This document shows, piece by piece, positions 1 to 64,000 of a DNA stretch of 64,000 bases; within the stretch, counting starts at the first letter, position 1, and the number at the start of each line of letters is the position of its first letter. A program made the position numbers and the translations under genes. The notes under the pieces are model-generated. The model did no database searches. It had not been told where the DNA came from and worked only from the letters and a program-made list of their open reading frames with translations. The stretch spans positions 1,053,501 to 1,117,500 of the forward strand of contig NZ_CP053538.1 of the NCBI RefSeq assembly GCF_013137895.1. Direction: 5' to 3'. The DNA is from Hymenobacter taeanensis. GTDB lineage: Bacteria > Bacteroidota > Bacteroidia > Cytophagales > Hymenobacteraceae.

Positions 1-170
1 GTTACCTGCTCCCCAATACGGTTGTCAATGGTCTGGATGGTGAGCAGCTTATCAGGGTCGCCCAGGTCGAGGTTCCAGCCATCAATGGGCTCAATTCCAT
101 TCAGGGCCTGGGTAACGGCCAGCATAGAGTCGTGGTCGGTGATATTGGTTTTGAAATTCAGCGTTTTCAT
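1..170 (-). CDS. HMA-fold (heavy-metal-associated-like) protein, partial, without CxxC
   Basis: Minus-strand reading from the ATG at 168-170 gives MKTLNFKTNITDHDSMLAVT and continues through WNLDLGDPDKLLTI to the window edge, 56 codons. The pattern of a short beta strand, a helix, and then W-x-x-D-x-x-x-P-D-K-x-L-T-I resembles the small HMA-domain copper-chaperone-like proteins common in Bacteroidota. Those normally carry a CxxC metal site after the first strand. Here that position reads TDHDSM, so metal binding by the usual cysteines is not possible. The 3' part of the gene lies outside the window. Family assignment is by eye and moderate; function is unknown. Confidence 0.6.
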   Translation of the reverse strand, partial: MKTLNFKTNITDHDSMLAVTQALNGIEPIDGWNLDLGDPDKLLTIQTIDNRIGEQV

Positions 171-485
171 GGGCGCGGCGTTTAGTAAGCAAACCACTGA
201 GCCGCCGGAAAGGCGAACAGCAAACCCCTACTTACGGCCCCTATCAGCTTCGGTTATCAGCCCCCTGGCCAACTTAAGCTAGGGCTGCGCAGTGCGCCAA
301 GCCTGTTGCGGCCAACTGCTGCTTGGCGGTTGTTGCGCCCGCTTGCCCAAACGGCTCTGCAGGCACACCTGCCTGAGGCTCCACCCCGGGCGTACTGGTG
401 GCGGCCAGCGCAGTGCAATTCTGGTAACCCTACGGCGGGCATTACGTGTTTACCAGTACGCCGACTACAAGGTTGGTACCCATGT
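171..485. other. Divergent intergenic region
   Basis: This 315-base stretch separates the minus-strand HMA-like gene from the plus-strand channel gene and must hold both promoters. I see no perfect TAnnTTTG element on either strand, no convincing hairpin and no plausible small gene. The short frames that cross it have no recognisable protein features. Confidence 0.4.
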
Positions 486-1454
486 ATGGATTTTTCGCTT
501 GCCTGGCAGAAGCTGAATCAGATTGGCCGAGAGTTGGTGGCCGCCTTGCCCAACATTGCCATCGGTACGGTGGTAATTATCATCTTCTTTTTTGTAGCCC
601 GCGGCGTGCGGGCAGTGGTAGCCCGCGTGACGCACCGTAAGCAAGGCAGCCAAAGCCTCTCGCTGCTGCTGAGCCGACTGGCCTACGTGGCTACCCTAAT
701 TATTGGGGTACTGGTGGTGGCCACCATTGTGTTGCCGGGGTTCACGCCCACCAGCCTCATCAGCGCGCTGGGCGTGGGTGGTATTGCCATTGGCTTTGCC
801 TTTAAAGACATCTTCCAGAATTTTCTGGCGGGTATTCTGCTGCTGCTCACGGAGCCCTTCAAAATCAACGACCAAATTAAGTACAAGGACTTCGAGGGTA
901 CCGTTGAGTCGATTCAGACCCGGGCTACCACCATCCGCACCTATGATGGGCGGCGCGTGGTTATTCCCAACGCCGAGCTGTTTACCAACGCCGTAACCGT
1001 AAACACGGCCTACGATAAGCGCCGCCTGCAGTATGACATAGGTATTGGCTACGGCGATGATATTGCCCAGGCCCGGCAACTGATACTAGAAGCCATGCGC
1101 GAAGTAGAGGGTGTGTTGGAAGACCCCGCCCCAGAAGCAATAGTGATGGATCTGGCTGGCAGCTCCGTCAACCTTCGGGCGCGCTGGTGGGTAAACCCGC
1201 CCCGCCAGGCCGATATTCTCGATGCCCAGGACAAGGTGCTTGAATCCATCAAGAACAAGCTTACCCAGAACGGTATCGATCTGCCCTTCCCGACCCAGCA
1301 AATCCTCTTCCACGACCAGACTGAGGTTACCGACGGCGACCGGCGCCGGCAGCGCGAAGGCTGGCCCACCGGCCAGGGCGACGTGCCCCAGGCCCGTGCT
1401 GCGCTACCTAGTCCTGATCAGCAACCCACATCTGACTCTGTAACCCAAGCCTAA
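486..1454 (+). CDS. MscS-family small-conductance mechanosensitive channel
   Basis: The product is 322 aa from the ATG at 486; the frame is open further upstream, but that extension lacks channel features. Residues about 18-40 and 60-85 are hydrophobic helices. The third, around 90-120, holds the glycine/alanine-rich pore helix ALGVGGIAIGFAFKDIFQNF typical of MscS TM3. It is followed by the conserved cytoplasmic beta domain (EPFKINDQIKYKDFEGTVES and RRVVIPNAELFTNAV). The family releases osmolytes through the inner membrane on hypo-osmotic shock. The C-terminal about 45 residues are polar and Pro/Gln-rich. The gene is followed by a 33-bp perfect inverted repeat and then a YetF-family gene. A second, larger MscS homologue lies at 2156. 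Confidence 0.9.
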   Translation: MDFSLAWQKLNQIGRELVAALPNIAIGTVVIIIFFFVARGVRAVVARVTHRKQGSQSLSLLLSRLAYVATLIIGVLVVATIVLPGFTPTSLISALGVGGIAIGFAFKDIFQNFLAGILLLLTEPFKINDQIKYKDFEGTVESIQTRATTIRTYDGRRVVIPNAELFTNAVTVNTAYDKRRLQYDIGIGYGDDIAQARQLILEAMREVEGVLEDPAPEAIVMDLAGSSVNLRARWWVNPPRQADILDAQDKVLESIKNKLTQNGIDLPFPTQQILFHDQTEVTDGDRRRQREGWPTGQGDVPQARAALPSPDQQPTSDSVTQA

Positions 1455-1466
1455 TTGCTACCGTGA

Positions 1467-1552
1467 CGGCCCGGCTGCTTCTCTAGGCCAGGGAACAGGC
1501 AGCACGTTAGCACCTACCACCTGTTCCCTGGCCTAGAGAAGCAGCCGGGCCG
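1467..1552. repeat. Perfect 33-bp inverted repeat after the mscS-like gene
   Basis: Arms 1467-1499 and 1520-1552 are exactly complementary (33 of 33), separated by 20 nt. The arms contain one copy each of CTAGGCCA and its complement. The repeat starts 12 nt after a stop codon. It would form a very stable RNA hairpin but has no downstream T-tract, so it is not a textbook intrinsic terminator. Confidence 0.85.
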
Positions 1553-1574
1553 CCGTAAAGCGTTATTCAAGCCA

Positions 1575-2102
1575 ATGGAACAAATATTCTTTACAAGCTG
1601 GACGAGTATCCTCCGCACGATTATCATTGCCGTTGCGGCTTACGCTGGTCTTATTCTCATGCTACGCGGGTCGGGTAAACGCACCCTGTCCAAGATGAAT
1701 GCTTTTGATTTCATCGTGACCGTAGCCTTGGGCTCAACGCTAGCCACGGTGCTGCTCACCAAGAGCGTGGCCCTGGCCGATGGACTCCTGGCTTTTGCGC
1801 TGCTGATTGGGCTACAGTATCTGCTCACCTGGCTCTCAGTGCGCTACAAAGCAGTTGATGAGTTAATTAAGGGCCAGCCCGCGCTGCTGGTTTACCAGGG
1901 CCAGCTCCTGCACACCGCCATGAAGGCGGAGCGCGTAACGGAAGGCGAAATTATGGCCAGCCTGCGTGAGCACGGTCTTAGTAACCTCATGCAGGTAGAG
2001 GCCGTGGTGCTGGAAACCGAGGGCAGCCTGAGCGTTATTAAAAAGTCTTCGGATGAGCCGGTAGAGGTGTTGGGTGATGTGTCGGCACCTTCTATCAGCT
2101 AG
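1575..2102 (+). CDS. DUF421/YetF-family membrane protein
   Basis: The product is 175 aa from the ATG at 1575. Three hydrophobic segments near the N-terminus (about 10-30, 42-62 and 68-88) are followed by a soluble domain containing the family-typical GQPALLVYQGQLL and MASLREHGLSNLMQVEAVVL. The tail reads VLETEGSLSVIKK, as expected for the YetF C-terminal domain. The segment RGSGKRTLSKMNAFDFIVTV is a hallmark of DUF421 proteins. The biochemical role of the family is poorly known. It lies between two MscS-type channels on the same strand, with 53 nt to the next gene, which fits a membrane-stress neighbourhood but is only an inference. Confidence 0.85.
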   Translation: MEQIFFTSWTSILRTIIIAVAAYAGLILMLRGSGKRTLSKMNAFDFIVTVALGSTLATVLLTKSVALADGLLAFALLIGLQYLLTWLSVRYKAVDELIKGQPALLVYQGQLLHTAMKAERVTEGEIMASLREHGLSNLMQVEAVVLETEGSLSVIKKSSDEPVEVLGDVSAPSIS

Positions 2103-2155
2103 CCGGGGCCGAGTGCCTCGCCAACCTGCGGTGGGCTTTTCGTACTTTTCAGCTT

Positions 2156-3760
2156 ATGAAGCTGTTTTTTGTTTGCTGCCTGCTCCTGCTGAGCGGGTGG
2201 GCCGGTGCTCAGGCACCTGATTCTCTGCTTTCAAACCCTAGGCCTGTAACCACCTTGCCCACGGGTGCCGCCGTAGTTTTACCGCCCACTGATACGCTGT
2301 TTCGGGTATACGGCCGGGTGGGCTCTTTCGGGCCCCAGGAGCGGGCCGAGGCCATTCAGCGCCGTTTGCTAACCCTGCTTGATGCCCCGCTTTTTTCGCC
2401 TGACTCGCTTTACGTCACTGACTCAGAGCGCGATTCAGAAATCATGTACGCCGATACCCACGTGCTGAGTGTAGGCGCAGCCGAAGCCCAGGCCCTGGGC
2501 CTACCCCAGCCTACCGTAGCTCGCCAGTATTTAAGCACGCTGCGCAGCCATCTGACAGCCGCCCAGCAGGCCAGCAGCTTGCCCGAGCTGCTGAAGCGCG
2601 GTGCGCTGGCCGTACTCACCCTGCTCATGCTGGCCGGACTGATTTACGGGCTTAACCGCTTTTTCAGGGCTATTAACCAGCGTATTCTTCTGTGGCGGGG
2701 CAGCCCACTAAAGCCGTGGCGCATTAATAACTATGAGCTCCTGACCCAGGAGCGGCAGCTGGCTGTGCTGCGCACTCTGCTTAAGGTACTACGCCTGGTG
2801 CTGGTGGCCCTAACGGTATATCTGGCCCTGCCGCTGCTCTTCAGCCTGTTCCCCTGGACGGAGGGCTTCTCGCGCCAGTTGCTGGGCTACGTGCTAGGCC
2901 CCGTGCAGCGGGTAGTGCTGGCCGTGGTGCACTACGTGCCCAACCTGCTCACTATTGTAGTTATTTACCTATTTACTACCTACGCCGTGCGGTTCCTGCG
3001 CTTTCTGGCCGGCGAGGTGGCCACGGGGCAGCTTGTTATTGAAGGCTTTTACCCCGACTGGGCCCTGCCCACCTTCAACCTGGTGCGCTTTGCCCTGTAC
3101 GTGTTTATGTTCATCGTCATCTTCCCGTACCTGCCCGGCTCCGATTCTCCTGTCTTTCAGGGCGTTTCGGTGCTGCTGGGGTTCGTTATTTCCTTTGGCT
3201 CCACTTCAGCCATCGGCAACCTGGTGGCTGGCATCGTTATTACCTATATGCGCCCGTTTAAAGTCGGCGACCGGGTAAAGATTGGCGAGGTAGTTGGCGA
3301 CGTACTCGAAAAGACCCTGCTGGTTACGCGCCTGCGCACCGTCAAAAACGAGGACATTACCATCCCTAACTCCAACATCCTGACCGGCCACACGGTGAAC
3401 TACAGCGCCGCCGCTGAGCGTGAGGGCCTGGTGCTGCACTCCACGGTTACCATTGGGTATGATGTGCCCTGGCCGCAGGTGCATGAGCTGCTGCTGAGGG
3501 CCGCACGTGCTACGCAGGGAGTTGAGACTACACCGGCGCCCTTCGTGCTACAAACCAGCCTCGATGATTTTTACGTTTCCTATCAAATTAACGCCTACAC
3601 CCGGCAGCCGCACCGGCAAGCGGCCCTGTACTCTGAGCTGCACCAGCACATTCAAACGGAGTTTGCCCGCGCCGGCGTAGAGGTTATGTCGCCCCACTAC
3701 CGGGCTACCCGCAGTGGCTCCGAAGCCGGCAGCACCATTCCGCAGCTGCCAGCTCAGTAA
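2156..3760 (+). CDS. Large MscS-family mechanosensitive channel with signal peptide and periplasmic domain
   Basis: The product is 534 aa. A signal peptide (MKLFFVCCLLLLSGWAGAQA) precedes a soluble, probably periplasmic region of about 130 residues. Several membrane helices follow (about 150-170, 210-235, 250-285, 305-325). The MscS core comes next: the pore-like helix VLLGFVISFGSTSAIGNLVA, then RPFKVGDRVKIGEVVGDVLE and ITIPNSNILTGHTVNYS. This resembles the longer MscK/YnaI-like class rather than minimal MscS. TACTTTTC just upstream of the start is a near match to the Bacteroidota -7 element. There is no recognisable terminator downstream. Confidence 0.9.
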   Translation: MKLFFVCCLLLLSGWAGAQAPDSLLSNPRPVTTLPTGAAVVLPPTDTLFRVYGRVGSFGPQERAEAIQRRLLTLLDAPLFSPDSLYVTDSERDSEIMYADTHVLSVGAAEAQALGLPQPTVARQYLSTLRSHLTAAQQASSLPELLKRGALAVLTLLMLAGLIYGLNRFFRAINQRILLWRGSPLKPWRINNYELLTQERQLAVLRTLLKVLRLVLVALTVYLALPLLFSLFPWTEGFSRQLLGYVLGPVQRVVLAVVHYVPNLLTIVVIYLFTTYAVRFLRFLAGEVATGQLVIEGFYPDWALPTFNLVRFALYVFMFIVIFPYLPGSDSPVFQGVSVLLGFVISFGSTSAIGNLVAGIVITYMRPFKVGDRVKIGEVVGDVLEKTLLVTRLRTVKNEDITIPNSNILTGHTVNYSAAAEREGLVLHSTVTIGYDVPWPQVHELLLRAARATQGVETTPAPFVLQTSLDDFYVSYQINAYTRQPHRQAALYSELHQHIQTEFARAGVEVMSPHYRATRSGSEAGSTIPQLPAQ

Positions 3761-3992
3761 CGCAGCTAGTAGCCACTCTAGGCCAGTGCAACCAACTACC
3801 TATCAGACGCGGAATCATTTGGGCTCAGCCAGTGTAGGAGCATGGCGGCCCTGAGAAGTTGCTGCCCGGGTAGTACAGACTCAGCCACTCATTCACTCCT
3901 TTACCAAATCGGGAAGCCACAATTTCTGGTCAGCTCCTCTGATTAGCCATTGTTCGCGTACCGGTAATTAGTAACTTACTTAACTATACATG

Positions 3993-4006
3993 CGGCATTA
4001 ATGCCG
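3993..4006. promoter_or_regulatory. 14-bp perfect palindrome upstream of the hybrid kinase
   Basis: CGGCATTAATGCCG is a perfect palindrome ending 25 nt before the GTG start at 4032, inside an AT-richer segment. Its position suits an operator for a dimeric regulator, but no regulator is known and a chance palindrome cannot be excluded. Confidence 0.3.
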
Positions 4007-4031
4007 TTATTCACCATCATTTGATTTTTCT

Positions 4032-7000
4032 GTGAAGCCAACCACTGTCAGCTCTCCGCCCGAAACCGGAAAACCCGACTTTGCTTTACTGGAGGAAATC
4101 TTTGATGCCGTAGTGCTGCTGACGGCGGAAGGAACACTCACCTGGGTGAATGCCGGCTTTGGGCAGCTTACCGGGTTTCATAGCCCGGAGCAGGCCCCCG
4201 GCTTGCTGGTAGGAGCACTAGCGGAGGTAGGTATTACGCCAGCGGCTTTTCAGCGGCAGCTGCAGGCTGGCCCGGCTCCTCAGTTTGAGGTGCCCCTGCG
4301 CCGCGCTAATGGCCAAGGCGTTTGGGTGCATGTAAAGCTGCGGCCCTACCCACCAACGGGTACTTACCTAGGCCTGTTAGAAGATATTACAACGCGCCAG
4401 CACGCCGCGCTGGAACAGGAAGAGCGCTTCCGCTACCTTACTGAAAACGTACCGGGCGTGCTGTTTCAATGGCGGGAAAGCCTCACGGGAGGGGCTGGCC
4501 TTAGCTACATCAGCCCCCAGCTGCACACCATTTTCGGTATTGCTCCTGAGCAGGCGCAGGAGTTCATACGCTTCGTGCACCCCGATGACCAGGCTCAGTG
4601 GGAGAGCTCTCTTAAGCTTGCCAAACAGCATACTGGTGGCTGGTTGTTTGAAGGTCGCCTGGTAGTACCGGGCCAGCCGGTGCGCTGGTGCCGCGGCACC
4701 GCCCAGCTCGCTGAATCAAGCGCCGATGGGGCCCTTTACAGCGGTATTCTGACGGATATAACTGCCCTGAAGCTGGCCGAAGAGACAGTGCAGGCAAATG
4801 AGCGGCGGTGGCGGCTGGCAATGGAACGGTTCGGTGATGGTGCCTGGGAGTTCAACTACCAAACCAACGAGGAGTACTTCTCTAAGGCCTACTACACCAT
4901 GCTGGGCTACTCAGACAACGCCTCAGATCCGCCGCTAACCTCTTGGCTGCACCACGTGCACCCCGATGACCAAGGGCCAAGCCTGGAAGCCGCCGGAGCC
5001 TACCTGCGCGGCGAAGTACCCATTTACTCCGTTGAGCGTCGCCTCCGTTGCCGCGACGGGCAGTACAAATGGGTGCTTACCCGCGGCTTGGTTACCCAGC
5101 GCGATGAGCAGGGCGAGCCGTTGATTATGACGGGCGTGCACACTGATATCTCAGCTGTAAAACAGGCTACGGCGGCCCTCGAAGCCAGTATGCTACGCTT
5201 CTCTACTACCATTGCCAACTTTCAGGAGGGCATTATGCTGGAAGATGAGCACCAGCGCGTAGTACTGGCTAATGCGGCGCTATGCCGCATTTTTAACCTG
5301 GACATAGCTCCCGATCAGCTCATTAACTACGATACCCGCCTGCTTAGCCAAGCCATTCAGGAGCATTTCAGGTACCCCGAGGAATTTGTGGCCCGCTACG
5401 AGACTATTGTGCGGGAGCGGCAGCTGGTAACGGCCGAATTGTTTGAGCTGGCCGACGGCCGCACCGTGCAGGGCGACTTTGTGCCCATCTTCGTAGCCGA
5501 GCGCTACATTGGCAACCTATGGAAGTTTCAGGACATTACGGAGCGTAAAAATAGCGACGATGCCCTGCGCCGCCGCGAGGAAAAGTACCGCGGTATCATT
5601 GAGAAGATGCACCTGGGGCTGATTGAAATGGATTTCGATAACCGCGTTCTGTTCACCAACCAGACCTTCCAGGACACTACCGGCTTCTCCGATCAGGAGC
5701 TTGCTGAGGAGCACATTATGGCCCAGCTGCTTAGCGCCGAGGAATTGACCAAAATGAACGAGCGCAACAGCCTGCGCCTACAGGGCATTTCGGAGACCTA
5801 CGAGCTGCCCATTACCACAAAGACTGGGCAGGCCAAATGGCTGCTGGTAAGCGCGGCCCCACTCTACAACGACCACCGCCAGGTGTACGGCAGCATTGGT
5901 ATTTTTCTGGATATCACGCACCAAAAGCAGCTGGAGAGCCGCCTACGCAAGGCGAAAGAGCAGGCCGAAGAATCGGCGCGGGCGAAGGAGCTGTTCCTGG
6001 CCAATATGAGCCACGAGATACGTACACCCATGAATGCCATTTTGGGCATGGGCCAGCTGCTGGCTAAAACGCCTCTCAACGACGACCAGCATACCTATCT
6101 GCGGGCTATTGCCACCTCCGGCGAAAACCTGCTGGTGATTCTGAATGATATTCTGGACCTGTCGAAAATTGGGGCCAGCCAGCTACTCATTGAGAACATT
6201 GGCTTTAGCATCACGGGGCTGCTTCACCAGATTGAGCAAAGCCTGCACTTTAAAGCTGAGGAAAAGGGCTTATCCTTTCACACCCAGGCCGATGAGCGCA
6301 TCCCTACGGTATTGCTCGGCGACCCATACCGCATTACGCAGGTGCTGCTGAACCTCGCTGGCAACTCCGTGAAGTTCACGGAAAAGGGCTCCGTCACTGT
6401 TTCGTGCACGCTGGAGCAAGCCACTGAAACCTACGTTGACCTCCGCTTCTTGGTGGCTGACACGGGTATTGGCATTGATGCCGAGTACCTGGAGGATATT
6501 TTCAATGAGTTCAGTCAGGAAGACTCGTCCGTGACCCGCAAGTTTGGGGGCACTGGCCTAGGCTTAAGCATTAGTCGCCAACTGGTGCACCTGATGGGCG
6601 GCGAAATCAGCATTGACAGCCAGAAGCACGAGGGCACTCACAGCAACTTTACGCTCCGCTTGTCCATTGGCGCCCCCGAAGATCTGCCCCAAAAAACCCT
6701 TGTTACGGCCAGCATTCGGGAGCAGCTCCGGAACCAGCGCATTCTGCTGGTAGAAGACAACAACTTCAACCGTCAGATTGCCAAAGGCTTCCTACGTAAT
6801 GCCGGGCTGGAAGTGGTAGAGGCTGAAAACGGGGCCATAGCCGTGGAGCTAGTGCAGCAGCAGCCTTTTGCGGCCGTGCTCATGGACGTGCAGATGCCCA
6901 TTATGAATGGCCTGGAGGCTACTGCGTATCTGCGTCAGGAGCTGAACTTTACCACGCCCATCATTGCGCTAACGGCCAACGCCATTAAAGGAGAGCGGGA

Positions 7001-7514
7001 GAAATGCCTGGAGGCCGGCATGAACGACTACCTGCCCAAACCTTTCCAGGAAGACGACCTCCTGAAGATGCTGTGCCGCTGGATTCTGCCCGAAGCCGCC
7101 CAGGAGGCTCTGTTAACAGAAGCTACCGTTGGCACGGAGCCCAACGAGGCCGATACCCTGCCATTCTACAACCTGGATATTGTGCGCAAGATTGGTCAGG
7201 GCGATGCCTCGTTCACAGTCCTGATGCTGGAATCATTCATTGAGGGCTGTACAGAAGCCGTGCAGGAACTGCAAGCTGCTGCCACTGCACACGACGTTGT
7301 AGCACTGCGGTCGGCTACTCACAAGCTAAAGCCCAGCCTGGAGCATCTGCAAGTCAACCGCCTCCTGCCCCTCATCACCACCCTCGACTCCTGGCACGCC
7401 GCCTTCGATGACACCATCATCCCCAGCATGGTAGCTGAAGCTGCCAAACTACTCCAGCAACTCATTGAGCAAATGACCCAAGAGCTGCACACGCTGCGGG
7501 CAGAACTAGAATAA
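4032..7514 (+). CDS. Five-PAS hybrid sensor histidine kinase with receiver and Hpt domains
   Basis: The product is 1160 aa, starting at GTG (4032). In order: PAS domains at about 17-120, 135-255, 260-380, 385-505 and 510-630; HisKA with the phosphoacceptor His661 in MSHEIRTPMNAI; HATPase_c with NSVKFTEKG, DTGIGI and GGTGLGLSIS; a receiver at about 900-1015 with Asp952 in VLMDVQMPIMNG; and a C-terminal Hpt with SATHKLKPSLEHL. All His-Asp-His relay parts are therefore present, but no DNA-binding output domain, so a separate response regulator is expected. There is no membrane segment or signal peptide, so it is probably cytosolic. The ligand is unknown. It is a single-gene unit ending at a strong terminator shared with dxs. 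Confidence 0.93.
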   Translation: MKPTTVSSPPETGKPDFALLEEIFDAVVLLTAEGTLTWVNAGFGQLTGFHSPEQAPGLLVGALAEVGITPAAFQRQLQAGPAPQFEVPLRRANGQGVWVHVKLRPYPPTGTYLGLLEDITTRQHAALEQEERFRYLTENVPGVLFQWRESLTGGAGLSYISPQLHTIFGIAPEQAQEFIRFVHPDDQAQWESSLKLAKQHTGGWLFEGRLVVPGQPVRWCRGTAQLAESSADGALYSGILTDITALKLAEETVQANERRWRLAMERFGDGAWEFNYQTNEEYFSKAYYTMLGYSDNASDPPLTSWLHHVHPDDQGPSLEAAGAYLRGEVPIYSVERRLRCRDGQYKWVLTRGLVTQRDEQGEPLIMTGVHTDISAVKQATAALEASMLRFSTTIANFQEGIMLEDEHQRVVLANAALCRIFNLDIAPDQLINYDTRLLSQAIQEHFRYPEEFVARYETIVRERQLVTAELFELADGRTVQGDFVPIFVAERYIGNLWKFQDITERKNSDDALRRREEKYRGIIEKMHLGLIEMDFDNRVLFTNQTFQDTTGFSDQELAEEHIMAQLLSAEELTKMNERNSLRLQGISETYELPITTKTGQAKWLLVSAAPLYNDHRQVYGSIGIFLDITHQKQLESRLRKAKEQAEESARAKELFLANMSHEIRTPMNAILGMGQLLAKTPLNDDQHTYLRAIATSGENLLVILNDILDLSKIGASQLLIENIGFSITGLLHQIEQSLHFKAEEKGLSFHTQADERIPTVLLGDPYRITQVLLNLAGNSVKFTEKGSVTVSCTLEQATETYVDLRFLVADTGIGIDAEYLEDIFNEFSQEDSSVTRKFGGTGLGLSISRQLVHLMGGEISIDSQKHEGTHSNFTLRLSIGAPEDLPQKTLVTASIREQLRNQRILLVEDNNFNRQIAKGFLRNAGLEVVEAENGAIAVELVQQQPFAAVLMDVQMPIMNGLEATAYLRQELNFTTPIIALTANAIKGEREKCLEAGMNDYLPKPFQEDDLLKMLCRWILPEAAQEALLTEATVGTEPNEADTLPFYNLDIVRKIGQGDASFTVLMLESFIEGCTEAVQELQAAATAHDVVALRSATHKLKPSLEHLQVNRLLPLITTLDSWHAAFDDTIIPSMVAEAAKLLQQLIEQMTQELHTLRAELE

Positions 7515-7555
7515 AGTGGCTAGGCCACTCTGAGGGTTGTAAACCTATCAGTACA

Positions 7556-7593
7556 CAAAAAGCCCCACCGGATACATCCGGTGGGGCTTTTTG
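7556..7593. terminator. Bidirectional intrinsic terminator between kinase and dxs
   Basis: A 13-bp perfect stem (7561-7573 with 7576-7588) and a 2-nt centre are flanked by an A-run on the left and a T-run on the right. It lies between the convergent genes ending at 7514 (+) and 7615 (-) and can serve both. Confidence 0.95.
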
Positions 7594-7614
7594 TGGCAAT
7601 ACTGGCCTGGCAGT

Positions 7615-9558
7615 TTACAAGAGCACTTTTTCTACCGGCGCGTTGGCGGCTACTTTACCAGCCATTTCGCGGAGGGCAGCGGCAATGCCATCGGCATCGA
7701 AACCGCACTCTTTGTAAAGCTCATCTTGGGAGCCGTGCTCGACGATGCGGTCAGGAATACCGAGGCGCTTGACGGGGAGGCTATAACCATGGTCGGCAAG
7801 GAACTCTAGCACGGCGGCCCCAAAGCCTCCGGGTAAGCAGCCGTCTTCAACGGTTACAATGGCTTTGTACTGACGAGCAATGTTGTGGAGCATTTCCTCA
7901 TCCAGTGGCTTGCAGAAGCGCATGTCGTAGTGGCCAGGGTTGAGGCCTTCTGCCGCGAGCTTTTGGGTGGCTTTCACGGCGTAGTTGCCGATGTGACCGA
8001 TACTGAGCACGGCTACACCCTCGCCCTCGCGCACTACGCGGCCCGTGCCGATGGTTAGCTTCTTGAGAGGCTTGCGCCACTCCGGCATCACGCCTTCGCC
8101 GCGGGGGTAGCGAATGCTGAACGGCCCAGCGTTTTCGGGTAGGGTAGCGGTGTACATCAGGTTGCGCAACTCCTCCTCGTTCATGGGCGCCGACACCACC
8201 ATGTTGGGGATGCAGCGCATGTAGGCCAGGTCATAGCAGCCGTGGTGCGTGGGGCCGTCGGCGCCGGCAAAACCGGCCCGGTCGAGGCAAAAAACCACGT
8301 GCAGGTTCTGCAGCGCCACGTCGTGCACCACCTGGTCGTAGGCGCGCTGCATAAATGAGGAGTAAATGTTGCAGAACGGTACCAACCCCTGCGTGGCTAG
8401 GCCAGCGGAGAAAGTTACGGCGTGCTGCTCGGCAATGCCCACGTCAAAAGCGCGGTCAGGCATGGCCTTCATCATGATGTTCAGCGACGAGCCAGAGGGC
8501 ATGGCCGGCGTCACGCCCATGATTTTGTCGTTCTGCTCGGCAAGCTCTACCAGCGTTTCGCCAAACACATCCTGGTACTTGGGTGCCTGAGGTTTGTCGT
8601 AGGTCTTCTTGTGGATTTCGCCAGTTACTTTGTCGAACAGACCGGGCGCGTGCCACAGGGTCTGGTCCTTCTCGGCCAGCGCGTAGCCTTTGCCCTTCAC
8701 CGTTACGCAGTGCAGAAGCTTAGGGCCGGGAATGCTCTTAAGGTCGTTGAGGATGGTAGCAAGGTGCTGCACATCATGGCCATCCACGGGGCCAAAGTAG
8801 CGGAAGTTCAGCGCCTCAAACAGATTGCCTTGCTTCAGCAGTGTAGCCTTCATGGCCTGCTCTACGCGGCGGGCAATCTGCTGCGGGTTGGGGCCGAACT
8901 TCGAGAGCTTGCCCAGCACGTTCCACAGCTCATCGCGCACCTTATTATAGGTGCGGGAAGTGGTAATGTCGGTGAGGTACTCCTTGAGCGCGCCCACGTT
9001 GGGGTCAATGCTCATGCAGTTATCGTTGAGGATAACCAGCAGGTTGGATTTCTCCACCCCGGCGTGGTTCAGGGCCTCAAAGGCCATGCCGGCCGTCATG
9101 GCCCCATCACCAATCACGGCAATGTGCTGCCGGTCGAACTCGCCTTTATAGTCTGAAGCTACGGCCATGCCCAGGGCTGCACCAATGCTGGTGCTGCTGT
9201 GGCCTACGCCGAAGGCATCGTACTCGCTTTCGCTGCGCTTGGGAAAACCCGACATGCCATTGTAGCGGCGGTTGGTCGGGAACCGCTCGCGGCGGCCCGT
9301 CAGGATTTTGTGACCGTACGCCTGGTGGCCTACGTCCCACACCAGTTGGTCGTAGGGGGTGTTAAAGACGTAGTGTAGCGCTACCGTCAGCTCCACTACG
9401 CCCAGCGAAGCCCCGAAATGCCCCCCGTAAATCGAAACCGAGTCGATAATAAACTGTCGGAGCTCCTGGCTCAGCTGCACCAATTGGTCGGGACTGAGTT
9501 TTTTCAGGTCGTTGGGCGAGTCAATGGCCGCCAGCAATTCACCAGGTTCGACAATCAT
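7615..9558 (-). CDS. dxs: 1-deoxy-D-xylulose-5-phosphate synthase
   Basis: The product is 647 aa from the ATG at 9558; the frame continues upstream but that extension is not Dxs-like. It condenses pyruvate and glyceraldehyde-3-phosphate to DXP using thiamine diphosphate, the first step of the MEP isoprenoid pathway, in the cytosol. Diagnostic segments are VWDVGHQAYGHKILTGRR, GVGHSSTSIGAALG (about 114), GDGAMTAGMAFEALNHAG with LNDNCMSI for Mg-ThDP binding, DVGIAEQHAVTFSAGLA for the transketolase pyrimidine domain, and the C-terminal VEDGCLPGGFGAAV. Length is normal. Minus-strand -7-like elements lie at 9576-9583 (TATCTTTC) and 9652-9659 (perfect TACCTTTG). Confidence 0.97.
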   Translation of the reverse strand: MIVEPGELLAAIDSPNDLKKLSPDQLVQLSQELRQFIIDSVSIYGGHFGASLGVVELTVALHYVFNTPYDQLVWDVGHQAYGHKILTGRRERFPTNRRYNGMSGFPKRSESEYDAFGVGHSSTSIGAALGMAVASDYKGEFDRQHIAVIGDGAMTAGMAFEALNHAGVEKSNLLVILNDNCMSIDPNVGALKEYLTDITTSRTYNKVRDELWNVLGKLSKFGPNPQQIARRVEQAMKATLLKQGNLFEALNFRYFGPVDGHDVQHLATILNDLKSIPGPKLLHCVTVKGKGYALAEKDQTLWHAPGLFDKVTGEIHKKTYDKPQAPKYQDVFGETLVELAEQNDKIMGVTPAMPSGSSLNIMMKAMPDRAFDVGIAEQHAVTFSAGLATQGLVPFCNIYSSFMQRAYDQVVHDVALQNLHVVFCLDRAGFAGADGPTHHGCYDLAYMRCIPNMVVSAPMNEEELRNLMYTATLPENAGPFSIRYPRGEGVMPEWRKPLKKLTIGTGRVVREGEGVAVLSIGHIGNYAVKATQKLAAEGLNPGHYDMRFCKPLDEEMLHNIARQYKAIVTVEDGCLPGGFGAAVLEFLADHGYSLPVKRLGIPDRIVEHGSQDELYKECGFDADGIAAALREMAGKVAANAPVEKVLL

Positions 9559-9651
9559 AGAGCGCAAAGGCAAAGGAAAGATATATAGCAGTTCAACAGG
9601 TAGGTTAGGTAAAAGGTTAGCATCTACCCGACCCTGGCTGCGTACAACAGG

Positions 9652-9659
9652 CAAAGGTA
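9652..9659 (-). promoter_or_regulatory. TAnnTTTG -7 element upstream of dxs
   Basis: On the minus strand this reads TACCTTTG, a perfect match to the Bacteroidota -7 consensus, 93 nt upstream of the dxs start. No good -33 TTG was found at 17-20 nt, and a weaker TATCTTTC lies nearer the gene, so which one is used is uncertain. Confidence 0.4.
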
Positions 9660-9801
9660 CGGGTTTTCCGCTCGACCGGTTCGTGAGCGAACAGGAAGGT
9701 TATGACATTCGGCACGGAAAAAACGATTTGCGCAGGTTCCTGCTATTAACCGGCCGGTCTGCAATTAACGGCACTTTAATATCCTCGCTTACACTAATCC
9801 G

Positions 9802-9809
9802 TACCTTTA
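9802..9809 (+). promoter_or_regulatory. Near-consensus -7 element for the flippase-like gene
   Basis: TACCTTTA matches TAnnTTTG in seven of eight positions. It ends 25 nt before the ATG at 9835, the same spacing seen at several better-matched promoters in the window. Confidence 0.45.
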
Positions 9810-9834
9810 CCCGCCCACCTAAGTCCTTTTGCCC

Positions 9835-10917
9835 ATGCCCCAGCTCACGGAACCGCAGAACGAGGAACAGCAGCTGCTCCATAAGCTTCGCCCCTCTCGG
9901 ATCATTCTGCCGGTTCTCATTGGGCTGAGCGTGGTGGGCTTCATGTTCTGGCGCAGCTACAAGCCCGGCGACCTGGCCCCCCTGGCCAATGCCAAGCCCG
10001 TGTGGCTGCTGCTTATGGCCGTGGTGCTGGTGGCCCGCGACGCGGGCTACGTGTACCGCATCCGCTACCTCACCCAGAAAGTACTGAGCTGGCGCGCCAG
10101 CCTCGAGGTGATTATGATCTGGGAATTTTCGTCGTGCGTACTGCCATCGGCGGTGGGTGGAACGGCCGTTGCGCCGGTACTGCTGCACAAAGAGGGCATT
10201 CCGTTGGGCAAGTCAGTGGCCTACATTATGGCTACGGCCATGCTCGACAACCTCTACTATGTATTGGCGGTGCCGCTGGTGGTACTTATTGGGGGTGATG
10301 CCCTGTACCCCCACGAGGCGCTGCAGGGTGGCCTAGTGGCTACGCTGCGGGTGGCCTTTATTGCGAGCTACGTATTCGTGTCGGCGTACGCCTTTCTCAT
10401 GGTGTACGCCATCTTCGTAAACCCCCGGTCGGTGCGTCGGCTGTTTATTAAGCTGTTTTCTATTGCGGGCTTGCGGCGCTGGCGCAATAAGGCGTACCAG
10501 CACGGTAACGAGCTGGTGCTGGCCTCGGCGCAGTTGCGCGGCAACGGACTGGCCTACTGGCTGCGAGCATCACTGAGCACGGCCTTCGTCTGGACGGCGC
10601 GCTACCTGGTTATTGGCTGCCTTATTTCGGCGTTTATTGACGTTACGTGGGCGGAGTTCTGGCTGATTTTCGGGCGTAACCTCACGTATAAGGTTATTCT
10701 GCTGATTGCCATTACGCCCGGCGGAGCCGGCATTGCCGAGGGCGCCTTCCCTACCTTCTTCGGCAAGTTCATCGGCACCCCCACCATGACCAACTTTATG
10801 GTGCTGCTCTACCGCATCGTGACGTATTACCTCTATTTGGTTTTGGGCGCCATCTTCCTACCCCGCTGGATCACCCGTATCTTCGGCAAGAAGCAAGCCC
10901 AAGAAATTCTGCACTGA
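9835..10917 (+). CDS. Lysylphosphatidylglycerol synthase TM-domain / UPF0104 (YbhN-like) membrane protein
   Basis: The product is 360 aa from ATG 9835 (a TTG two codons earlier is less likely). It is highly hydrophobic with about seven or eight membrane segments. The family signatures visible are RDAGYVYRIRYLTQ, WEFSSCVLPSAVGGTAVAPV near 115 and ITPGGAGIAEGAFPTFFG near 300. These match the flippase-like integral membrane domain shared by MprF and UPF0104 proteins. There is no catalytic aminoacyl-PG synthase domain, so it probably moves or presents a lipid-linked substrate rather than modifying one. The substrate is unknown. The gene stands divergent from dxs with its own promoter, and is followed by a palindromic element at 10966. 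Confidence 0.85.
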   Translation: MPQLTEPQNEEQQLLHKLRPSRIILPVLIGLSVVGFMFWRSYKPGDLAPLANAKPVWLLLMAVVLVARDAGYVYRIRYLTQKVLSWRASLEVIMIWEFSSCVLPSAVGGTAVAPVLLHKEGIPLGKSVAYIMATAMLDNLYYVLAVPLVVLIGGDALYPHEALQGGLVATLRVAFIASYVFVSAYAFLMVYAIFVNPRSVRRLFIKLFSIAGLRRWRNKAYQHGNELVLASAQLRGNGLAYWLRASLSTAFVWTARYLVIGCLISAFIDVTWAEFWLIFGRNLTYKVILLIAITPGGAGIAEGAFPTFFGKFIGTPTMTNFMVLLYRIVTYYLYLVLGAIFLPRWITRIFGKKQAQEILH

Positions 10918-10965
10918 TGCTGAGCGCGGACCACTGGCCTAGACACAGTTTGGCTTAATCATAAA

Positions 10966-11002
10966 AGCCCGTCATGCTTCGACAAGCTCAACATGACGGG
11001 CT
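10966..11002. repeat. Palindromic intergenic element between convergent genes
   Basis: An 11-bp perfect stem (10966-10976 with 10992-11002) has an inner 4-bp stem GCTT/AAGC, flanked by A-rich and T-rich bases (CTCTTTAATT). The core TGCTTCGACAAGCTCAACA resembles a palindrome word that I recall as dispersed in intergenic regions of many bacteria. Here it can act as a bidirectional terminator between the gene ending at 10917 and the aldehyde dehydrogenase. Confidence 0.75.
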
Positions 11003-11030
11003 CTTTAATTTCTACTATCAAGCAGCAGCG

Positions 11031-12488
11031 TTAAATAGGATACTCCCGTGGGGTGTGCTGCACAGTTACCCACTGCACCCGGGTCATTTCCTCAATTACC
11101 CACTCTCCCCCGAAGCGGCCCATGCCCGATTCCTTTTCGCCGCCGAAGGGCGCGTTGGGCTCGTCGTTCACGCTTTGGTCGTTCACGTGAATCATGCCGG
11201 TTTCTACCTGCCGGGCCAGCTGCACGCCGCGCTCCACGTTGCGGGTATGCAGGGCACCGCTCAGGCCAAAGTTCAGCTCGTTGGCCAGGCGCAGCATCTC
11301 CTCATCGTCCTTGAAAGGAATGAGAGCGGCGACGGGGCCAAAGATTTCATTCTGGGCGATGGGCATATCGTTGCGCACCTGGGAAAGCACCGTGGGGTAG
11401 AGCACTGCCCCCTCAGCCTGGCCACCAAACTCCAGCTTAGCACCCTGGGCAATGCTTTCCTCCACATCCTTCTGAATGCGCTTTACCTGCTTCTCATCAA
11501 TGAGAGGACCGATGTCGGTTTCGCGCTGCAGCGGGTCGCCCACTTTTAGCTCTTTGGTGCGGGCCACCAGCTTGTCGCGGAATTCATCATATACCTTTTC
11601 GTGCACCAGGAAACGGTTTATGGCCATGCAAATCTGACCCTGGTGCATGAACTTGCCCATCATGCCCCCGGCCACGGCCTGGTCGATATCGGCATCCTCC
11701 AGCACGATGAACACGTTGTTGCCGCCCAGTTCCAGAGCTACTTTCTTCAGGCCTTCGCCGGCCAGCTTGCCAATGTTCTGGCCTACCGGCGTGGAGCCCG
11801 TGAAGGAAATCATTTTGGGGATGGGGTGTTGCACAAACGGGTCGCCGATAACCGACGACTTGCCTACCACCACGTTGAATACGCCGGCCGGCACCCCCGC
11901 CTCCTCAAATAGTTTGGCTAGCAGCGTACCACCCGTAGCGGGCGTTTGTGAGGCGGGCTTTACCACAATGGTATTGCCGCAAGCCAGGGCAGGAGCAATG
12001 GACCGCATGGAAAGGTGCACCGGGAAGTTCCAGGGGCTGATAATGCCAATTACGCCCAGTGGCTTGCGGTACACCCGGCTCTCCTTGCCCGGGGTGCTGG
12101 AGGCCAGAATCTGGCCGTGCATACGGCTGGGAAATGAGGAGGCTTCCAGAATAACCTCGCGGGCCAGCATTACTTCTATCTCACCTTTCGCGTGGGCACC
12201 GCCCGCTTCTTTCGCAATCCATTCAGCAAATTCATCTTTGCGAGCCTCCAGAATGGCGGCGGCTTTCAGCAGAATGTCGCGGCGCTCCTGGGGCAGGGTG
12301 GCGCTCCAGGTTTTGGCGGCTTGGTGAGCCGCTTCGTAGGCCTCGTCCAGCTCGCCCAGACCAGCACACCTAATATCGAGTAACACGGAGTTGTCGAAAG
12401 GATTGATGTCCTGAATGCGGTCATCTTCGCTGCCATCTTTCCAGTGGCCGTTGATGTACTGTTTGTTAAGGTTGTTATAGCGTTCCAT
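11031..12488 (-). CDS. NAD(P)-dependent aldehyde dehydrogenase (benzaldehyde/vanillin dehydrogenase-like)
   Basis: The product is 485 aa, the usual length for the ALDH superfamily. It oxidises an aldehyde to the acid with NAD(P)+. Visible motifs: IISPWNFPVHLSMRSIAPAL and VVKPASQTP for cofactor binding, SFTGSTPVGQNIGKLAG, the general-base glutamate in KKVALELGGNN, and the catalytic cysteine in HQGQICMAINR. NEIFGPVAALIPF and the C-terminal NDEPNAPFGGEKESGMGRFG are also typical. Similarity of the last segment to benzaldehyde/salicylaldehyde dehydrogenases suggests an aromatic or semialdehyde substrate, but this cannot be fixed from sequence alone. It appears to be a single-gene transcript. Confidence 0.92.
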   Translation of the reverse strand: MERYNNLNKQYINGHWKDGSEDDRIQDINPFDNSVLLDIRCAGLGELDEAYEAAHQAAKTWSATLPQERRDILLKAAAILEARKDEFAEWIAKEAGGAHAKGEIEVMLAREVILEASSFPSRMHGQILASSTPGKESRVYRKPLGVIGIISPWNFPVHLSMRSIAPALACGNTIVVKPASQTPATGGTLLAKLFEEAGVPAGVFNVVVGKSSVIGDPFVQHPIPKMISFTGSTPVGQNIGKLAGEGLKKVALELGGNNVFIVLEDADIDQAVAGGMMGKFMHQGQICMAINRFLVHEKVYDEFRDKLVARTKELKVGDPLQRETDIGPLIDEKQVKRIQKDVEESIAQGAKLEFGGQAEGAVLYPTVLSQVRNDMPIAQNEIFGPVAALIPFKDDEEMLRLANELNFGLSGALHTRNVERGVQLARQVETGMIHVNDQSVNDEPNAPFGGEKESGMGRFGGEWVIEEMTRVQWVTVQHTPREYPI

Positions 12489-12615
12489 AGTAGAAGAAGA
12501 AGGGAATTATGCAGCGGCAGGGTACCGCTGGCTGCTTGCCGGTGAAAGAATAGATTTGAATAAGAACCACTCATTCGGCAAAACCTCCCTCCTGCTGAGC
12601 TACATAAGGCATAGA

Positions 12616-12647
12616 AAAGCCCTTCTACTTAACAGCAGAAGGGCTTT
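12616..12647 (-). terminator. Intrinsic terminator downstream of the lipoprotein gene
   Basis: An 11-bp stem AAAGCCCTTCT/AGAAGGGCTTT with a 10-nt loop lies 28 nt beyond the stop of the minus-strand lipoprotein gene, with further A/T bases at the ends. It separates that gene from the aldehyde dehydrogenase gene. Confidence 0.85.
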
Positions 12648-12674
12648 CTAGCATCTTTAGGCGTAGCCTTCGGG

Positions 12675-13091
12675 CTACTCGTTTTCGAGGCGCAGCTCAG
12701 CCCCGTTAGGCGCTTTCAGCGTCAGCTTATCATCGGTGAGGGTAACTACGCTGAAGGTGTTGCTCTCGGCACCACCATCGGGCGTCATGGTGATGGTTTT
12801 ACCGGTCTGGTCGAAGGTGTACTTGCCATTAGTGGCACCATTGGGCGAGGTCATGTTATACTGGCCGTTGGCGAAGAACGTAATCCGCTCATCTTCCTGA
12901 GCGTCGGTTTGCTTCACTTTGTCGCCGCTCGCGTCCAGCTCTTTATCCGTTTTCCAGACCTTGCTGTCTTTGCCGTAAAGCATATTTACGCCTTCTACTT
13001 TGCCTTCATTGCTACCGCAAGAAGTAGTAAACATGGCGAGCAGCATAAGCAGGCTGGCCAGATAGCGCAGGGTGAGAGATTGAGTTTTCAT
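12675..13091 (-). CDS. Lipocalin-like lipoprotein
   Basis: The product is 138 aa from the ATG at 13091. The N-terminus is a lipoprotein signal (MKTQSLTLRYLASLLMLLAM) ending in the lipobox-like FTTSC, with Gly-Ser-Asn after the cysteine. The rest is a small beta-rich domain: W-K-T-D-K near residue 40, ITFFANGQYNMTSPNG, GKYTFDQTGKTITMTPDGG and DKLTLKAPNGAELRL. This is the layout of the lipocalin-like DUF domains in Bacteroidota, which begin with a K-x-W motif and repeat strands of T-x-D-x-x-x-L-x-L. The ligand is unknown. It is probably anchored in an envelope membrane. Confidence 0.75.
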   Translation of the reverse strand: MKTQSLTLRYLASLLMLLAMFTTSCGSNEGKVEGVNMLYGKDSKVWKTDKELDASGDKVKQTDAQEDERITFFANGQYNMTSPNGATNGKYTFDQTGKTITMTPDGGAESNTFSVVTLTDDKLTLKAPNGAELRLENE

Positions 13092-13319
13092 GAGAATAGG
13101 GAGATAAGTGAAAAGGCCTGCAACACGTAGGGTACGGCCCATGGAGAAAGTTCAGCTACAGCGCTTCTACGGTGGCCTTTACCAAGATGTTCGCCTTTGG
13201 TGTAAGCTCAACTGTAGCCATACAACTTATTGTGAGCTCAGGCGTAAGACCCTGGTATCGGTTCACTGCATCTGCTTGATAGCCGGCCCTTTCCCCCTCA
13301 CTCTAAACTTGCATTCGAT

Positions 13320-13622
13320 ATGGGACTGTTCGATTTCCTTTCTAATGATGGCGATAAAAAACCAGTAGAACCCGCTAACAAACCAGCAGCTGGTGGCGCT
13401 ACTGATTTTTTCGGTAACAGCAACCAAGCGGCTGCTCAGCCCACCGCTACCCAAGGCGACACGTACACCGTAGTAAGCGGCGACTCGCTCTCCAAAATTG
13501 CCAAGCACCACTACGGTGATGCCGCCAAGTGGCACCAGATTTATGATGCCAACAAGAGCACCATTGGCTCTAACCCCGACCATATTGAGGTAGGCCAGGT
13601 CTTAACACTACCCAAGCTGTAA
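13320..13622 (+). CDS. Small LysM-domain protein
   Basis: The product is 100 aa. An N-terminal MGLFDFLSNDGDKKP is followed by a low-complexity Ala/Pro/Asn linker. A single LysM domain spans about 48-100: DTYTVVSGDSLSKIAKHHYG, then W-x-x-I-Y-D-A-N and IEVGQVLTLPKL. It has no signal peptide. The MGLFDFL start and domain order match the YgaU/Kbp-like LysM proteins that end in an I-x-x-G-x-x-L-x-L-P motif, although the BON domain of that family is missing. Its partner (peptidoglycan or a small ion such as K+) cannot be decided here. The gene stands alone with a good terminator. Confidence 0.85.
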   Translation: MGLFDFLSNDGDKKPVEPANKPAAGGATDFFGNSNQAAAQPTATQGDTYTVVSGDSLSKIAKHHYGDAAKWHQIYDANKSTIGSNPDHIEVGQVLTLPKL

Positions 13623-13650
13623 GCCACTCTGACTTATTAGAATTATACAA

Positions 13651-13682
13651 AAAGCCACTTTGTATTAAGGTGGCTTTTTTCG
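13651..13682 (+). terminator. Intrinsic terminator after the LysM gene
   Basis: AAAAGCCACTT pairs with AAGGTGGCTTTT (one G-U pair) around a 6-nt loop and continues into a T-run, 28 nt after the stop at 13622. Confidence 0.9.
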
Positions 13683-13906
13683 TGCGCTAAGGGCTGCAAA
13701 TTCCGAGTGCTATCCAAGAAGTATTGACGCGGTTTCCGAAAGTACGCCGCCATTACAACTGCTACAGCACACAGTTTTCTTTGCTTGCCACATAGCCTTT
13801 GCTATCTATCTAAGCTCATTTTTAAACACTTACGCCATATGCCTATTATTCAACGGCAGGCATGAACCACTACTGCCTACTGAAAAAAAAATATTTTGCC
13901 AACCTA

Positions 13907-13936
13907 TTGCAAATATCAAAACCGGCTATACATTTG
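13907..13936 (+). promoter_or_regulatory. Promoter of the methionine operon (-33 TTG, -7 TACATTTG)
   Basis: TTG at 13907-13909 is followed after 19 nt by TACATTTG at 13929-13936, a perfect Bacteroidota (sigma-ABfr type) promoter. Transcription would begin near 13942, about 45 nt before the SAM-I riboswitch, giving a leader of roughly 550 nt ahead of metY. The preceding bases (13683-13906) show no gene. Confidence 0.8.
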
Positions 13937-13987
13937 CAACACCAACACGGTACTCCTCTGCTCGCGGCAGAGTAGTTTTCATAGGAT

Positions 13988-14094
13988 TTATACAGAAGCG
14001 GCGAGAGAACAGGCTCCCTGACCCGCTGGCAACCTTCGACCGCGCGAAAGGTGCCAATTCCTGCCCGACCAGCTTTTGCTGGCGGGGCATATAA
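13988..14094 (+). ncRNA. SAM-I (S-box) riboswitch
   Basis: Core conserved S-box segments are present in order: CAGAAGCGG near the 5' P1 strand, CTGACCCGCTGGCAACC, then AAAGGTGCCAATTCCTGCCC. P1 can form from TTATA (13988-13992) with TATAA (14090-14094). P3 is the GGCAACC...AGGTGCC helix, and P4 a CCCGACCAGC/GCTGGCGGGG hairpin with a TTTT loop. SAM-I aptamers bind S-adenosylmethionine and usually turn off transcription of methionine biosynthesis genes. It lies directly upstream of metY-metX-homoserine dehydrogenase, the expected target. Confidence 0.9.
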
Positions 14095-14105
14095 CTCAGA
14101 GTGCC

Positions 14106-14276
14106 ATGGAAAACACCCTCGCTTTCGCCCTTGTGAACCCATCTGCCCCGGCTGCCTTGCTGCATGCCGTCTCGCCGATGGTTTTTTGTGTTGCCCCCAC
14201 CGCACTGGTGGCCGCTCACGTTGCCGCGCGAATGCGAATGCGCTGCTGTTGTAGCGCTTGTTGTTGCTGTAGCTAG
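14106..14276 (+). CDS. Putative polycysteine leader peptide (short form 14232-14276)
   Basis: The last codons before the TAG at 14274-14276 read MRMRCCCSACCCCS: seven cysteines in ten residues. The shortest ORF is 14 codons from the ATG at 14232; an in-frame ATG at 14106, 12 nt after the riboswitch, gives 56 aa (MENTLAFALVNPSAPAALLH onward). Clustered codons for a pathway amino acid just before a stop, in the leader of a sulfur amino acid operon, are the hallmark of attenuation leader peptides. Polycysteine short ORFs acting as cysteine-responsive attenuators have been described in mycobacteria. I know of no such ORF paired with a SAM-I riboswitch. Translation and regulation are inferred. Confidence 0.55.
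   Translation: MENTLAFALVNPSAPAALLHAVSPMVFCVAPTALVAAHVAARMRMRCCCSACCCCS
14139..14187 (+). terminator. Candidate riboswitch-controlled terminator
   Basis: CCATC (14139-14143) pairs with GATGG (14177-14181), with further GC and CGGC/GCCG pairing across internal loops, and six T residues follow at 14182-14187. It stands 45 nt after the SAM-I aptamer, where an expression platform is expected. The stem is imperfect, so confidence is moderate. It lies inside the longer form of the leader ORF, so translation through it could also open it. Confidence 0.5.
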
Positions 14277-14381
14277 TCGCTGCCTGTAAGCCGACTCCTC
14301 ACAACTCCTCCCTCCTCTTCCTGATATTGCCCCCGACTGGTTGCGCCACCTAGGCCACCTCGCTGGGCCCCACCGCATCCT

Positions 14382-14418
14382 AACCGCTGTATCTAGCGGG
14401 TTTTGAGCGGTTTCCGCT
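14382..14418 (+). promoter_or_regulatory. Mutually exclusive hairpins in the metY leader
   Basis: Four short complementary segments occur in order: AACCGCT (14382-14388), AGCGG (14395-14399) followed by GTTTTG, AGCGGTT (14406-14412) and CCGCT (14414-14418). Segment 1 can pair with 2 (terminator-like, followed by a T-run) or with 3 (perfect 7 bp), and 3 can pair with 4. This is the geometry of an attenuator. It lies 106 nt after the leader-peptide stop and 77 nt before metY. Confidence 0.5.
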
Positions 14419-14474
14419 ACGCCTCATCGTGGCCACTACACCCGAGCATTTGCTTTCTCCTCTTCCTACGATAA

Positions 14475-15884
<1,410 letters not shown>

Positions 15885-15958
15885 ACCAAGAGAGGGGTTG
15901 AGCATCTGGCAGCTACTTCGTGGGAAGCAGCCAGGCCTTGACCTTCAGCGGGCGTAAT

Positions 15959-16056
15959 GCGGGCAGCTCAACGGCTTTTTTGTGAGAGAGGAATCCGTTG
16001 AAACCAGCTGCCCGCCCATAGCCGGGGCTGAGCCAGCGCGTCTACTGGCTCAGCCC
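15959..16056 (+). repeat. Two adjacent hairpins between metY and metX
   Basis: The first (15959-16015) pairs GCGGGCAGCT with AGCTGCCCGC and, inside it, CAACGG with CCGTTG. The second (16025-16056) has a perfect 12-bp stem GGGCTGAGCCAG/CTGGCTCAGCCC with an 8-nt loop. The first encloses a TTTTTT run in its loop and the second has no downstream T-run, so neither is a typical terminator. They fill most of the 256-nt gap inside the operon and may set the metY:metX ratio by stabilising or processing mRNA. Confidence 0.65.
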
Positions 16057-16140
16057 GCGGGCTTTGGAAAGCTAGAACGGCATTCAACTACTTTTTAAGG
16101 AGGTGAGCCTCTAGCCCAGACTATTTTTTGCTTTGGAAGT

Positions 16141-17202
16141 ATGTCAGATTTCGACCAACAAATATTCCGGCTGCCTAGGCCACTGCGGCTGGAAAGCGGC
16201 GCCGTGCTCCCGCACGTGGAAGTGGCCTACCACACCTACGGGCACCTGAATGCCTCCCGCGACAACGTGGTGTGGGTGTGCCATGCCCTCACGGCCAACG
16301 CCGATGTGCTGAGCTGGTGGCCAGGGTTGTTCGGGAAAGACACCCATTTTGACCCCGCCGACTGGTTTATCGTCTGCGCCAATATTCTGGGCTCCTGCTA
16401 TGGCAGCACCGGCCCGCTTACCCCTAATCCCGAAACCGAAGAGGTGGCCTACCAGCAATTTCCCCTGCTGACCATCCGCGACCTGGTTTCGGCGCACGAA
16501 GCCCTACGGGAACACCTGGCCCTGCCGCGCATTCATACCCTCATTGGTGGTTCACTGGGCGGCCAACAGGCAGTTGAGTGGGCTATTCAACGGCCTGAGC
16601 TGTTCGAGAATTTAGTGTTGCTGGCCACCAGCGCCCAGCACTCAGCCTGGGGCATTGCCTTCAACGAGGCCCAGCGCCTCGCTATTCAGGCTGACCCAAC
16701 CTACACCTCCGCAACGCCCGATGGCGGCGCGGCTGGCCTACGGGCCGCCCGCGCCGTGGCCCTGCTGAGCTACCGCAGCTATGAGGCCTACGACCTAGCC
16801 CAGACCGAGCCCAACGAATCAGTACTCACTGATTTCCGGGCCAGTTCTTACCAACGCTACCAGGGCGACAAGCTCGTGGCGCGGTTCAATGCCCACAGTT
16901 ACGTCACCCTGTCCAGAGCCATGGACTCGCACAACGTGGGCCGGGGGCGCGGCGGGGTAAAAGCTGCCCTAGGGCGCATTCGGGCGCGCACCCTGGTAAT
17001 CGGTATTACTTCCGATGTGCTGTTTCCACCCAGCGAGCAGCAACTGCTGGCCCAGCATATTCAGGGCGCCCTCTACGCCGAAATGGGCTCTCAGTACGGC
17101 CACGATGGCTTCCTGATTGAAACCGCCCAAATCACGCACTTCCTCGAACGTTTTTACGCGCCAAGCTATGTCAGCCAACCTGCACCTCAACTCTCTATCT
17201 AG
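16141..17202 (+). CDS. metX: Homoserine O-acetyltransferase
   Basis: The product is 353 aa, an alpha/beta hydrolase-fold enzyme that acetylates homoserine with acetyl-CoA, giving the substrate of MetY. Diagnostic segments: VAYHTYGHLN, VWVCHALTANADV, ANILGSCYGSTGP, the nucleophile elbow TLIGGSLGGQQAVEWAIQRP (Ser), GITSDVLFPPSEQQ (Asp) and MGSQYGHDGFLIE (His). Also typical are RFNAHSYVTLSRAMDSHNVG and KAALGRIRARTLVIGI. It lacks the C-terminal CBS or MetW extensions of some homologues. Its end overlaps the start of the homoserine dehydrogenase gene by 35 nt. An AAGGAGG-like sequence at 16098-16104 is too far upstream to set the start. Confidence 0.95.
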   Translation: MSDFDQQIFRLPRPLRLESGAVLPHVEVAYHTYGHLNASRDNVVWVCHALTANADVLSWWPGLFGKDTHFDPADWFIVCANILGSCYGSTGPLTPNPETEEVAYQQFPLLTIRDLVSAHEALREHLALPRIHTLIGGSLGGQQAVEWAIQRPELFENLVLLATSAQHSAWGIAFNEAQRLAIQADPTYTSATPDGGAAGLRAARAVALLSYRSYEAYDLAQTEPNESVLTDFRASSYQRYQGDKLVARFNAHSYVTLSRAMDSHNVGRGRGGVKAALGRIRARTLVIGITSDVLFPPSEQQLLAQHIQGALYAEMGSQYGHDGFLIETAQITHFLERFYAPSYVSQPAPQLSI

Positions 17203-18445
17203 CCCTTCCACCTCAGCTGCGCGGCCGTGGCGCGTGGGCCTGATTGGTTTTGGCTGCGTAGGCCAGGGCCTGTACGATATCCTGCAAAAACGGCCAGAAA
17301 CGGGCTTCGACATCAGCCGCATTGTAGTAAAGAACCAGACTAAAGAGCGAACCTTGCCCGCCAACCGGTTTGAGTTTGACGCCGCTGCTCTGCTAGCCGA
17401 CGACACCCTGGACGTACTGGTAGAGGTAATTGACGATGCCGAAGAGGCCTTCCGGCTGGTGGCGGCCGCCTTGCGCCGCGGCCGCCGGGTAGTTACGGCC
17501 AACAAAGCCATGCTGGCCCGCCACCTCCCCGAACTGGTGCAGCTGCAACGTGAAGGCCAGGGCACTCTATTATATGAAGCGGCCGTGTGCGGCAGCATTC
17601 CAGTCATCCGGACCCTGGACGCTTACTTTGGGGCCGAGCCCCTACGCCGCCTGACGGGCATCCTCAACGGCTCTTCTAACTACGTGCTCACCCGCATGGG
17701 CGAGGATTCTTCGGACTACGCCCCGGCCCTAGCGGAAGCCCAGGCCAAGGGCTTCGCTGAAACTGACCCGTCGCTGGACATGGGCGCTTTTGACCCGCGC
17801 TCCAAGGCGGTGCTGCTGGCCGCGCATGCCTACGGGGCCTTCCTACAACCAGAGCAGGTCTTGAACCTGGGCATTGAAGGCATCAGCGCCGTGGATATTG
17901 CCTTTGCCGCCACGCTAGGCCAGAAAATCAAAGTAGTAGCGGGCCTACAGCGCCTCCCCGATGGCCGCGTAACGGCGCTGGTAACCCCGCAGCTCGTAGG
18001 CCCGGATTCGCCGCTATACTCCGTGGATAATGAGTTTAACGGGGTGGTAATTGAGGCCGACTTTGCGGGCGAGCAGTTTCTGCGCGGCCGTGGGGCCGGT
18101 GGGCACCCCACCGGCTCAGCCGTGCTAGCCGATCTGGCCGCATTACGCCAAGGCTTTGCCTACCAGTATCCCAAGGCCAGGGCAGGTGCCCCGGCCTACG
18201 CCTCCGACCTGGAAGTGGAAATCTACCTGCGCACCGACGAGGACCGCCTCATCGACCTGCTCGACTTCAGCGAGATTTCGGAAGAAGCCGACGAGGACGA
18301 GTACGTGGTAGGCTACGTGGCCCTGGAAAACCTTATCCGCCACCGCGACACCCTGCGCAAGTACGGGGCCTTCGTGGTACGTACCGGGCAGCTGCGCCCC
18401 ATCAGCACGGCCGTGGCCGCAGTGGTAGAGGAGGAGTCATTTTAG
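17168..18445 (+). CDS. Homoserine dehydrogenase
   Basis: The product is 425 aa from the ATG at 17168 (an earlier in-frame start lies deep inside metX and is less likely). It reduces aspartate semialdehyde to homoserine with NAD(P)H. Motifs: WRVGLIGFGCVGQGLYDI (Rossmann), RRVVTANKAMLARHL, YEAAVCGSIPVIRTL, TGILNGSSNYVLTRM and AEAQAKGFAETDPSLDMGAF. It has no N-terminal aspartokinase, so it is the monofunctional form; the C-terminal about 90 residues have an acidic stretch (EEADEDEYVV). Its role with metX and metY is homoserine, then O-acetylhomoserine, then homocysteine. The 35-nt overlap with metX suggests translational coupling. A terminator follows. Confidence 0.93.
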   Translation: MSANLHLNSLSSPSTSAARPWRVGLIGFGCVGQGLYDILQKRPETGFDISRIVVKNQTKERTLPANRFEFDAAALLADDTLDVLVEVIDDAEEAFRLVAAALRRGRRVVTANKAMLARHLPELVQLQREGQGTLLYEAAVCGSIPVIRTLDAYFGAEPLRRLTGILNGSSNYVLTRMGEDSSDYAPALAEAQAKGFAETDPSLDMGAFDPRSKAVLLAAHAYGAFLQPEQVLNLGIEGISAVDIAFAATLGQKIKVVAGLQRLPDGRVTALVTPQLVGPDSPLYSVDNEFNGVVIEADFAGEQFLRGRGAGGHPTGSAVLADLAALRQGFAYQYPKARAGAPAYASDLEVEIYLRTDEDRLIDLLDFSEISEEADEDEYVVGYVALENLIRHRDTLRKYGAFVVRTGQLRPISTAVAAVVEEESF

Positions 18446-18476
18446 TACTCTATCTCTATTGATAGGCTCCTTATAG

Positions 18477-18513
18477 AAGACCTTACTCAATCCCATTTGA
18501 GTAGGGGTCTTTC
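18477..18513 (+). terminator. Terminator of the met operon
   Basis: AGACC with TTACTCAA pairs with TTGAGTA and GGTCT around a short loop, followed by TTTC, 32 nt after the homoserine dehydrogenase stop. Confidence 0.8.
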
Positions 18514-18776
18514 GGTTTATAGTATCCGCGCGGCCCTATTTGTTCCTCTGAAGGCTGGTACTATCTGGTAGGCTAGCACCTGAGCTGCCAGGCGCTTAAC
18601 GTTGTAACGTGCGATACAAACTGCGGAAACACGCGCGGCAGGCTCGTAGCATTTTGTAACAGGAAGATCTCTTCAACTTTGCGGAGAACTGTCAGATCTT
18701 CATGGGCTGCCTCGCCGGCGTTTCCCGGCTGAAAGCAAACGGGCTTTACCGGGGTCTGCTAGTGGGTGCCGGGGCA
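18514..18776. other. Intergenic region between convergent units
   Basis: No gene is seen. An imperfect inverted repeat GAAGATCT...AGATCTTC spans about 18664-18703. It has no T-run on either strand, so its role as a terminator for the minus-strand esterase is uncertain. Confidence 0.35.
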
Positions 18777-19973
18777 TCATCTGGGGCGGGAGCCGGGCCC
18801 AGTGGGCGGCAAGCTAGGTTCAGGTGGCCTGGCCGACTGTGTTTCGCTAGAATCTGCCGGGGCTGTTTGGCTACCACTGGGAGCAGCAACTAGAGAAACA
18901 CTAACCACTGGTACCTGCCCGCTCTTCGGCAAAGGCGGCTTAATCAATTGTATCCGGCGTGGCGCCAACATAGCTACCGCTCGCGGCTGGGGCTTCAGGG
19001 CGGCGGCCAGCAACGGGCCCGGCGCCCCAGCCCCGAGTAACGGCCGCAGAAAGTCGCGGGTAGCGGTGAATACCGTATCCAGATACACGGGCTCCACGGA
19101 GTACGGCACGTGCCCGGCCCCGCGCAAGCGCCGTAGTACGTTGGGCACGCCCACGGCCGTAGCGCGGGCACTAATGGCCCCGCCGCCGTACACTCGCTGG
19201 GCCGGCAATGGGGTACCCACATGCCCTTTACCGTAGGGTATCAGGCCGTCGCGGGTGCCATGGATGTTGCAGACAGGAACATCACCAGGCTGCAGCCAGC
19301 GCACGTCGGCTAGGGCCCCGCACATGTTTACCACCCCTCGCGGGCGGCTGCTGTAGCGAGGGTTGCCGCCAGTGCCTTCCAGGCCACCCAGGTCAGCCAG
19401 GCCAAGGTAGGCGGGCACCTCGGCGGGCTTATCCATGTAGGCCGTGAGTAGCGACATGAAGCCACCAGCCGAGCTGCCGCCCACAAAAATATATTGCGGA
19501 TGCACCCGGTATTTGCGGGCCGTGGCGGCATCATGGCGGAAGAAGCGGATGGCCGCCCGCATGTCCTGGGTAGCCCGAACGGCGGCCCGACCAATACCCA
19601 CGGTGTCGAATGGGAAGAAATAGAGCCGATAATCAATGCTGGCCGTAACGTAGCCCAGCCGGGCCAGGCGTGTGCAGAGGGCCGTCATGACGGCATCATC
19701 GCGGGTGCCCGTCAGGAAGCCGCCCTCGTGCGCCAGCACAATAAGCGGCCGGCGGCGCACGGTGTCGCCGGCGGGTTGGTACACATCCATGTACAGAGTC
19801 TGCGCCCGGCCGAGGAAGGTAGTAACCTGGGCAAACGCCACCTCCCGCTGCACCGTCACTTGCCGGAAGCGCGGCTGATAATAGCGCCCACGCGTGGTGT
19901 CAATTTGCGCCCGACCCATTAATGGGACTAAAAAAAGTGCTGCTAGCACAGCCAGCACCCCGAAATACTTCAT
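18777..19973 (-). CDS. Secreted alpha/beta hydrolase (carboxylesterase-like), no T9SS domain
   Basis: The product is 398 aa. A signal peptide (MKYFGVLAVLAALFLVPLMG) is followed by a hydrolase domain with MDVYQPAGDTVRRRPLIVLA, the oxyanion region HEGGF, the nucleophile elbow FVGGSSAGGFMSLLTAYMD, the Asp in NIHGTRDGLIPYG and the His in RGAGHVPY. Mature length and all landmarks match the neighbouring gene at 20228, so the two are tandem paralogues. This copy lacks a T9SS sorting domain. Its last about 75 residues are instead a Pro/Ser/Ala-rich tail with no recognised fold. The substrate (ester or acyl peptide) is unknown. Location is probably periplasmic. Confidence 0.87.
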   Translation of the reverse strand: MKYFGVLAVLAALFLVPLMGRAQIDTTRGRYYQPRFRQVTVQREVAFAQVTTFLGRAQTLYMDVYQPAGDTVRRRPLIVLAHEGGFLTGTRDDAVMTALCTRLARLGYVTASIDYRLYFFPFDTVGIGRAAVRATQDMRAAIRFFRHDAATARKYRVHPQYIFVGGSSAGGFMSLLTAYMDKPAEVPAYLGLADLGGLEGTGGNPRYSSRPRGVVNMCGALADVRWLQPGDVPVCNIHGTRDGLIPYGKGHVGTPLPAQRVYGGGAISARATAVGVPNVLRRLRGAGHVPYSVEPVYLDTVFTATRDFLRPLLGAGAPGPLLAAALKPQPRAVAMLAPRRIQLIKPPLPKSGQVPVVSVSLVAAPSGSQTAPADSSETQSARPPEPSLPPTGPGSRPR

Positions 19974-20227
19974 GCCAGAATCAGTGTGTTGCAGCCTGTT
20001 GCGCGCTGCCTATTGCAAAGATACGGCGTAAGCCACTGCCTGGCCTGCCAGCAAAGCCAGCGCCTGCCTGCCACATGGAGCTGAGCAGACTGCAGCCAAT
20101 AGTAGCGCGAAACCCCGTCTCGCGACGAGTGAAGCGAGTGTCCCGCTTGACCACCAAGCCAGCCCTCCTGTGCCCATCACGAAACAAAGTTTCGCGCTGC
20201 ACGCCGCCAGGTTGCTTTTTTTGAGGC

Positions 20228-21448
20228 TTATTCAAACACCACGCGGCGGGCGCCTACCCCTTCTGCCCGCAGAAAGTACGTGCCGGCCCGGAGGTTCTCG
20301 CGGGCAATGCGCAACTCAGGTTGCTCCCACTGCAGGCGCCGCACCACGCGGCCCGTAGCATCCAGTAATTCAACAGCGGCGGGCCGGAGAGCCGCCCCTG
20401 TAGGCCAGGTCAGGCGTACTGCGGAGGTGGCGGGTATCGGGTAGGCCTGCAGTAGCGGCGGGCTAGTGCTGGCTTTGCTGGCCGTAACAATGCTGGGTTG
20501 CCGCAACAAGGGACGCAGAAAATCTCGCACGAAGCGCACTGTGGTATCCATGTAGGCCACTTGGGCCGCCGTAGTGCCAGAGAAGGGCACGTGGCCGGCT
20601 CCTTTAAAAGTGTAGAATGGGTTTTGCACGCCCACGGCCAGAGCCCGCGTATGCAGCGGCGCACTACCGTATACCTTCAGGGGTGGTAGCAAACTGCCTA
20701 CTTTGCCGCCGGCGTAAGGCAAAACGGCATCGTTGGTGCCGTGTAGGCTCACGAAGGGCACGTCGCCGGCCTCTATCCAGGTGGGGCTGCCGAGGGCACC
20801 GCTGAGGTTAATAGCTCCACGGACTTTGCTGGAGTAGCCGGGGTTGCCACTGCTGCCCTCCAGGCCACCTAAGCCTGCCAGGCCTATATATGTGGGCACC
20901 TCGGCGTCTTTGTCCAGATACGCCGTTTCCAGCGCCGTAACGGCCCCGGCCGAAGTTCCGCCTACGTAAATAAAGTCGGAATGAATGCGGTAGGATTTTG
21001 AGGCGGCGGCATCCTTACGGAAGAAGCGCACGGCCGCGCGCATATCCTGCGCTGCCCGAATAGCTGCCCGCCCCAGATTAATGGTATCAAAGGGCAGAAA
21101 CACGATCCGGTAATCAATACTAGCCGTAACGTAGCCCATTTTGGCAAACCGGTTGCACAGCTCCGTTACGTCCTGATCAGACCGGTTGCCGGAAACAAAG
21201 CCGCCGCCGTGCGCAAATATCAGCAGTGGTCGGCGTCTCACGGTGTCGCCATCCGGCTGATACAAATCCAGGCTCAGCGACTCGGTATTGCCCAGATAAT
21301 TTACAGCGGCTCCGTAGGCCAGCGTTGAGCGCGTCACGTTGCTGAAGAGGGGTTTGTAGTACCGGCCACCCGTGGTATCAATCCGGGTTTGGGCCTCGGT
21401 TAGTACTGCTATGGATAAGAAGAGAAGGAGCGTGAAGAGGTGTTTCAT
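20228..21448 (-). CDS. Secreted alpha/beta hydrolase with T9SS type A sorting domain
   Basis: The product is 406 aa with a signal peptide (MKHLFTLLLFLSIAVLTEAQ). The hydrolase core carries LDLYQPDGDTVRRRPLLIFA, HGGGF, the nucleophile elbow YVGGTSAGAVTALETAYLD, the Asp in SLHGTNDAVLPYA and the His in KGAGHVPFSG. The last about 75 residues form a T9SS type A domain: LLQAYPIPATSAVRLTWP, VELLDATGRVVRRLQW and LRAGTYFLRAEG, ending RRVVFE. It should therefore cross the outer membrane through the T9SS, whose SprA channel gene lies at 59733. It is the tandem paralogue of the gene at 18777. The substrate is unknown. Confidence 0.9.
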   Translation of the reverse strand: MKHLFTLLLFLSIAVLTEAQTRIDTTGGRYYKPLFSNVTRSTLAYGAAVNYLGNTESLSLDLYQPDGDTVRRRPLLIFAHGGGFVSGNRSDQDVTELCNRFAKMGYVTASIDYRIVFLPFDTINLGRAAIRAAQDMRAAVRFFRKDAAASKSYRIHSDFIYVGGTSAGAVTALETAYLDKDAEVPTYIGLAGLGGLEGSSGNPGYSSKVRGAINLSGALGSPTWIEAGDVPFVSLHGTNDAVLPYAGGKVGSLLPPLKVYGSAPLHTRALAVGVQNPFYTFKGAGHVPFSGTTAAQVAYMDTTVRFVRDFLRPLLRQPSIVTASKASTSPPLLQAYPIPATSAVRLTWPTGAALRPAAVELLDATGRVVRRLQWEQPELRIARENLRAGTYFLRAEGVGARRVVFE

Positions 21449-21543
21449 ACTTTAAATTAAACTAATTCAAGGAATTACATAACTCTTTCAACCCATATTA
21501 TATTCTGACGCTGCTATGTTTCGCTTCGGCCGCGCAGGTTGCG

Positions 21544-21551
21544 TAGGTTTG
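21544..21551 (+). promoter_or_regulatory. -7 element for the LD-carboxypeptidase gene
   Basis: TAGGTTTG is a perfect TAnnTTTG element ending 29 nt before the ATG at 21581. The -33 region is weak (TTTCG about 21 nt further up). It supports the start at 21581 rather than the upstream in-frame start at 21539. Confidence 0.6.
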
Positions 21552-21580
21552 TCTATATCAAGCTTCTTACCTCTATATCT

Positions 21581-22486
21581 ATGGCAGCCACTGCGCCGCG
21601 CCCACTCCGCCAGGGCGATAAAGTAGCCATTGTATGTACCGCCCGAAAAGCCTCGCCCGAGGAGCTGGCTGCGGCCGTTGCCACCCTGCAAAGCTGGGGC
21701 CTGGAGGTAGTGCTGGGCGAAAGCACCGCCGCCGCCCAGCACCAATTTGGGGGCACTGATGAGGTACGCGCCCGCGACTTGCAGCGCCAGCTCGACGACC
21801 CCAGCATCCGGGCCATCCTGTCGGCCCGTGGGGGCTACGGCACCACGCGCATCATCGACAGCATTGACTTTTCCCGCTTCGCCCAAGACCTTAAATGGGT
21901 AGCGGGCTTCTCTGATATTACGGCCCTCAACAGCCACTTACTGACGCTAGGCCACCAAAGCATCCATGGGGTGATGCCCATGCTTTTCCATCAGGAGGCG
22001 GGCGAAGAATCGTTGGAGAGCTTGCGGCGGGCGTTGTTCGGAGAGGAAGTGACTTATACGGTTCCGGCGCATCCGCTCAACCGCTTTGGTGTGGCCACCG
22101 CCGAGCTGACGGGCGGCAACCTGAGCCTGCTTCAAACCCTCACCGGCACCCGCTCCGACTGCCCCACTGCCGGCCGCATCCTGTTCCTGGAGGACATCGA
22201 CGAGTACCTCTATGCTATTGACCGGATGATGGTGCACCTCGACCGCACTGGCAAGCTCCAGAACCTGGCCGGCCTGCTCGTGGGCCACTTCACCAACCCC
22301 CAAGACAATATGATTCCGTACGGCCAGACACCCAACGAAATCATCGACCATTACGCGGGTAAGTACGGCTTCCCCGTGGCACACGGCTTCCCCGTAGGCC
22401 ACGAGCCCCAGAACATGGCCCTTGTCTGTGGCCGCGAAGCCCGTTTGGTAGTAAATGATAAGGGCGCGCACCTCAGCTATCTGTAA
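21581..22486 (+). CDS. LD-carboxypeptidase (peptidase S66 family)
   Basis: The product is 301 aa from the ATG at 21581, just after a -7 element. The S66 family cleaves the L,D bond of murein tetrapeptides in peptidoglycan recycling; some members instead act on microcin C. Motifs: PLRQGDKVAIVCTARKAS at the N-terminus, ILSARGGYGTTRIID, the nucleophile Ser in KWVAGFSDITALNSHL, TGGNLSLLQTLTGT, the catalytic Glu in RILFLEDIDEYLYAIDRM, and the HFTNP and FPVAHGFPVGH segment with the catalytic His. No signal peptide is seen, which agrees with cytosolic recycling. Confidence 0.93.
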   Translation: MAATAPRPLRQGDKVAIVCTARKASPEELAAAVATLQSWGLEVVLGESTAAAQHQFGGTDEVRARDLQRQLDDPSIRAILSARGGYGTTRIIDSIDFSRFAQDLKWVAGFSDITALNSHLLTLGHQSIHGVMPMLFHQEAGEESLESLRRALFGEEVTYTVPAHPLNRFGVATAELTGGNLSLLQTLTGTRSDCPTAGRILFLEDIDEYLYAIDRMMVHLDRTGKLQNLAGLLVGHFTNPQDNMIPYGQTPNEIIDHYAGKYGFPVAHGFPVGHEPQNMALVCGREARLVVNDKGAHLSYL

Positions 22487-22847
22487 GTATAGCGGCACTG
22501 CGCACCAGCAAAACGGGCTCGTAGCAGATAATGCCAGTGTCAGTGCGTTTCTGGTTTTGTTTTCTGAATACGTTAATCCGATAACTCCCACCATCTCATT
22601 GGAACGCGTGCGCCAGTGTACAGACAGGTAGATACTGGCTCCGGCATTCGCATTCCCATAGTGAGCCGGCATATGAGAATCATTCCCACACTGACACAGA
22701 ATATTCATATTTATTAATACATCCTCCCTACCTATCAATCGTCCATATTTCGTCAAATCAAATGAGCATATCATTGATAAACATTTTAGTATATCCAATA
22801 AACCCAGTGCAACATTAAGCTCACTCTGTAAAACCCGTTGCTTAGAT
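22487..22847. other. AT-rich intergenic region
   Basis: No gene is seen in these 361 bases; an open minus-strand frame that crosses them also runs through the LD-carboxypeptidase gene and is a shadow. The stretch 22690-22850 is clearly AT-richer than the surroundings and probably carries the upstream control region of the T9SS cargo gene. Confidence 0.4.
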
Positions 22848-22906
22848 ATGCTATTTGATAGAAATAATGCAAATTTGCAGTTCGCACTATTTCTATCAAA
22901 TAGCAT
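22848..22906. promoter_or_regulatory. Perfect 19-bp inverted repeat covering the start codon of the T9SS cargo gene
   Basis: Arms 22848-22866 and 22888-22906 are exactly complementary, and the 21-nt centre contains the 12-bp palindrome TGCAAATTTGCA (22868-22879). The right arm ends on the A and T of the ATG at 22905. In RNA the hairpin would hold the start codon; in DNA the inner palindrome would suit an operator. Confidence 0.75.
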
Positions 22907-24953
22907 GAAAAAACTCTACGCAGGATGTTTGTCTTTGGGGATTGGCGCTTTGCTGCTGGGAACAGCAACCAATGGCTTGGCGCAGCATATTTTCACCGAT
23001 GATACGCTAACTCCTTACAAACAAAATTTCGATGGTCTGCCGGCTACGGTTGCGTTTCGCAACAACCTGACCTTGCCGGGCGTGTACGCCCTGGCCGAAG
23101 CCGATGCCGGCGTGATGCCAGCTGGCTATCCTACTACCTATACTCCCACCACCATAGCAGCCAACGATGGCTCAAACGTGGCCGCTGATTATTTCCACTT
23201 CGGGACGGAAGGTAGTACTGACCGGGCTTTCGGCGGCATTGCCAGCACTCAAATTGTGTCGGCTACGGGCTACGTTGGTATTCGCTTCCGCAATAGCTCG
23301 TCGGTTACCATTCGCAACCTGGAAATTCAGTACGCCATGGAGCAATGGTACAACTCGGGGCGGCAAGACCAGGCGCAGGTAGGAGTATCTTACCTGAAAG
23401 CGGCGGTGGGTGATACCATTGCTGCGCTTAACCGGGACGCGGGCACCTGGACGCCGATTCCGGCGCTAACCGTAGAAGCCCCCTCTACAGCTACCGTAGT
23501 GTCCAGTCGCGACGGCAACGCCCCCTCTAACCGCCGCGTGCGTCAGGTTACCCTGGACGACATTGCACTGCTACCGGGTCAGGAAATCATGATCCGGTGG
23601 GAATACGTACTGAACTCCTCTACAAATGGCAACGGCCTGAGCATCGACGATGTAGTGATAACGCCCATAGCCAACTCATTTTTCCTGGCTGCCACCCAAA
23701 CCGGTAGTTTATCAAGCTGGAAAAGCAACGCCGACGGCACGGGCACGTCGCCCGCCAGCTTTACGGCCGACAACCAGACGTTCTACCTGGTTGGCAACAA
23801 CGTAGATGCTTCTGCCCTGGCAGTTTCGGGTGCCAACTCGAAAGTAGTAGTAGGAACCTTATCAAAGCCGACCTCCCTTACCATCGCCAACAACACCCTG
23901 ATCCAGACGCCCATCGACGTTACGGCTGGCTCTACGCTACTCATTCGGGAGGCGGCAGCAACTGCTCCGGCTACATTCCGCCTCGGGGCATTGGCCCCGA
24001 ACAGCACCGTGGCTTACGTCGGCAATCAGGCAGAACAGACCGTGCTGCCCGCCAACTACGGCCACCTGCGTCTGGCTGGCCAGGCGCCCAAAACGTTGGG
24101 CGGCAACATTATCATTGATGGCAGCTTGACGCTGGATGGCGCGCAGCTTCGCCTCCATCAGTACAACGCAACCCTTAACCGTGGGGCCCGCCTGCGGCAA
24201 ACTCACCCCACAAACTATGTAGTCACCGACGGGAGCGGACAACTCCGCCAAACGGTAAGCAGCGACGATCAGCCGGTGCTGTTCCCGGTGGGCACAGCCC
24301 AGGTTTACCTGCCCGTCACGCTACGGCAGTCTAAGCCGCGCTCCGAAGATGTCTTCCAGGTTCGGGTGGCGGACCAGGCCTATGCGCACTATGATGCCCA
24401 AGAGTACGGTGTAGGTGCTGCCCTTACCCACCGTGTGGTGCAGAAAACGTGGTTTGTGAGCGAGGAAGTAGCTGGCAACTCCGACGTGTCGATGACCCTG
24501 CAGTGGCCTACAGCGGCCACCACCGCCGATTTCGATCCGGCGCGGGCTTTCGTGGCCCACTACCACAACGGCAACTGGGATCAGACAGCCGCCTCACTGG
24601 GCGCGGCCGGTACTGGCCCCTTCAGCGCTACTCGTACAGGTATCACAAGCTTTTCGCCGTTTGGCGTAACAGCCCAAGCCATTGCCCTGCCCACAACTGC
24701 TGCTACCAGCCAGCCGCTCGTCACTGTAGTGCCAAACCCCAGCTCGGGCCGCTTTGAGCTAGTAACCACCAGTGCAACCCATACTGCGCTCCAAGGTGTG
24801 GTGCTGGATGCCCTGGGCCGGGAGGTTTTGCGCATAACCCAGCCTACTGGTAGCCAGCGCACCACTTTCGACCTGAGCCGGCAGCCCGCTGGCCTGTACC
24901 TATTCCGCCTTTCAGGCGAAACACCCCAAACCCTGAGAATAGTTAAGCAATAA
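22905..24953 (+). CDS. Large secreted protein with T9SS type A sorting domain
   Basis: The product is 682 aa from the ATG at 22905, which places a signal peptide at the N-terminus (MKKLYAGCLSLGIGALLLGT through LAQ). Residues about 25-260 resemble the extracellular beta-sandwich modules that begin with YKQNFDGLPA and end IRWEYVLNSSTNGNGLSIDDV, common ahead of repeats in Bacteroidota surface proteins. The middle is beta-rich with no catalytic motif seen. The end is a T9SS type A domain: VTVVPNPSSGRFELVT, VVLDALGREVLRI, LSRQPAGLYLFRLSG, LRIVKQ. Function is unknown; adhesive or structural is a guess. Regulation may involve the inverted repeat over its start. Confidence 0.85.
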   Translation: MKKLYAGCLSLGIGALLLGTATNGLAQHIFTDDTLTPYKQNFDGLPATVAFRNNLTLPGVYALAEADAGVMPAGYPTTYTPTTIAANDGSNVAADYFHFGTEGSTDRAFGGIASTQIVSATGYVGIRFRNSSSVTIRNLEIQYAMEQWYNSGRQDQAQVGVSYLKAAVGDTIAALNRDAGTWTPIPALTVEAPSTATVVSSRDGNAPSNRRVRQVTLDDIALLPGQEIMIRWEYVLNSSTNGNGLSIDDVVITPIANSFFLAATQTGSLSSWKSNADGTGTSPASFTADNQTFYLVGNNVDASALAVSGANSKVVVGTLSKPTSLTIANNTLIQTPIDVTAGSTLLIREAAATAPATFRLGALAPNSTVAYVGNQAEQTVLPANYGHLRLAGQAPKTLGGNIIIDGSLTLDGAQLRLHQYNATLNRGARLRQTHPTNYVVTDGSGQLRQTVSSDDQPVLFPVGTAQVYLPVTLRQSKPRSEDVFQVRVADQAYAHYDAQEYGVGAALTHRVVQKTWFVSEEVAGNSDVSMTLQWPTAATTADFDPARAFVAHYHNGNWDQTAASLGAAGTGPFSATRTGITSFSPFGVTAQAIALPTTAATSQPLVTVVPNPSSGRFELVTTSATHTALQGVVLDALGREVLRITQPTGSQRTTFDLSRQPAGLYLFRLSGETPQTLRIVKQ

Positions 24954-24970
24954 CTTAATAAGTAGTAGTT

Positions 24971-25026
24971 CACCTGTATGCAACAGGCCCTGGCAAGCAG
25001 TTGCCAGGGCCTGTTGCATACAGGTG
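24971..25026. repeat. Perfect 26-bp inverted repeat (terminator-like)
   Basis: Arms 24971-24996 and 25001-25026 match exactly with a 4-nt loop (GCAG). It begins 18 nt after the stop of the T9SS cargo gene. There is no T-run downstream, so it should terminate poorly by the intrinsic route but would protect the mRNA end. Confidence 0.9.
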
Positions 25027-25154
25027 CCAACCTGTTTTCGCCACACAGGCTAGGCCACTGGGCTATTGATAGGAAGCCATAAGGAAATCGTTTCGTGTCT
25101 TATCATTGCAGAGGTTGCGCAGCGAGCCACAACTTCACTTCTGTATTTACCGAC

Positions 25155-25685
25155 ATGAGCCAACGTGTATTTTCTATTCGGATGCTGACTGAAGCTGAAA
25201 TTCAACCACACCTGCCCATACTGGCCCACCTGCTACAGGATGCCGTTGAGGGCGGCGCTTCTGTGGGATATTTGCCGCCTCTGGCCTTGGAGCCAGCCCT
25301 GGCCTACTGGCACGACGTAATGGTGGCCGTGGCCAACGGGCACCGTGTGCTATTGGTGGCGGAGCAGGACGGCAAGGTAGTAGGCACTGTGCAGCTTGAC
25401 CTAGCCACTAAGCCCAATGGCCTGCACCGTGCCGAAGTCTCTAAACTGCTTGTGCACAGTCAGGCCCGGCGCCAGGGAATTGCGCAGCAGCTAATGCTGG
25501 CTATTGAAGAAGCAGCCTACCAGCACCACCGCACCACACTCGTGCTGGACACGCTGCAAGGCGAGCCATCGGAGCTCTTGTATCAGAAGCTCGGCTACAC
25601 CGCGGCGGGTACTATTCCGGCCTTTGCCCGCGTGGGCAGCGGAGAACTAGAGCCCACGGTGGTGTATTATAAGCTACTGGCCTAG
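25155..25685 (+). CDS. GNAT-family N-acetyltransferase
   Basis: The product is 176 aa from the ATG at 25155. The fold signatures are present: RMLTEAEIQPHLPILAHLLQ, VVGTVQLDL, then EVSKLLVHSQARRQGIAQQL, which contains the acetyl-CoA pyrophosphate loop R-R-Q-G-I-A (Q/R-x-x-G-x-A), and LVLDTLQGEPSELLYQKLGY. These proteins move an acetyl group from acetyl-CoA to an amine; the substrate is not predictable. TATCATTG at 25101-25108 is a seven-of-eight match to the -7 element. It is a single-gene unit whose TAG stop lies in a GGCCTAG word, followed by a shared terminator. Confidence 0.88.
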   Translation: MSQRVFSIRMLTEAEIQPHLPILAHLLQDAVEGGASVGYLPPLALEPALAYWHDVMVAVANGHRVLLVAEQDGKVVGTVQLDLATKPNGLHRAEVSKLLVHSQARRQGIAQQLMLAIEEAAYQHHRTTLVLDTLQGEPSELLYQKLGYTAAGTIPAFARVGSGELEPTVVYYKLLA

Positions 25686-25711
25686 AAGATAACTTAGAGC
25701 CGTACTATCAA

Positions 25712-25743
25712 AAAGCCCCAACAGCTTCTGCTGTTGGGGCTTT
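25712..25743. terminator. Bidirectional intrinsic terminator
   Basis: A 14-bp perfect stem AAAGCCCCAACAGC/GCTGTTGGGGCTTT with a TTCT loop lies between the convergent genes ending at 25685 (+) and 25763 (-). Confidence 0.95.
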
Positions 25744-25762
25744 CATATTTTTAAAATCAGGT

Positions 25763-26794
25763 TTACTCGCCGTAAATAGTAGTCAGCACGGTTTGGCCTA
25801 CGGCTTTGAGCGTCCGCTTATCAATGACGCTCATATTGTCCTGGGTGGTGTGGTGGTAGGCTGGGAAATACTCGTCGCCGACGGGCACGTGGTCGATGAT
25901 GTCGATGGTGCGCACGCCGGCCTGGTTGGTGTACACGTGGTCGTCGGTAATACCGTAGCTGTCGTTGAAGAGGAAGAAGTCGGAGAAACCGAGCTGGGAA
26001 GCTGTGTTCCACACTTTATCCACCACGTCGCGGGCCTGCTGACGCGAGAGTTCTTCGCGGCTGAACTTAGCGTCTTTGGCGCCCACCATATCCAGCAGGA
26101 TGCCATAGCTAGGCTTATAGTTGGCCGGCACCATGTTCTTGGCCCAGTACTGCGAGCCCAGGCACCAGCTTGACTGGCCATTTGCTTCTTGCCGGGCCAG
26201 CAGGTTTTCCTTCTCGCCCTGGGTGCTGCTGTCGTAGCCGTAGTCCTCAGAGTCAAACAGGATAAAGTCAACTCCTACTCCGGGGGCCAGGCTATCCTGT
26301 TGGGCGGCCAGCACACGGGCCATTTCCAGGGCAATGCCCACACCGCTGGCTCCATCTGAAGCGCCATCGAGAGGAGCGTTTTTATTGGTCTTATCCTTAT
26401 CGGCGAAGGGGCGGGTATCCCAGTGCGTGAAGATGGCAATGCGCCGGGCAGCCTGGGGCTGGTATTGGGCAATAATGTTGCGGGAGCGCAGCATCTTGCC
26501 ATCAAACGCCATGGCCGTAAATGGCTGCTCCTTCACCGATAGGCCTAGCGACTTAAACTTCTGCACAATCCAGTCGCCGGCTTTCACGTGGGCGGGGCTA
26601 TTGGGCACGCGTGGCCCAAATGCTACCTGCTTGGCGGTGTAGGCGTAAGCCGAATCAGCATTGAAGGCCGGTGCTTTGGGCGTGCTGGGTTGCTCCGTGG
26701 CGGCAGTGGTTTCGGTGGTGCTTTTCTTCTCCGGACAAGCCGTGAGCAGCAACAACGAAGCCAGGGCGACAGGGGCAAGACGAATGAGATTCAT
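25763..26794 (-). CDS. M28-family peptidase / glutaminyl cyclase-like lipoprotein
   Basis: The product is 343 aa from the ATG at 26794. It has a lipoprotein signal (MNLIRLAPVALASLLLLTAC, lipobox LTAC). The M28 zinc landmarks are visible: IAIFTHWDTRPFAD (first His and a nearby Asp), GASDGASGVGIALEMARVL (bridging Asp), VDFILFDSEDYG (Glu/Asp), and a late His in TIDIIDHVPVGDEYFPAYHH. The segments PNSPAHVKAGDWIVQKFKSL and SWCLGSQYWAKNMVP resemble glutaminyl-peptide cyclotransferases, so peptide N-terminal cyclisation is an alternative to aminopeptidase activity. It sits in the envelope, probably on the periplasmic side. Confidence 0.88.
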   Translation of the reverse strand: MNLIRLAPVALASLLLLTACPEKKSTTETTAATEQPSTPKAPAFNADSAYAYTAKQVAFGPRVPNSPAHVKAGDWIVQKFKSLGLSVKEQPFTAMAFDGKMLRSRNIIAQYQPQAARRIAIFTHWDTRPFADKDKTNKNAPLDGASDGASGVGIALEMARVLAAQQDSLAPGVGVDFILFDSEDYGYDSSTQGEKENLLARQEANGQSSWCLGSQYWAKNMVPANYKPSYGILLDMVGAKDAKFSREELSRQQARDVVDKVWNTASQLGFSDFFLFNDSYGITDDHVYTNQAGVRTIDIIDHVPVGDEYFPAYHHTTQDNMSVIDKRTLKAVGQTVLTTIYGE

Positions 26795-26814
26795 GAGGGA
26801 GAAGCAAGTACAGT

Positions 26815-26910
26815 GCGAAGCTCCAGCTTCGCTCTCGTGGCTGACGTTGAACGTTGCTCGTTGCACCGGCGCATTGCTGCTCGTTCAACGAGGCCCAAAG
26901 CTGGAGCTTT
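26815..26910. repeat. Nested palindromic element between M28 peptidase and cysS
   Basis: The left end GCGAAGCTCCAGCTTCGC (26815-26832) is a hairpin. The right end AAAGCTGGAGCTTT (26897-26910) is an inverted, slightly shorter copy of its core. Between them CGTTGAACG (26845-26853) and CGTTCAACG (26882-26890) are perfectly complementary. The arrangement resembles small palindromic repeat elements (REP/MITE-like). No second copy is seen in this window. Confidence 0.6.
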
Positions 26911-26921
26911 AGGCAACTAAG

Positions 26922-28469
26922 TTACTCTTCGCTGTAGGCCCAGTCGATGCCGGCTTTGGTGTCTTTTACCACAATGCCCTGCTCTTTGAGCGCGGCCCTA
27001 ATCTGATCAACCTTATCGTAGGCTTTCGTGACTTTGGCTTCCTGATAAAACTCCAGCGTCAGGCGCAGCAGGTCCTCGGCCTTAGCTCGGGGCTCATCTA
27101 CCAGGCCTAGAATGTCTGTCACCAGAACTCGGTACGCCTCAGTGGCTTCCTGCAGTGCGGCGGCGCTTACCGTGGCCAGAGTGGCCAGGTTAGCGAAGAA
27201 GCCGTTGAGCTTCCGCAGCAGATTAAACAAGCTGGCAATAGCCTTAGCCGTATTTAAATCATCATTCAGGCCTGCAAAGCAATCGGCTACCAGTTTGCGC
27301 AACTCCGCGTCGCCCTTGGTGGTGTCGGGGGCCTGGCCTTCCGTCAGGGGTTCTACGGTGCGGCTCTTGATTACTTCCGGTGAGAGGCTGGCTTCGTTGA
27401 GCTTATCGAGCAGACGCAGGCCATTCATGAGCTTGCGGTAACCCTTACGAGCCGCCTGCAAACCTTCGTCGGTAATATCTACGGTGCTGCGGTAGTGCGC
27501 CTGCAGCAGGAAGAATCGCGCCGTCATGGGCGAGTAGGCCTGGGCCAGGGTGGTGTTGGTGCCTTCAAACAGCTGACTGATGGTGATGAAGTTGCCCAGC
27601 GACTTGCTCATCTTCTGGCCATTCACCGTAATCATGTTGTTATGCATCCACACCCGCGCCTCATTGGTGGGGTGGTTGCACGCTTGGCTCTGCGCAATTT
27701 CGCACTCGTGGTGCGGAAACATCAGGTCTAGGCCACCGCCATGAATGTCAAACTCGTCGCCGAGGTACTTGCGGCTCATGGCCGAGCACTCCAGGTGCCA
27801 GCCGGGAAAACCGTCGCTCCAGGGGGAGGGCCAGCGCATGAGGTGGCGCTCATCGGCCCGTTTCCACAGCGCAAAGTCGAGGGGGCTGCGCTTCTCATCT
27901 TGCCCGGCCAGGTTTTCGCGCGAGCCAGCCAGCAGCTCTTCTACCACGCGGTTAGAAAGCTTGCCGTAGTTGCGGCCCGCAGCATTATAGGCGGGTACAT
28001 CAAAGTACACTGAGCCATTAGATTCATACGCAAAGCCATTCCGGATGATTTCTTCAATCATCTGAATCTGCTCAATAATGTGGCCGCTGGCGCGGGGCGT
28101 AATATCGGGCGGCAAGCAGCCCAGAGCTGCTACGTGGTCTTCATACAGATTGGTATAGCCCTCAGCCACTTGCATAGGCTCAACCTTGCGGGCCCGGGCA
28201 ATCTTGCCAATTTTATCTTCCCCTTCATCGGCGTCGCCTTCCAGGTGGCCTACGTCGGTGATGTTGCGCACGTAGCGCACCGTGTAGCCCAAAAAGCGCA
28301 GGTAACGCGTCAGCACATCAAATACCACTGGGCCCCGGGCATTGCCAATGTGGGCCTCGTTGTACACCGTAGGGCCGCACAAGTACACCCCCACAAAAGG
28401 AGCGTTGAGGGGCTCAAATGGGGCTTTCTGGCGAGTGAGCGTATTGTAAAGCGAAAGTGGGTGCTGCAT
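26922..28469 (-). CDS. cysS: Cysteinyl-tRNA synthetase
   Basis: The product is 515 aa from the ATG at 28469. It charges tRNA-Cys with cysteine in the cytosol. Class I motifs are clear: [20 protein letters not shown], with the zinc-ligand Cys and the HIGN form of HIGH (about 30-45), [20 protein letters not shown] with another zinc Cys, [13 protein letters not shown] with zinc His/Glu, and the KMSKS loop in [17 protein letters not shown]. The C-terminal helical domain with [17 protein letters not shown] is also present. Length is normal. A perfect -7 element (28476-28483, minus) lies so close to the ATG that the mRNA may be almost leaderless. Confidence 0.97.
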
Positions 28470-28475
28470 AGGAGA

Positions 28476-28483
28476 CAAAAGTA
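28476..28483 (-). promoter_or_regulatory. -7 element immediately upstream of cysS
   Basis: On the minus strand this reads TACTTTTG, a perfect TAnnTTTG, ending 6 nt before the ATG. If used, transcription would begin at or next to the start codon. No clear -33 element was found, so this may be chance. Confidence 0.35.
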
Positions 28484-28748
28484 TCACGGATTAAGACGGC
28501 ATCAGCGAATTGCGCAGATTTTGTAATTGGGTTGCGCTAGGCCAGTCGTTAAGCCGTCTACAACATTTAACTACCTGAAGTGGCTGCAAAACCGCCTGAA
28601 TTTTCTGTAACCAAGTACAAAAGGTTCATCGAGCAGCACAAAAATCACAACAGCCAGTCTATAAAGTTCACTACCGGGTACAAGATTGCGCTGGTGCAGT
28701 ATATAAGTACAGCCATGGTATTTCTGTAATCACAAAAACCAAGTGGCT

Positions 28749-29885
28749 TTACTTCGTAGTCTGTTCGGGCTTTACTAATCGGTAGATGCCCGTGGTAGGG
28801 AAATGATCTGAGTACGGAATCTCGTAGTTTACCCAAAAGTCATCGACCGTAAACTGTGAGCTGGCAAATTGATTATCGATGCGCATGAAGGGCAGCTTGC
28901 CGTTGTAGGTGCTGCCCACGCCGTTGCCCACGGTTGCCCAGGCGTTCTGAAAATGATCAGCTAACTGGTCGTAGCTGTAGCTATAGGGCAAATCGTTGAG
29001 GTCGGCGCAAAGCAGCATGGGGTACCTACAGCGCTCAGTCCGTTTAATGAGCGTATCAATCTGGGTATTGCGCACTACCGCTCCCCTCTTGAAGCGGCGC
29101 ATGAGGCCTAGCCCCTTCCGCCGGAGCCCTGCCTTGCTGGAGTAACTGTCCACAATGTCCCGCTCCTCCATGCTCATGCTCTGGAGGTGAAAGTTGTATA
29201 CCCGAATTGTATCGGCGGAGGGTAGCCGCACATCCACCCACATGGCGTGGTTCTGAGTCAGTTTGCCAAACTTGATGGTGCCCTTACTCACAATAGGAAA
29301 TCGGGAGAAAATGGCCATACCAAATTCTGCGCCGGCACTATTGGTGAGTGTTCTCGATAAAAAGGACTCGCGGCCGGCATCCCGGCCTATTTTCTCCACC
29401 GTCCGGAACAGGCTGCCGTCTTGCGAGCGGGTACCAGCGGGCTCGTTGTAGAACTCCTGCAGGCACAGCACATCGGCGGGGTTCTCAACCAGAAACTTCA
29501 CCATCTGCCGCGAGGAGTTGCTTTGGGCATCGCGCAGCTGAGGGTATACATTAAATATGCGCACGTTCGAAGACTGCACCCGCACCAGCTGCCCTGGTTT
29601 TTCAGCGGCTGTAGCCACCCGCAGCGGATGCAGCGCCAGGCCCCGCTGAAAGTGAGGCCACGTCAGGAAAGCCACAACCAGCGGCAGCGCAGCCACTCGC
29701 CAGTTGCGCAACAGCCAATAAAAGGCCAGCACCAGATTAAGGGCAAGGGCAACGGGTAACGTGAGAGCGAAAAAAGCCGCCGGCCAGAACGTGTAAGCCG
29801 GGATTTGCACGCAGGCAATGGCAACCAGCAACCACCCGATTACGAGGAGAGTGCACTTAAAAGCAAATGAACGACGCACTGGCAA
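28749..29885 (-). CDS. Membrane-anchored endonuclease/exonuclease/phosphatase-family protein
   Basis: The product is 378 aa from a TTG at 29885 (a GTG two codons later is possible). Three hydrophobic segments lie within residues 8-80. The EEP domain follows: SSNVRIFNV (Asn), DVLCLQEFYNE (metal-binding Glu), YNFHLQSM (His/Asn), LLCADLNDLPYSYSYDQL (Asp-x-Asn) and PYSDHFPTTGIY (catalytic Asp-His). These proteins hydrolyse phosphodiesters; the substrate may be a nucleic acid, phospholipid or phosphoinositide-like compound. The membrane anchor suggests action at the envelope. The -7 element at 29912-29919 supports this start. Confidence 0.88.
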   Translation of the reverse strand: MPVRRSFAFKCTLLVIGWLLVAIACVQIPAYTFWPAAFFALTLPVALALNLVLAFYWLLRNWRVAALPLVVAFLTWPHFQRGLALHPLRVATAAEKPGQLVRVQSSNVRIFNVYPQLRDAQSNSSRQMVKFLVENPADVLCLQEFYNEPAGTRSQDGSLFRTVEKIGRDAGRESFLSRTLTNSAGAEFGMAIFSRFPIVSKGTIKFGKLTQNHAMWVDVRLPSADTIRVYNFHLQSMSMEERDIVDSYSSKAGLRRKGLGLMRRFKRGAVVRNTQIDTLIKRTERCRYPMLLCADLNDLPYSYSYDQLADHFQNAWATVGNGVGSTYNGKLPFMRIDNQFASSQFTVDDFWVNYEIPYSDHFPTTGIYRLVKPEQTTK

Positions 29886-29911
29886 ATTGTTTCCGTTGGG
29901 CTGGCCTAGGG

Positions 29912-29919
29912 CAAAGGTA
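29912..29919 (-). promoter_or_regulatory. -7 element for the EEP-family gene
   Basis: Minus-strand TACCTTTG is a perfect TAnnTTTG ending 26 nt before the TTG start at 29885, the same spacing found for several genes here. Confidence 0.6.
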
Positions 29920-29971
29920 AAAGTTCCGGGCTACGAAGCCGCCCCCTACGCAGGTTAGCCCGGTTTGGTTG

Positions 29972-29979
29972 TATCTTTC
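29972..29979 (+). promoter_or_regulatory. -7 element for the gliding-type surface protein gene
   Basis: TATCTTTC matches TAnnTTTG in seven of eight positions and ends 25 nt before the ATG at 30005. A TTAG near 29954 is a weak -33 candidate. Confidence 0.5.
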
Positions 29980-30004
29980 ACTCCTTATTTAGACAACCGT
30001 GCTG

Positions 30005-33000
30005 ATGGTGCTTTCTACCCTACGTTTTTATTTAGTTACGTTACTCCTGAGCCTGCCCGTCTTGCCAGCTATCAGCCGAGCGGCTCCCCTCAGTAAACCC
30101 TTGGCCCCGCAGCCCCGCAGCCTGGAGTTTGTAGAGAACAAGGGCCAGTGGAATGCGCAGGCTCGTTACATGGCCGAGTTGCCGGCCGGGCGCCTGTTTC
30201 TCACCTCAGCGGGCTTTACTTATGCCTTCGCCGACCCCGCCGCTCTGCGTGCCTACCATGACCATACACCTTCGGCGGCAACGGCCAAAGGCCTGGTGCG
30301 CACCCACGCCTACCGCGTCAGCTTTGAAGGGGGTAATCCTCGCGCCCTCATTCGGGGCGAGGAAGCTACCTCCGAAGTGCGCAACTATTTCGTGGGCAAA
30401 GACCCCAGCCAATGGGCTAGCCAGGTGAGCAGCTTTCGCCAGGCCCACTACCAGGAAGTATACCCCGGCATTGATGTGCGCCTCTATGAAAACGCGTCTC
30501 AAACATTAGAGTACGACTTTACCGTGCGGGCTGGGGCCAAGCCTGAAGCCATCCGTTTGCGCTACCAGGGCGCCGAAACGGTTCGCCTGGAACCCGAAGG
30601 TGGCCTACGCATTCATACCTCGGTGGGTGATGTGCTGGAGCAAGCGCCTAAGGCCTGGCAGACTAGTGCCAGCGGGGAGCGGGTGCCCGTAGAATGTGCG
30701 TTTCAGTTGCAGAACAATGTACTCTCGTTCCGCCTAGGCCAGTACGACCGGAAACGCCCCCTTATTATCGACCCCACCGTAGTGTTTTCGTCGTTTACTG
30801 GTTCAGCAGCTGATAACTGGGGGTTTACGGCGACCTATGATGAGCAGGGCAACATGTACTCTGGCGGCATCGCCTTTGGCATTGGTTTTCCTACCTCTAC
30901 AGGGGCCGCGCAAAGCAGCTACGCCGGCGCCGCCGACATTGCTATTCTGAAGTACAACACCACTGCAAAGGGCACAGCAGCCCGCCTCTACGCCACCTAC
31001 CTGGGCGGCAATGAGGTTGAGGTTCCGCATAGCCTGGTGGTGAACAGCCGCAACGAGCTGGTAATTCTGGGCACCACCAGCTCACGCAACTATCCGGTTA
31101 CCGCCCAGGCTTTCTCCCGCACCTACAATGGCGGGCAGTACGCCGACCCCTTGTTTGAGGGTAGAGACGCGCCAATGAATTACAATAATGGCTCTGACTT
31201 GGTTATTACCACGCTTAGCGCTAATGGTGGCACCTTGGTAGCCTCCACCTACTTAGGAGGCAGCGCAAACGACGGGCTCAACCTGAGCCCCGACCTGCTA
31301 AACAACTATGGCGACCAGTTTCGCGGCGACATTATTACCGATGCCGATAACAACGTCTACATCGCCTCTACTACCCTCAGCACCAATTTCCCAACCCGTA
31401 ACGGGTTTGGAGCCACCGCTCAAACGGGTGCAAACGCAGTAGTCTGTAAGCTTACTGCAAACCTGGGCACGCTACTGTGGAGCAGCTACTTAGGCGGCAC
31501 GGGCGCGGAGGCGGCTTACTCCATTCAATTGGGCGCAGGCCGCTCAGTGGTGGTGGCTGGCGGCACCACCAGCCGCAACTTCCCGGTAACCACCGGCAGC
31601 CTGATTACCACAGCTCCCGCGGGTGTCAATGGGTTCGTGACCCGCATTGCGCCAGCGGGCAACGCTATCAGCCAATCAACTTACATCGGTACAGCGGGTG
31701 ATGACCAGGCCTACTTTGCTCAGCTTGATGCCGATGATAACGTGTACCTGCTAGGCCAGAGCTCAGGCAACTATCCCGTTACGGCCGGCCGCTATGTGCG
31801 CGCGGGCAGCCACCAGTTCATTCATAAGCTTGATCCTGCACTTAGCCAAACGGCTTACTCTACAGTATTCGGTACTGGCCGCGCAGCCTACGACCTTTCT
31901 CCTACTGCCTTTCTGGTTGATGACTGCGAACGAATTTACGTTTGCGGGTGGGGTGGCCGCACCAACTCTGGCTACGGATTTGGCAGTTCCTCCACGGCCG
32001 GCCTGCCCGTTACCGGCAACGCGGTGCAAACCAACACCGATGGCTCCGATTTCTACCTGGCCCAGTTTACGCCTAGTATGGCCAGCCTGGAATACGCCAC
32101 CTTCTTCGGGGAAACAGGTGGCTCCGGAGAGCACGTAGATGGTGGCACCTCCCGCTTTGATAAGCGCGGCATGGTGTACCAGGCTGTGTGCGGCGGGTGC
32201 GGCGGCACCCAAGGCTTCCCTATCCCGCCCACGGCCTCCTACTTCAACACGCGTAACGGTGCCCGCAACTGTAATAACGCCGCCTTCAAAATGGACTTCG
32301 GGATGGTAGTTGCTGACCCTGGCGTGGCCCGGTACGTGTGCGCCAGCAGTGCACCTATTGCGTTAGGCGGCACACCTACCGGCGGCACCTGGACTGGCCC
32401 GGGAGTATCTGGCAACGCTGCTAGTGGCTACCGCTTTACTCCCACAGCGGCGTTAGTTGGCCGCAATATTCTCATGTACTCAATTGCTACCACTGGCATT
32501 TGCGTTAGCAAGCGCCCGCTGCGCGTGACGGTAGTACCCGATATCACGGTGAGCATAGCGGCCGTGCCCGAGCTGTGTCTTGATGGCAACGCCGTTACGC
32601 TGCAAGCTACCCCCACGGGCGGCACCTGGAGCGGCCCTGGCATCACGGCGGGAGCAAACCTTTTTGACCCTAAGAAAGCTGGTGTCGGCACTCATACCAT
32701 TACGTACACTATGCCTGATACGCTGGGTTGTGGCAATGCTACCAGGCAGATAGTTGTAAAGTCTTTGCCGCAGGTAAACGCCGGTCCTCCTCTGACGCTC
32801 TGCGCCTACGAAACGCAGCCGGTGCAACTCCTGGGCGCCAGTCCGGCCGGAGGCACTTGGAGTGGCCCCGGTGTTACACCCAGTGGCCTGTTCACCCCGC
32901 CCGACACCAAACTTAAAGGCACCAATCTCACGCTGACCTATACGTATACCCAAAACGGTTGTCCGGCCTCAGCCACCCGCCAAGTAGTGCTGGCCCCCTC

Positions 33001-33502
33001 TCCTTCCAACAATTTTCCGCTCAATATACCTCTCTGTACTGCGGCGCCGCAATACACTGGCCTAGCTCCCTTCACCTGTCAGTTTGAGCCGGTGCTGGCC
33101 GGCGGCACCTACGAGTGGGACTTCGGCGACGGCTCTCCCAAATCTTCGGAAGCTTCGCCCAGCCACGTTTTTGAGCACGCCGGCACCTATAATGTGAGGC
33201 TGGTAGCCAAGTACGCCAACTGCACCGTCGAAACCGGCTTTGTGCCTATAGTAGTTGGTGATGTATTTGTCCCCAACATCATTACGCCCGGCAACGATGA
33301 CAAGAACGATAAGTTTATGCCGCGCTTCAGTTGCCAGCCGGCCTCCCTACGCGTGTTTTCGCGCTGGGGCAATAAGGTGTATGAAACCGATGATTACCGC
33401 AACGACTGGCGCGGCGACAACCTCCCCGATGGCATGTACTACTACCATCTGCGTGATACGGAGGGCCGCTCCGCTAAAGGCTGGGTGCAGGTAAAGCGCT
33501 AG
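30005..33502 (+). CDS. Large surface protein with gliding-motility C-terminal domain (T9SS type B)
   Basis: The product is 1165 aa from the ATG at 30005 (a GTG two codons earlier is possible). A signal peptide is followed by an N-terminal domain starting LEFVENKGQWNAQARYMAEL. SBBP-like beta-propeller repeats follow, each with a YLGG-type strand (ATYLGGNEVE, STYLGGSANDG, SSYLGGTGAEA, STYIGTAGDDQ). Then come three Ig/HYR-like repeats with GGTWSGPG (about 795-990), a PKD domain (GGTYEWDFGDGSPKS) and the type B sorting domain: VFVPNIITPGNDDKNDKFMP, LRVFSRWGNKVYE, WRGDNLPDGMYYYHL, KGWVQVKR. It is presumably exported by the T9SS and surface-attached. Function is unknown. Its stop TAG lies in a CTAGGCC word. 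Confidence 0.9.
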   Translation: MVLSTLRFYLVTLLLSLPVLPAISRAAPLSKPLAPQPRSLEFVENKGQWNAQARYMAELPAGRLFLTSAGFTYAFADPAALRAYHDHTPSAATAKGLVRTHAYRVSFEGGNPRALIRGEEATSEVRNYFVGKDPSQWASQVSSFRQAHYQEVYPGIDVRLYENASQTLEYDFTVRAGAKPEAIRLRYQGAETVRLEPEGGLRIHTSVGDVLEQAPKAWQTSASGERVPVECAFQLQNNVLSFRLGQYDRKRPLIIDPTVVFSSFTGSAADNWGFTATYDEQGNMYSGGIAFGIGFPTSTGAAQSSYAGAADIAILKYNTTAKGTAARLYATYLGGNEVEVPHSLVVNSRNELVILGTTSSRNYPVTAQAFSRTYNGGQYADPLFEGRDAPMNYNNGSDLVITTLSANGGTLVASTYLGGSANDGLNLSPDLLNNYGDQFRGDIITDADNNVYIASTTLSTNFPTRNGFGATAQTGANAVVCKLTANLGTLLWSSYLGGTGAEAAYSIQLGAGRSVVVAGGTTSRNFPVTTGSLITTAPAGVNGFVTRIAPAGNAISQSTYIGTAGDDQAYFAQLDADDNVYLLGQSSGNYPVTAGRYVRAGSHQFIHKLDPALSQTAYSTVFGTGRAAYDLSPTAFLVDDCERIYVCGWGGRTNSGYGFGSSSTAGLPVTGNAVQTNTDGSDFYLAQFTPSMASLEYATFFGETGGSGEHVDGGTSRFDKRGMVYQAVCGGCGGTQGFPIPPTASYFNTRNGARNCNNAAFKMDFGMVVADPGVARYVCASSAPIALGGTPTGGTWTGPGVSGNAASGYRFTPTAALVGRNILMYSIATTGICVSKRPLRVTVVPDITVSIAAVPELCLDGNAVTLQATPTGGTWSGPGITAGANLFDPKKAGVGTHTITYTMPDTLGCGNATRQIVVKSLPQVNAGPPLTLCAYETQPVQLLGASPAGGTWSGPGVTPSGLFTPPDTKLKGTNLTLTYTYTQNGCPASATRQVVLAPSPSNNFPLNIPLCTAAPQYTGLAPFTCQFEPVLAGGTYEWDFGDGSPKSSEASPSHVFEHAGTYNVRLVAKYANCTVETGFVPIVVGDVFVPNIITPGNDDKNDKFMPRFSCQPASLRVFSRWGNKVYETDDYRNDWRGDNLPDGMYYYHLRDTEGRSAKGWVQVKR

Positions 33503-33537
33503 GCCAATACTTCCAACAGGTTGCCAGTGGCCTAGTC

Positions 33538-33568
33538 TTGCATCCGGCGAGTTTTTATCCTATCTTTG
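33538..33568 (+). promoter_or_regulatory. Promoter of rimP-nusA-infB (-33 TTG, -7 TATCTTTG)
   Basis: TTG at 33538-33540 is followed after 20 nt by TATCTTTG at 33561-33568, a perfect -7 element. The start of transcription is expected near 33574, leaving a leader of about 60 nt that contains a hairpin. Confidence 0.8.
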
Positions 33569-33591
33569 CACCAGCAAACTACAAACACGAC

Positions 33592-33620
33592 AGAGGGGAC
33601 GGATAGTCCCCTCTTTCTTT
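33592..33620 (+). promoter_or_regulatory. Terminator-like hairpin in the rimP leader
   Basis: AGAGGGGAC pairs perfectly with GTCCCCTCT (9 bp, 5-nt loop GGATA) and is followed by TTCTTTTG. It lies between promoter and start codon, so it would stop transcription before rimP unless read through. Because the operon encodes NusA, an attenuator sensing NusA or ribosome assembly is a reasonable inference. Confidence 0.65.
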
Positions 33621-33633
33621 TGCCACCCTATTG

Positions 33634-34107
33634 ATGAAACTCGACCAAGCTCACCTTTCCGAACTGCTCCAGGACAGCCTGCCAACCGACGAAAGTCTGT
33701 TTGTGGTTTCCTTGACCGTGTCTGATGCCATCCGGCCCAAAGTGACCGTGACGCTCGATGGGGAGCAGGGCGTAGGTATTGATGAGTGTGCGCAGGTAAG
33801 CCGCCGGCTGGCTCGCCGGATTGACGAGCAGTACGGCGAGGATGCTAGCTATACCCTGGAGGTAACCTCGCCCGGCGCCGACCAGCCCCTGCGCGACCCC
33901 CGCCAGTACACCCGCCACGTTGGCCGCAGCCTCAACCTCAAGCTCACCGACGGTACCGAGAAAACCGGCACCCTGGAAGCTGTTGAGGCCGAAGGCATTC
34001 AGCTGGCAGAAGTAGTAAAAGAAAAAAGCAAGAAGAAAACTCTGCCCACCGCTTTAGTGCCCTTCCAAGACATTCAGGAGGCCCGGGTAGTGATTTCGTT
34101 TAAATAA
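33634..34107 (+). CDS. rimP: Ribosome maturation factor RimP
   Basis: The product is 157 aa from the ATG at 33634 (a TTG one codon earlier is not needed). It helps assemble the 30S subunit. Family segments are visible: the N-terminal alpha/beta domain with SLTVSDAIRPKVTVTLDGEQ, IDECAQVSRRLARRIDEQYG, and YTLEVTSPGADQPLRDPRQY (the conserved E-V-S/T-S-P-G). The C-terminal SH3-like domain has RSLNLKLTDGTEKTGTLEAV. It is first in the rimP-nusA-infB operon, the usual bacterial order. nusA follows after 85 nt without a terminator. Confidence 0.93.
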   Translation: MKLDQAHLSELLQDSLPTDESLFVVSLTVSDAIRPKVTVTLDGEQGVGIDECAQVSRRLARRIDEQYGEDASYTLEVTSPGADQPLRDPRQYTRHVGRSLNLKLTDGTEKTGTLEAVEAEGIQLAEVVKEKSKKKTLPTALVPFQDIQEARVVISFK

Positions 34108-34192
34108 GCTGGCGGTTGCCCGATACCTGGCCTGTAGGCCAGTTGCGCACAACCCACCAACTGCCATCTAGTTAACTAACAACTAAATCAGT

Positions 34193-35482
34193 ATGAACAG
34201 CAACGTCCTGATTGAATCATTTGCCGAGTTCGCTCGGTCTAAGAACATTGACCGCCCCACGATGATGAGCATTTTGGAGGAAGTGTTCCGCACGATGATT
34301 CGCAAGAAGTACGACGACGACTCCAACTTCGACGTCATTCTCAACGTGGACAAGGGTGACCTGGAAATCTACCGCAACCGCGAAATCGTAGACGACAACT
34401 CCGAGGACATCTGGGATCTGGACAAGATTCCGCTGGCTGAGGCCCAAAAGATTGAGCCCGACTACGAAGTAGGCGAATCAGTGGCCGAGGAAATTAAGCT
34501 GGAAGATTTCGGCCGCCGGGCTGTGCTTATGGCTCGCCAGACGCTCATTCAGCGCGTGAAAGACTTGGAGCGCGACAACCTCTACCAGGCCTATAAAGAC
34601 CAGGTGGGTGAGATTGTGGTAGGTGAAGTATACCAGGTCTGGAGCCGCGAAGCGCTTATCTTGGATAAGGATGAGAACGAGCTGGTACTGCCCAAAGGGG
34701 AGCAGATCCCAAAGGACCGCTACCGCAAAGGCGATACCGTACGGGCCGTAGTGCACCGCGTGGAAGTACTGAATGGTACGCCCAAAATCATTATCTCCCG
34801 GGCAGCCCCTGCATTCCTGGAGCGTTTGATGGAGCAGGAAGTACCCGAAATCTATGATGGCCTCATCACCATCAAGAATATTGTGCGTGAGCCCGGCGAA
34901 CGAGCCAAGGTTGCCGTAGAAAGCTACGATGACCGGATTGACCCGGTAGGTGCGTGCGTGGGCATGAAAGGCTCCCGTATTCACGCGGTGGTACGTGAGC
35001 TCGAAAACGAGAACATCGACATCATCAACTACACGAATAACCTGGAGCTATACATTCAGCGGGCCCTTTCGCCAGCTAAAATTGGCTCCATGAAAATAAA
35101 CGAACAAACTGGTCGGGTTTCAGTGTTCTTAAAGCCAGACCAGGTTTCACTGGCTATCGGCCGCGGTGGCGCCAACATCAAGCTGGCCTCGCGGTTGGTG
35201 GGTATGGAAATCGACGTATTCCGTGAAGCCGAAGACTTCGAAGAGGACATTGCTCTCGACGAATTCACGGATGAAATTGAAGGCTGGGTGATTGACGAGC
35301 TCAAGAAAATTGGGCTTGACACTGGCCGTGCCGTGCTGGCCGTGAATAAAGAGGACCTCGTGCGTCGGACAGAACTGGAGGAAGAAACGGTGGAAGAGCT
35401 CTTCCGCGTTATCCGCCAGGAGTTCGAAGAACAAGAGGAAGACGAGCAGGCAGAAACCCAAAATTCCGGCGACGCGCAATGA
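34193..35482 (+). CDS. nusA: Transcription termination/antitermination factor NusA
   Basis: The product is 429 aa. It binds RNA polymerase and nascent RNA and modulates pausing and termination. The N-terminal domain (1-130) contains LIESFAEFARSKNIDRPTMM and FRTMIRKKYDDDSNFDVILN. An S1 domain follows near 135-200 (VGEIVVGEVYQVWSREALIL). KH domains follow with RAAPAFLERLMEQEVPEI, DPVGACVGMKGSRIHAVVRE and VSLAIGRGGANIKLASRL. The end is a short helical and acidic tail without the two AR repeats of gammaproteobacterial NusA. It is the middle gene of the operon. infB follows after 123 nt, with an additional promoter in between. Confidence 0.95.
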   Translation: MNSNVLIESFAEFARSKNIDRPTMMSILEEVFRTMIRKKYDDDSNFDVILNVDKGDLEIYRNREIVDDNSEDIWDLDKIPLAEAQKIEPDYEVGESVAEEIKLEDFGRRAVLMARQTLIQRVKDLERDNLYQAYKDQVGEIVVGEVYQVWSREALILDKDENELVLPKGEQIPKDRYRKGDTVRAVVHRVEVLNGTPKIIISRAAPAFLERLMEQEVPEIYDGLITIKNIVREPGERAKVAVESYDDRIDPVGACVGMKGSRIHAVVRELENENIDIINYTNNLELYIQRALSPAKIGSMKINEQTGRVSVFLKPDQVSLAIGRGGANIKLASRLVGMEIDVFREAEDFEEDIALDEFTDEIEGWVIDELKKIGLDTGRAVLAVNKEDLVRRTELEEETVEELFRVIRQEFEEQEEDEQAETQNSGDAQ

Positions 35483-35564
35483 GTGCGCGGCGGCCGGTAC
35501 GGCAAGGGCGTTAAATCATAGCCGGGTGGCTAGATTTAACGTCGCCCGGCAAGATTTAATATAG

Positions 35565-35572
35565 TACCTTTG
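35565..35572 (+). promoter_or_regulatory. Internal -7 element upstream of infB
   Basis: TACCTTTG is a perfect TAnnTTTG, ending 33 nt before the ATG at 35606. It overlaps an in-frame TTG at 35570, which argues against that TTG being the start. No clear -33 partner is seen. Confidence 0.55.
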
Positions 35573-35605
35573 CAACTGAATACGAGTATCGTTCGCGAGC
35601 ATAGA

Positions 35606-38600
35606 ATGGCGGAAGCAGCAACCAAACGGCTGAATCAGGCGGCCAAAGACCTGAACGTTGGCTTATCTACAATTGTAGATTTCCTAGCGGGAAAAGGGCA
35701 CATCATCGAAAATAAACCCACGACTAAGCTGACGGGGGAACAGGTTTCCCTGTTGAATAAAGCTTTTGAGTCGTCGGCTCAGGACAAGATGGAAGCTGCG
35801 AAGCTCAGTCAGGCCAAGCGCCAGACGGAGCAGGAAGTAGCTGCCCAGGCGCGTCCGGCTGAACCCGTAGCAGCGCCCAAAGCCGCCCCGGCTCCTGAGC
35901 CTGCGGCCCCAGCGCCTGCTCCGAAGCCCGCGGAGGCCCCCGCTCCTGCAGCTGCGGCCCCCGTGCAACCTGCTACGCCAGCACCGGCGGCTCCTGCTGA
36001 GGAGCCTAACCGTGTACCTGGCCTGAAGGTGCTGGGCCGCATTGAGCTGGATGCTAAAGGTCGCCCGGTACCGCCAAAGCCAGCTGCTCCCGCACCGGCT
36101 CCAGTGTCAGCTGCTCAACCTCAGGCCCCAGCTCCTAAAGTAGAGGCCGAAAAGCCTGCAGCCCCGGCTCCCGTAGCGGAGGCACCCAAGCCTGCAACTG
36201 CTCCGGCTGAACCCGTAGCAGCGCCCAAAGCCGCCCCGGCTCCTGAGCCTGCGGCCCCAGCGCCTGCTCCGAAGCCCGCGGAGGCCCCCGCTCCTGCAGC
36301 TGCGGCCCCAGCGCAACCTGTTACGCCAGCACCGACGGCTCCTGCGCCTGCTGCTGCCCCTGCTCCGGCACCGGTAGCCTCTACCCCTTCGGCAGATACT
36401 CCAGCAGCGCCTTCGGAAGAAGCACCCGCCGGAACTATCGTGGCCAAGGCTGATCAGCTAAAGGGCCTGACCGTATTAGGTAAAATTGAACTCCCCCTCG
36501 ACTCTTCTCGGCGTGGTGGTGGGCGCGGGGCGCGCCCTGTGGCTTCCTCCGACGTTCGAAAGAGCGGCATAGGTCCCGATAAGAAGAAGCGCCAGCGCAT
36601 TCCGATGAGTGGCCCCGGTGCTTCAAACCAGCAAGGTGGCCAAGGCAACGCTCCGGCGGCTCCCCGTGTTACGGGTACTGGCCCAGCCGCTAACCGCCAA
36701 AATAATGGGCCCGGTGGCAACCGCCCTGGTGGCGGCCCTGGTGGCAACCGTTCCGGCGGTGGTCAGGGTGGAAACCGCCAGAATACGGCTGCACCAGCCA
36801 CTACTCCCGAACAGACTGAAAAGCAGATTCAGGAGCAGATCAAGGCTACACTGGCTAAGCTTAGCGGCGGCCGTGGTGGCAACCAGAATAACCGCGCTAA
36901 GTACCGCCGCGACAAGCGGGCCGGTGTTGCAGAAGACCGCGAAGCACAGCGTGCTCAGAACGAGCTCGACGCTAAGACGCTGAAGGTGACGGAATTCATC
37001 TCGGCCAATGACTTGGCCTCGCTGATGGACGTATCGGTGAATGAGGTAATCAAGGTCTGCCTAAATATGGGCATGTTCGTCTCAATCAACCAGCGTCTTG
37101 ATGCCGAAGCCATTACGGTTATTGCCGATGAGTTTGGCTATGACGTAGAGTTCCTGAGTGCTGAGGAAGATGAAGCTGAGGTTACGATTGTAGATGCCGA
37201 AGAGGATCTGCAGCCCCGCGCACCTGTAGTTACCATCATGGGTCACGTTGACCACGGTAAAACGTCGTTGCTTGACTACATCCGTAGCGCTACGGTAGCT
37301 AAAGGTGAAGCCGGTGGTATCACGCAGCACATCGGTGCCTATGACGTGATGACCAAATCGGGTAAGCGCGTAACGTTCCTTGATACGCCTGGTCACGAAG
37401 CCTTTACCGCTATGCGTGCCCGTGGTGCCAAGGTGACGGACATCGCCATTATTGTGGTAGCTGCCGACGACTCGGTAATGCCACAGACGAAAGAAGCCAT
37501 CAATCACGCGCAGGCGGCTGGTGTTCCGATTGTAATTGCCCTCAACAAAATTGATAAGCCCGGTGCTAACCCCGACAAAGTCCGTGAGGAACTGTCGGTG
37601 ATCAACATCTTGGTGGAAGAATGGGGTGGTAAGTACCAGAGCCAAGAGGTTTCGGCCAAGACTGGCCTAGGCATCGACGAACTGCTGGAGAAAGTCCTGC
37701 TGGAAGCCGAAATTCTGGATCTGAAAGCTAACCCTGACCGTAACGCCGTTGGTAGTGTTATTGAAGCCTCCCTCGATAAAGGTCGTGGCTATGTAACCAC
37801 CATTCTAGTGCAGACCGGCACCATGAAAGTGGGCGATATTGTTTTGGCAGGACCGCACTTTGGTCGTGTGAAAGCAATGACTGACCACCGTGGCAAGAAG
37901 ATGAAGCTGGCCGGCCCCGCTACGCCAGTGCAGGTTCTTGGTCTGACTGGTGCTCCACAAGCTGGTGATAAGATCCAGGTAATGGAAACCGAGCGCGAAG
38001 CTCGTGAACTGGCTACCCAACGTCAGCAGCTGGCTCGTGAGCAGAGCATGCGCACCAAGAAGCACATTACCCTAGATGAAATTGGTCGTCGTTTGGCAAT
38101 CGGTTCGTTTAAGGAGCTCAATGTGATTGTAAAAGGTGACGTGGATGGCTCAGTAGAAGCACTTGCCGACTCCCTGTTGAAGCTGAGCACGCCGGAAGTG
38201 GCTGTAAACATCCTCAACAAGGGTGTAGGTGCCATTTCCGAATCGGATGTACTGTTGGCTTCGGCTTCCGACGCCATCATCATTGGCTTCCAGGTCCGTC
38301 CTTCGCAGAGTGCCCGTAAGCTGGCTGAGCAGGAGCAGATTGATATCCGTCTCTACTCAATCATCTACAACGCCATCAACGAGGTGAAGGATGCCATGGA
38401 AGGTATGCTGGCCCCAACGGTGCAGGAAGTTGTGGTAGCCAACGCCGAGGTACGTCAGGTATTCAATATCACCAAGGTGGGCACCATTGCCGGCTGTATG
38501 GTGACGGAAGGCACTTTCACTCGCAAGACCCGCGTGCGGGTAGTACGCGACGGTATTGTGGTGTATGCTGGCGAGATTCAAGACCTCAAGCGCTACAAAG

Positions 38601-38722
38601 ACGATGTGTCGGAAGTACGCCAGGGTTACGAATGCGGTATTTCAGTGAAAGGCTTCAACGACTTACGCGAGGGCGACAACATCGAAGGCTTCGAAGAAAA
38701 AGAAGTGAAGCGTACGCTGTAA
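35606..38722 (+). CDS. infB: Translation initiation factor IF-2
   Basis: The product is 1038 aa from the ATG at 35606. It is the GTPase that brings fMet-tRNA to the 30S subunit. The IF2 N-terminal domain (1-60) has [20 protein letters not shown] long Ala/Pro linker (about 75-295) and a Gly/Asn/Arg-rich segment ([17 protein letters not shown]) follow. The G domain starts near 540: G1 [41 protein letters not shown] and [15 protein letters not shown]. Domains III and IV have [19 protein letters not shown] and [14 protein letters not shown]. The linker holds two identical 108-bp DNA copies (35854-35961 and 36202-36309), a recent in-frame duplication. A terminator follows. Confidence 0.96.
35854..36309 (+). 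repeat. Pair of identical 108-bp direct repeats inside infB
   Basis: Bases 35854-35961 and 36202-36309 are the same, offset 348, and similarity continues further with a few mismatches. Each encodes the Ala/Pro peptide [18 protein letters not shown] and what follows it. The offset is a multiple of three, so either gain or loss by recombination keeps the frame and would change linker length by 116 residues. Confidence 0.92.
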
Positions 38723-38746
38723 TTAGCTGCGTTGCGATAAAAAAGG

Positions 38747-38776
38747 AGCCCCGGCCTACTAAGGCTGGGGCTTTTT
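38747..38776 (+). terminator. Terminator of the rimP-nusA-infB operon
   Basis: AGCCCCGGCCT pairs with AGGCTGGGGCT (one mismatch) around a short loop, followed by TTTT, 24 nt after the infB stop. Confidence 0.92.
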
Positions 38777-38878
38777 CGTTCAGAAATAACTGGCTCCATT
38801 GTCATGAGCCTGCAGCAAAGTCCTATTTATTCGGTAAATAAGCCCTGAATTCCCTTAGTACCCCCTTACTTTGTTGCA

Positions 38879-39607
38879 ATGAAGATGCTTGCTGCCTTAT
38901 TGGCATTTCCTTTACTACTAACGGGCATTCAGGCGGTGGCGCAGGTAAGGTCTACCACCAAACGCCCGGCCCCTGGACAGAAAGCCACCCAGAAGACGGT
39001 TTCTAAGCCAACACCCGCCAAAAGAACTACTCCCCCACCCGTTATAACGTCTAGGCCACCTGCGTCAACCCAACCAGATCCTCTGGCTACTTCAGCTACG
39101 GGAGCTTTGTTTGAGAAGGGCACTACCATAATTAATGCAGGTTTGGGGCTGGGCACTGGGTACAGCTTTGGGAGTGGCCTAGAGTCGACACCAGCCGTGA
39201 GCGTCTCCGCCGAAAGAGGCTTGGTGGAAGGCCTAGGGCCTGGGACTATTGGAGTGGGTGGTATGATAGGCTACAAAGGCTACTCCTATCAATACCCTAA
39301 CACTGACCGTAAGTCGAGGTGGAATACGCTGATGCTCTTGGCCCGAGGCACCTACCACTATGACCTGTTTCATCACCCAGCCGTAGATACTTACTTAGGT
39401 GTGAGTGTGGGTATGCGCATAGAGATGCACAATGAGAAGTACGACGGCGTGCAGTTGCATGACCCAGACAACCCGTACGGCGGAGTGCACCTGGAAACTG
39501 GCGTATTTGCGGGTGCCCGCTATTTCCTGACAAAGAATATTGGTGCTTTTGGGGAGTTAGGCTATGACATGACATACCTAAAGCTAGGCCTGACAGGTCG
39601 GTTCTAA
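38879..39607 (+). CDS. Outer-membrane beta-barrel-like protein, unknown function
   Basis: The product is 242 aa. A signal peptide (MKMLAALLAFPLLLTGIQAV, cut after AVAQ) is followed by a Lys/Thr/Pro-rich linker (about 23-68). The rest is a glycine- and aromatic-rich region of alternating strands: IINAGLGLGTGYSFGSGLES, GVGGMIGYKGYSYQY, MLLARGTYHYDLFHHPAVDT, YLGVSVGMRIEM, LETGVFAGARYFLTKNIGAF. It ends YDMTYLKLGLTGRF, with the terminal Phe typical of outer-membrane barrels. I recognise no specific family. The TAA stop lies in the left arm of a 91-nt perfect palindrome. TTACTTTG just upstream is one base short of the -7 consensus. Confidence 0.75.
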   Translation: MKMLAALLAFPLLLTGIQAVAQVRSTTKRPAPGQKATQKTVSKPTPAKRTTPPPVITSRPPASTQPDPLATSATGALFEKGTTIINAGLGLGTGYSFGSGLESTPAVSVSAERGLVEGLGPGTIGVGGMIGYKGYSYQYPNTDRKSRWNTLMLLARGTYHYDLFHHPAVDTYLGVSVGMRIEMHNEKYDGVQLHDPDNPYGGVHLETGVFAGARYFLTKNIGAFGELGYDMTYLKLGLTGRF

Positions 39608-39695
39608 ACCACCAGGGCCCTCCACATCAACAACAAAGCCCCGAGGTATAATACCTCGGGGCTTTGTTGTTGATGTGGAGGGCCCTGGTGGTTTA
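39605..39695. repeat. 91-nt perfect palindrome between convergent genes
   Basis: Every base from 39605 to 39649 is complementary to 39695 to 39651, with a single central base at 39650: 45-bp arms with no mismatch. The left end is the TAA stop of the upstream gene; the minus-strand gene ends at 39714. An inner AAAGCCCCGAGGTA/TACCTCGGGGCTTT looks like an ordinary terminator stem that has been extended outward. It should terminate in both directions, but the length and perfection are unusual. Confidence 0.95.
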
Positions 39696-39713
39696 CGCTT
39701 TCGGCTATGTGGG

Positions 39714-40169
39714 TTAGAAGAACAGAAATTTCTTGTGCTTCTTATGGCTCAGCGGCTTGCCCTTGGGGTTAACGTAGCCTGCTGCCCGAGTCTGCCCGCG
39801 TTTCTGCCGGGCAGTTCCAATCCGGCTATCCTTAAACTTGCGAACTGTGAAGCCCCCAGCGCCTTTTTCATATTGGCGGCTGGGGCCTGAGGCACGGCCA
39901 AAACTGGTATTACTGGTGCCCCCAGAGCGAGCTTCCAGAATTTCCATTTGCTGGTCGCGCTTTACCTCATTGGGGTTCATGCTCATGCGCTGCTGCATGC
40001 GGGCAATATCTGTTGCAGAGGCTTTGCGCTTCTTTTTAAGGCTACTTCCATCAGCAGAACGCCCGCCAAGCTCGGGCAGCACCGAACGCGGTGCCGATTG
40101 AGCATAGACAGGGGCAGTAGCTAAGAAACCAGCACCAGCCACCAACAAGGCAACAAATAACTTTTTCAT
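39714..40169 (-). CDS. Small basic secreted protein, unknown function
   Basis: The product is 151 aa from the ATG at 40169. A signal peptide (MKKLFVALLVAGAGFLATAP through VYAQ) is followed by a strongly basic, low-complexity mature protein: SLKKKRKASATDIARMQQRM, RQYEKGAGGFTVRKFKDSRI, and a Lys/His-rich end KPLSHKKHKKFLFF. No known domain is recognised. The charge suggests binding to an acidic polymer or nucleic acid, but this is a guess. The gene stands alone, its 3' end facing the 91-nt palindrome. Confidence 0.7.
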   Translation of the reverse strand: MKKLFVALLVAGAGFLATAPVYAQSAPRSVLPELGGRSADGSSLKKKRKASATDIARMQQRMSMNPNEVKRDQQMEILEARSGGTSNTSFGRASGPSRQYEKGAGGFTVRKFKDSRIGTARQKRGQTRAAGYVNPKGKPLSHKKHKKFLFF

Positions 40170-40283
40170 GCAGAACAGGAGTAACGTAACCCGAAAACAG
40201 GTACTCAGTACGGCCAAAACAAGAACCCGGCCAACTGATTATAGCGCCGCAACGGGCCTGTCTCTAAGTTAGTTCAAATTTTT

Positions 40284-41288
40284 CTAGAACTTATACACCA
40301 GTCCAATGCCCAGTGCTTCTTTAAACTGAATTCGGCGTCCGCGGTCATCGGGAATGCCGTCCTCGTTGCGGTCAATGGGCACCAAAATGTCATCATCGTA
40401 CACCAAATTGGTGGTGATATTGGCGCTGATTAGCTTGTTTACTTTAAAGTTGATGGCATTTTCCCAGTTAACATCAATGTTCTGGGGACTATGAAAGTAG
40501 TTGCTAAACAGTTCCAAGCGCGTTTGATACACAATGTTCTGGCCTAGGCCACGGCGGTAGCGCACATTGAGGTAAGCGCCTAGTTCTTCCCGCAGCCGCT
40601 CACCAGTACCCCGCACCCGCATACCGGCGGTGTCAAGCCGGGCCCCTTGTACTCCAAAAGCCCCTGCATCGGCTAGTGCCCGATCGGCAACTACGGTAAA
40701 CTTGCCCGTAGCCGGCGACAGGAATAGCGAGAAGTCAGCAGTAGGCTTGTACTCAATACCCAATGATGCCAGCACATAAGCAGGTGCAAAAAAACGCGAG
40801 AGCAGTGAATCAAGCTTTTCCAGAGATTTGGTAGGCGTGAGCTGCGTTTTCAGGTTCATCTGCGCCGTGTAAGAGAGTTTTTCGGTGAACTGCCGCCCAT
40901 AGCGAGCATTCAACTCCAGGCGGTCATCGTTTTTGCGCATGCGTGCTTTACCAGGCTTGAGCAAGCCATATACCAAGTCGCCGGACACATCAAACGTATG
41001 CTGTGGCCCTCGGTAGTGTAAGTAGGCGTTAGCCAGCCCCAGTAATGACAAGGAGCTTTGCCCACCAGCTGCCCAATTGCTTAGGCTTACCTGGCTGAAA
41101 TTGAGGGTACCCGTTCCGCCTTTACGCCAGCCACGGGTAGTATCAACCTCCGCAGAGATTTTGTAGGCTGGTAGGGGTACTGGCACCCGGTAGGGTACGC
41201 TGCCCTGGCTCTTGGCTTGCTGAGCCACCCCTGTTACAATAAATAGTACTACCGCAAAACGCTGGAAAGTCTGCCAGACGAAGTTCAT
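40284..41288 (-). CDS. DUF3078-family outer-membrane beta-barrel protein
   Basis: The product is 334 aa with an N-terminal signal (MNFVWQTFQRFAVVLFIVTG through AKSQ). The DUF3078 hallmark is near residue 60: GWRKGGTGTLNFSQVSLSNW followed by AAGGQSSLSLLGLANAYLHY. Later strands include NDDRLELNARYGRQFTEKLS, GIEYKPTADFSLFLSPATGK and IDVNWENAINFKVNKLISAN, ending FKEALGIGLVYKF with a terminal Phe. This fits an outer-membrane barrel. The role of the family is not established. A -7 element and a strong hairpin lie upstream, so expression may be attenuated or the hairpin may just end mscL. Confidence 0.88.
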   Translation of the reverse strand: MNFVWQTFQRFAVVLFIVTGVAQQAKSQGSVPYRVPVPLPAYKISAEVDTTRGWRKGGTGTLNFSQVSLSNWAAGGQSSLSLLGLANAYLHYRGPQHTFDVSGDLVYGLLKPGKARMRKNDDRLELNARYGRQFTEKLSYTAQMNLKTQLTPTKSLEKLDSLLSRFFAPAYVLASLGIEYKPTADFSLFLSPATGKFTVVADRALADAGAFGVQGARLDTAGMRVRGTGERLREELGAYLNVRYRRGLGQNIVYQTRLELFSNYFHSPQNIDVNWENAINFKVNKLISANITTNLVYDDDILVPIDRNEDGIPDDRGRRIQFKEALGIGLVYKF

Positions 41289-41304
41289 TTTCTTACTTCA
41301 AGTC

Positions 41305-41350
41305 AAAAAAAACGCCGACCTCCCTTCTTGGTCAGAGGGGAAGCCGGCGG
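41305..41350 (-). terminator. Terminator of mscL, also in the leader of the DUF3078 gene
   Basis: Read on the minus strand, CGCCGGCTTCCCCT pairs with AGGGAGGTCGGCG (internal mismatches), followed by eight T residues. It ends mscL transcripts, but it also lies downstream of a minus-strand -7 element (41352-41359) and so could act as an attenuator for the DUF3078 gene. Confidence 0.8.
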
Positions 41351-41351
41351 G

Positions 41352-41359
41352 CAAAGGTA
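41352..41359 (-). promoter_or_regulatory. -7 element between mscL and the DUF3078 gene
   Basis: Minus-strand TACCTTTG is a perfect TAnnTTTG, 63 nt before the ATG at 41288 and just upstream of the hairpin. No clear -33 element was found. Confidence 0.5.
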
Positions 41360-41379
41360 CACTAGGAAACTCCGCAGTA

Positions 41380-41802
41380 CTACGCTCGGCTACGCAAGGC
41401 GTCGCGGATTTCGGTTAGCAGCACCTGCTCTTTGGTTGGCGTCGGATCAACTGCTTTTACCTCCTGAGGCTGTTTGAAACGATTAGCCAACTTCACTAAC
41501 CAGAAAATAGCGAAGGCCATCAGTAAGAAAGTAATAATGGCATTGAGAAACAGCCCGTAGTTGATAGTGGCTGCATTGGCCTTTTTAGCTTCTTCCAGCG
41601 TTTCAAAATGACGCCCGTCAAGCGCCAGAAACCAGTTGGTGAAATCATGGCCACCGGTGAGCAACCCAAGAATGGGCATCAGAATGTCATCGGTGAGTGA
41701 CGTGACAATCTTCCCGAACGCCCCCCCAATTATAACACCCACCGCCAGATCGAGTACGTTGCCCTTAGAAATGAATTGTTTGAATTCGGAAACAAAGCCC
41801 AT
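41380..41802 (-). CDS. mscL: Large-conductance mechanosensitive channel MscL
   Basis: The product is 140 aa from the ATG at 41802, which gives the classic MscL beginning [20 protein letters not shown]. The pore helix [19 protein letters not shown] is present, with [11 protein letters not shown] after it. A periplasmic loop of about 35 residues, TM2 ([20 protein letters not shown]) and a cytoplasmic helix with [19 protein letters not shown] follow. It releases osmolytes through the inner membrane under extreme osmotic downshock. Length is normal. It is the third mechanosensitive channel in this window, after the two MscS-type genes at 486 and 2156. Confidence 0.97.
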
Positions 41803-42011
41803 AAGCATGCAAAGGTTAAAAGACAAAACAAGCTAGGTAAATATATAAACTCTACGATACTATCTATTGAAGCGCCCGGTGGATAGCATTATTCTCTCGG
41901 TGAAGCGCTATACAAGAGCGTACTTGACATTTCGTAAAGTGGCCTAGCACTCACTCTTGCGCAGTGCTAAGCATCTGGAAGGGAATGAATGCGCAGGAGC
42001 GGCTTTGCTCC

Positions 42012-42019
42012 TATCTTTG
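42012..42019 (+). promoter_or_regulatory. -7 element for the enoyl-CoA hydratase gene
   Basis: TATCTTTG is a perfect TAnnTTTG ending 28 nt before the ATG at 42048. It shows that the frame upstream of 42048 is not coding. The -33 region is weak. Confidence 0.65.
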
Positions 42020-42047
42020 CCAGCACCACCGATACTTTGTAGTTACT

Positions 42048-42836
<789 letters not shown>

Positions 42837-42872
42837 GGGCGTGGCTTGCTAGTAGCACCTCACGTTCAACAG

Positions 42873-42918
42873 GACCTGATCAGGTTAGCACGGCGAGCCG
42901 TAGCAACCTGATCAGGTC
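42873..42918 (+). terminator. Palindromic terminator-like repeat after the hydratase gene
   Basis: 14-bp perfect arms (42873-42886 with 42905-42918) are followed by TTTGATTT. Each arm contains the 10-bp palindrome CCTGATCAGG, so the arms are also direct repeats of each other in their core. It lies 36 nt after the stop codon. Confidence 0.75.
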
Positions 42919-42983
42919 TTTGATTTACTTAGGCCAGTAGAGCACTGGCTTCTTAATTCTCTTCGTTTTTTACTTCCCTCTGC

Positions 42984-44486
42984 ATGAGTATTGCCAAGCG
43001 CCTAGCCTCGCAAACGGCCGTGTACGGCATCAGTAGCATTGTGGGGCGGGTTCTCTCCTACCTGCTGGTTCCGGTGTACACTGCCCGGTTTGCAGCGGCG
43101 CAGTATGGCATTGTAACCGGCTTGTACGCATACGTTTCCTTCCTGAACGTGGTCTTCACCTACGGCATGGAAACCACCTACTTCCGCTTTGCCAACCGCC
43201 CCGGCACCGACCGCCGCCAGCTCTATAACCAGGTGATGAGCATGCTGCTGGTGTCTACGGTGCTGCTCACGGCCCTGCTCATGTGGCAGGCTCCGGTGCT
43301 GTTACGGCTGCTAGACCTCCCCCCCAGCAGCCAACGTTATGCCCTCTGGATTGCGCTCATCTTAGGCATGGATGCACTGGCGGCCATTCCGTTTGCGCGG
43401 CTACGCCTGGAAAATAAGGCGCGTAAGTTTGCGGGTATTCGGCTGGCCAACATTCTGTTATACGTGGTCCTGAACCTATTTTTCATTGTGTTCTGCCCCG
43501 ATGTACTGGCCGGCAAATACCTGCCTGGCCTACAGCCGCTGGTAGAACGGGTGTATGACCCTAGCATGGGGGTGGGCTATGTGTTTCTCTCCAACCTGAT
43601 TGCCAGCTTCCTGACGCTGGTGCTGCTGGGCCGGGAGCTCACCGACTTCCGTTTCCGGCTTTCTCTGGAGCCCCTGCGCCCTTTGCTGAAGTATGCCTAC
43701 CCCATTATGCTCATGGGCCTGGCCGGCATGGTTAACGAAACCCTCGACCGCATTCTGCTGCCTAAATGGTTACCGGCTAACTTTTACCCTGGGCAAAGCA
43801 GCTACACAGCCGTCGGGATTTATGGGGCTTGTTATAAGCTTAGCATCTTTATGCAGCTAGTGACGCAAGCCTTCCGTTACGCCGCCGAGCCGTTTTTCTT
43901 CGCGCAAAGCACGGAGAAAAACTCGCCCCGCACCTTTGCCATGGTGCTGAAGTGGTTTACGCTGAGCTGCACCGTCATTTTTGTGGTAGTAAGCGTAAAC
44001 GTGGAAGATTTTGGGCGCTTATTTCTGCACCGTGCTGAGTACCTGGAGGGCCTTGTTGTTGTGCCGGTACTGCTGCTGGCTAACCTATTTCTGGGCGTTT
44101 ACTGGAACCTCTCAGTGTGGTTTAAGCTCACTGACAAGACGTACTACGGCACTTACATTGGCTTCGGCGGCGCGGCGCTAACCATTGCGCTCAACTTCCT
44201 GCTGATTCCGGTGCTGGGGTATATGGGCTCAGCACTGGCCACCTTGGCCTGCTACTTTACTATGGCGGCCGTGTGCTGGTGGCTGGGCAATACCCACTTT
44301 CCAGTACCGTATCCAGTGCGTCGCCTGCTCACCTGGATAGGCCTAGCGGTGGGTGTGGTGGCCATGGGCTGGTATGTTCCGGTGGCCGAGTACTGGACGC
44401 GGCATGCCTTTCATGCGCTATTAACGCTAGGGTTTGTGGTGCTCCTGATGCTGGTAGAACGCCCCCACCGCCTTCGCACGGCGTAG
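42984..44486 (+). CDS. Wzx/MATE-like polysaccharide flippase
   Basis: The product is 500 aa of the oligosaccharide flippase fold with about 12-14 membrane helices. The start MSIAKRLASQTAVYGISSIV, then GRVLSYLLVPVYTARFAAAQ and YGIVTGLYAYVSFLNVVFTY, is typical of the family (PST/MOP superfamily). Further helices include LLKYAYPIMLMGLAGMVNET and GVYWNLSVWFKLTDKTYYGT. It would move a lipid-linked glycan across the inner membrane. It is followed within 1.5 kb by dut, a sugar nucleotidyltransferase and envelope proteins, consistent with a surface-glycan role. The substrate is unknown. Confidence 0.9.
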   Translation: MSIAKRLASQTAVYGISSIVGRVLSYLLVPVYTARFAAAQYGIVTGLYAYVSFLNVVFTYGMETTYFRFANRPGTDRRQLYNQVMSMLLVSTVLLTALLMWQAPVLLRLLDLPPSSQRYALWIALILGMDALAAIPFARLRLENKARKFAGIRLANILLYVVLNLFFIVFCPDVLAGKYLPGLQPLVERVYDPSMGVGYVFLSNLIASFLTLVLLGRELTDFRFRLSLEPLRPLLKYAYPIMLMGLAGMVNETLDRILLPKWLPANFYPGQSSYTAVGIYGACYKLSIFMQLVTQAFRYAAEPFFFAQSTEKNSPRTFAMVLKWFTLSCTVIFVVVSVNVEDFGRLFLHRAEYLEGLVVVPVLLLANLFLGVYWNLSVWFKLTDKTYYGTYIGFGGAALTIALNFLLIPVLGYMGSALATLACYFTMAAVCWWLGNTHFPVPYPVRRLLTWIGLAVGVVAMGWYVPVAEYWTRHAFHALLTLGFVVLLMLVERPHRLRTA

Positions 44487-44576
44487 TATGCTGCTTGCTA
44501 TCGGCGCGTTTTGCCCGGAAATCTCGAAAATTCCCCTACTTTTTACCCAGTGCACACCCCGGCTAGGTGCTTGGCC

Positions 44577-44584
44577 TATCTTTG
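44577..44584 (+). promoter_or_regulatory. -7 element for dut
   Basis: TATCTTTG is a perfect TAnnTTTG ending 27 nt before the ATG at 44612. It argues for 44612 as the start. A -33 TTG at the standard spacing is not evident. Confidence 0.65.
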
Positions 44585-44611
44585 CGCCTAGTGGCCGCCA
44601 GCAATTTTCTC

Positions 44612-45046
44612 ATGCAGATTCCTATCATCAATACCTCGCATCACCCATTGCCGGAATACCAAACGGCCCACGCTGCCGGCATGGATGTGCGCGCCAACCT
44701 CACAAGCCCTATTACGTTGAAGCCCCTGCAGCGCGCCCTCGTCCCGACGGGGCTGTTTCTGGAAATTCCGGTAGGGTATGAGATGCAGGTACGGCCCCGT
44801 AGCGGACTAGCCTACAAGCACGGCATCGGGCTCGTGAATAGCCCTGGCACCATCGACGCCGACTACCGCGGGGAGTTGAAAGTACTGCTCGTTAACCTCT
44901 CTGACCAGGAGTTTGTGGTGCAGGATGGTGAGCGAATTGCCCAGTTAGTAGTTGCGCGCCACGAAACCGTGCAGTGGCAGACTGTTGAAACGCTCAGCGA
45001 AACGGCCCGGGGCACCGGCGGCTACGGTAGCACGGGGGTGCACTAG
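44612..45046 (+). CDS. dut: dUTP diphosphatase
   Basis: The product is 144 aa from the ATG at 44612. It hydrolyses dUTP to dUMP and PPi, a trimer in the cytosol. The five conserved motifs are present: [11 protein letters not shown] (I), [11 protein letters not shown] (II), [20 protein letters not shown] (III), [16 protein letters not shown] (IV) and the flexible C-terminal arm [12 protein letters not shown] (V). The length is normal. It lies between the flippase gene and the nucleotidyltransferase gene, 117 nt from the latter, and may be co-transcribed with it. Confidence 0.97.
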
Positions 45047-45163
45047 CTGTAGTTTATCAGCGCCTTGGCTAGGCCTGTTCTCTTGATAATATTCTCGGCA
45101 GCCAACAGGCTGACTTTCCTTTCGTAGTACTAGACCACACATCTACAAACACACTTACTCCCT

Positions 45164-46174
45164 ATGAAAATCATCGTCCCGATGGCAGGTATGGGCAAGC
45201 GCATGCGCCCGCACACTCTTACTGTTCCTAAGCCGCTTATTCCTATTGCCGGTAAGCCTATTGTGCAGCGCTTGGTAGAAGATATTGCCAAAGTTTGCGG
45301 GGAGCAAGTGGAGGAAGTAGCCTTTATCATCGGGCGCTTTGGCGCTGAGGTAGAGAAGAGCCTCGTTAAAATTGCTGAGTCAGTGGGCGCCAAGGGCACC
45401 ATTCACTACCAGGATGAGCCCCTCGGTACGGCCCACGCCATTCTATGCGCCCAGTCTGCTCTCGATGGCCACGTGGTGGTAGCTTTCGCCGATACCCTGT
45501 TTAAAGCCGACTTTACCCTCGACACCTCCGTGCCCGGCACTATTTGGGTGCAGCAAGTAGATGACCCCAAGCCGTTTGGCGTAGTGAAGCTCAACGAGGA
45601 AGGCCAGATTACTGATTTCGTGGAGAAGCCGCAGGAATTTGTTTCTGACCTGGCCATCATCGGCATCTATTACTTCCAAGATGGCGAGTACCTGCGGCAG
45701 GAGCTCCAATACCTGCTCGACAACAATATCCTGGACAAAGGCGAGTTCCAGCTCACCAATGCCTTGGAGAACATGAAGAACAAGGGTACTAAATTTGTAC
45801 CCGGTCGCGTTACGGAGTGGCTTGATTGCGGTAACAAAGACGCTACCGTATTCACCAACCAGCGCTACCTAGAGTATCTGCAGGAGCGCGGCGAAAACCT
45901 GGTAGCCGAATCCGCAACCGTGACAAACTCCGTACTCATTCCACCGGTTTACGTGGGCGAAGGCGTGGTTATCACTGATTCAGTGGTTGGGCCGCACGTG
46001 TCACTGGGCAACCAGAGCAACGTTCGCAACTCCGTGGTGTCCAATAGCATTGTGCAGCAGTCGGCTTCTGTGCTTCACGCCAACATCACCAACTCCATGA
46101 TTGGCAATTTCGCAACCGTGGCCAGCACTCCCAACGATTTGAGCCTGGGAGATTATAACACATTGCGCGTGTGA
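45164..46174 (+). CDS. Sugar-phosphate nucleotidyltransferase (RmlA-like)
   Basis: The product is 336 aa. It transfers a nucleotide to a sugar 1-phosphate to give an NDP-sugar. The N-terminal signature is KIIVPMAGMGKRMRPHTLTV with PKPLIPIAGKPIVQ. DEPLGTAHAILCAQ, VVVAFADTLFKADF (metal Asp) and ITDFVEKPQEFVSDLAIIGI (E-K-P) follow, with WLDCGNKDA later. The last about 90 residues form a left-handed beta-helix-like region (VTNSVLIPPVYVGEGVVITD, GPHVSLGNQSNVRNSVV). This tail is like the GlmU/RmlA-long proteins, but no acyltransferase motif is obvious. The sugar is not determinable. The neighbours suggest envelope glycan synthesis. Confidence 0.9.
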   Translation: MKIIVPMAGMGKRMRPHTLTVPKPLIPIAGKPIVQRLVEDIAKVCGEQVEEVAFIIGRFGAEVEKSLVKIAESVGAKGTIHYQDEPLGTAHAILCAQSALDGHVVVAFADTLFKADFTLDTSVPGTIWVQQVDDPKPFGVVKLNEEGQITDFVEKPQEFVSDLAIIGIYYFQDGEYLRQELQYLLDNNILDKGEFQLTNALENMKNKGTKFVPGRVTEWLDCGNKDATVFTNQRYLEYLQERGENLVAESATVTNSVLIPPVYVGEGVVITDSVVGPHVSLGNQSNVRNSVVSNSIVQQSASVLHANITNSMIGNFATVASTPNDLSLGDYNTLRV

Positions 46175-46289
46175 TTTTTTAGCGCCTCCTGACGTTGCAG
46201 TAGTGCGGGCTCGTGTGGCTCGTCTACCTTGTGCTAGGGTGTATCTTGCTTTCCCTAACCGCGGCCCTCGGGTCCGCGCTACTCCGTTC

Positions 46290-48122
46290 ATGAGTCGTAC
46301 AGGTGCCGTATTCCTTTTTCTGCTAGGCCTGTTGGTGGCTGCGCCGGTCCATGCCCAGCAGCGTACCCCGCAGCCCGGCGCTACCCCAAGCGCTGGCAAA
46401 CCAGAAAAGTCCGCCAAACCTAAAAAGCTGAGCCGCAAGGAGCGAAGAGCCCTGGCACAACGCGCCGACATTGAGTCGATGCAGATGCAAAAGCGTCCCC
46501 TCTCAGAAAAGGACCGCGAGCTAAGCGAAGCCTTTTTTGTGGATGGCCTACGCTATCTGATGCTCGAAGATTATAATAAGGCCCTTGAGCGGCTGCTGAA
46601 GGCCTATGCCCTCAACCCGGCCAATGCCGCTATCAATTACAAGATTGCGGAAACCAATCTGCTGAGCGGCAACCTCAGCGACGCTACCAACTTCGCGCAA
46701 ACGGCCGTGAAGCTGGACCCCAAAAATGCGTACTACTACCTGTTGCTGGCCCAGATCTACAGCTCCCAGAAGCAGTACGACCAAGCCATTAAGGTGTATA
46801 CCACCCTCATCAAAGACGTCCCCGATTCGGGTAACTACCTGTTTAACCTGGCGGACCTGTATATGGCGCAGGGCAAGCTTAATGAGGCCCTGAGCACTTT
46901 TGAGCAGGCGGAGAAGAAATTTGGGCCCATTGATGAGGTGTCGTTTAAGAAACAACAGATCTATCTCAAGCAGAACAACCTTGATAAGGCCCTGCAGGAA
47001 GGGGAAGCGTTGATTGCCGCCAACCCCGACGAAATCCGGTACGTGTTGGCCCAGGCTCAAATGTATGCCGCTAACAGCCGCTTCCCCGATGCCATTCGAG
47101 TAGCGCAGCAGGCTTTGCAGCAAGATCCCTCTAACCCGCAGGCTCGCATGATTCTGGCCGATGTGTATCGGCAGCAAAACAATCCTCAGGAATCGCAGAA
47201 GCAGATCAAGCTTGCCTTCGAAAGCCCTGGCCTAGACATTGATAGCAAGGTTCGGATTCTGATTGACTACATCAAGCAGCTCCCCAACCCTGCCCTTAAC
47301 CAACCAGCCCTGGAGCTAGCGGAAATTACTACCCGCACCCACCCTAAAGAGGCCAAGGCTTTCTCAGTGGCGGGCGACATTCAGACCATTACTGATAACA
47401 AGCCCGCGGCCCGTACCAGTTACCTCAAAGCACTGCAGCTAGACAACTCCAAATTTCAGATTTGGCAACAGGTAGTGTTGATAGATGCTGAGCTCAACCA
47501 GGTTGACTCCTTGCTGCTCCACACCGATCAGGCCTTGGAGCTGTTTCCCAACCAGGCATCGTTGTGGTTTTATAATGGTGTGGCCTACATGCTCAAGAAG
47601 CAGCCCACCAAAGGAGTAAAGGCCTTGGAATACGGCCGCAAGCTGGCCACCGACAACCCCGAGCTACTGGCACAGTTTGACACTCAGTTGGGCGATGCTT
47701 ACCACGAACTGAAAGACTTTGCCAAGTCAGACGCGGCCTACGAGGCAGCTTTGGTATTTGATGCCAACAATGCCCAAGCCTTGAATAACTACAGCTACTA
47801 CCTTTCTTTGCGTGGTGAAAAGCTTGATAAGGCCAAAGAAATGGCCGGAAAGCTGGTCAAGCAAAACCCCGATAATGATACCTATCTGGACACTTACGGC
47901 TGGGTATTGTACCGGCTGAAAGATTACACCGGAGCCCGGCAACAGTTTGAGCTTGCGCTCAAAACTACCAAAGATGCTACCGTGATTGAACACTACGGCG
48001 ACGTTCTCTACCAACTGGGTGAGCGGGACAAAGCACTGGCGGAGTGGCAACGCGCCCAGAAACTGGGGGGTGCCTCACCACTGATAGACCGCAAGATCAA
48101 AGACAAGAAACTCTATGAGTAA
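46290..48122 (+). CDS. Secreted tetratricopeptide-repeat protein
   Basis: The product is 610 aa from the ATG at 46290, where a signal peptide begins (MSRTGAVFLFLLGLLVAAPV through HAQ). A basic Pro/Lys/Arg-rich linker follows (about 30-65). The rest is an array of TPR repeats, for example YLMLEDYNKALERLLKAYAL, YYLLLAQIYSSQKQYDQAIK and DTYGWVLYRLKDYTGARQQF. TPR proteins are scaffolds for protein complexes; this one is probably periplasmic or membrane-associated. It is the first of three genes that overlap (8 nt into the DUF4292 gene), and the three together are likely to build or remodel the envelope. Confidence 0.87.
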   Translation: MSRTGAVFLFLLGLLVAAPVHAQQRTPQPGATPSAGKPEKSAKPKKLSRKERRALAQRADIESMQMQKRPLSEKDRELSEAFFVDGLRYLMLEDYNKALERLLKAYALNPANAAINYKIAETNLLSGNLSDATNFAQTAVKLDPKNAYYYLLLAQIYSSQKQYDQAIKVYTTLIKDVPDSGNYLFNLADLYMAQGKLNEALSTFEQAEKKFGPIDEVSFKKQQIYLKQNNLDKALQEGEALIAANPDEIRYVLAQAQMYAANSRFPDAIRVAQQALQQDPSNPQARMILADVYRQQNNPQESQKQIKLAFESPGLDIDSKVRILIDYIKQLPNPALNQPALELAEITTRTHPKEAKAFSVAGDIQTITDNKPAARTSYLKALQLDNSKFQIWQQVVLIDAELNQVDSLLLHTDQALELFPNQASLWFYNGVAYMLKKQPTKGVKALEYGRKLATDNPELLAQFDTQLGDAYHELKDFAKSDAAYEAALVFDANNAQALNNYSYYLSLRGEKLDKAKEMAGKLVKQNPDNDTYLDTYGWVLYRLKDYTGARQQFELALKTTKDATVIEHYGDVLYQLGERDKALAEWQRAQKLGGASPLIDRKIKDKKLYE

Positions 48123-48885
48123 ATGTATTCCGCTAGCCTTTCTGGGCGCTGTATTGCTGCTGAGTGGCTGTAACCGTAAGCTGGTTCCTACAGCCTCTAA
48201 GCCCGCTTCAGTAAAAGCCCCAGAGATGGTGAAGGCTACAAACATTGACTTTCATTACCTCAAGGCCAAGGGTAAAGTATCCATTGAATTTCCGGGCGTT
48301 CAGCAAACGGCGAACCTTAATGTGCGCATGCGCAAAGACAGCGTCATTTGGTTGTCGGCCTCACTAGGGATTGAGGGCTTCCGGGCTTACATCACCCGCG
48401 ACTCTGTGAAGGTGCTTTTTCCGCTGCAGCGCGAATACTATTCCGGCGACTACGCCTACCTCAGCCGCCTGCTGAATGTGCCTATTACGTTTGAGCGAGT
48501 GCAGGCGGTATTACTCGGCGACTATCTGCCCGCTACTCCTCCCGGTACTGTAACTCCCACCGTTAGCACCGAGGGTGGCACGCAGCGGGTGCAGTATGAA
48601 CAGGCCGGGGTGCTAGTAAAGCAGCTCATTGACTTGAGCAAGGCGCGGGTACAACAGCTTACTGTGCAGGAGCAGCAAACGCAGAACAGCCTGCAGGTAG
48701 ATTATTCTGATTTTCAGCCCCTGCCGCCGTTAAACCAGCCGTTTGCCCACGCTACGGCTCTAAAAGTGCAACAGCCCAAGGGCGCGCCAGCCAGCGTCAC
48801 CGTATCGTACCGTAACGTAGACCTTGATAAAGAAAGGCTTGCTTTCCCCTTCTCGGTTCCCAAAGGCTATGCGCGCAAGAAGTAA
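48115..48885 (+). CDS. DUF4292 lipoprotein
   Basis: The product is 256 aa. It begins with a lipoprotein signal (MSKCIPLAFLGAVLLLSGC, lipobox LSGC). The DUF4292 features are: FHYLKAKGKVSIEFPGVQQT, NLNVRMRKDSVIWLSASLGI, EGFRAYITRDSVKVLFPLQR, YYSGDYAYLSRLLNVPITFE and the end VDLDKERLAFPFSVPKGY. The fold is LolB/LolA-like in general layout, so outer-membrane lipoprotein handling is a plausible but unproven role. It starts 8 nt before the end of the TPR gene, and its last 17 nt overlap the EnvC-like gene, so translation is likely coupled. Confidence 0.87.
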   Translation: MSKCIPLAFLGAVLLLSGCNRKLVPTASKPASVKAPEMVKATNIDFHYLKAKGKVSIEFPGVQQTANLNVRMRKDSVIWLSASLGIEGFRAYITRDSVKVLFPLQREYYSGDYAYLSRLLNVPITFERVQAVLLGDYLPATPPGTVTPTVSTEGGTQRVQYEQAGVLVKQLIDLSKARVQQLTVQEQQTQNSLQVDYSDFQPLPPLNQPFAHATALKVQQPKGAPASVTVSYRNVDLDKERLAFPFSVPKGYARKK

Positions 48886-50260
48886 GCCCTGGCTGCTCCT
48901 GCCGGTAGCGCTGCTGGTTTCGGTACTGACCAGCTCCACCTTGCTGGCACAGCAAAAAACCAAGCCTAAACCCCGCACCTCCTCTGGCAGTGGCAAAACC
49001 AAGGCCCAGCTAGAGCGGGAGCGGCGTGCCACGCTACGCCGCATACAGGAGGCCAGCAAAATTCTGGAGCAAACCCAGCGGCAAAAGCAGGCATCCGTAG
49101 GCCAGTTAAACGCGCTCAAAGAAAAGCTGACTGTTCAGCAGGGTGTTATCCGCAACATCAGCAATGAGCTGAACTACATCGAAAACGACGTACAGCAGAC
49201 GCAGACGCAGGTACAGCACACCCAGCAAAACCTGGAGCAGCTCAAAGCTGAGTATGCGCGCCTGATCTATATTGGCTCAAAAACGGCTAACAGCTACAAC
49301 CGGGTGATGTTCCTGTTTGCCTCTGAGTCGTTCAACCAGTTCATGCTGCGCCTGCGCTACATCAGGCAGTACGCCGAGGTACGCCAGGCGCAAGCGGCGC
49401 AAATCAGCCATACGCAGCAGCGGCTGAGTGAGCAGCTAACTGGCCTGAAGGAAAAGAAACAGGAAAAAGGATCATTACTGAATACCCAGCTCTCGGAGAA
49501 GAAGAATCTCCTGACGCTCAAAACCCAGCAGGACCAGGTAGTAACCAAGCTCAGCCAGCAAGAAGAAAGCCTGCGGCAGGAGCTGGCGGCGCGTCAGCAA
49601 GCCGTTAGCCGCCTCGACAACCTTATTGCCCTGAAGGTTAAGGAGGAAATTGCCCGGGCGGCTCGGTTAGCTGCGCGGCGGGCGGCGGCGGCTAAAGCTG
49701 CCGCCGCTCGGGCTAATAACCCCGCCACGGCCACGCGCCCCGGCGAAGCACCCTCCCGAGCTAGCACTGCCGCAGCTGAGGCCGCCGAAAACGCAGCCGT
49801 TGAGCGCGTAAACCGGGTTACGCTCACGCCGGAAACGGCTATTCTGGCGTCGTCTTTTACTGAAAACCGCGGCCAGCTGCCGTGGCCTGTGGGGCGGGGC
49901 TTTATCTCTCAGCGCTTTGGGCGCCACAACCATCCCGTGCTGAGGAACGTGGTAGTGGAAAACCGCGGCGTTGATATTCAAACCAGTGCCGGTGAGCAAG
50001 TGCGCGCCGTATTCGACGGCAAAGTACTTACCATTGCGAGTGTGCCCGGCATGAATACCATTGTGATGGTGCAGCACGGCGACTATTTCACGGTGTATGC
50101 CAAGCTGCGCAACGTGAGCGTGAGCGAAGGCCAGCAAATAAAAGCCCGGCAGCCCATTGGCACCGTGTACACTGACCCCGAAGGCACCTCAGAAGTACAG
50201 TTTCAGGTGTGGCATAACAGCTCTAATCTGAACCCCGAAAACTGGTTGGGCCGCAAATAG
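48869..50260 (+). CDS. EnvC-like murein hydrolase activator (degenerate LytM domain)
   Basis: The product is 463 aa from the ATG at 48869. It has a signal peptide (RSKPWLLLPVALLVSVLTSS through LAQ). A long coiled coil follows (about 45-270, Gln/Leu/Lys-rich), then an Ala-rich spacer and a LytM/M23-type domain (about 345-463). Active M23 enzymes carry H-x-x-x-D and H-x-H zinc ligands. Here the first reads NRGVDI, with Asn instead of His, and the second YFTVYAKL, with Lys in place of the last His. It is therefore most likely a non-catalytic amidase activator, as for EnvC. It is the last gene of an overlapping set, followed by a terminator. Confidence 0.9.
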   Translation: MRARSKPWLLLPVALLVSVLTSSTLLAQQKTKPKPRTSSGSGKTKAQLERERRATLRRIQEASKILEQTQRQKQASVGQLNALKEKLTVQQGVIRNISNELNYIENDVQQTQTQVQHTQQNLEQLKAEYARLIYIGSKTANSYNRVMFLFASESFNQFMLRLRYIRQYAEVRQAQAAQISHTQQRLSEQLTGLKEKKQEKGSLLNTQLSEKKNLLTLKTQQDQVVTKLSQQEESLRQELAARQQAVSRLDNLIALKVKEEIARAARLAARRAAAAKAAAARANNPATATRPGEAPSRASTAAAEAAENAAVERVNRVTLTPETAILASSFTENRGQLPWPVGRGFISQRFGRHNHPVLRNVVVENRGVDIQTSAGEQVRAVFDGKVLTIASVPGMNTIVMVQHGDYFTVYAKLRNVSVSEGQQIKARQPIGTVYTDPEGTSEVQFQVWHNSSNLNPENWLGRK

Positions 50261-50286
50261 CCCCACACCCTAGGCCACTATTTCGC

Positions 50287-50319
50287 AAAGCCCGGCGCTA
50301 TACCAGCTGCTGGGCTTTT
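50287..50319 (+). terminator. Terminator of the EnvC-like gene
   Basis: AAAGCCC pairs with GGGCTTT across a loop that can form additional pairs (GGC/GCT), followed by a further T, 26 nt after the stop. Confidence 0.75.
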
Positions 50320-50356
50320 CTCTGTTCATACAACCAGGCAGCCTATAGCCGGGCAT

Positions 50357-50388
50357 AAAAAAACACCGTACAGAATACGGTGTCTTTC
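50357..50388. terminator. Second hairpin, possible bidirectional terminator
   Basis: ACACCGTA pairs with TACGGTGT (8 bp, 5-nt loop), with an A-run to the left and TCTTTCT to the right, in the 350-nt gap between convergent genes. The remainder of this gap (50389-50610) holds no gene that I can support. Confidence 0.7.
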
Positions 50389-50610
50389 TGAGCTATGAAA
50401 ACAAACTTAGCTATCAGTAATCCCTCCCCCGGAACAGCAACAGCGAGCTATTATCTGATCCGGGGCAATCCCCGATAACATGACGAAAGATAGGATACTT
50501 TACATACCCTTGCTATTCCATTTCGCCGAAATGTTTATTTCTCTCGGCGAATTCCGTCTTTTTCTTCGTGATGAAGAAGCGAAGATTTTGCAATAACTCT
50601 GCTTGAGCTT

Positions 50611-51567
50611 TTAGATTAAATTGAGCCGGCTCAGCAGATTGGCTTTGTAGGAGTTGCCAATTGGCACGGGCATTACACCGCTTGCGCGGTCGGCACCTCG
50701 AACGGCCTCCACAATTACCGCATCAGACTCAATTGCCACTATTTTATCTAGCCGGACAATATATTTCCGGTGGATGCGAGCAAACTCCTTAGCCGGCAGT
50801 TTCGCTTCCAATTCCTTCATGGTGCTGTACACGGTGTACCGGTCTTGGCCCACGTAAATGTTTACATAGTCACCGAGGGCCTCCACATAGCGGATGTCAA
50901 CGGTTTTTAAGCGAACCAGCTTGTGCTCTTGCTTAACGAAGATTTCGGATTGCCCGCCTCCCACGTTCATGGAGCCGGCGGTATCATTGGTCATGCGTAG
51001 TAGCTCCTCGAGCTTTTGTTGTTCGTAGATTAGTTGCATGCGGGCACGGCGCAACTCCAGATGCGCCACCACCTCCCGAGCCAAAATGCGCAGAGCCTCT
51101 CGTTGCTGCGGATCCAGCCGCCGCGGCACGGTATCAATTGCGCAGATGGTGCCTAGCGGATGCCCCTCGGGAGTGAGCAGCGGCGCCCCGGCGTAAAAGC
51201 GAATATTGGGGTCGGCGGTAACGAGGGGGTTGTTTTGAAAGCGAGGGTCCTGCGTAGCATCCTCAATCTCAAACACAGTATCTGAGAACATAGCATACCG
51301 GCAGAAGGCTTGCTCAAGCGGAGTGCTGTCGGCCTTCATGCCCACCCTAGCCTTAAACCACTGCCGCTCAGAGTCAAGCAAGGTTACCATAGAGGTGGGA
51401 GTACCGCATATGTAAGACGCCAGGCTAACTAGGTCATCAAAGGCCTTTTCAGGGGGGGTATCCAGCACTTGATACGCACGCAGAGCTTCCAGCCGGGCCT
51501 GCTCGGCCATTGGGCTCAGTGGTTGATAAGCTATATCCTCGGAAAGGGTACGCGTTTTAGCAGGCAT
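50611..51567 (-). CDS. GAF-LytTR transcriptional regulator
   Basis: The product is 318 aa from the ATG at 51567 (an upstream in-frame start is not needed). Residues about 25-185 form a GAF domain of the type that follows a helix LEALRAYQVLDTPPEKAFDD: SYICGTPTSMVTLLDSERQW, FCRYAMFSDTVFEIEDATQD and FYAGAPLLTPEGHPLGTICA. A short coiled segment (RRARMQLIYEQQKLEELLRM) leads to a LytTR DNA-binding domain at about 210-315: LVRLKTVDIRYVEALGDYVN, IYVGQDRYTVYSTMKELEAK and FARIHRKYIVRLDKIVAIES. It has no receiver domain, so it is a one-component regulator responding to a small ligand or redox signal through GAF. Its targets are unknown. Confidence 0.9.
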   Translation of the reverse strand: MPAKTRTLSEDIAYQPLSPMAEQARLEALRAYQVLDTPPEKAFDDLVSLASYICGTPTSMVTLLDSERQWFKARVGMKADSTPLEQAFCRYAMFSDTVFEIEDATQDPRFQNNPLVTADPNIRFYAGAPLLTPEGHPLGTICAIDTVPRRLDPQQREALRILAREVVAHLELRRARMQLIYEQQKLEELLRMTNDTAGSMNVGGGQSEIFVKQEHKLVRLKTVDIRYVEALGDYVNIYVGQDRYTVYSTMKELEAKLPAKEFARIHRKYIVRLDKIVAIESDAVIVEAVRGADRASGVMPVPIGNSYKANLLSRLNLI

Positions 51568-51882
51568 GTATGAGTAAACTATAGAGAGATTTAACCAAAA
51601 AGCAGGTCGCTGGAACCAATAATTCATGCTACCCACATCTTTACAAAATAGTATAGCTGTGGCAACATTTCCCAATACAGCCAGCTGAACGGCAGCTATT
51701 GCTCGCTAAAAGGCCCCAGATTCTATCCCAACGGTACTGAGAGATCCGCATTTCAGATTTAGGAACCTAAAGTATCAGGAACTGATTTTGAAATTATGAG
51801 GTACCTTTACCAATCCTGACCGTACACACTTGCGTACGTTCCCCTTTGACACTTTCAAACAGCCTTTTGGCTATCCCTACTT
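51568..51882. other. Divergent intergenic region (GAF-LytTR / tatA)
   Basis: No gene is seen. TACCTTTA at 51802-51809 (seven of eight matches to the -7 element) may serve tatA, 74 nt before its ATG. The divergent arrangement means the LytTR regulator could act here on both directions, but I see no clear LytTR-type direct repeat. Confidence 0.4.
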
Positions 51883-52107
51883 ATGCATTTCGCCACCCTT
51901 TTGCTTGGAATTGGTAACTTCGGAGGCACGGAGTTATTGCTCATTGGTCTTGCCATCATTTTGCTTTTCGGTGCCAAGCGCATTCCAGAGCTGTTCCGTG
52001 GCATGGGCCAGGGCATTCGGGAGTTTAAAGACGCCTCCAAGGAGGATAAGCCCGAATTTCGGGACCGTCCGGTTAACCCGAACGACCCTACGGCTCCTCG
52101 CAACTAA
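51883..52107 (+). CDS. tatA: Twin-arginine translocase TatA/E-family protein (first copy)
   Basis: The product is 74 aa. It has the TatA/E layout: a short N-terminal membrane helix (GTELLLIGLAIILLFGAKRI), the hinge FGAKRIPELFRGMGQGIREF, an amphipathic helix, and a short charged tail. TatA forms the channel of the Sec-independent export of folded proteins at the inner membrane. A second TatA-like gene follows 14 nt downstream, but tatC is not in this window. Confidence 0.92.
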   Translation: MHFATLLLGIGNFGGTELLLIGLAIILLFGAKRIPELFRGMGQGIREFKDASKEDKPEFRDRPVNPNDPTAPRN

Positions 52108-52121
52108 TTAGCCATTTTACC

Positions 52122-52514
52122 ATGAACACTCCATTTTTCCTTTTTCTAGGCGACCTAGGCGGTGGTGAGATTATGCTCATCATGGTGGTCATTCTGATCT
52201 TTTTTGGCGCCAACAAAATTCCGGAACTTGCTCGCGGCTTAGGCAAAGGTATCCGGGAGTTTAAGGATGCCTCCCGCGAAATTCGCAGCGAGATTGAGAA
52301 TAGCGGCCAGCCTCAGCAGCCCTACCAGCAGCAGTTCAATCAGCAGCCCCAGCAATACACGCAGCCAGTGGCCTACCAGGCCCCGGCGCCAGAAGCTACT
52401 CCGGTAGAAGATGTAACGCCCGCTGCTACTCCCATAGCCCCGCCCATGGACGGCGGAATTACGCCCCCCGTGACGCCCGCTTCGGAGCGTCCCCGCCTCG
52501 ATCAAATGAACTAA
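52122..52514 (+). CDS. Twin-arginine translocase TatA/E-family protein (second copy, long tail)
   Basis: The product is 130 aa. The N-terminal helix and hinge (GGGEIMLIMVVILIFFGANK, IPELARGLGKGIREFKDASR) are those of TatA and resemble the first copy closely. The C-terminal about 70 residues are a Gln/Pro-rich disordered tail (QPQQPYQQQFNQQPQQYTQP and further Pro/Ala). It lies 14 nt after the first tatA-like gene and 13 nt before gatA, so all three are probably co-transcribed. Which copy plays TatA and which TatB cannot be told from sequence. Confidence 0.9.
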   Translation: MNTPFFLFLGDLGGGEIMLIMVVILIFFGANKIPELARGLGKGIREFKDASREIRSEIENSGQPQQPYQQQFNQQPQQYTQPVAYQAPAPEATPVEDVTPAATPIAPPMDGGITPPVTPASERPRLDQMN

Positions 52515-52527
52515 TTCTTTCTTCAAT

Positions 52528-53970
52528 TTGAGACGCTTTACCTCTCTCACGGAAGTTCGTAACGAGCTGACGGCAGGCACCACGACCTGCCGTCAGCTCG
52601 TGGAGTATTATCTGGATAATATCCAGCAGCATAACCCCCATCTGAATGCCTTCCTGGAGGTATGGCCCGAAGAGGCTCTGGCTCAGGCTGAGGCGGTGGA
52701 TGCCAAATTAGCAGCCGGCACTGCCGGCAAACTGGCGGGTATGGTGATTGGCTTGAAGGATGTACTGGCCTACAAGGACCATGCATTGCAGAGCAGCAGC
52801 CACATTCTGGATGGTTTCAAGTCGCTGTTCACGGGCACGGCCGTGCAACGCCTGCTCGATGAGGACGCCATTCTGATTGGGCGCCAGAACTGCGACGAGT
52901 TTGCCATGGGTGCTTCAAACGAAACCTCCTTCTTTGGACCCGCCCGCAATGCTATTGCCCCCGACCGCGTACCGGGTGGCTCTTCGGGTGGCTCTGCAGT
53001 AGCGGTGCAAGCTGATATGTGCCTGGCCTCTATCGGCTCCGACACGGGCGGCTCAGTGCGCCAGCCGGCTGCCTTCTGTGGTATTGTTGGCTTTAAGCCT
53101 ACTTACTCGCGCATTTCCCGCTACGGCCTGATTGCCTACGCGTCATCATTCGACCAGATTGGTACCCTTACCCACTCGGTAGAGGATGCCGCGCTGCTGC
53201 TGGAGGTGATGGCTGGCGCTGATAACTTTGATAGCACTGTTAGCCAGCGGGAAGTGCCCGCCTACAGCCAGTTGCTGGAGCCCGCGCCGCACTACCGTAT
53301 TGGCTACATCCGCGACTGTCTGGAGCGCCCAGGCTTGAATGCCGAGATCAAAGCCGCCACCGAACAAGCTCTCAACGTATTCCGGGGGCAAGGCCACGTG
53401 GTGGAAGCCGTAGATTTTCCTTACCTCGACTTTATTGTTCCGAGCTATTACATCTTGACCACCGCCGAAGCCAGCTCCAACCTGAGCCGCTACGATGGGG
53501 TGAAGTTTGGCTACCGCGCTCCTGATGCCACGGACCTGGAGTCGTTGTACAAAAAAACCCGCGCGCAAGGCTTTGGGCCAGAAGTACAGCGGCGCATTCT
53601 ACTGGGCACTTTCGTACTCAGCGCCGATTACTACGATGCCTACTACACGAAGGCTCAGCAAGTGCGTCGCCTGATTAAGGAGAAGACGGACGAATTGCTG
53701 CGGGAGTATGACTTCCTGGTACTGCCTACCACACCTGCCACGGCGTTCCGCATTGGAGAGAACGAAAAAGACACCTTGGCTATGTATCTGGCTGATATCT
53801 TTACCGTTCAAGCATCTTTGGCTGGCGTGCCGGCCATCTCGGTACCAGCGGGCACAGACTCCCAGGGTCTGCCCATTGGTCTGCAAATTCTCAGCGGTGC
53901 CTTCCGGGAGGAGCACCTGCTGGCTTTTGCAAAATCTGTAACGGAGACTCTCACGCCTGTTCTGTCATAG
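52528..53970 (+). CDS. gatA: Asp-tRNA(Asn)/Glu-tRNA(Gln) amidotransferase subunit A
   Basis: The product is 480 aa, starting at TTG (52528): the frame begins LRRFTSLTEVRNEL, the usual position of the GatA N-terminus. The amidase signature is complete: GLKDVLAYKDHALQSSSHIL (catalytic Lys), PGGSSGGSAVAVQADMCLAS (Ser) and IGSDTGGSVRQPAAFCGIVG (cis-Ser and nucleophile Ser). It releases ammonia from glutamine to amidate mischarged Glu-tRNA or Asp-tRNA, in complex with GatB and GatC, neither of which is in this window. A perfect 15-bp stem lies 35 nt into the coding region. The mltD-like gene follows after 12 nt. Confidence 0.94.
   Translation: MRRFTSLTEVRNELTAGTTTCRQLVEYYLDNIQQHNPHLNAFLEVWPEEALAQAEAVDAKLAAGTAGKLAGMVIGLKDVLAYKDHALQSSSHILDGFKSLFTGTAVQRLLDEDAILIGRQNCDEFAMGASNETSFFGPARNAIAPDRVPGGSSGGSAVAVQADMCLASIGSDTGGSVRQPAAFCGIVGFKPTYSRISRYGLIAYASSFDQIGTLTHSVEDAALLLEVMAGADNFDSTVSQREVPAYSQLLEPAPHYRIGYIRDCLERPGLNAEIKAATEQALNVFRGQGHVVEAVDFPYLDFIVPSYYILTTAEASSNLSRYDGVKFGYRAPDATDLESLYKKTRAQGFGPEVQRRILLGTFVLSADYYDAYYTKAQQVRRLIKEKTDELLREYDFLVLPTTPATAFRIGENEKDTLAMYLADIFTVQASLAGVPAISVPAGTDSQGLPIGLQILSGAFREEHLLAFAKSVTETLTPVLS
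52563..52600 (+). repeat. Perfect 15-bp inverted repeat within the start of gatA
   Basis: Arms 52563-52577 and 52586-52600 are exactly complementary with an 8-nt loop, 35 nt into the coding region after the TTG start. In mRNA this would form a stable hairpin close to the initiation region, which could reduce translation or set a start-dependent control. Confidence 0.8.
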
Positions 53971-53982
53971 CTTGGAGATAAA

Positions 53983-55992
53983 ATGAAGAAATTGTTGCTG
54001 CGCGCTGTTGCTCCGGTGTTGGTGGGGGCAGCCCTAGGCCATGCAAGTGTTGCCCAAGTTCGCCCTCAGATTCCCCAGAACCCCAGTGCGCAGCCCAACG
54101 ATTCTTTACAAGTAACGCTGGAACTCCTCCCCGACTCCCTGGTGGCCATGCCAGCCCCCATCGACTCAGCGAGATTAGTCTGGCTTCGTACACCACCGCA
54201 ACTACAAGACTTAGTAGGGGACCGGGTCAGTTGCTTCGAAACGGATGTGCCACATGCTTTTAATGCTTCAGTGCTGGCATTTGTGCGGCTCTTCACGGAG
54301 CGGCAGCGCTCTTACACGCAGCGGGTGTTGGAGCGGGAAAACATGTACTTCCCACTCTTTGAGAAATACCTCGCCAAATACAACCTACCCACAGACCTCA
54401 AGTACTTGGCCGTAGTTGAGTCGGCCCTGATTCCGACGGCCAAATCACGGGTAGGTGCCACTGGCCTATGGCAATTCATGGGCCCTACCGCTAACGACCT
54501 GCGCCTGCGTCGCGACGATTGGGTAGATGAGCGCATGGACCCTGAAAAGGCTACGGAAGCGGCTTGCAAGCACCTGCGCTATCTGTACGGTGTGTTCCAT
54601 GACTGGGAGATGGTGCTAGCAGCATATAACTGGGGAGCCGGCAATATGCAGCGAGTAATGCGCCGGACGGGTAAGAAAACGTTTTGGGAGGTATATCCGA
54701 ATTTGCCCGCTGAAACGCGCAACTATGTGCCCACCTTCACGGCTATCATGTACACCATGAAGCACGCCCAGGACCACCAGTTGCACGACCCCACCCTGCG
54801 CTACCAGCGGGCTGAGCTCATGGACACCCTGCAACTGGGTGGCCGGGCCTTCGACCTTACCCGCCTGGCTCGCGCCTGTGGCTACCCCGACTCTATGGCT
54901 CTGGCCCGACTTAACCCGGAACTGCGGAAGCCCTGGCTACCTGCGGGCTACCGCCCCTATGCGGTGCAGTTGCCTGCCGCCGTACGGCCGGCCTTGTCTT
55001 TGGTAGATAGAGCCACGCTCTTCGATTACTGCCGGCCAATGGCTGAATTGCCTACGCCGTTGGCGCCACGTACTATTCCGCTGCTGGGCGTAACGCCCGT
55101 ACCCACCCGCAGCCTGCTGGCTGATGGTGCCCCGCGTGAAAGCAGTGTGGATACCACTCCACGCTTCCGGCGGGTACGGCACACCGTGCGCCGCGGTGAA
55201 ACTGTAGCTTCGGTAGCGGAGCGATATGACGTTACTCCCGCACAGGTACGGCGGTGGAATGAACTTTCCAAAAGCCAGTCGTTGGCTTCTCGCCGGCAGC
55301 TGGTAGTGTTTGTTCCCATTAAGCAAGCTCCCGTTCCGGAAGGTACAGCAGTAGCCTCAACTGCCCCCACACACCCGGCTCTTATGCGCGCACCGGAGAA
55401 GGTGAAGTCGCCGCTAGGCCAGTCTTCTCCGCGGATAGCAGTAGCCTCGGCTCCGGCTGCCGTGGCGGAGGGGGCAACCGTTGTAGCAGAAAAGACCGAA
55501 GCACCACGGCTGGCGAAACCCGCTAGGCCTATCCGGTCGCAAGCTTCCTCTGTGGCCGCTACCACTCCCGAGGCCGATGACTCAGTTCCCAACGACTATG
55601 TAGTCCGTCGGGGCGACTTTATTGAGAAGATAGCCCGGGAGCGTAACCTAACGGTAGCCCAGGTGATGAGCTGGAATCATTTGACCTCGGAAGTGGTGCA
55701 GCCTGGCCAGAAACTGGTGCTACACCCCACCACCGCTGATCAGGAGACGGAAGCTACTCCAACGGTAGTTGTAGCATCTGCTAAGCCCATGCGTGCGGCA
55801 GCGCCCACTGAGCCCAAAGAAGCTGCCGCCAAAATGCCGGCTCCGCCTAAAGTGCACCTCGTGCAACCCGGCGACACCCTCTACAACATTTCACGGCGCT
55901 ACCAGGGCGTAACCGTAGAGAAGCTTCGGCAGCTCAACAACCTGAAGTCTGACGACGTGAAACCAGGCCAGAAACTCCTGGTGGCAGGCTAG
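53983..55992 (+). CDS. Lytic transglycosylase with three LysM domains (MltD-like)
   Basis: The product is 669 aa. A signal sequence (MKKLLLRAVAPVLVGAALGH) precedes a long linker. The SLT domain is at about 120-270: FPLFEKYLAKYNLPTDLKYL, AVVESALIPTAKSRVGATGL with catalytic Glu, WQFMGPTANDLRL, LAAYNWGAGNMQRVMRRTG and ETRNYVPTFTAIMYTM. Three LysM domains follow near 395-440 (HTVRRGETVASVAERYDVTP), 538-582 (YVVRRGDFIEKIARERNLTV) and 624-668 (HLVQPGDTLYNISRRYQGVT), joined by Ala/Pro linkers. It cleaves peptidoglycan glycan strands in the periplasm. Its TAG stop lies in a CTAGGCCACT word. It is probably co-transcribed with gatA. Confidence 0.94.
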   Translation: MKKLLLRAVAPVLVGAALGHASVAQVRPQIPQNPSAQPNDSLQVTLELLPDSLVAMPAPIDSARLVWLRTPPQLQDLVGDRVSCFETDVPHAFNASVLAFVRLFTERQRSYTQRVLERENMYFPLFEKYLAKYNLPTDLKYLAVVESALIPTAKSRVGATGLWQFMGPTANDLRLRRDDWVDERMDPEKATEAACKHLRYLYGVFHDWEMVLAAYNWGAGNMQRVMRRTGKKTFWEVYPNLPAETRNYVPTFTAIMYTMKHAQDHQLHDPTLRYQRAELMDTLQLGGRAFDLTRLARACGYPDSMALARLNPELRKPWLPAGYRPYAVQLPAAVRPALSLVDRATLFDYCRPMAELPTPLAPRTIPLLGVTPVPTRSLLADGAPRESSVDTTPRFRRVRHTVRRGETVASVAERYDVTPAQVRRWNELSKSQSLASRRQLVVFVPIKQAPVPEGTAVASTAPTHPALMRAPEKVKSPLGQSSPRIAVASAPAAVAEGATVVAEKTEAPRLAKPARPIRSQASSVAATTPEADDSVPNDYVVRRGDFIEKIARERNLTVAQVMSWNHLTSEVVQPGQKLVLHPTTADQETEATPTVVVASAKPMRAAAPTEPKEAAAKMPAPPKVHLVQPGDTLYNISRRYQGVTVEKLRQLNNLKSDDVKPGQKLLVAG

Positions 55993-56016
55993 GCCACTTA
56001 AAGTACAACCTATAGC

Positions 56017-56050
56017 AAAGCGGCGGCCGTTAGTGGCTGCCGCTTTTTTG
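56017..56050 (+). terminator. Terminator after the lytic transglycosylase gene
   Basis: AAAGCGGCGGCC pairs with GGCTGCCGCTTT (one mismatch) around a 6-nt loop, continuing into a run of six T, 24 nt after the stop. Confidence 0.9.
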
Positions 56051-56236
56051 TTGCACATGATGCTGCTGTTCAGGGAGCTACTACTTACGGTAGGCCCCTT
56101 GCGTTGAGCTTGGTACTACAATGAAATGAGGTCTGCCTATTTGGTGAGCAAAACGCCTAAACTTTGATTCCGGCTGATTTCGCCCCAACTTGCTTTATTA
56201 AACTCCTCCGGAGCCCTCACCCGTTGCCACCCGCGT

Positions 56237-58510
56237 ATGCTTAAAATAAACAAACAGGACGCTCTGAATTACCATTCTCAGGAGCCCGCCGGCAAAATTG
56301 AAGTAGTGCCCACCAAGCCCGTCAGCACCCAGCTTGACCTGGCCCTGGCCTACTCACCCGGCGTAGCGGAGCCCTGCAAGGAAATTGCCGCTAACAAGGA
56401 CGACGTGTATAAGTACACTGCCAAGGGTAACCTGGTAGGTGTTATCAGCAATGGTACGGCCGTGCTGGGTCTCGGCAATATTGGCCCCGATGCCTCCAAG
56501 CCAGTTATGGAAGGCAAAGGTGTGCTGTTCAAGAAATTTGCCGGCATCGACTGCTTTGATATTGAGATTGACGCCACCGACCCCGATGAGTTCATCCGGA
56601 TTGTAAAGTCGCTGGAGCCTACGTTTGGGGGCATCAATCTCGAAGACATTAAGGCGCCGGAATGCTTCCGGATTGAGACGGCCCTGCGCGAGCAGATGAA
56701 CATCCCGCTCATGCACGACGACCAGCACGGCACGGCTATTATCTCGTCGGCGGCCCTGCTGAATGGCCTGGAGCTGGTTGGAAAGAAAATCGAAGAGATT
56801 AAAATGGTCGTAAGCGGCGCGGGCGCAGCGGCCATTTCCTGTCTCCGCTTGTATCTGGCCCTCGGGCTGAAGGTAGAAAATGTGGTGGTATTCGATAAGG
56901 ATGGCATCATCACTCCCGAGCGCACTGACCTGGCCGACATGCAGCTGCACTTTGCCACTGCTAGGCCTATCCGCACGCTGGCCGAAGCCATGGATGGCGC
57001 CGACGTGTTCCTGGGCCTGTCGGCGGCCAATGTGCTGCCGGCTGAGCTGCTGCTGAAGATGGCCGACAACCCCATTGTGTTTGCGCTGGCCAACCCCGAC
57101 CCCGAAATTGCCTACGAAGTAGCCCTGGCTACCCGCCCTGATATTATCATGGCCACCGGCCGCTCCGACCACCCCAACCAGGTGAACAACGTGCTGGGCT
57201 TCCCCTATATCTTCCGGGGGGCACTGGACGTACGAGCCACGGAAATCAACGAGGCCATGAAGCTGGCCGCGGTGCATGCCCTCTCTGAGCTAGCCAAAGA
57301 CGCGGTGCCGGATATGGTAAACAAGGCCTACGGCGACAACACCCTCACCTTCGGTCGTACCTACCTCATCCCTAAGCCCCTCGACCCACGCCTAATCACG
57401 GTAATCAGCCCGGCGGTGGCGCGGGCCGCCATGGAAAGCGGCGTGGCTCGCATCCAGATTGAAGACTGGATGGCGTACGAGGACCAGCTGCGCAGCCGCA
57501 TGGGCGTAAACCAGAAGCTGATGAACCGCATGACCCAGGCCGCCAAGGCTAACCCCAAGCGGGTAGTCTTTGCGGAAGGTGATAACTACAAGATTCTCAA
57601 AGCGGCCCAGATCCTGCACGACGAAGGCATTGCCCACCCCATATTGCTAGGCAACCGCCAGAAGATTGATGAGATTGCCAAGGCCAACAACCTCGACCTG
57701 GAGGGCTGCCAGATCATTGATATTCTGGAAGATACTGCCAAGCGTGAGGAGTATGCCCACCTCATTTATGAGAAGCGGCAGCGCCGGGGAATTACCCTCT
57801 ACGAAGGCCGCCGCCTGCTGCGGGAGCGAAACTACTTCGGCTCGATGATGCTGGAAACCGGTGAGGCCGATGCGTTTATCACGGGTCTGAGCAAAGACTA
57901 CGGCAAGTCAATTCTGCCTTCGCTACAGGTAATTGGGGTAGAAGAAGGCGTGAAGCGGGTAGCGGGTATGTACATCATCCAGCACAAAAAAGGCCCGTTC
58001 TTCTTCGCCGATACCACCGTAAACATTGACCCTACGGCCGAGGAAATGGTGGATATCATTGGCTTAACGGCGCGGGCAGTGCGCTTCTTCGACACCGAGC
58101 CCCGCATGGCGGTTATCAGCTACTCCAACTTCGGCTCGAACCCCGGCGACCTGCCCGACAAGGCTCGTAAAGCCACCGAATTGGCCAAAAAGCGCTACCC
58201 CGATCTGATTTTGGATGGGGAGATGCAGGCCAATACGGCCCTGAACCCTCAACTGCTGCAGGAGCAGTACCCCTTCTCGGAGCTGGCTTCTAAAGGCGGC
58301 GCCAACACCCTGATCTTCCCGAATGTAATCAGCGGCAACATTGCCTATAAGGTAATTCAGGAAATTGGGGGCGCCGAGGTAATTGGGCCTATTCTGATGG
58401 GTATGCGCAAGCCGGTGCACATTCTGCAGCTGGGAGCTTCCGTCCGTGAGATTGTGAACATTGCCTCCATTGCGGTGGTAGATGCCCAAACTCAGCACAA
58501 AAGCCTCTAA
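56237..58510 (+). CDS. maeB: NADP-dependent malic enzyme with phosphotransacetylase-like C-terminus
   Basis: The product is 757 aa, two domains. The malic enzyme part (1-425) contains LDLALAYSPGVAEPCKEIAA, YTAKGNLVGVISNGTAVLGL, GNIGPDASKPVMEGKGVLFK, the metal-ligand EDIKAPECFRIE, MHDDQHGTAIISSAALLNGL and the Rossmann segment VVSGAGAAAISCLRLYLAL. The C-terminal part (about 430-757) resembles phosphate acetyltransferase (RVVFAEGDNYKILKAAQILH, LILDGEMQANTALNPQLLQE, GGANTLIFPNVISGNIAYKV). It oxidatively decarboxylates malate to pyruvate with NADP+. The C-terminal domain is thought to be regulatory or structural in this family. It precedes ruvA and sprA, an order I recall as conserved in Bacteroidota. 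Confidence 0.95.
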   Translation: MLKINKQDALNYHSQEPAGKIEVVPTKPVSTQLDLALAYSPGVAEPCKEIAANKDDVYKYTAKGNLVGVISNGTAVLGLGNIGPDASKPVMEGKGVLFKKFAGIDCFDIEIDATDPDEFIRIVKSLEPTFGGINLEDIKAPECFRIETALREQMNIPLMHDDQHGTAIISSAALLNGLELVGKKIEEIKMVVSGAGAAAISCLRLYLALGLKVENVVVFDKDGIITPERTDLADMQLHFATARPIRTLAEAMDGADVFLGLSAANVLPAELLLKMADNPIVFALANPDPEIAYEVALATRPDIIMATGRSDHPNQVNNVLGFPYIFRGALDVRATEINEAMKLAAVHALSELAKDAVPDMVNKAYGDNTLTFGRTYLIPKPLDPRLITVISPAVARAAMESGVARIQIEDWMAYEDQLRSRMGVNQKLMNRMTQAAKANPKRVVFAEGDNYKILKAAQILHDEGIAHPILLGNRQKIDEIAKANNLDLEGCQIIDILEDTAKREEYAHLIYEKRQRRGITLYEGRRLLRERNYFGSMMLETGEADAFITGLSKDYGKSILPSLQVIGVEEGVKRVAGMYIIQHKKGPFFFADTTVNIDPTAEEMVDIIGLTARAVRFFDTEPRMAVISYSNFGSNPGDLPDKARKATELAKKRYPDLILDGEMQANTALNPQLLQEQYPFSELASKGGANTLIFPNVISGNIAYKVIQEIGGAEVIGPILMGMRKPVHILQLGASVREIVNIASIAVVDAQTQHKSL

Positions 58511-58555
58511 CTACGTGTAGGCCACTTGCTGTCTGGCAAGTACTTTCTGACTCAT

Positions 58556-58592
58556 AAAAGCCCCCGGCGCAACTCGCGCTGGGGGCTTTTTC
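58556..58592 (+). terminator. Terminator of maeB
   Basis: AAAAGCCCCC pairs with GGGGGCTTTT, with an inner GCG/CGC, followed by a T, 46 nt after the stop. Confidence 0.9.
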
Positions 58593-58994
58593 GTTGCTGA
58601 CCCTTTAAGCGCAGGAACTACGCCAGCGGATCAAACAGACGCCGCATTCCAGGTTTGATTGGCACACCTTTCTCAGGCAGACTCTTTCTAAAATGCAGCC
58701 ACGGTACTGGCTCTGCTACAGCAAATGGTGCAGGTCTGCACAGCGGAGAAAACGCAGACTATCTAGGCCACTTAACCAGGCGGCGGGCATGGGCAGCGGC
58801 CAACTCATAAAGCGTAACGATTCTTGGGTAAAACCAACTTTTTTGAGCAAAAAGCCAGTAGATTTGGGATATAAACCAGATGGTGCCGTGTTGTGCAGGC
58901 ATAACCAATAGTTGGTTTCTGAGCATATTGCGGGCACACGTATTGTGTGGCTCCCAGCCTTTGGGGCTGCGCCTGCTCCTTATCCCTTTCCCAC
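58593..58994. other. Intergenic region upstream of ruvA
   Basis: About 400 bases without a supported gene. A short plus-strand frame (58693-58911) has no recognisable features and its composition drops in GC half-way, so I leave it out. The stretch 58830-58890 is AT-rich and may contain the ruvA promoter, though no perfect TAnnTTTG is present. It holds a CTAGGCCACT word at about 58763. Confidence 0.4.
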
Positions 58995-59600
58995 ATGATT
59001 GCCTACCTCGACGGTAAACTTGCCTACAAAGACGCCGCCCTCGCTATTGTTGACATTACGGGCGTGGGCTACGAAGTCCGGATTTCACTGGCCACTTATT
59101 CTAAACTGCCCGCCGAAGGGGAGAAGACAAAACTTTACACGTACCAGCACATCAAAGAAGATGGGCAAACCCTCTACGGCTTTCTAGACCCCAACGAAAA
59201 AGCCCTTTTCATGCAGCTAATTTCCGTTTCGGGCATTGGCCCGGGCACGGGTATCGTGATGGTATCTTCCATGTCAGTGGGCGAAATCCGGCAGGCCATT
59301 GTGCAGGAAGACGTGCGCTCGATTCAGAGCATCAAAGGAGTAGGCCCCAAAACCGCCCAGCGCGTAGTGCTGGAGCTGAAAGACAAGCTGCGGAAGGATG
59401 AACTACTGGCGAAAGCCGGAATTGATACGGTGCCACTAGCGCGGGCACACAATACCAACCGCGCTGAAGCGTTAGCCGCTCTAGTAACACTGGGCTTTGC
59501 GCGGGCTGCGGCCGAGAAGACTCTCGACCAGATTCAGCACAAGCATGGCAACGATCTGAGCGTGGAGGAATTGATTAAATTCGCTCTTAAGTCTCACTAG
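58995..59600 (+). CDS. ruvA: Holliday junction branch migration protein RuvA
   Basis: The product is 201 aa from the ATG at 58995, which starts MIAYLDGKLAYKDAALAIVD, the typical RuvA beginning. Domain I (OB fold) includes ITGVGYEVRISLATYSKL; domain II has two HhH motifs (LMQLISVSGIGPGTGIVMVS and IQSIKGVGPKTAQRVVLELK); domain III (AEALAALVTLGFARAAAEKT) contacts RuvB. It binds four-way junctions and loads RuvB for branch migration. The length is normal. Its TAG stop lies in a CTAGGCCAGT word. sprA starts 132 nt downstream. Confidence 0.96.
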   Translation: MIAYLDGKLAYKDAALAIVDITGVGYEVRISLATYSKLPAEGEKTKLYTYQHIKEDGQTLYGFLDPNEKALFMQLISVSGIGPGTGIVMVSSMSVGEIRQAIVQEDVRSIQSIKGVGPKTAQRVVLELKDKLRKDELLAKAGIDTVPLARAHNTNRAEALAALVTLGFARAAAEKTLDQIQHKHGNDLSVEELIKFALKSH

Positions 59601-59732
59601 GCCAGTGATGTTGTAGGCCTGCAATTGCGCTTCTCGTTCGGTACCGATGTATATACTAGGTTCTGAGCGAAAGGTTGCCTGACTGGCCTACAGCAAGTAT
59701 CTCCTCTCCCCTTTCCGACGGATTATTGACGC

Positions 59733-62700
59733 TTGAATACCAGTAAGAAGTCTCTTGTTGCCTCCCTGGTAACAGTTGTATCGTTGGTGGCCTGGTGGTC
59801 GCAAGCAGAACCGAACAGCTCGCTGGCTGAACCGTTTGCTATGCGCCAGCTCTGGGCGTGGCTGCCGGGCGGTTCGCGGGGCTTGCATGCCTTCACCCCC
59901 GACACCCCCCGCACCGATACTACCCGTTACCGGCCTAGTCGGCGCCCCAAAGTAAATCCGCAGGACCGCATTGGTACGCGGTTTTCGCCGCAACGGCGCC
60001 GCTCCCCGTTGGTATTGCCGCTGCCTGGCAACATCAACCTGGATGTGCAGCCCGACGACAGCCTCCAGAACTTTGATATCCGGGAGCGTGTGGGCACGGA
60101 GGTAGATTTCCGCGACCCCAGCCGCATGACGTTTGAGGAATACTCCCGCTGGCAGCAGCAGCAGGCCGTGCGGAACTACTTCCGTCAGCGCTCCAACGGG
60201 GGCGTGGCCGGCAGCCCCAATACGCCAGCCAGCCAGCGCCTCATCCCCAAAATCTACCTGGGCCCTATGGCCGACCGCATTTTTGGGGGCAGCTACGTGG
60301 ATATCCGCCCCCAGGGTGCGGTAACGCTGCGTATGGGGGCACGCTTCAACCGGAATGAAAACCCCACGCTCACGCTGCGGCAGCAGCGCGTGGGCGACTT
60401 TCAGTACGACCAGAACATCAACCTGAATCTCACGGGTCAGATTGGCGAGAAGCTGAAGCTGAGCTTCAATTACGACACGCGCGCCGCCTTCGACTTCGAG
60501 AATAACATGAAGCTCGATTACACCGGCTACGACACCGATATCATTCGGAAGGTGGAGTTGGGTAATGTGAGCTTACCCCTCAACAACTCGCTTATTACGG
60601 GCGGCCAAAATCTGTTTGGCGTAAAAACCCAGCTGCAGTTTGGGCGCCTGGGCGTAACGGCCGTAGCCAGCACCCTGCGCGGGCAGGCTGATGAAGTCCG
60701 GATTCAGAACGGAGGCCAGAGCCGGCAGTTTGAGCTCAAGGCCAGCCAGTATGAGCGCGACCGGCACTACTTCCTGTCGCAGTTTTTCCGTGACCGGTAT
60801 AATGCCGCCCTGCGCAACCTGCCCACCGTGCAGAGTGGGGTAGAAATTAGGCGCCTGGAAGTGTACGTAACCAACGACAACCGCCAGAGCGACAACCTGC
60901 GCAACGTGGTTACGCTCATGGACGTGGGCGAGCCGTTCCGGACGTACCGCCGTCAGTTTTTGCAGGGTGCCCGCCCCAACGCTCCCGCCGATAACTCAGC
61001 CAACTCGCTCTTTGGCAGCATCATTGTGCCGGGCTCCCCTAATACTACGGCCCGTAATGACTTGTCTACGGAAAGCTATCTAAACGCTCTAGGCCTAGTT
61101 AAGAACGTCGACTACGAGCATATCCGGGCCCGTAAGCTTGACCCACGCGAATACACATTCAACGCCCAGTTAGGCTATATCTCGCTGAATACGCAGTTGC
61201 TCCCGGAGCAGGTGCTGGGGGTATCATTTGAGTACCTCTACAACGGCAAAACCTATAAGGTAGGTGAGACGGTGGAGGACTACGCCAACGTAGACCAGAA
61301 TCAGGTCATCTTCCTGAAGATGCTGAAGGCCACTAACCCCGCCGTAAACCTGGTTGATTTCACTGCCCCCACGGTTAACCTGCCAGGTAACCCCAACCTG
61401 CTGACGGGCAACCTGCCCACCTGGGATCTGATGATGAAAAACATCTATGCCCTGAACGCCAGCCAGCTCAACCGCGACAACTTTCAGCTCCAGATTGTTT
61501 ATAAAGACGACGTAACGGGCGTTGACCTGATTTCCCTGAAAGAGGGCTTCAGAATTCAGAACCGGCCGCTGATTGAGGTACTGAACCTCGATAACGTAAA
61601 CCCCAACAACGACCGTAACCCCGACGGTAACTTCGACTTCTTTCCGGGTATCACAATTGATACCGAATTAGGCAAGATCATATTCCCGGAGGTACAGCCT
61701 TTTGGCAATTACCTGGCCGCGCAGTTTGATACAACTGGCGCAGCAGGCGGCAATGCCCAGGCTGAGCGCGAGCTGGTTCGCAAGTACGTGTACCAGGAGC
61801 TATACAACCAGGTACAGAGCGACGCTCAGCAGCGGCAGGAGAAAGACAAGTTTTTCCTGCGCGGCCGGTTCCAGGCCACTTCAACCAATGAAATCAGCCT
61901 GCCGGGCATCGGGGTAGCGCAGGGCTCAGTGCGGGTATACGCCGGCAGCACCTTGCTGCAGGAGGGTATTGACTATCAGGTTTTCTACGATCAGGCTATT
62001 GTTAAAATCCTCAATCCCAGCTACCTCAACTCAGCCAACGAGCTGCGGGTGCAGTTTGAGAAAAATGCGCTGGTGCAGGTGCAGCCGCGCAAGCTGGTGG
62101 GCGCCCGCTTCGACTACCGCCTGAATAACGACGTGAACGTTGGCGCCACCGTGCTCCACCTGCTCGAGAACCAGGCCCCTGGTATCAACCGCGTAAACAT
62201 CGGCGACGAGCCTGGCAACAACACCATCTACGGCTTCGACGTGAATGCCCGGCGCGAGTCGCGGGCCATCACCAAGTACCTGGATATGCTGCCTTTTATT
62301 TCTACCAAAGAAATATCATCGGTGGCATTCAGCGGCGAGTTTGCTCAGCTGCTACCGGGCCGTTCTAAACTGGGCAGCAATGGTGAGACTGGGGTTTCTT
62401 ACATCGATGACTTTGAGAATTCCCGAACCCCATACTCATTAGGCGGCCTGAACTCTGCCACCACGTGGCGGCTGGCGGCTACCCCCCCGGCGCTGGGCGG
62501 CAACCTGCCGGGCCTGGAGTCAGCGTATCGGCGGGCTAAGCTGGCGTGGTATACCGTAGACCAGAGCTATTATACTGGTGGTACCTCCCGGCCGCAAAAC
62601 ATTGGCGCCAATGATATCCGCAACCATTACGTGCGGGGCATCAAGCGGACGGAGATATTCCCCAACCGTGACGTGGGCACCACCGGCAACGCCTACGAGT

Positions 62701-64000
62701 ACCCCCTGGACCTGGCCTACTTCCCTGATGAGCGGGGCCAGTACAACTACACGCCCAACGTAGACCCCGGCAGCAATGGCCGGCGGTTTTCTACCGTAAC
62801 AGGCTCCGCTAACGCGGCCCGCTATGGTGGCATCTCGCGCGAAATCACTTTCGACACGGACTTCGACAACGCCAACATTGAGTACCTGGAGTTCTGGATG
62901 ATGGACCCGTTCATCAACAGCCGAAATGGCCTGGCCAACATCACTGACTCCGATGGTCACAACGCGCCCAATACCACGGGTGGCGAACTATACATCAACC
63001 TGGGCTCCGTGTCAGAAGATGTGCTAAAGGATGGCAACCAGCATGAGTTTGAGAACGGGTTGCCCTCCACCGACAATGTTGCTGATGTAGCTCCTACTAT
63101 CTGGGGGCAAGTATCCCGGCAGCCATTCCTTACTGATGCGTTTAATGCCGCTCCTGGTGCCCGCCCTCGTCAGGACGTAGGCCTGGATGGTGTAAACAGC
63201 GACGGCGAGCGTGGTTTACCAGGTGTCGCGGCCCCTTACTCAGGCTTCGCCGACCCGGCGGCTGATAACTTCCGCCACCACCTCGACCCCAGCTACGACC
63301 AGGCCGACGCTAAAATTCTGGCTCGCTACAAGGATTATAATGGCCTAGAGAATAACTCGCCCGAGGGTAGCCAGCTTAGCTCTACTGCCTACCCCGATAA
63401 GGAAGACCTGAACCGCGACAACGTTATTTCTGACACAGAGCGCTACTACGAGTACCGCCTGAACCTGCGGCCCGGTCAGCTAGATGTAGGCCAGAACTAC
63501 ATTGTAGATAAAGTTACCAGCGCCGATATCAACGGAGACCAGGTAACCTGGTACCAGTTCCGGGTGCCAGTGCGGCAACCCACCGGTGTGGTAGGCACTC
63601 CCGCTGGCCAGAGCTTCGGCTTTAAGTCGATCCGGTTCCTGCGCATGTACCTCACGCAGTGGGAGCAGCCGGTGGTGCTGCGCATGGTGCAACCCCAGTT
63701 TGTGGCCAACCAGTGGCGCCGCTACCTCAACAAAATTCAGCAGCCCGGCCCCGTACTTAACCCCGACACGGACGCTGATGCTTTTGATATTTCTACTGTT
63801 AACCTGGAGGAGAATGGCGTAGGTAATGCGGCCAGCGCCGATGCTATTCCGTACGTGCTGCCCCCCGGCATCAACCGCGACCGGGAGTACGGTTCCAGCA
63901 CCATTAACCGCCAACAGAACGAGTCGAGCCTACGCCTACGGGTAGAAGGCCTGCGCGACGGATTTGCCAAGGCCAGCTACAAAAACGTGAGCCTGAATAT
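59733..64000 (+). CDS. sprA: Cell surface protein SprA (T9SS outer-membrane translocon), partial
   Basis: The reading frame opens after a TGA at 59727-59729; its first start codon is TTG (59733), giving NTSKKSLVASLVTVVSLVAW as signal peptide. It stays open to the window end, 1422 codons. SprA-type segments are visible: GNINLDVQPDDSLQNFDIRE, DPSRMTFEEYSRWQQQQAVR, GSYVDIRPQGAVTLRMGARF, RQQRVGDFQYDQNINLNLTG, KLSFNYDTRAAFDFENNMKL and GNVSLPLNNSLITGGQNLFG. SprA is the large outer-membrane barrel of the T9SS through which cargo with type A/B C-terminal domains leaves; three such cargo genes are in this window (20228, 22905, 30005). A start at the next in-frame ATG (59841) would remove the signal peptide. 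The 3' end is outside. Confidence 0.94.
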   Translation, partial: MNTSKKSLVASLVTVVSLVAWWSQAEPNSSLAEPFAMRQLWAWLPGGSRGLHAFTPDTPRTDTTRYRPSRRPKVNPQDRIGTRFSPQRRRSPLVLPLPGNINLDVQPDDSLQNFDIRERVGTEVDFRDPSRMTFEEYSRWQQQQAVRNYFRQRSNGGVAGSPNTPASQRLIPKIYLGPMADRIFGGSYVDIRPQGAVTLRMGARFNRNENPTLTLRQQRVGDFQYDQNINLNLTGQIGEKLKLSFNYDTRAAFDFENNMKLDYTGYDTDIIRKVELGNVSLPLNNSLITGGQNLFGVKTQLQFGRLGVTAVASTLRGQADEVRIQNGGQSRQFELKASQYERDRHYFLSQFFRDRYNAALRNLPTVQSGVEIRRLEVYVTNDNRQSDNLRNVVTLMDVGEPFRTYRRQFLQGARPNAPADNSANSLFGSIIVPGSPNTTARNDLSTESYLNALGLVKNVDYEHIRARKLDPREYTFNAQLGYISLNTQLLPEQVLGVSFEYLYNGKTYKVGETVEDYANVDQNQVIFLKMLKATNPAVNLVDFTAPTVNLPGNPNLLTGNLPTWDLMMKNIYALNASQLNRDNFQLQIVYKDDVTGVDLISLKEGFRIQNRPLIEVLNLDNVNPNNDRNPDGNFDFFPGITIDTELGKIIFPEVQPFGNYLAAQFDTTGAAGGNAQAERELVRKYVYQELYNQVQSDAQQRQEKDKFFLRGRFQATSTNEISLPGIGVAQGSVRVYAGSTLLQEGIDYQVFYDQAIVKILNPSYLNSANELRVQFEKNALVQVQPRKLVGARFDYRLNNDVNVGATVLHLLENQAPGINRVNIGDEPGNNTIYGFDVNARRESRAITKYLDMLPFISTKEISSVAFSGEFAQLLPGRSKLGSNGETGVSYIDDFENSRTPYSLGGLNSATTWRLAATPPALGGNLPGLESAYRRAKLAWYTVDQSYYTGGTSRPQNIGANDIRNHYVRGIKRTEIFPNRDVGTTGNAYEYPLDLAYFPDERGQYNYTPNVDPGSNGRRFSTVTGSANAARYGGISREITFDTDFDNANIEYLEFWMMDPFINSRNGLANITDSDGHNAPNTTGGELYINLGSVSEDVLKDGNQHEFENGLPSTDNVADVAPTIWGQVSRQPFLTDAFNAAPGARPRQDVGLDGVNSDGERGLPGVAAPYSGFADPAADNFRHHLDPSYDQADAKILARYKDYNGLENNSPEGSQLSSTAYPDKEDLNRDNVISDTERYYEYRLNLRPGQLDVGQNYIVDKVTSADINGDQVTWYQFRVPVRQPTGVVGTPAGQSFGFKSIRFLRMYLTQWEQPVVLRMVQPQFVANQWRRYLNKIQQPGPVLNPDTDADAFDISTVNLEENGVGNAASADAIPYVLPPGINRDREYGSSTINRQQNESSLRLRVEGLRDGFAKASYKNVSLN

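Follow-up and report, generated by a model that had tools for sequence, protein, structure and literature searches.

A cysteine-rich leader ORF behind a SAM-I riboswitch at sulfur-assimilation genes of many Bacteroidota

The sulfur-assimilation genes of many Bacteroidota probably respond both to SAM and to the supply of cysteine through a cysteine leader placed behind a SAM riboswitch, because the aptamer is followed, only a few bases later, by a tiny gene whose 3' end is a run of cysteine codons. The common order is a SAM-I aptamer, as a rule a leader start within ~12 nt, a stretch of ~100-330 nt, and then metY, cysH or another gene. From the comparison of genomes presented here, the most fitting interpretation of the arrangement is a fusion of a riboswitch with a cysteine-reading leader, a real and conserved element whose mechanism we in part infer.

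Results

The window, i.e., the whole stretch of 64,000 nt of Hymenobacter taeanensis DNA that we analysed, contains this arrangement on the forward strand. A SAM-I riboswitch aptamer (13985..14097) exceeded the gathering score of the RF00162 covariance model (68.8 vs 44.4 bits). Eight nucleotides past its end starts the putative leader ORF, which runs from ATG to TAG, encodes 56 aa (14106..14276; translation MENTLAFALVNPSAPAALLHAVSPMVFCVAPTALVAAHVAARMRMRCCCSACCCCS, then the stop), and has RMRMRCCCSACCCCS as its C-terminus. Seven of the last ten codons are for Cys, with TGT and TGC mixed (CCCSACCCCS, 14244..14273, the candidate regulatory codons), and they follow a block reading RMRMR (CGA ATG CGA ATG CGC, 14229..14243) that recurs across the genus. 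Downstream, after 219 nt, come metY, which encodes an O-acetylhomoserine sulfhydrylase-type PLP enzyme (14496..15884, PF01053), a metX-like gene for homoserine O-acetyltransferase named by resemblance (16141..17202; Pfam: alpha/beta hydrolase), and the homoserine dehydrogenase gene hom (17171..18445, PF00742). Translation and profile matches thus bear out the original prediction, which had placed an ORF ending in a Cys run and TAG, with seven Cys in the last ten residues, between a SAM-I aptamer and the metY operon. As in amino-acid attenuators, a short ORF with clustered codons for an amino acid of the pathway precedes the operon.

A probable -7 element (TACATTTG, 13929..13936) matches TAnnTTTG, which we take to be the Bacteroidota consensus for this element, and TAnnTTTG is present at most 260 nt upstream of the leader ATG in all 45 analysed leaders of the genus. 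The leader ORF, 3' of the aptamer, starts ~170 nt downstream of this predicted promoter element, the position of the transcription start being itself a prediction.

We looked for the metY protein in 61 Hymenobacter genomes, own genome included, and the best metY locus was taken in each. Upstream of metY, a SAM-I aptamer was found in 51 of them (the own genome, plus 20/20, 19/20, 8/16 and 3/4 of the metY stretches searched with Rfam), and the leader ORF occurs in exactly the same 51; 49 of these leaders have a Cys-rich end and two are worn. Since the genomes of the genus are related, the 51 leaders are not independent. A script picked out a Cys-tailed ORF at 45 of 57 loci. Its expression missed the leader of L067, which ends RMRMCCWRPCCG and was added by reading, and at two loci the ORF is retained and its tract is worn (RMRMCWGCWM in L068, RMRMCWGCRM in L073). 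Among four further loci, L077 (CCCCQG), L078 (CCWRPCCC) and L096 (CCCCQG) have the leader and L075 lacks it. The remaining ten of the 61 loci have neither aptamer nor leader ORF within the ~1 kb examined. At nine loci (L071, L080, L082, L083, L085-L088 and L094), metY lies directly behind a gene that by eye resembles a thiol peroxidase, with no SAM-I leader directly upstream; because metY directly follows another gene there, an aptamer farther upstream is possible. The Cys-bearing stretch of L083 falls within that upstream gene and those of L149 and L150 lie at odd distances, and none was counted as a leader.

All 45 genus leaders analysed start with ATG and keep the frame over lengths of 40-60 aa. 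Their middle aligns poorly and their Cys tail is alignable, every Cys-dominated column containing both TGT and TGC. In 11 close, overlapping pairs, differences by codon position were 19/4/24 in the tail and 48/48/71 in the body, where the third-position excess is weak.

A wider search gave SAM-I matches in 147 of 194 genomes of the order and 141 of 198 of the class. We read 193 SAM-I loci (35 from the genus, 88 from the order and 70 from the class), those of the order and class being the best-scoring among the matches listed plus 60 and 40 picked rows, which is not a random sample. The survey counted ORFs of 10-95 codons between aptamer and gene whose final 12 residues include at least four Cys, or whose final 14 contain CCC, and classed the genes by similarity to 12 of the proteins. 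By chance, this criterion picks up 11 of 3560 shuffled stretches (0.3%) and 1 of 178 reverse-complemented ones; the Cys-tail expressions vary between our counts, and the chance control belongs to the 193-locus survey criterion only. A Cys-tailed ORF precedes metY at 29 of 40 loci, cysH at 7/7 and metX at 3/17. None was found before metH (0/70), metB (0/25), CBS (0/7), metK (0/2) or hom (0/3), and the other classes gave 1/1 (permease), 1/2 (ATP-grasp), 2/2 (the type of L194), 1/12 (other genes) and 1/5 (no gene). The comparison of metY and cysH (36/47) with metH, metB, CBS, metK and hom (0/107) gives a Fisher p of ~1e-25, uncorrected for relatedness and only indicative because the loci are related; these association counts were taken at SAM-I, metY or cysH loci.

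Outside the genus, the positive loci fall under ten family labels in the sample of the order and a further three in that of the class, the names of order and class being taken from locus labels and from the genus name. The longest Cys runs reach eight or nine (L168, L235). Outside the genus, 32 of 39 leaders start 1-12 nt past the aptamer end (range -5 to 24), with this end set at 108 nt from the aptamer start for region-fetched loci and any start lying over 10 nt within the aptamer escaping notice. Two loci, L194 and L195, have polycysteine leaders (seven Cys) behind SAM-I and before a gene beginning MQSFRTELELENP. CBS/cysteine-synthase-like genes ~80-145 nt past SAM-I (L008, L011, L013, L014, L016, L019 and L024) have an N-terminal extension containing Cys-Cys-Leu ahead of the enzyme domain in 7/7 cases.

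These patterns make it very likely, as far as sequence comparison can tell, that the ORF is a cysteine-responsive leader. The original prediction had held a chance Cys run to be improbable, in line with the shuffled and reverse-complemented controls, and had proposed a comparison with relatives, in which Cys tract, ORF and frame turned out to be kept across the genus, with TGT and TGC interchanged, and to recur in other families. A chance ORF, or a conserved RNA structure resembling Cys codons by coincidence, is hardly credible. It could account for the conservation of CGAATGCGAATGCGC and part of the tract as nucleotides, and for the small hairpin possible in some rows, but the frame is kept despite length changes in 45/45 leaders, synonymous Cys codons replace each other, in other families the Cys runs persist between unrelated flanks, the folding of the tract is unexceptional (z -0.42), and so few shuffles reach the survey criterion. 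The ORF product might instead be a functional Cys-rich small protein that binds metals or thiols, as its conservation and clustered Cys would allow. We consider this very improbable: searches of Pfam and NCBIfam with the 56-aa peptide gave no match, a protein database search limited to entries with three 5-residue words in common gave no candidate, the middle is unalignable, the Cys are variable in number and clustered next to the stop, and the ORF is associated with particular genes (metY 29/40 and cysH 7/7 vs 0/107).

The leader is not confined to metY. The own genome has five SAM-I aptamers. Behind four of them lies a short ORF with Cys in its terminal part, before metY, cysH (MNRFINSADSATSTAVQHGCCGMATPVCMAGACCCC), an amino-acid permease gene (MDFRPCRTARFVVSAACFGVPTVEQACCCGGCCCC) and an ATP-grasp-like gene (with a weaker tail, GPCCCW, and a Pfam match of the gene below the cut-off); at metH of this genome, the SAM-I aptamer has no Cys-tailed ORF. 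A piece of CysH was matched in 42 of the 61 genus genomes, and 28 of the 30 loci read have a Cys-rich ORF ~170-215 nt upstream of cysH, by a looser criterion without chance control. SAM-I was found at 29 of these 30 loci, the exception (L117) having the ORF, and two loci (L116, L125) have the aptamer and lack the Cys-rich ORF. The start codon of the cysH leader appears to be GTG, in the same place in 25 of 28. At the level of the order, 69 of 118 genomes gave a cysH match; a scan of 20 of 24 non-genus cysH loci with Rfam gave SAM-I solely in L148, whose leader (ending CCCCCC) is the only convincing polycysteine leader among these loci.

Among 80 named metY loci, several of them not from Bacteroidota, a Cys-tailed ORF lies within 650 nt upstream of metY in 22, and SAM-I was found in 21 of these (all except L369). 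Three of the 21 are not of this leader type, the ORF lying >300 nt behind the aptamer (L344, L357) or before it (L392). The 18 named loci that remain, with an aptamer-adjacent Cys leader, include Hymenobacter nitidus, Hymenobacter sp. CA1UV-4, four Mucilaginibacter, Pedobacter rhizosphaerae, two Saprospiraceae, one Bernardetia and one Lewinella. L344 and L357 are Chitinophagaceae MAGs, and their far Cys-tailed ORF looks as if leader and aptamer were separable.

Some loci have the aptamer without the Cys tail. This is the case for 11 of 40 metY loci behind SAM-I by the survey criterion, and SAM-I was found in each of four further named loci that were scanned for the reason that their Cys tail falls short of the criterion (L319, L325, L329, L340). 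We read 15 metY loci with weak or no tails, and 14 have an ORF whose start lies no more than 10 nt before or 15 nt after the aptamer end, a count without chance control; L223 is the sole case with no such ORF. The ORFs of L319, L329, L215, L204 and L224 have few Cys, and other weak-tail ORFs have neither Cys nor Met-Arg-His codons. Because 14 of the 15 keep an aptamer-adjacent ORF, these loci suggest a wider occurrence of the leader ORF than of its Cys tract. In L325 (Sphingobacterium sp.), the leader ends MSMRMRMHMHLPTC, where Met alternates with Arg/His and there is only a single Cys, a pattern that would fit a sensor shifted in favour of Met.

In 56 leaders from outside the genus, which were chosen by Cys, not Met, and include the far-from-aptamer L344 and L357, Met accounts for 68 of the 584 residues other than Cys in the last 16 positions, vs 0.8% in the bodies. 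Since Met is concentrated in the tail and not in the body, composition suggests that the tail may read both sulfur amino acids, Cys and Met. The AUG codons of the tail could also have another role, e.g., as internal starts. A motif CGAATG(C/T)G precedes the Cys run also in another family (L200, L201 and L203; 14229-14243 in the window), and GAATG occurs in 6 of the 56 outside-genus tails. In other bacteria CGA is a slow Arg codon.

Directly 5' of the leader ATG, GAGTGCC (14099..14105; mostly GAGTRCC in the genus) can pair with GGTACTC (13949..13955), which lies close to where the predicted transcript begins, in a helix that would enclose the whole aptamer. Closed atop P1, this helix would bring the leader start codon under SAM control. 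In 45 genus metY leaders, 96.6% of its cells are paired and two of its seven pairs have both bases changed, and sliding the partners lowers whole-structure pairing from 95% to 35-52%. Its duplex z averages -1.42 and is below -2 in 14 of the 45, and outside the genus the helix was not seen (mean z 0.03, 11 loci). Conserved complementarity is mainly what supports it. A hairpin just 5' of the aptamer, P0 (13952..13976), which shares ACT with the enclosing helix, is well supported by alignment, with GGTACTC participating, and 6/6 of its inner stem pairs are changed on both sides. Between the predicted promoter and the aptamer, a hairpin and a short T-run (13952-13979 in the window; CAATTCTTT...AAAGGATTGTTTTT in cysH leaders) look terminator-like, upstream of the riboswitch. 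P1 is extended by 2.0-2.5 pairs at Cys-leader loci vs 0.4-0.6 at metH or metB. We rejected this extension as a substitute for the gating helix: it is equally long (2.0) at five metY loci without Cys, and the first-8 pairs are no different. By eye, no terminator was seen directly behind the aptamer in the window.

Leader stop and metY are 177-312 nt apart across the genus, and the stretch between them is poorly conserved. In the window it opens with a small predicted hairpin that overlaps the stop codon (AGTCG ... CGACT, 14275..14296), for which fold z averages -1.6 in the genus (below -2 in 15/45) and -0.52 outside it (6/29). A conserved hairpin inside the Cys tract was another candidate, rejected with a fold z of only -0.42, no better than shuffles. 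After the stop follows a tract whose base composition is C-rich and G-poor (14292..14340), a candidate Rho-loading region. Nucleotides 15-45 past the stop average 44% C and 14% G in the genus, and 27 of 45 genus leaders contain 12 or more C and no more than 5 G there, vs 3.5% of 606 intergenic 30-nt stretches of the window; outside the genus the tract was not seen, the same nucleotides being 22% C and 20% G.

Two known types of attenuation have to be weighed against these observations. Under classical transcription attenuation, Cys stalling would decide whether an antiterminator or an intrinsic terminator forms ahead of metY, with the riboswitch as a separate device. Terminator-like hairpins between leader and gene are enriched outside the genus (10/29 vs 4.0 in shuffles; 5 vs 0.8 at dG <= -9), which favours a classical terminator there, and the window has a terminator candidate near 14386-14406 (L036 is among the terminator-like matches). 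Yet this candidate has just four T, the leader-to-gene stretch is so poorly conserved, and in the genus such hairpins are not enriched (18/45 vs 19.6 in shuffles); on balance we judge this mechanism unlikely. Translation attenuation, as reported for mycobacterial cysteine genes, seems more doubtful still. In that mechanism the leader RNA would pair with the start region of metY, and a stalled ribosome would free this region. The last 48 nt of the ORF do show a weak excess of complementarity to the 90 nt before metY (genus mean z -1.0, below -2 in 7/45), but the excess is small, smaller still outside the genus (z -0.48, 2/29), and the two regions are far apart. We prefer Rho-dependent termination at this locus because the genus has the C-rich tract and terminators are not enriched there; we do not extend it to other families.

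Discussion

Our preferred reading, which the genomic patterns make rather likely, is a two-input leader in which the aptamer gates initiation of the leader and the Cys (perhaps also Met) codons stall the ribosome. SAM binding would close P1 and, in the genus, the helix GGTACTC/GAGTRCC beside the leader AUG, so that the leader ORF would be left untranslated; on the modelled pairing, the chances that SAM-dependent closure blocks leader translation in this way are about even. When SAM is low, the leader would be translated, and low Cys-tRNA (perhaps low Met-tRNA) would stall the ribosome in the tail. A ribosome stalled near the stop would then prevent early termination by the downstream RNA, which in the genus would most likely be Rho-dependent and occur at the C-rich, G-poor tract. 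That a stalled ribosome prevents Rho-dependent termination, the third step, seems plausible from base composition, at slightly less than even chances. As an outcome, metY-metX-hom would be expressed only when SAM and cysteine are both short. The dual sensing envisaged by the original prediction, of SAM by the RNA and of cysteine by ribosome stalling, is thus supported by genomic association. Recurrence of the pairing at cysH and a few other genes, and the Met codons of the tail, go beyond what that prediction had noted. One may tentatively go further, to a class-wide leader that would integrate three sulfur signals (SAM via the aptamer, and Cys and Met charging via the tail codons), with initiation as the direct output of the aptamer and the whole acting as an AND gate for sulfur assimilation; this extension we hold to be possible and distinctly short of probable.

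A riboswitch is usually regarded as a device apart from leader peptides. In the loci described here they occur together over many Bacteroidota families, at homocysteine-making and sulfate-reducing genes, and not at the metH and metB loci that we read. This provides a system for studying how an attenuator can be gated by a riboswitch, which of Rho and terminators acts in Bacteroidota, and what makes a cell choose between synthesizing sulfur amino acids from sulfide and recycling them. The pattern of a Cys tail in an aptamer-adjacent ORF also offers a way to recognise small ORFs that lack annotation.

A literature search, which covered best-ranked results and few subscription papers, gave no description of a SAM-I riboswitch combined with a Cys leader, or of polycysteine leaders in Bacteroidota. 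Polycysteine leaderless uORFs of mycobacteria were reportedly the subject of work by Canestrari in 2020. As far as the accessible part of PMC13236596 goes, these mycobacterial uORFs are likewise short Cys-codon ORFs before cysteine genes; unlike them, the window ORF lies behind a riboswitch and not at the predicted transcript start, in a different phylum, and its position ~170 nt past the predicted promoter element sets it apart from leaderless translation. The candidate Cys leader peptides of Actinobacteria (PMC1262725, accessible part) also have Cys runs near the stop, without a conserved terminator and with Rho suggested there too, and no riboswitch is mentioned in front of them in that text. 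Tandem Cys codons in a uORF are shared with the uORFC-8-2 cysS motif of Rhodobacterales, which differs in having two Cys codons, a terminator stem with a U-run and cysS as its gene, no riboswitch being mentioned in the available portion of PMC8632094. Clues for leader-peptide attenuation at amino-acid operons have been given for a flavobacterium (PMC9723704, in the part accessible), and the accessible part of PMC7366714 contains nothing on leader-peptide attenuation.

Other known systems resemble ours on the riboswitch side. In the Mbox-uORF-Rho system of Mycobacterium tuberculosis, a small ORF is the direct target of the riboswitch and termination is Rho-dependent, but the ligand is Mg2+ and the available text of PMC12810186 proposes no amino-acid-sensing role for the uORF. 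The B12 riboswitches and uORFs of the same species similarly combine a riboswitch and a translated uORF that jointly act on the downstream gene, with B12 as the ligand and, in the accessible portion of PMC11260477, a uORF that is not described as an amino-acid sensor. A second input from amino-acid supply exists in the Xanthomonas SAM-I riboswitch, which senses uncharged initiator tRNA; according to the part of PMC7270179 available, this involves direct binding of the tRNA instead of ribosome stalling. With the SAM-I (S-box) riboswitch itself (RF00162), the window aptamer shares a score above the curated cut-off and a place before sulfur genes; it differs in that the first element downstream is the start codon of a leader ORF.
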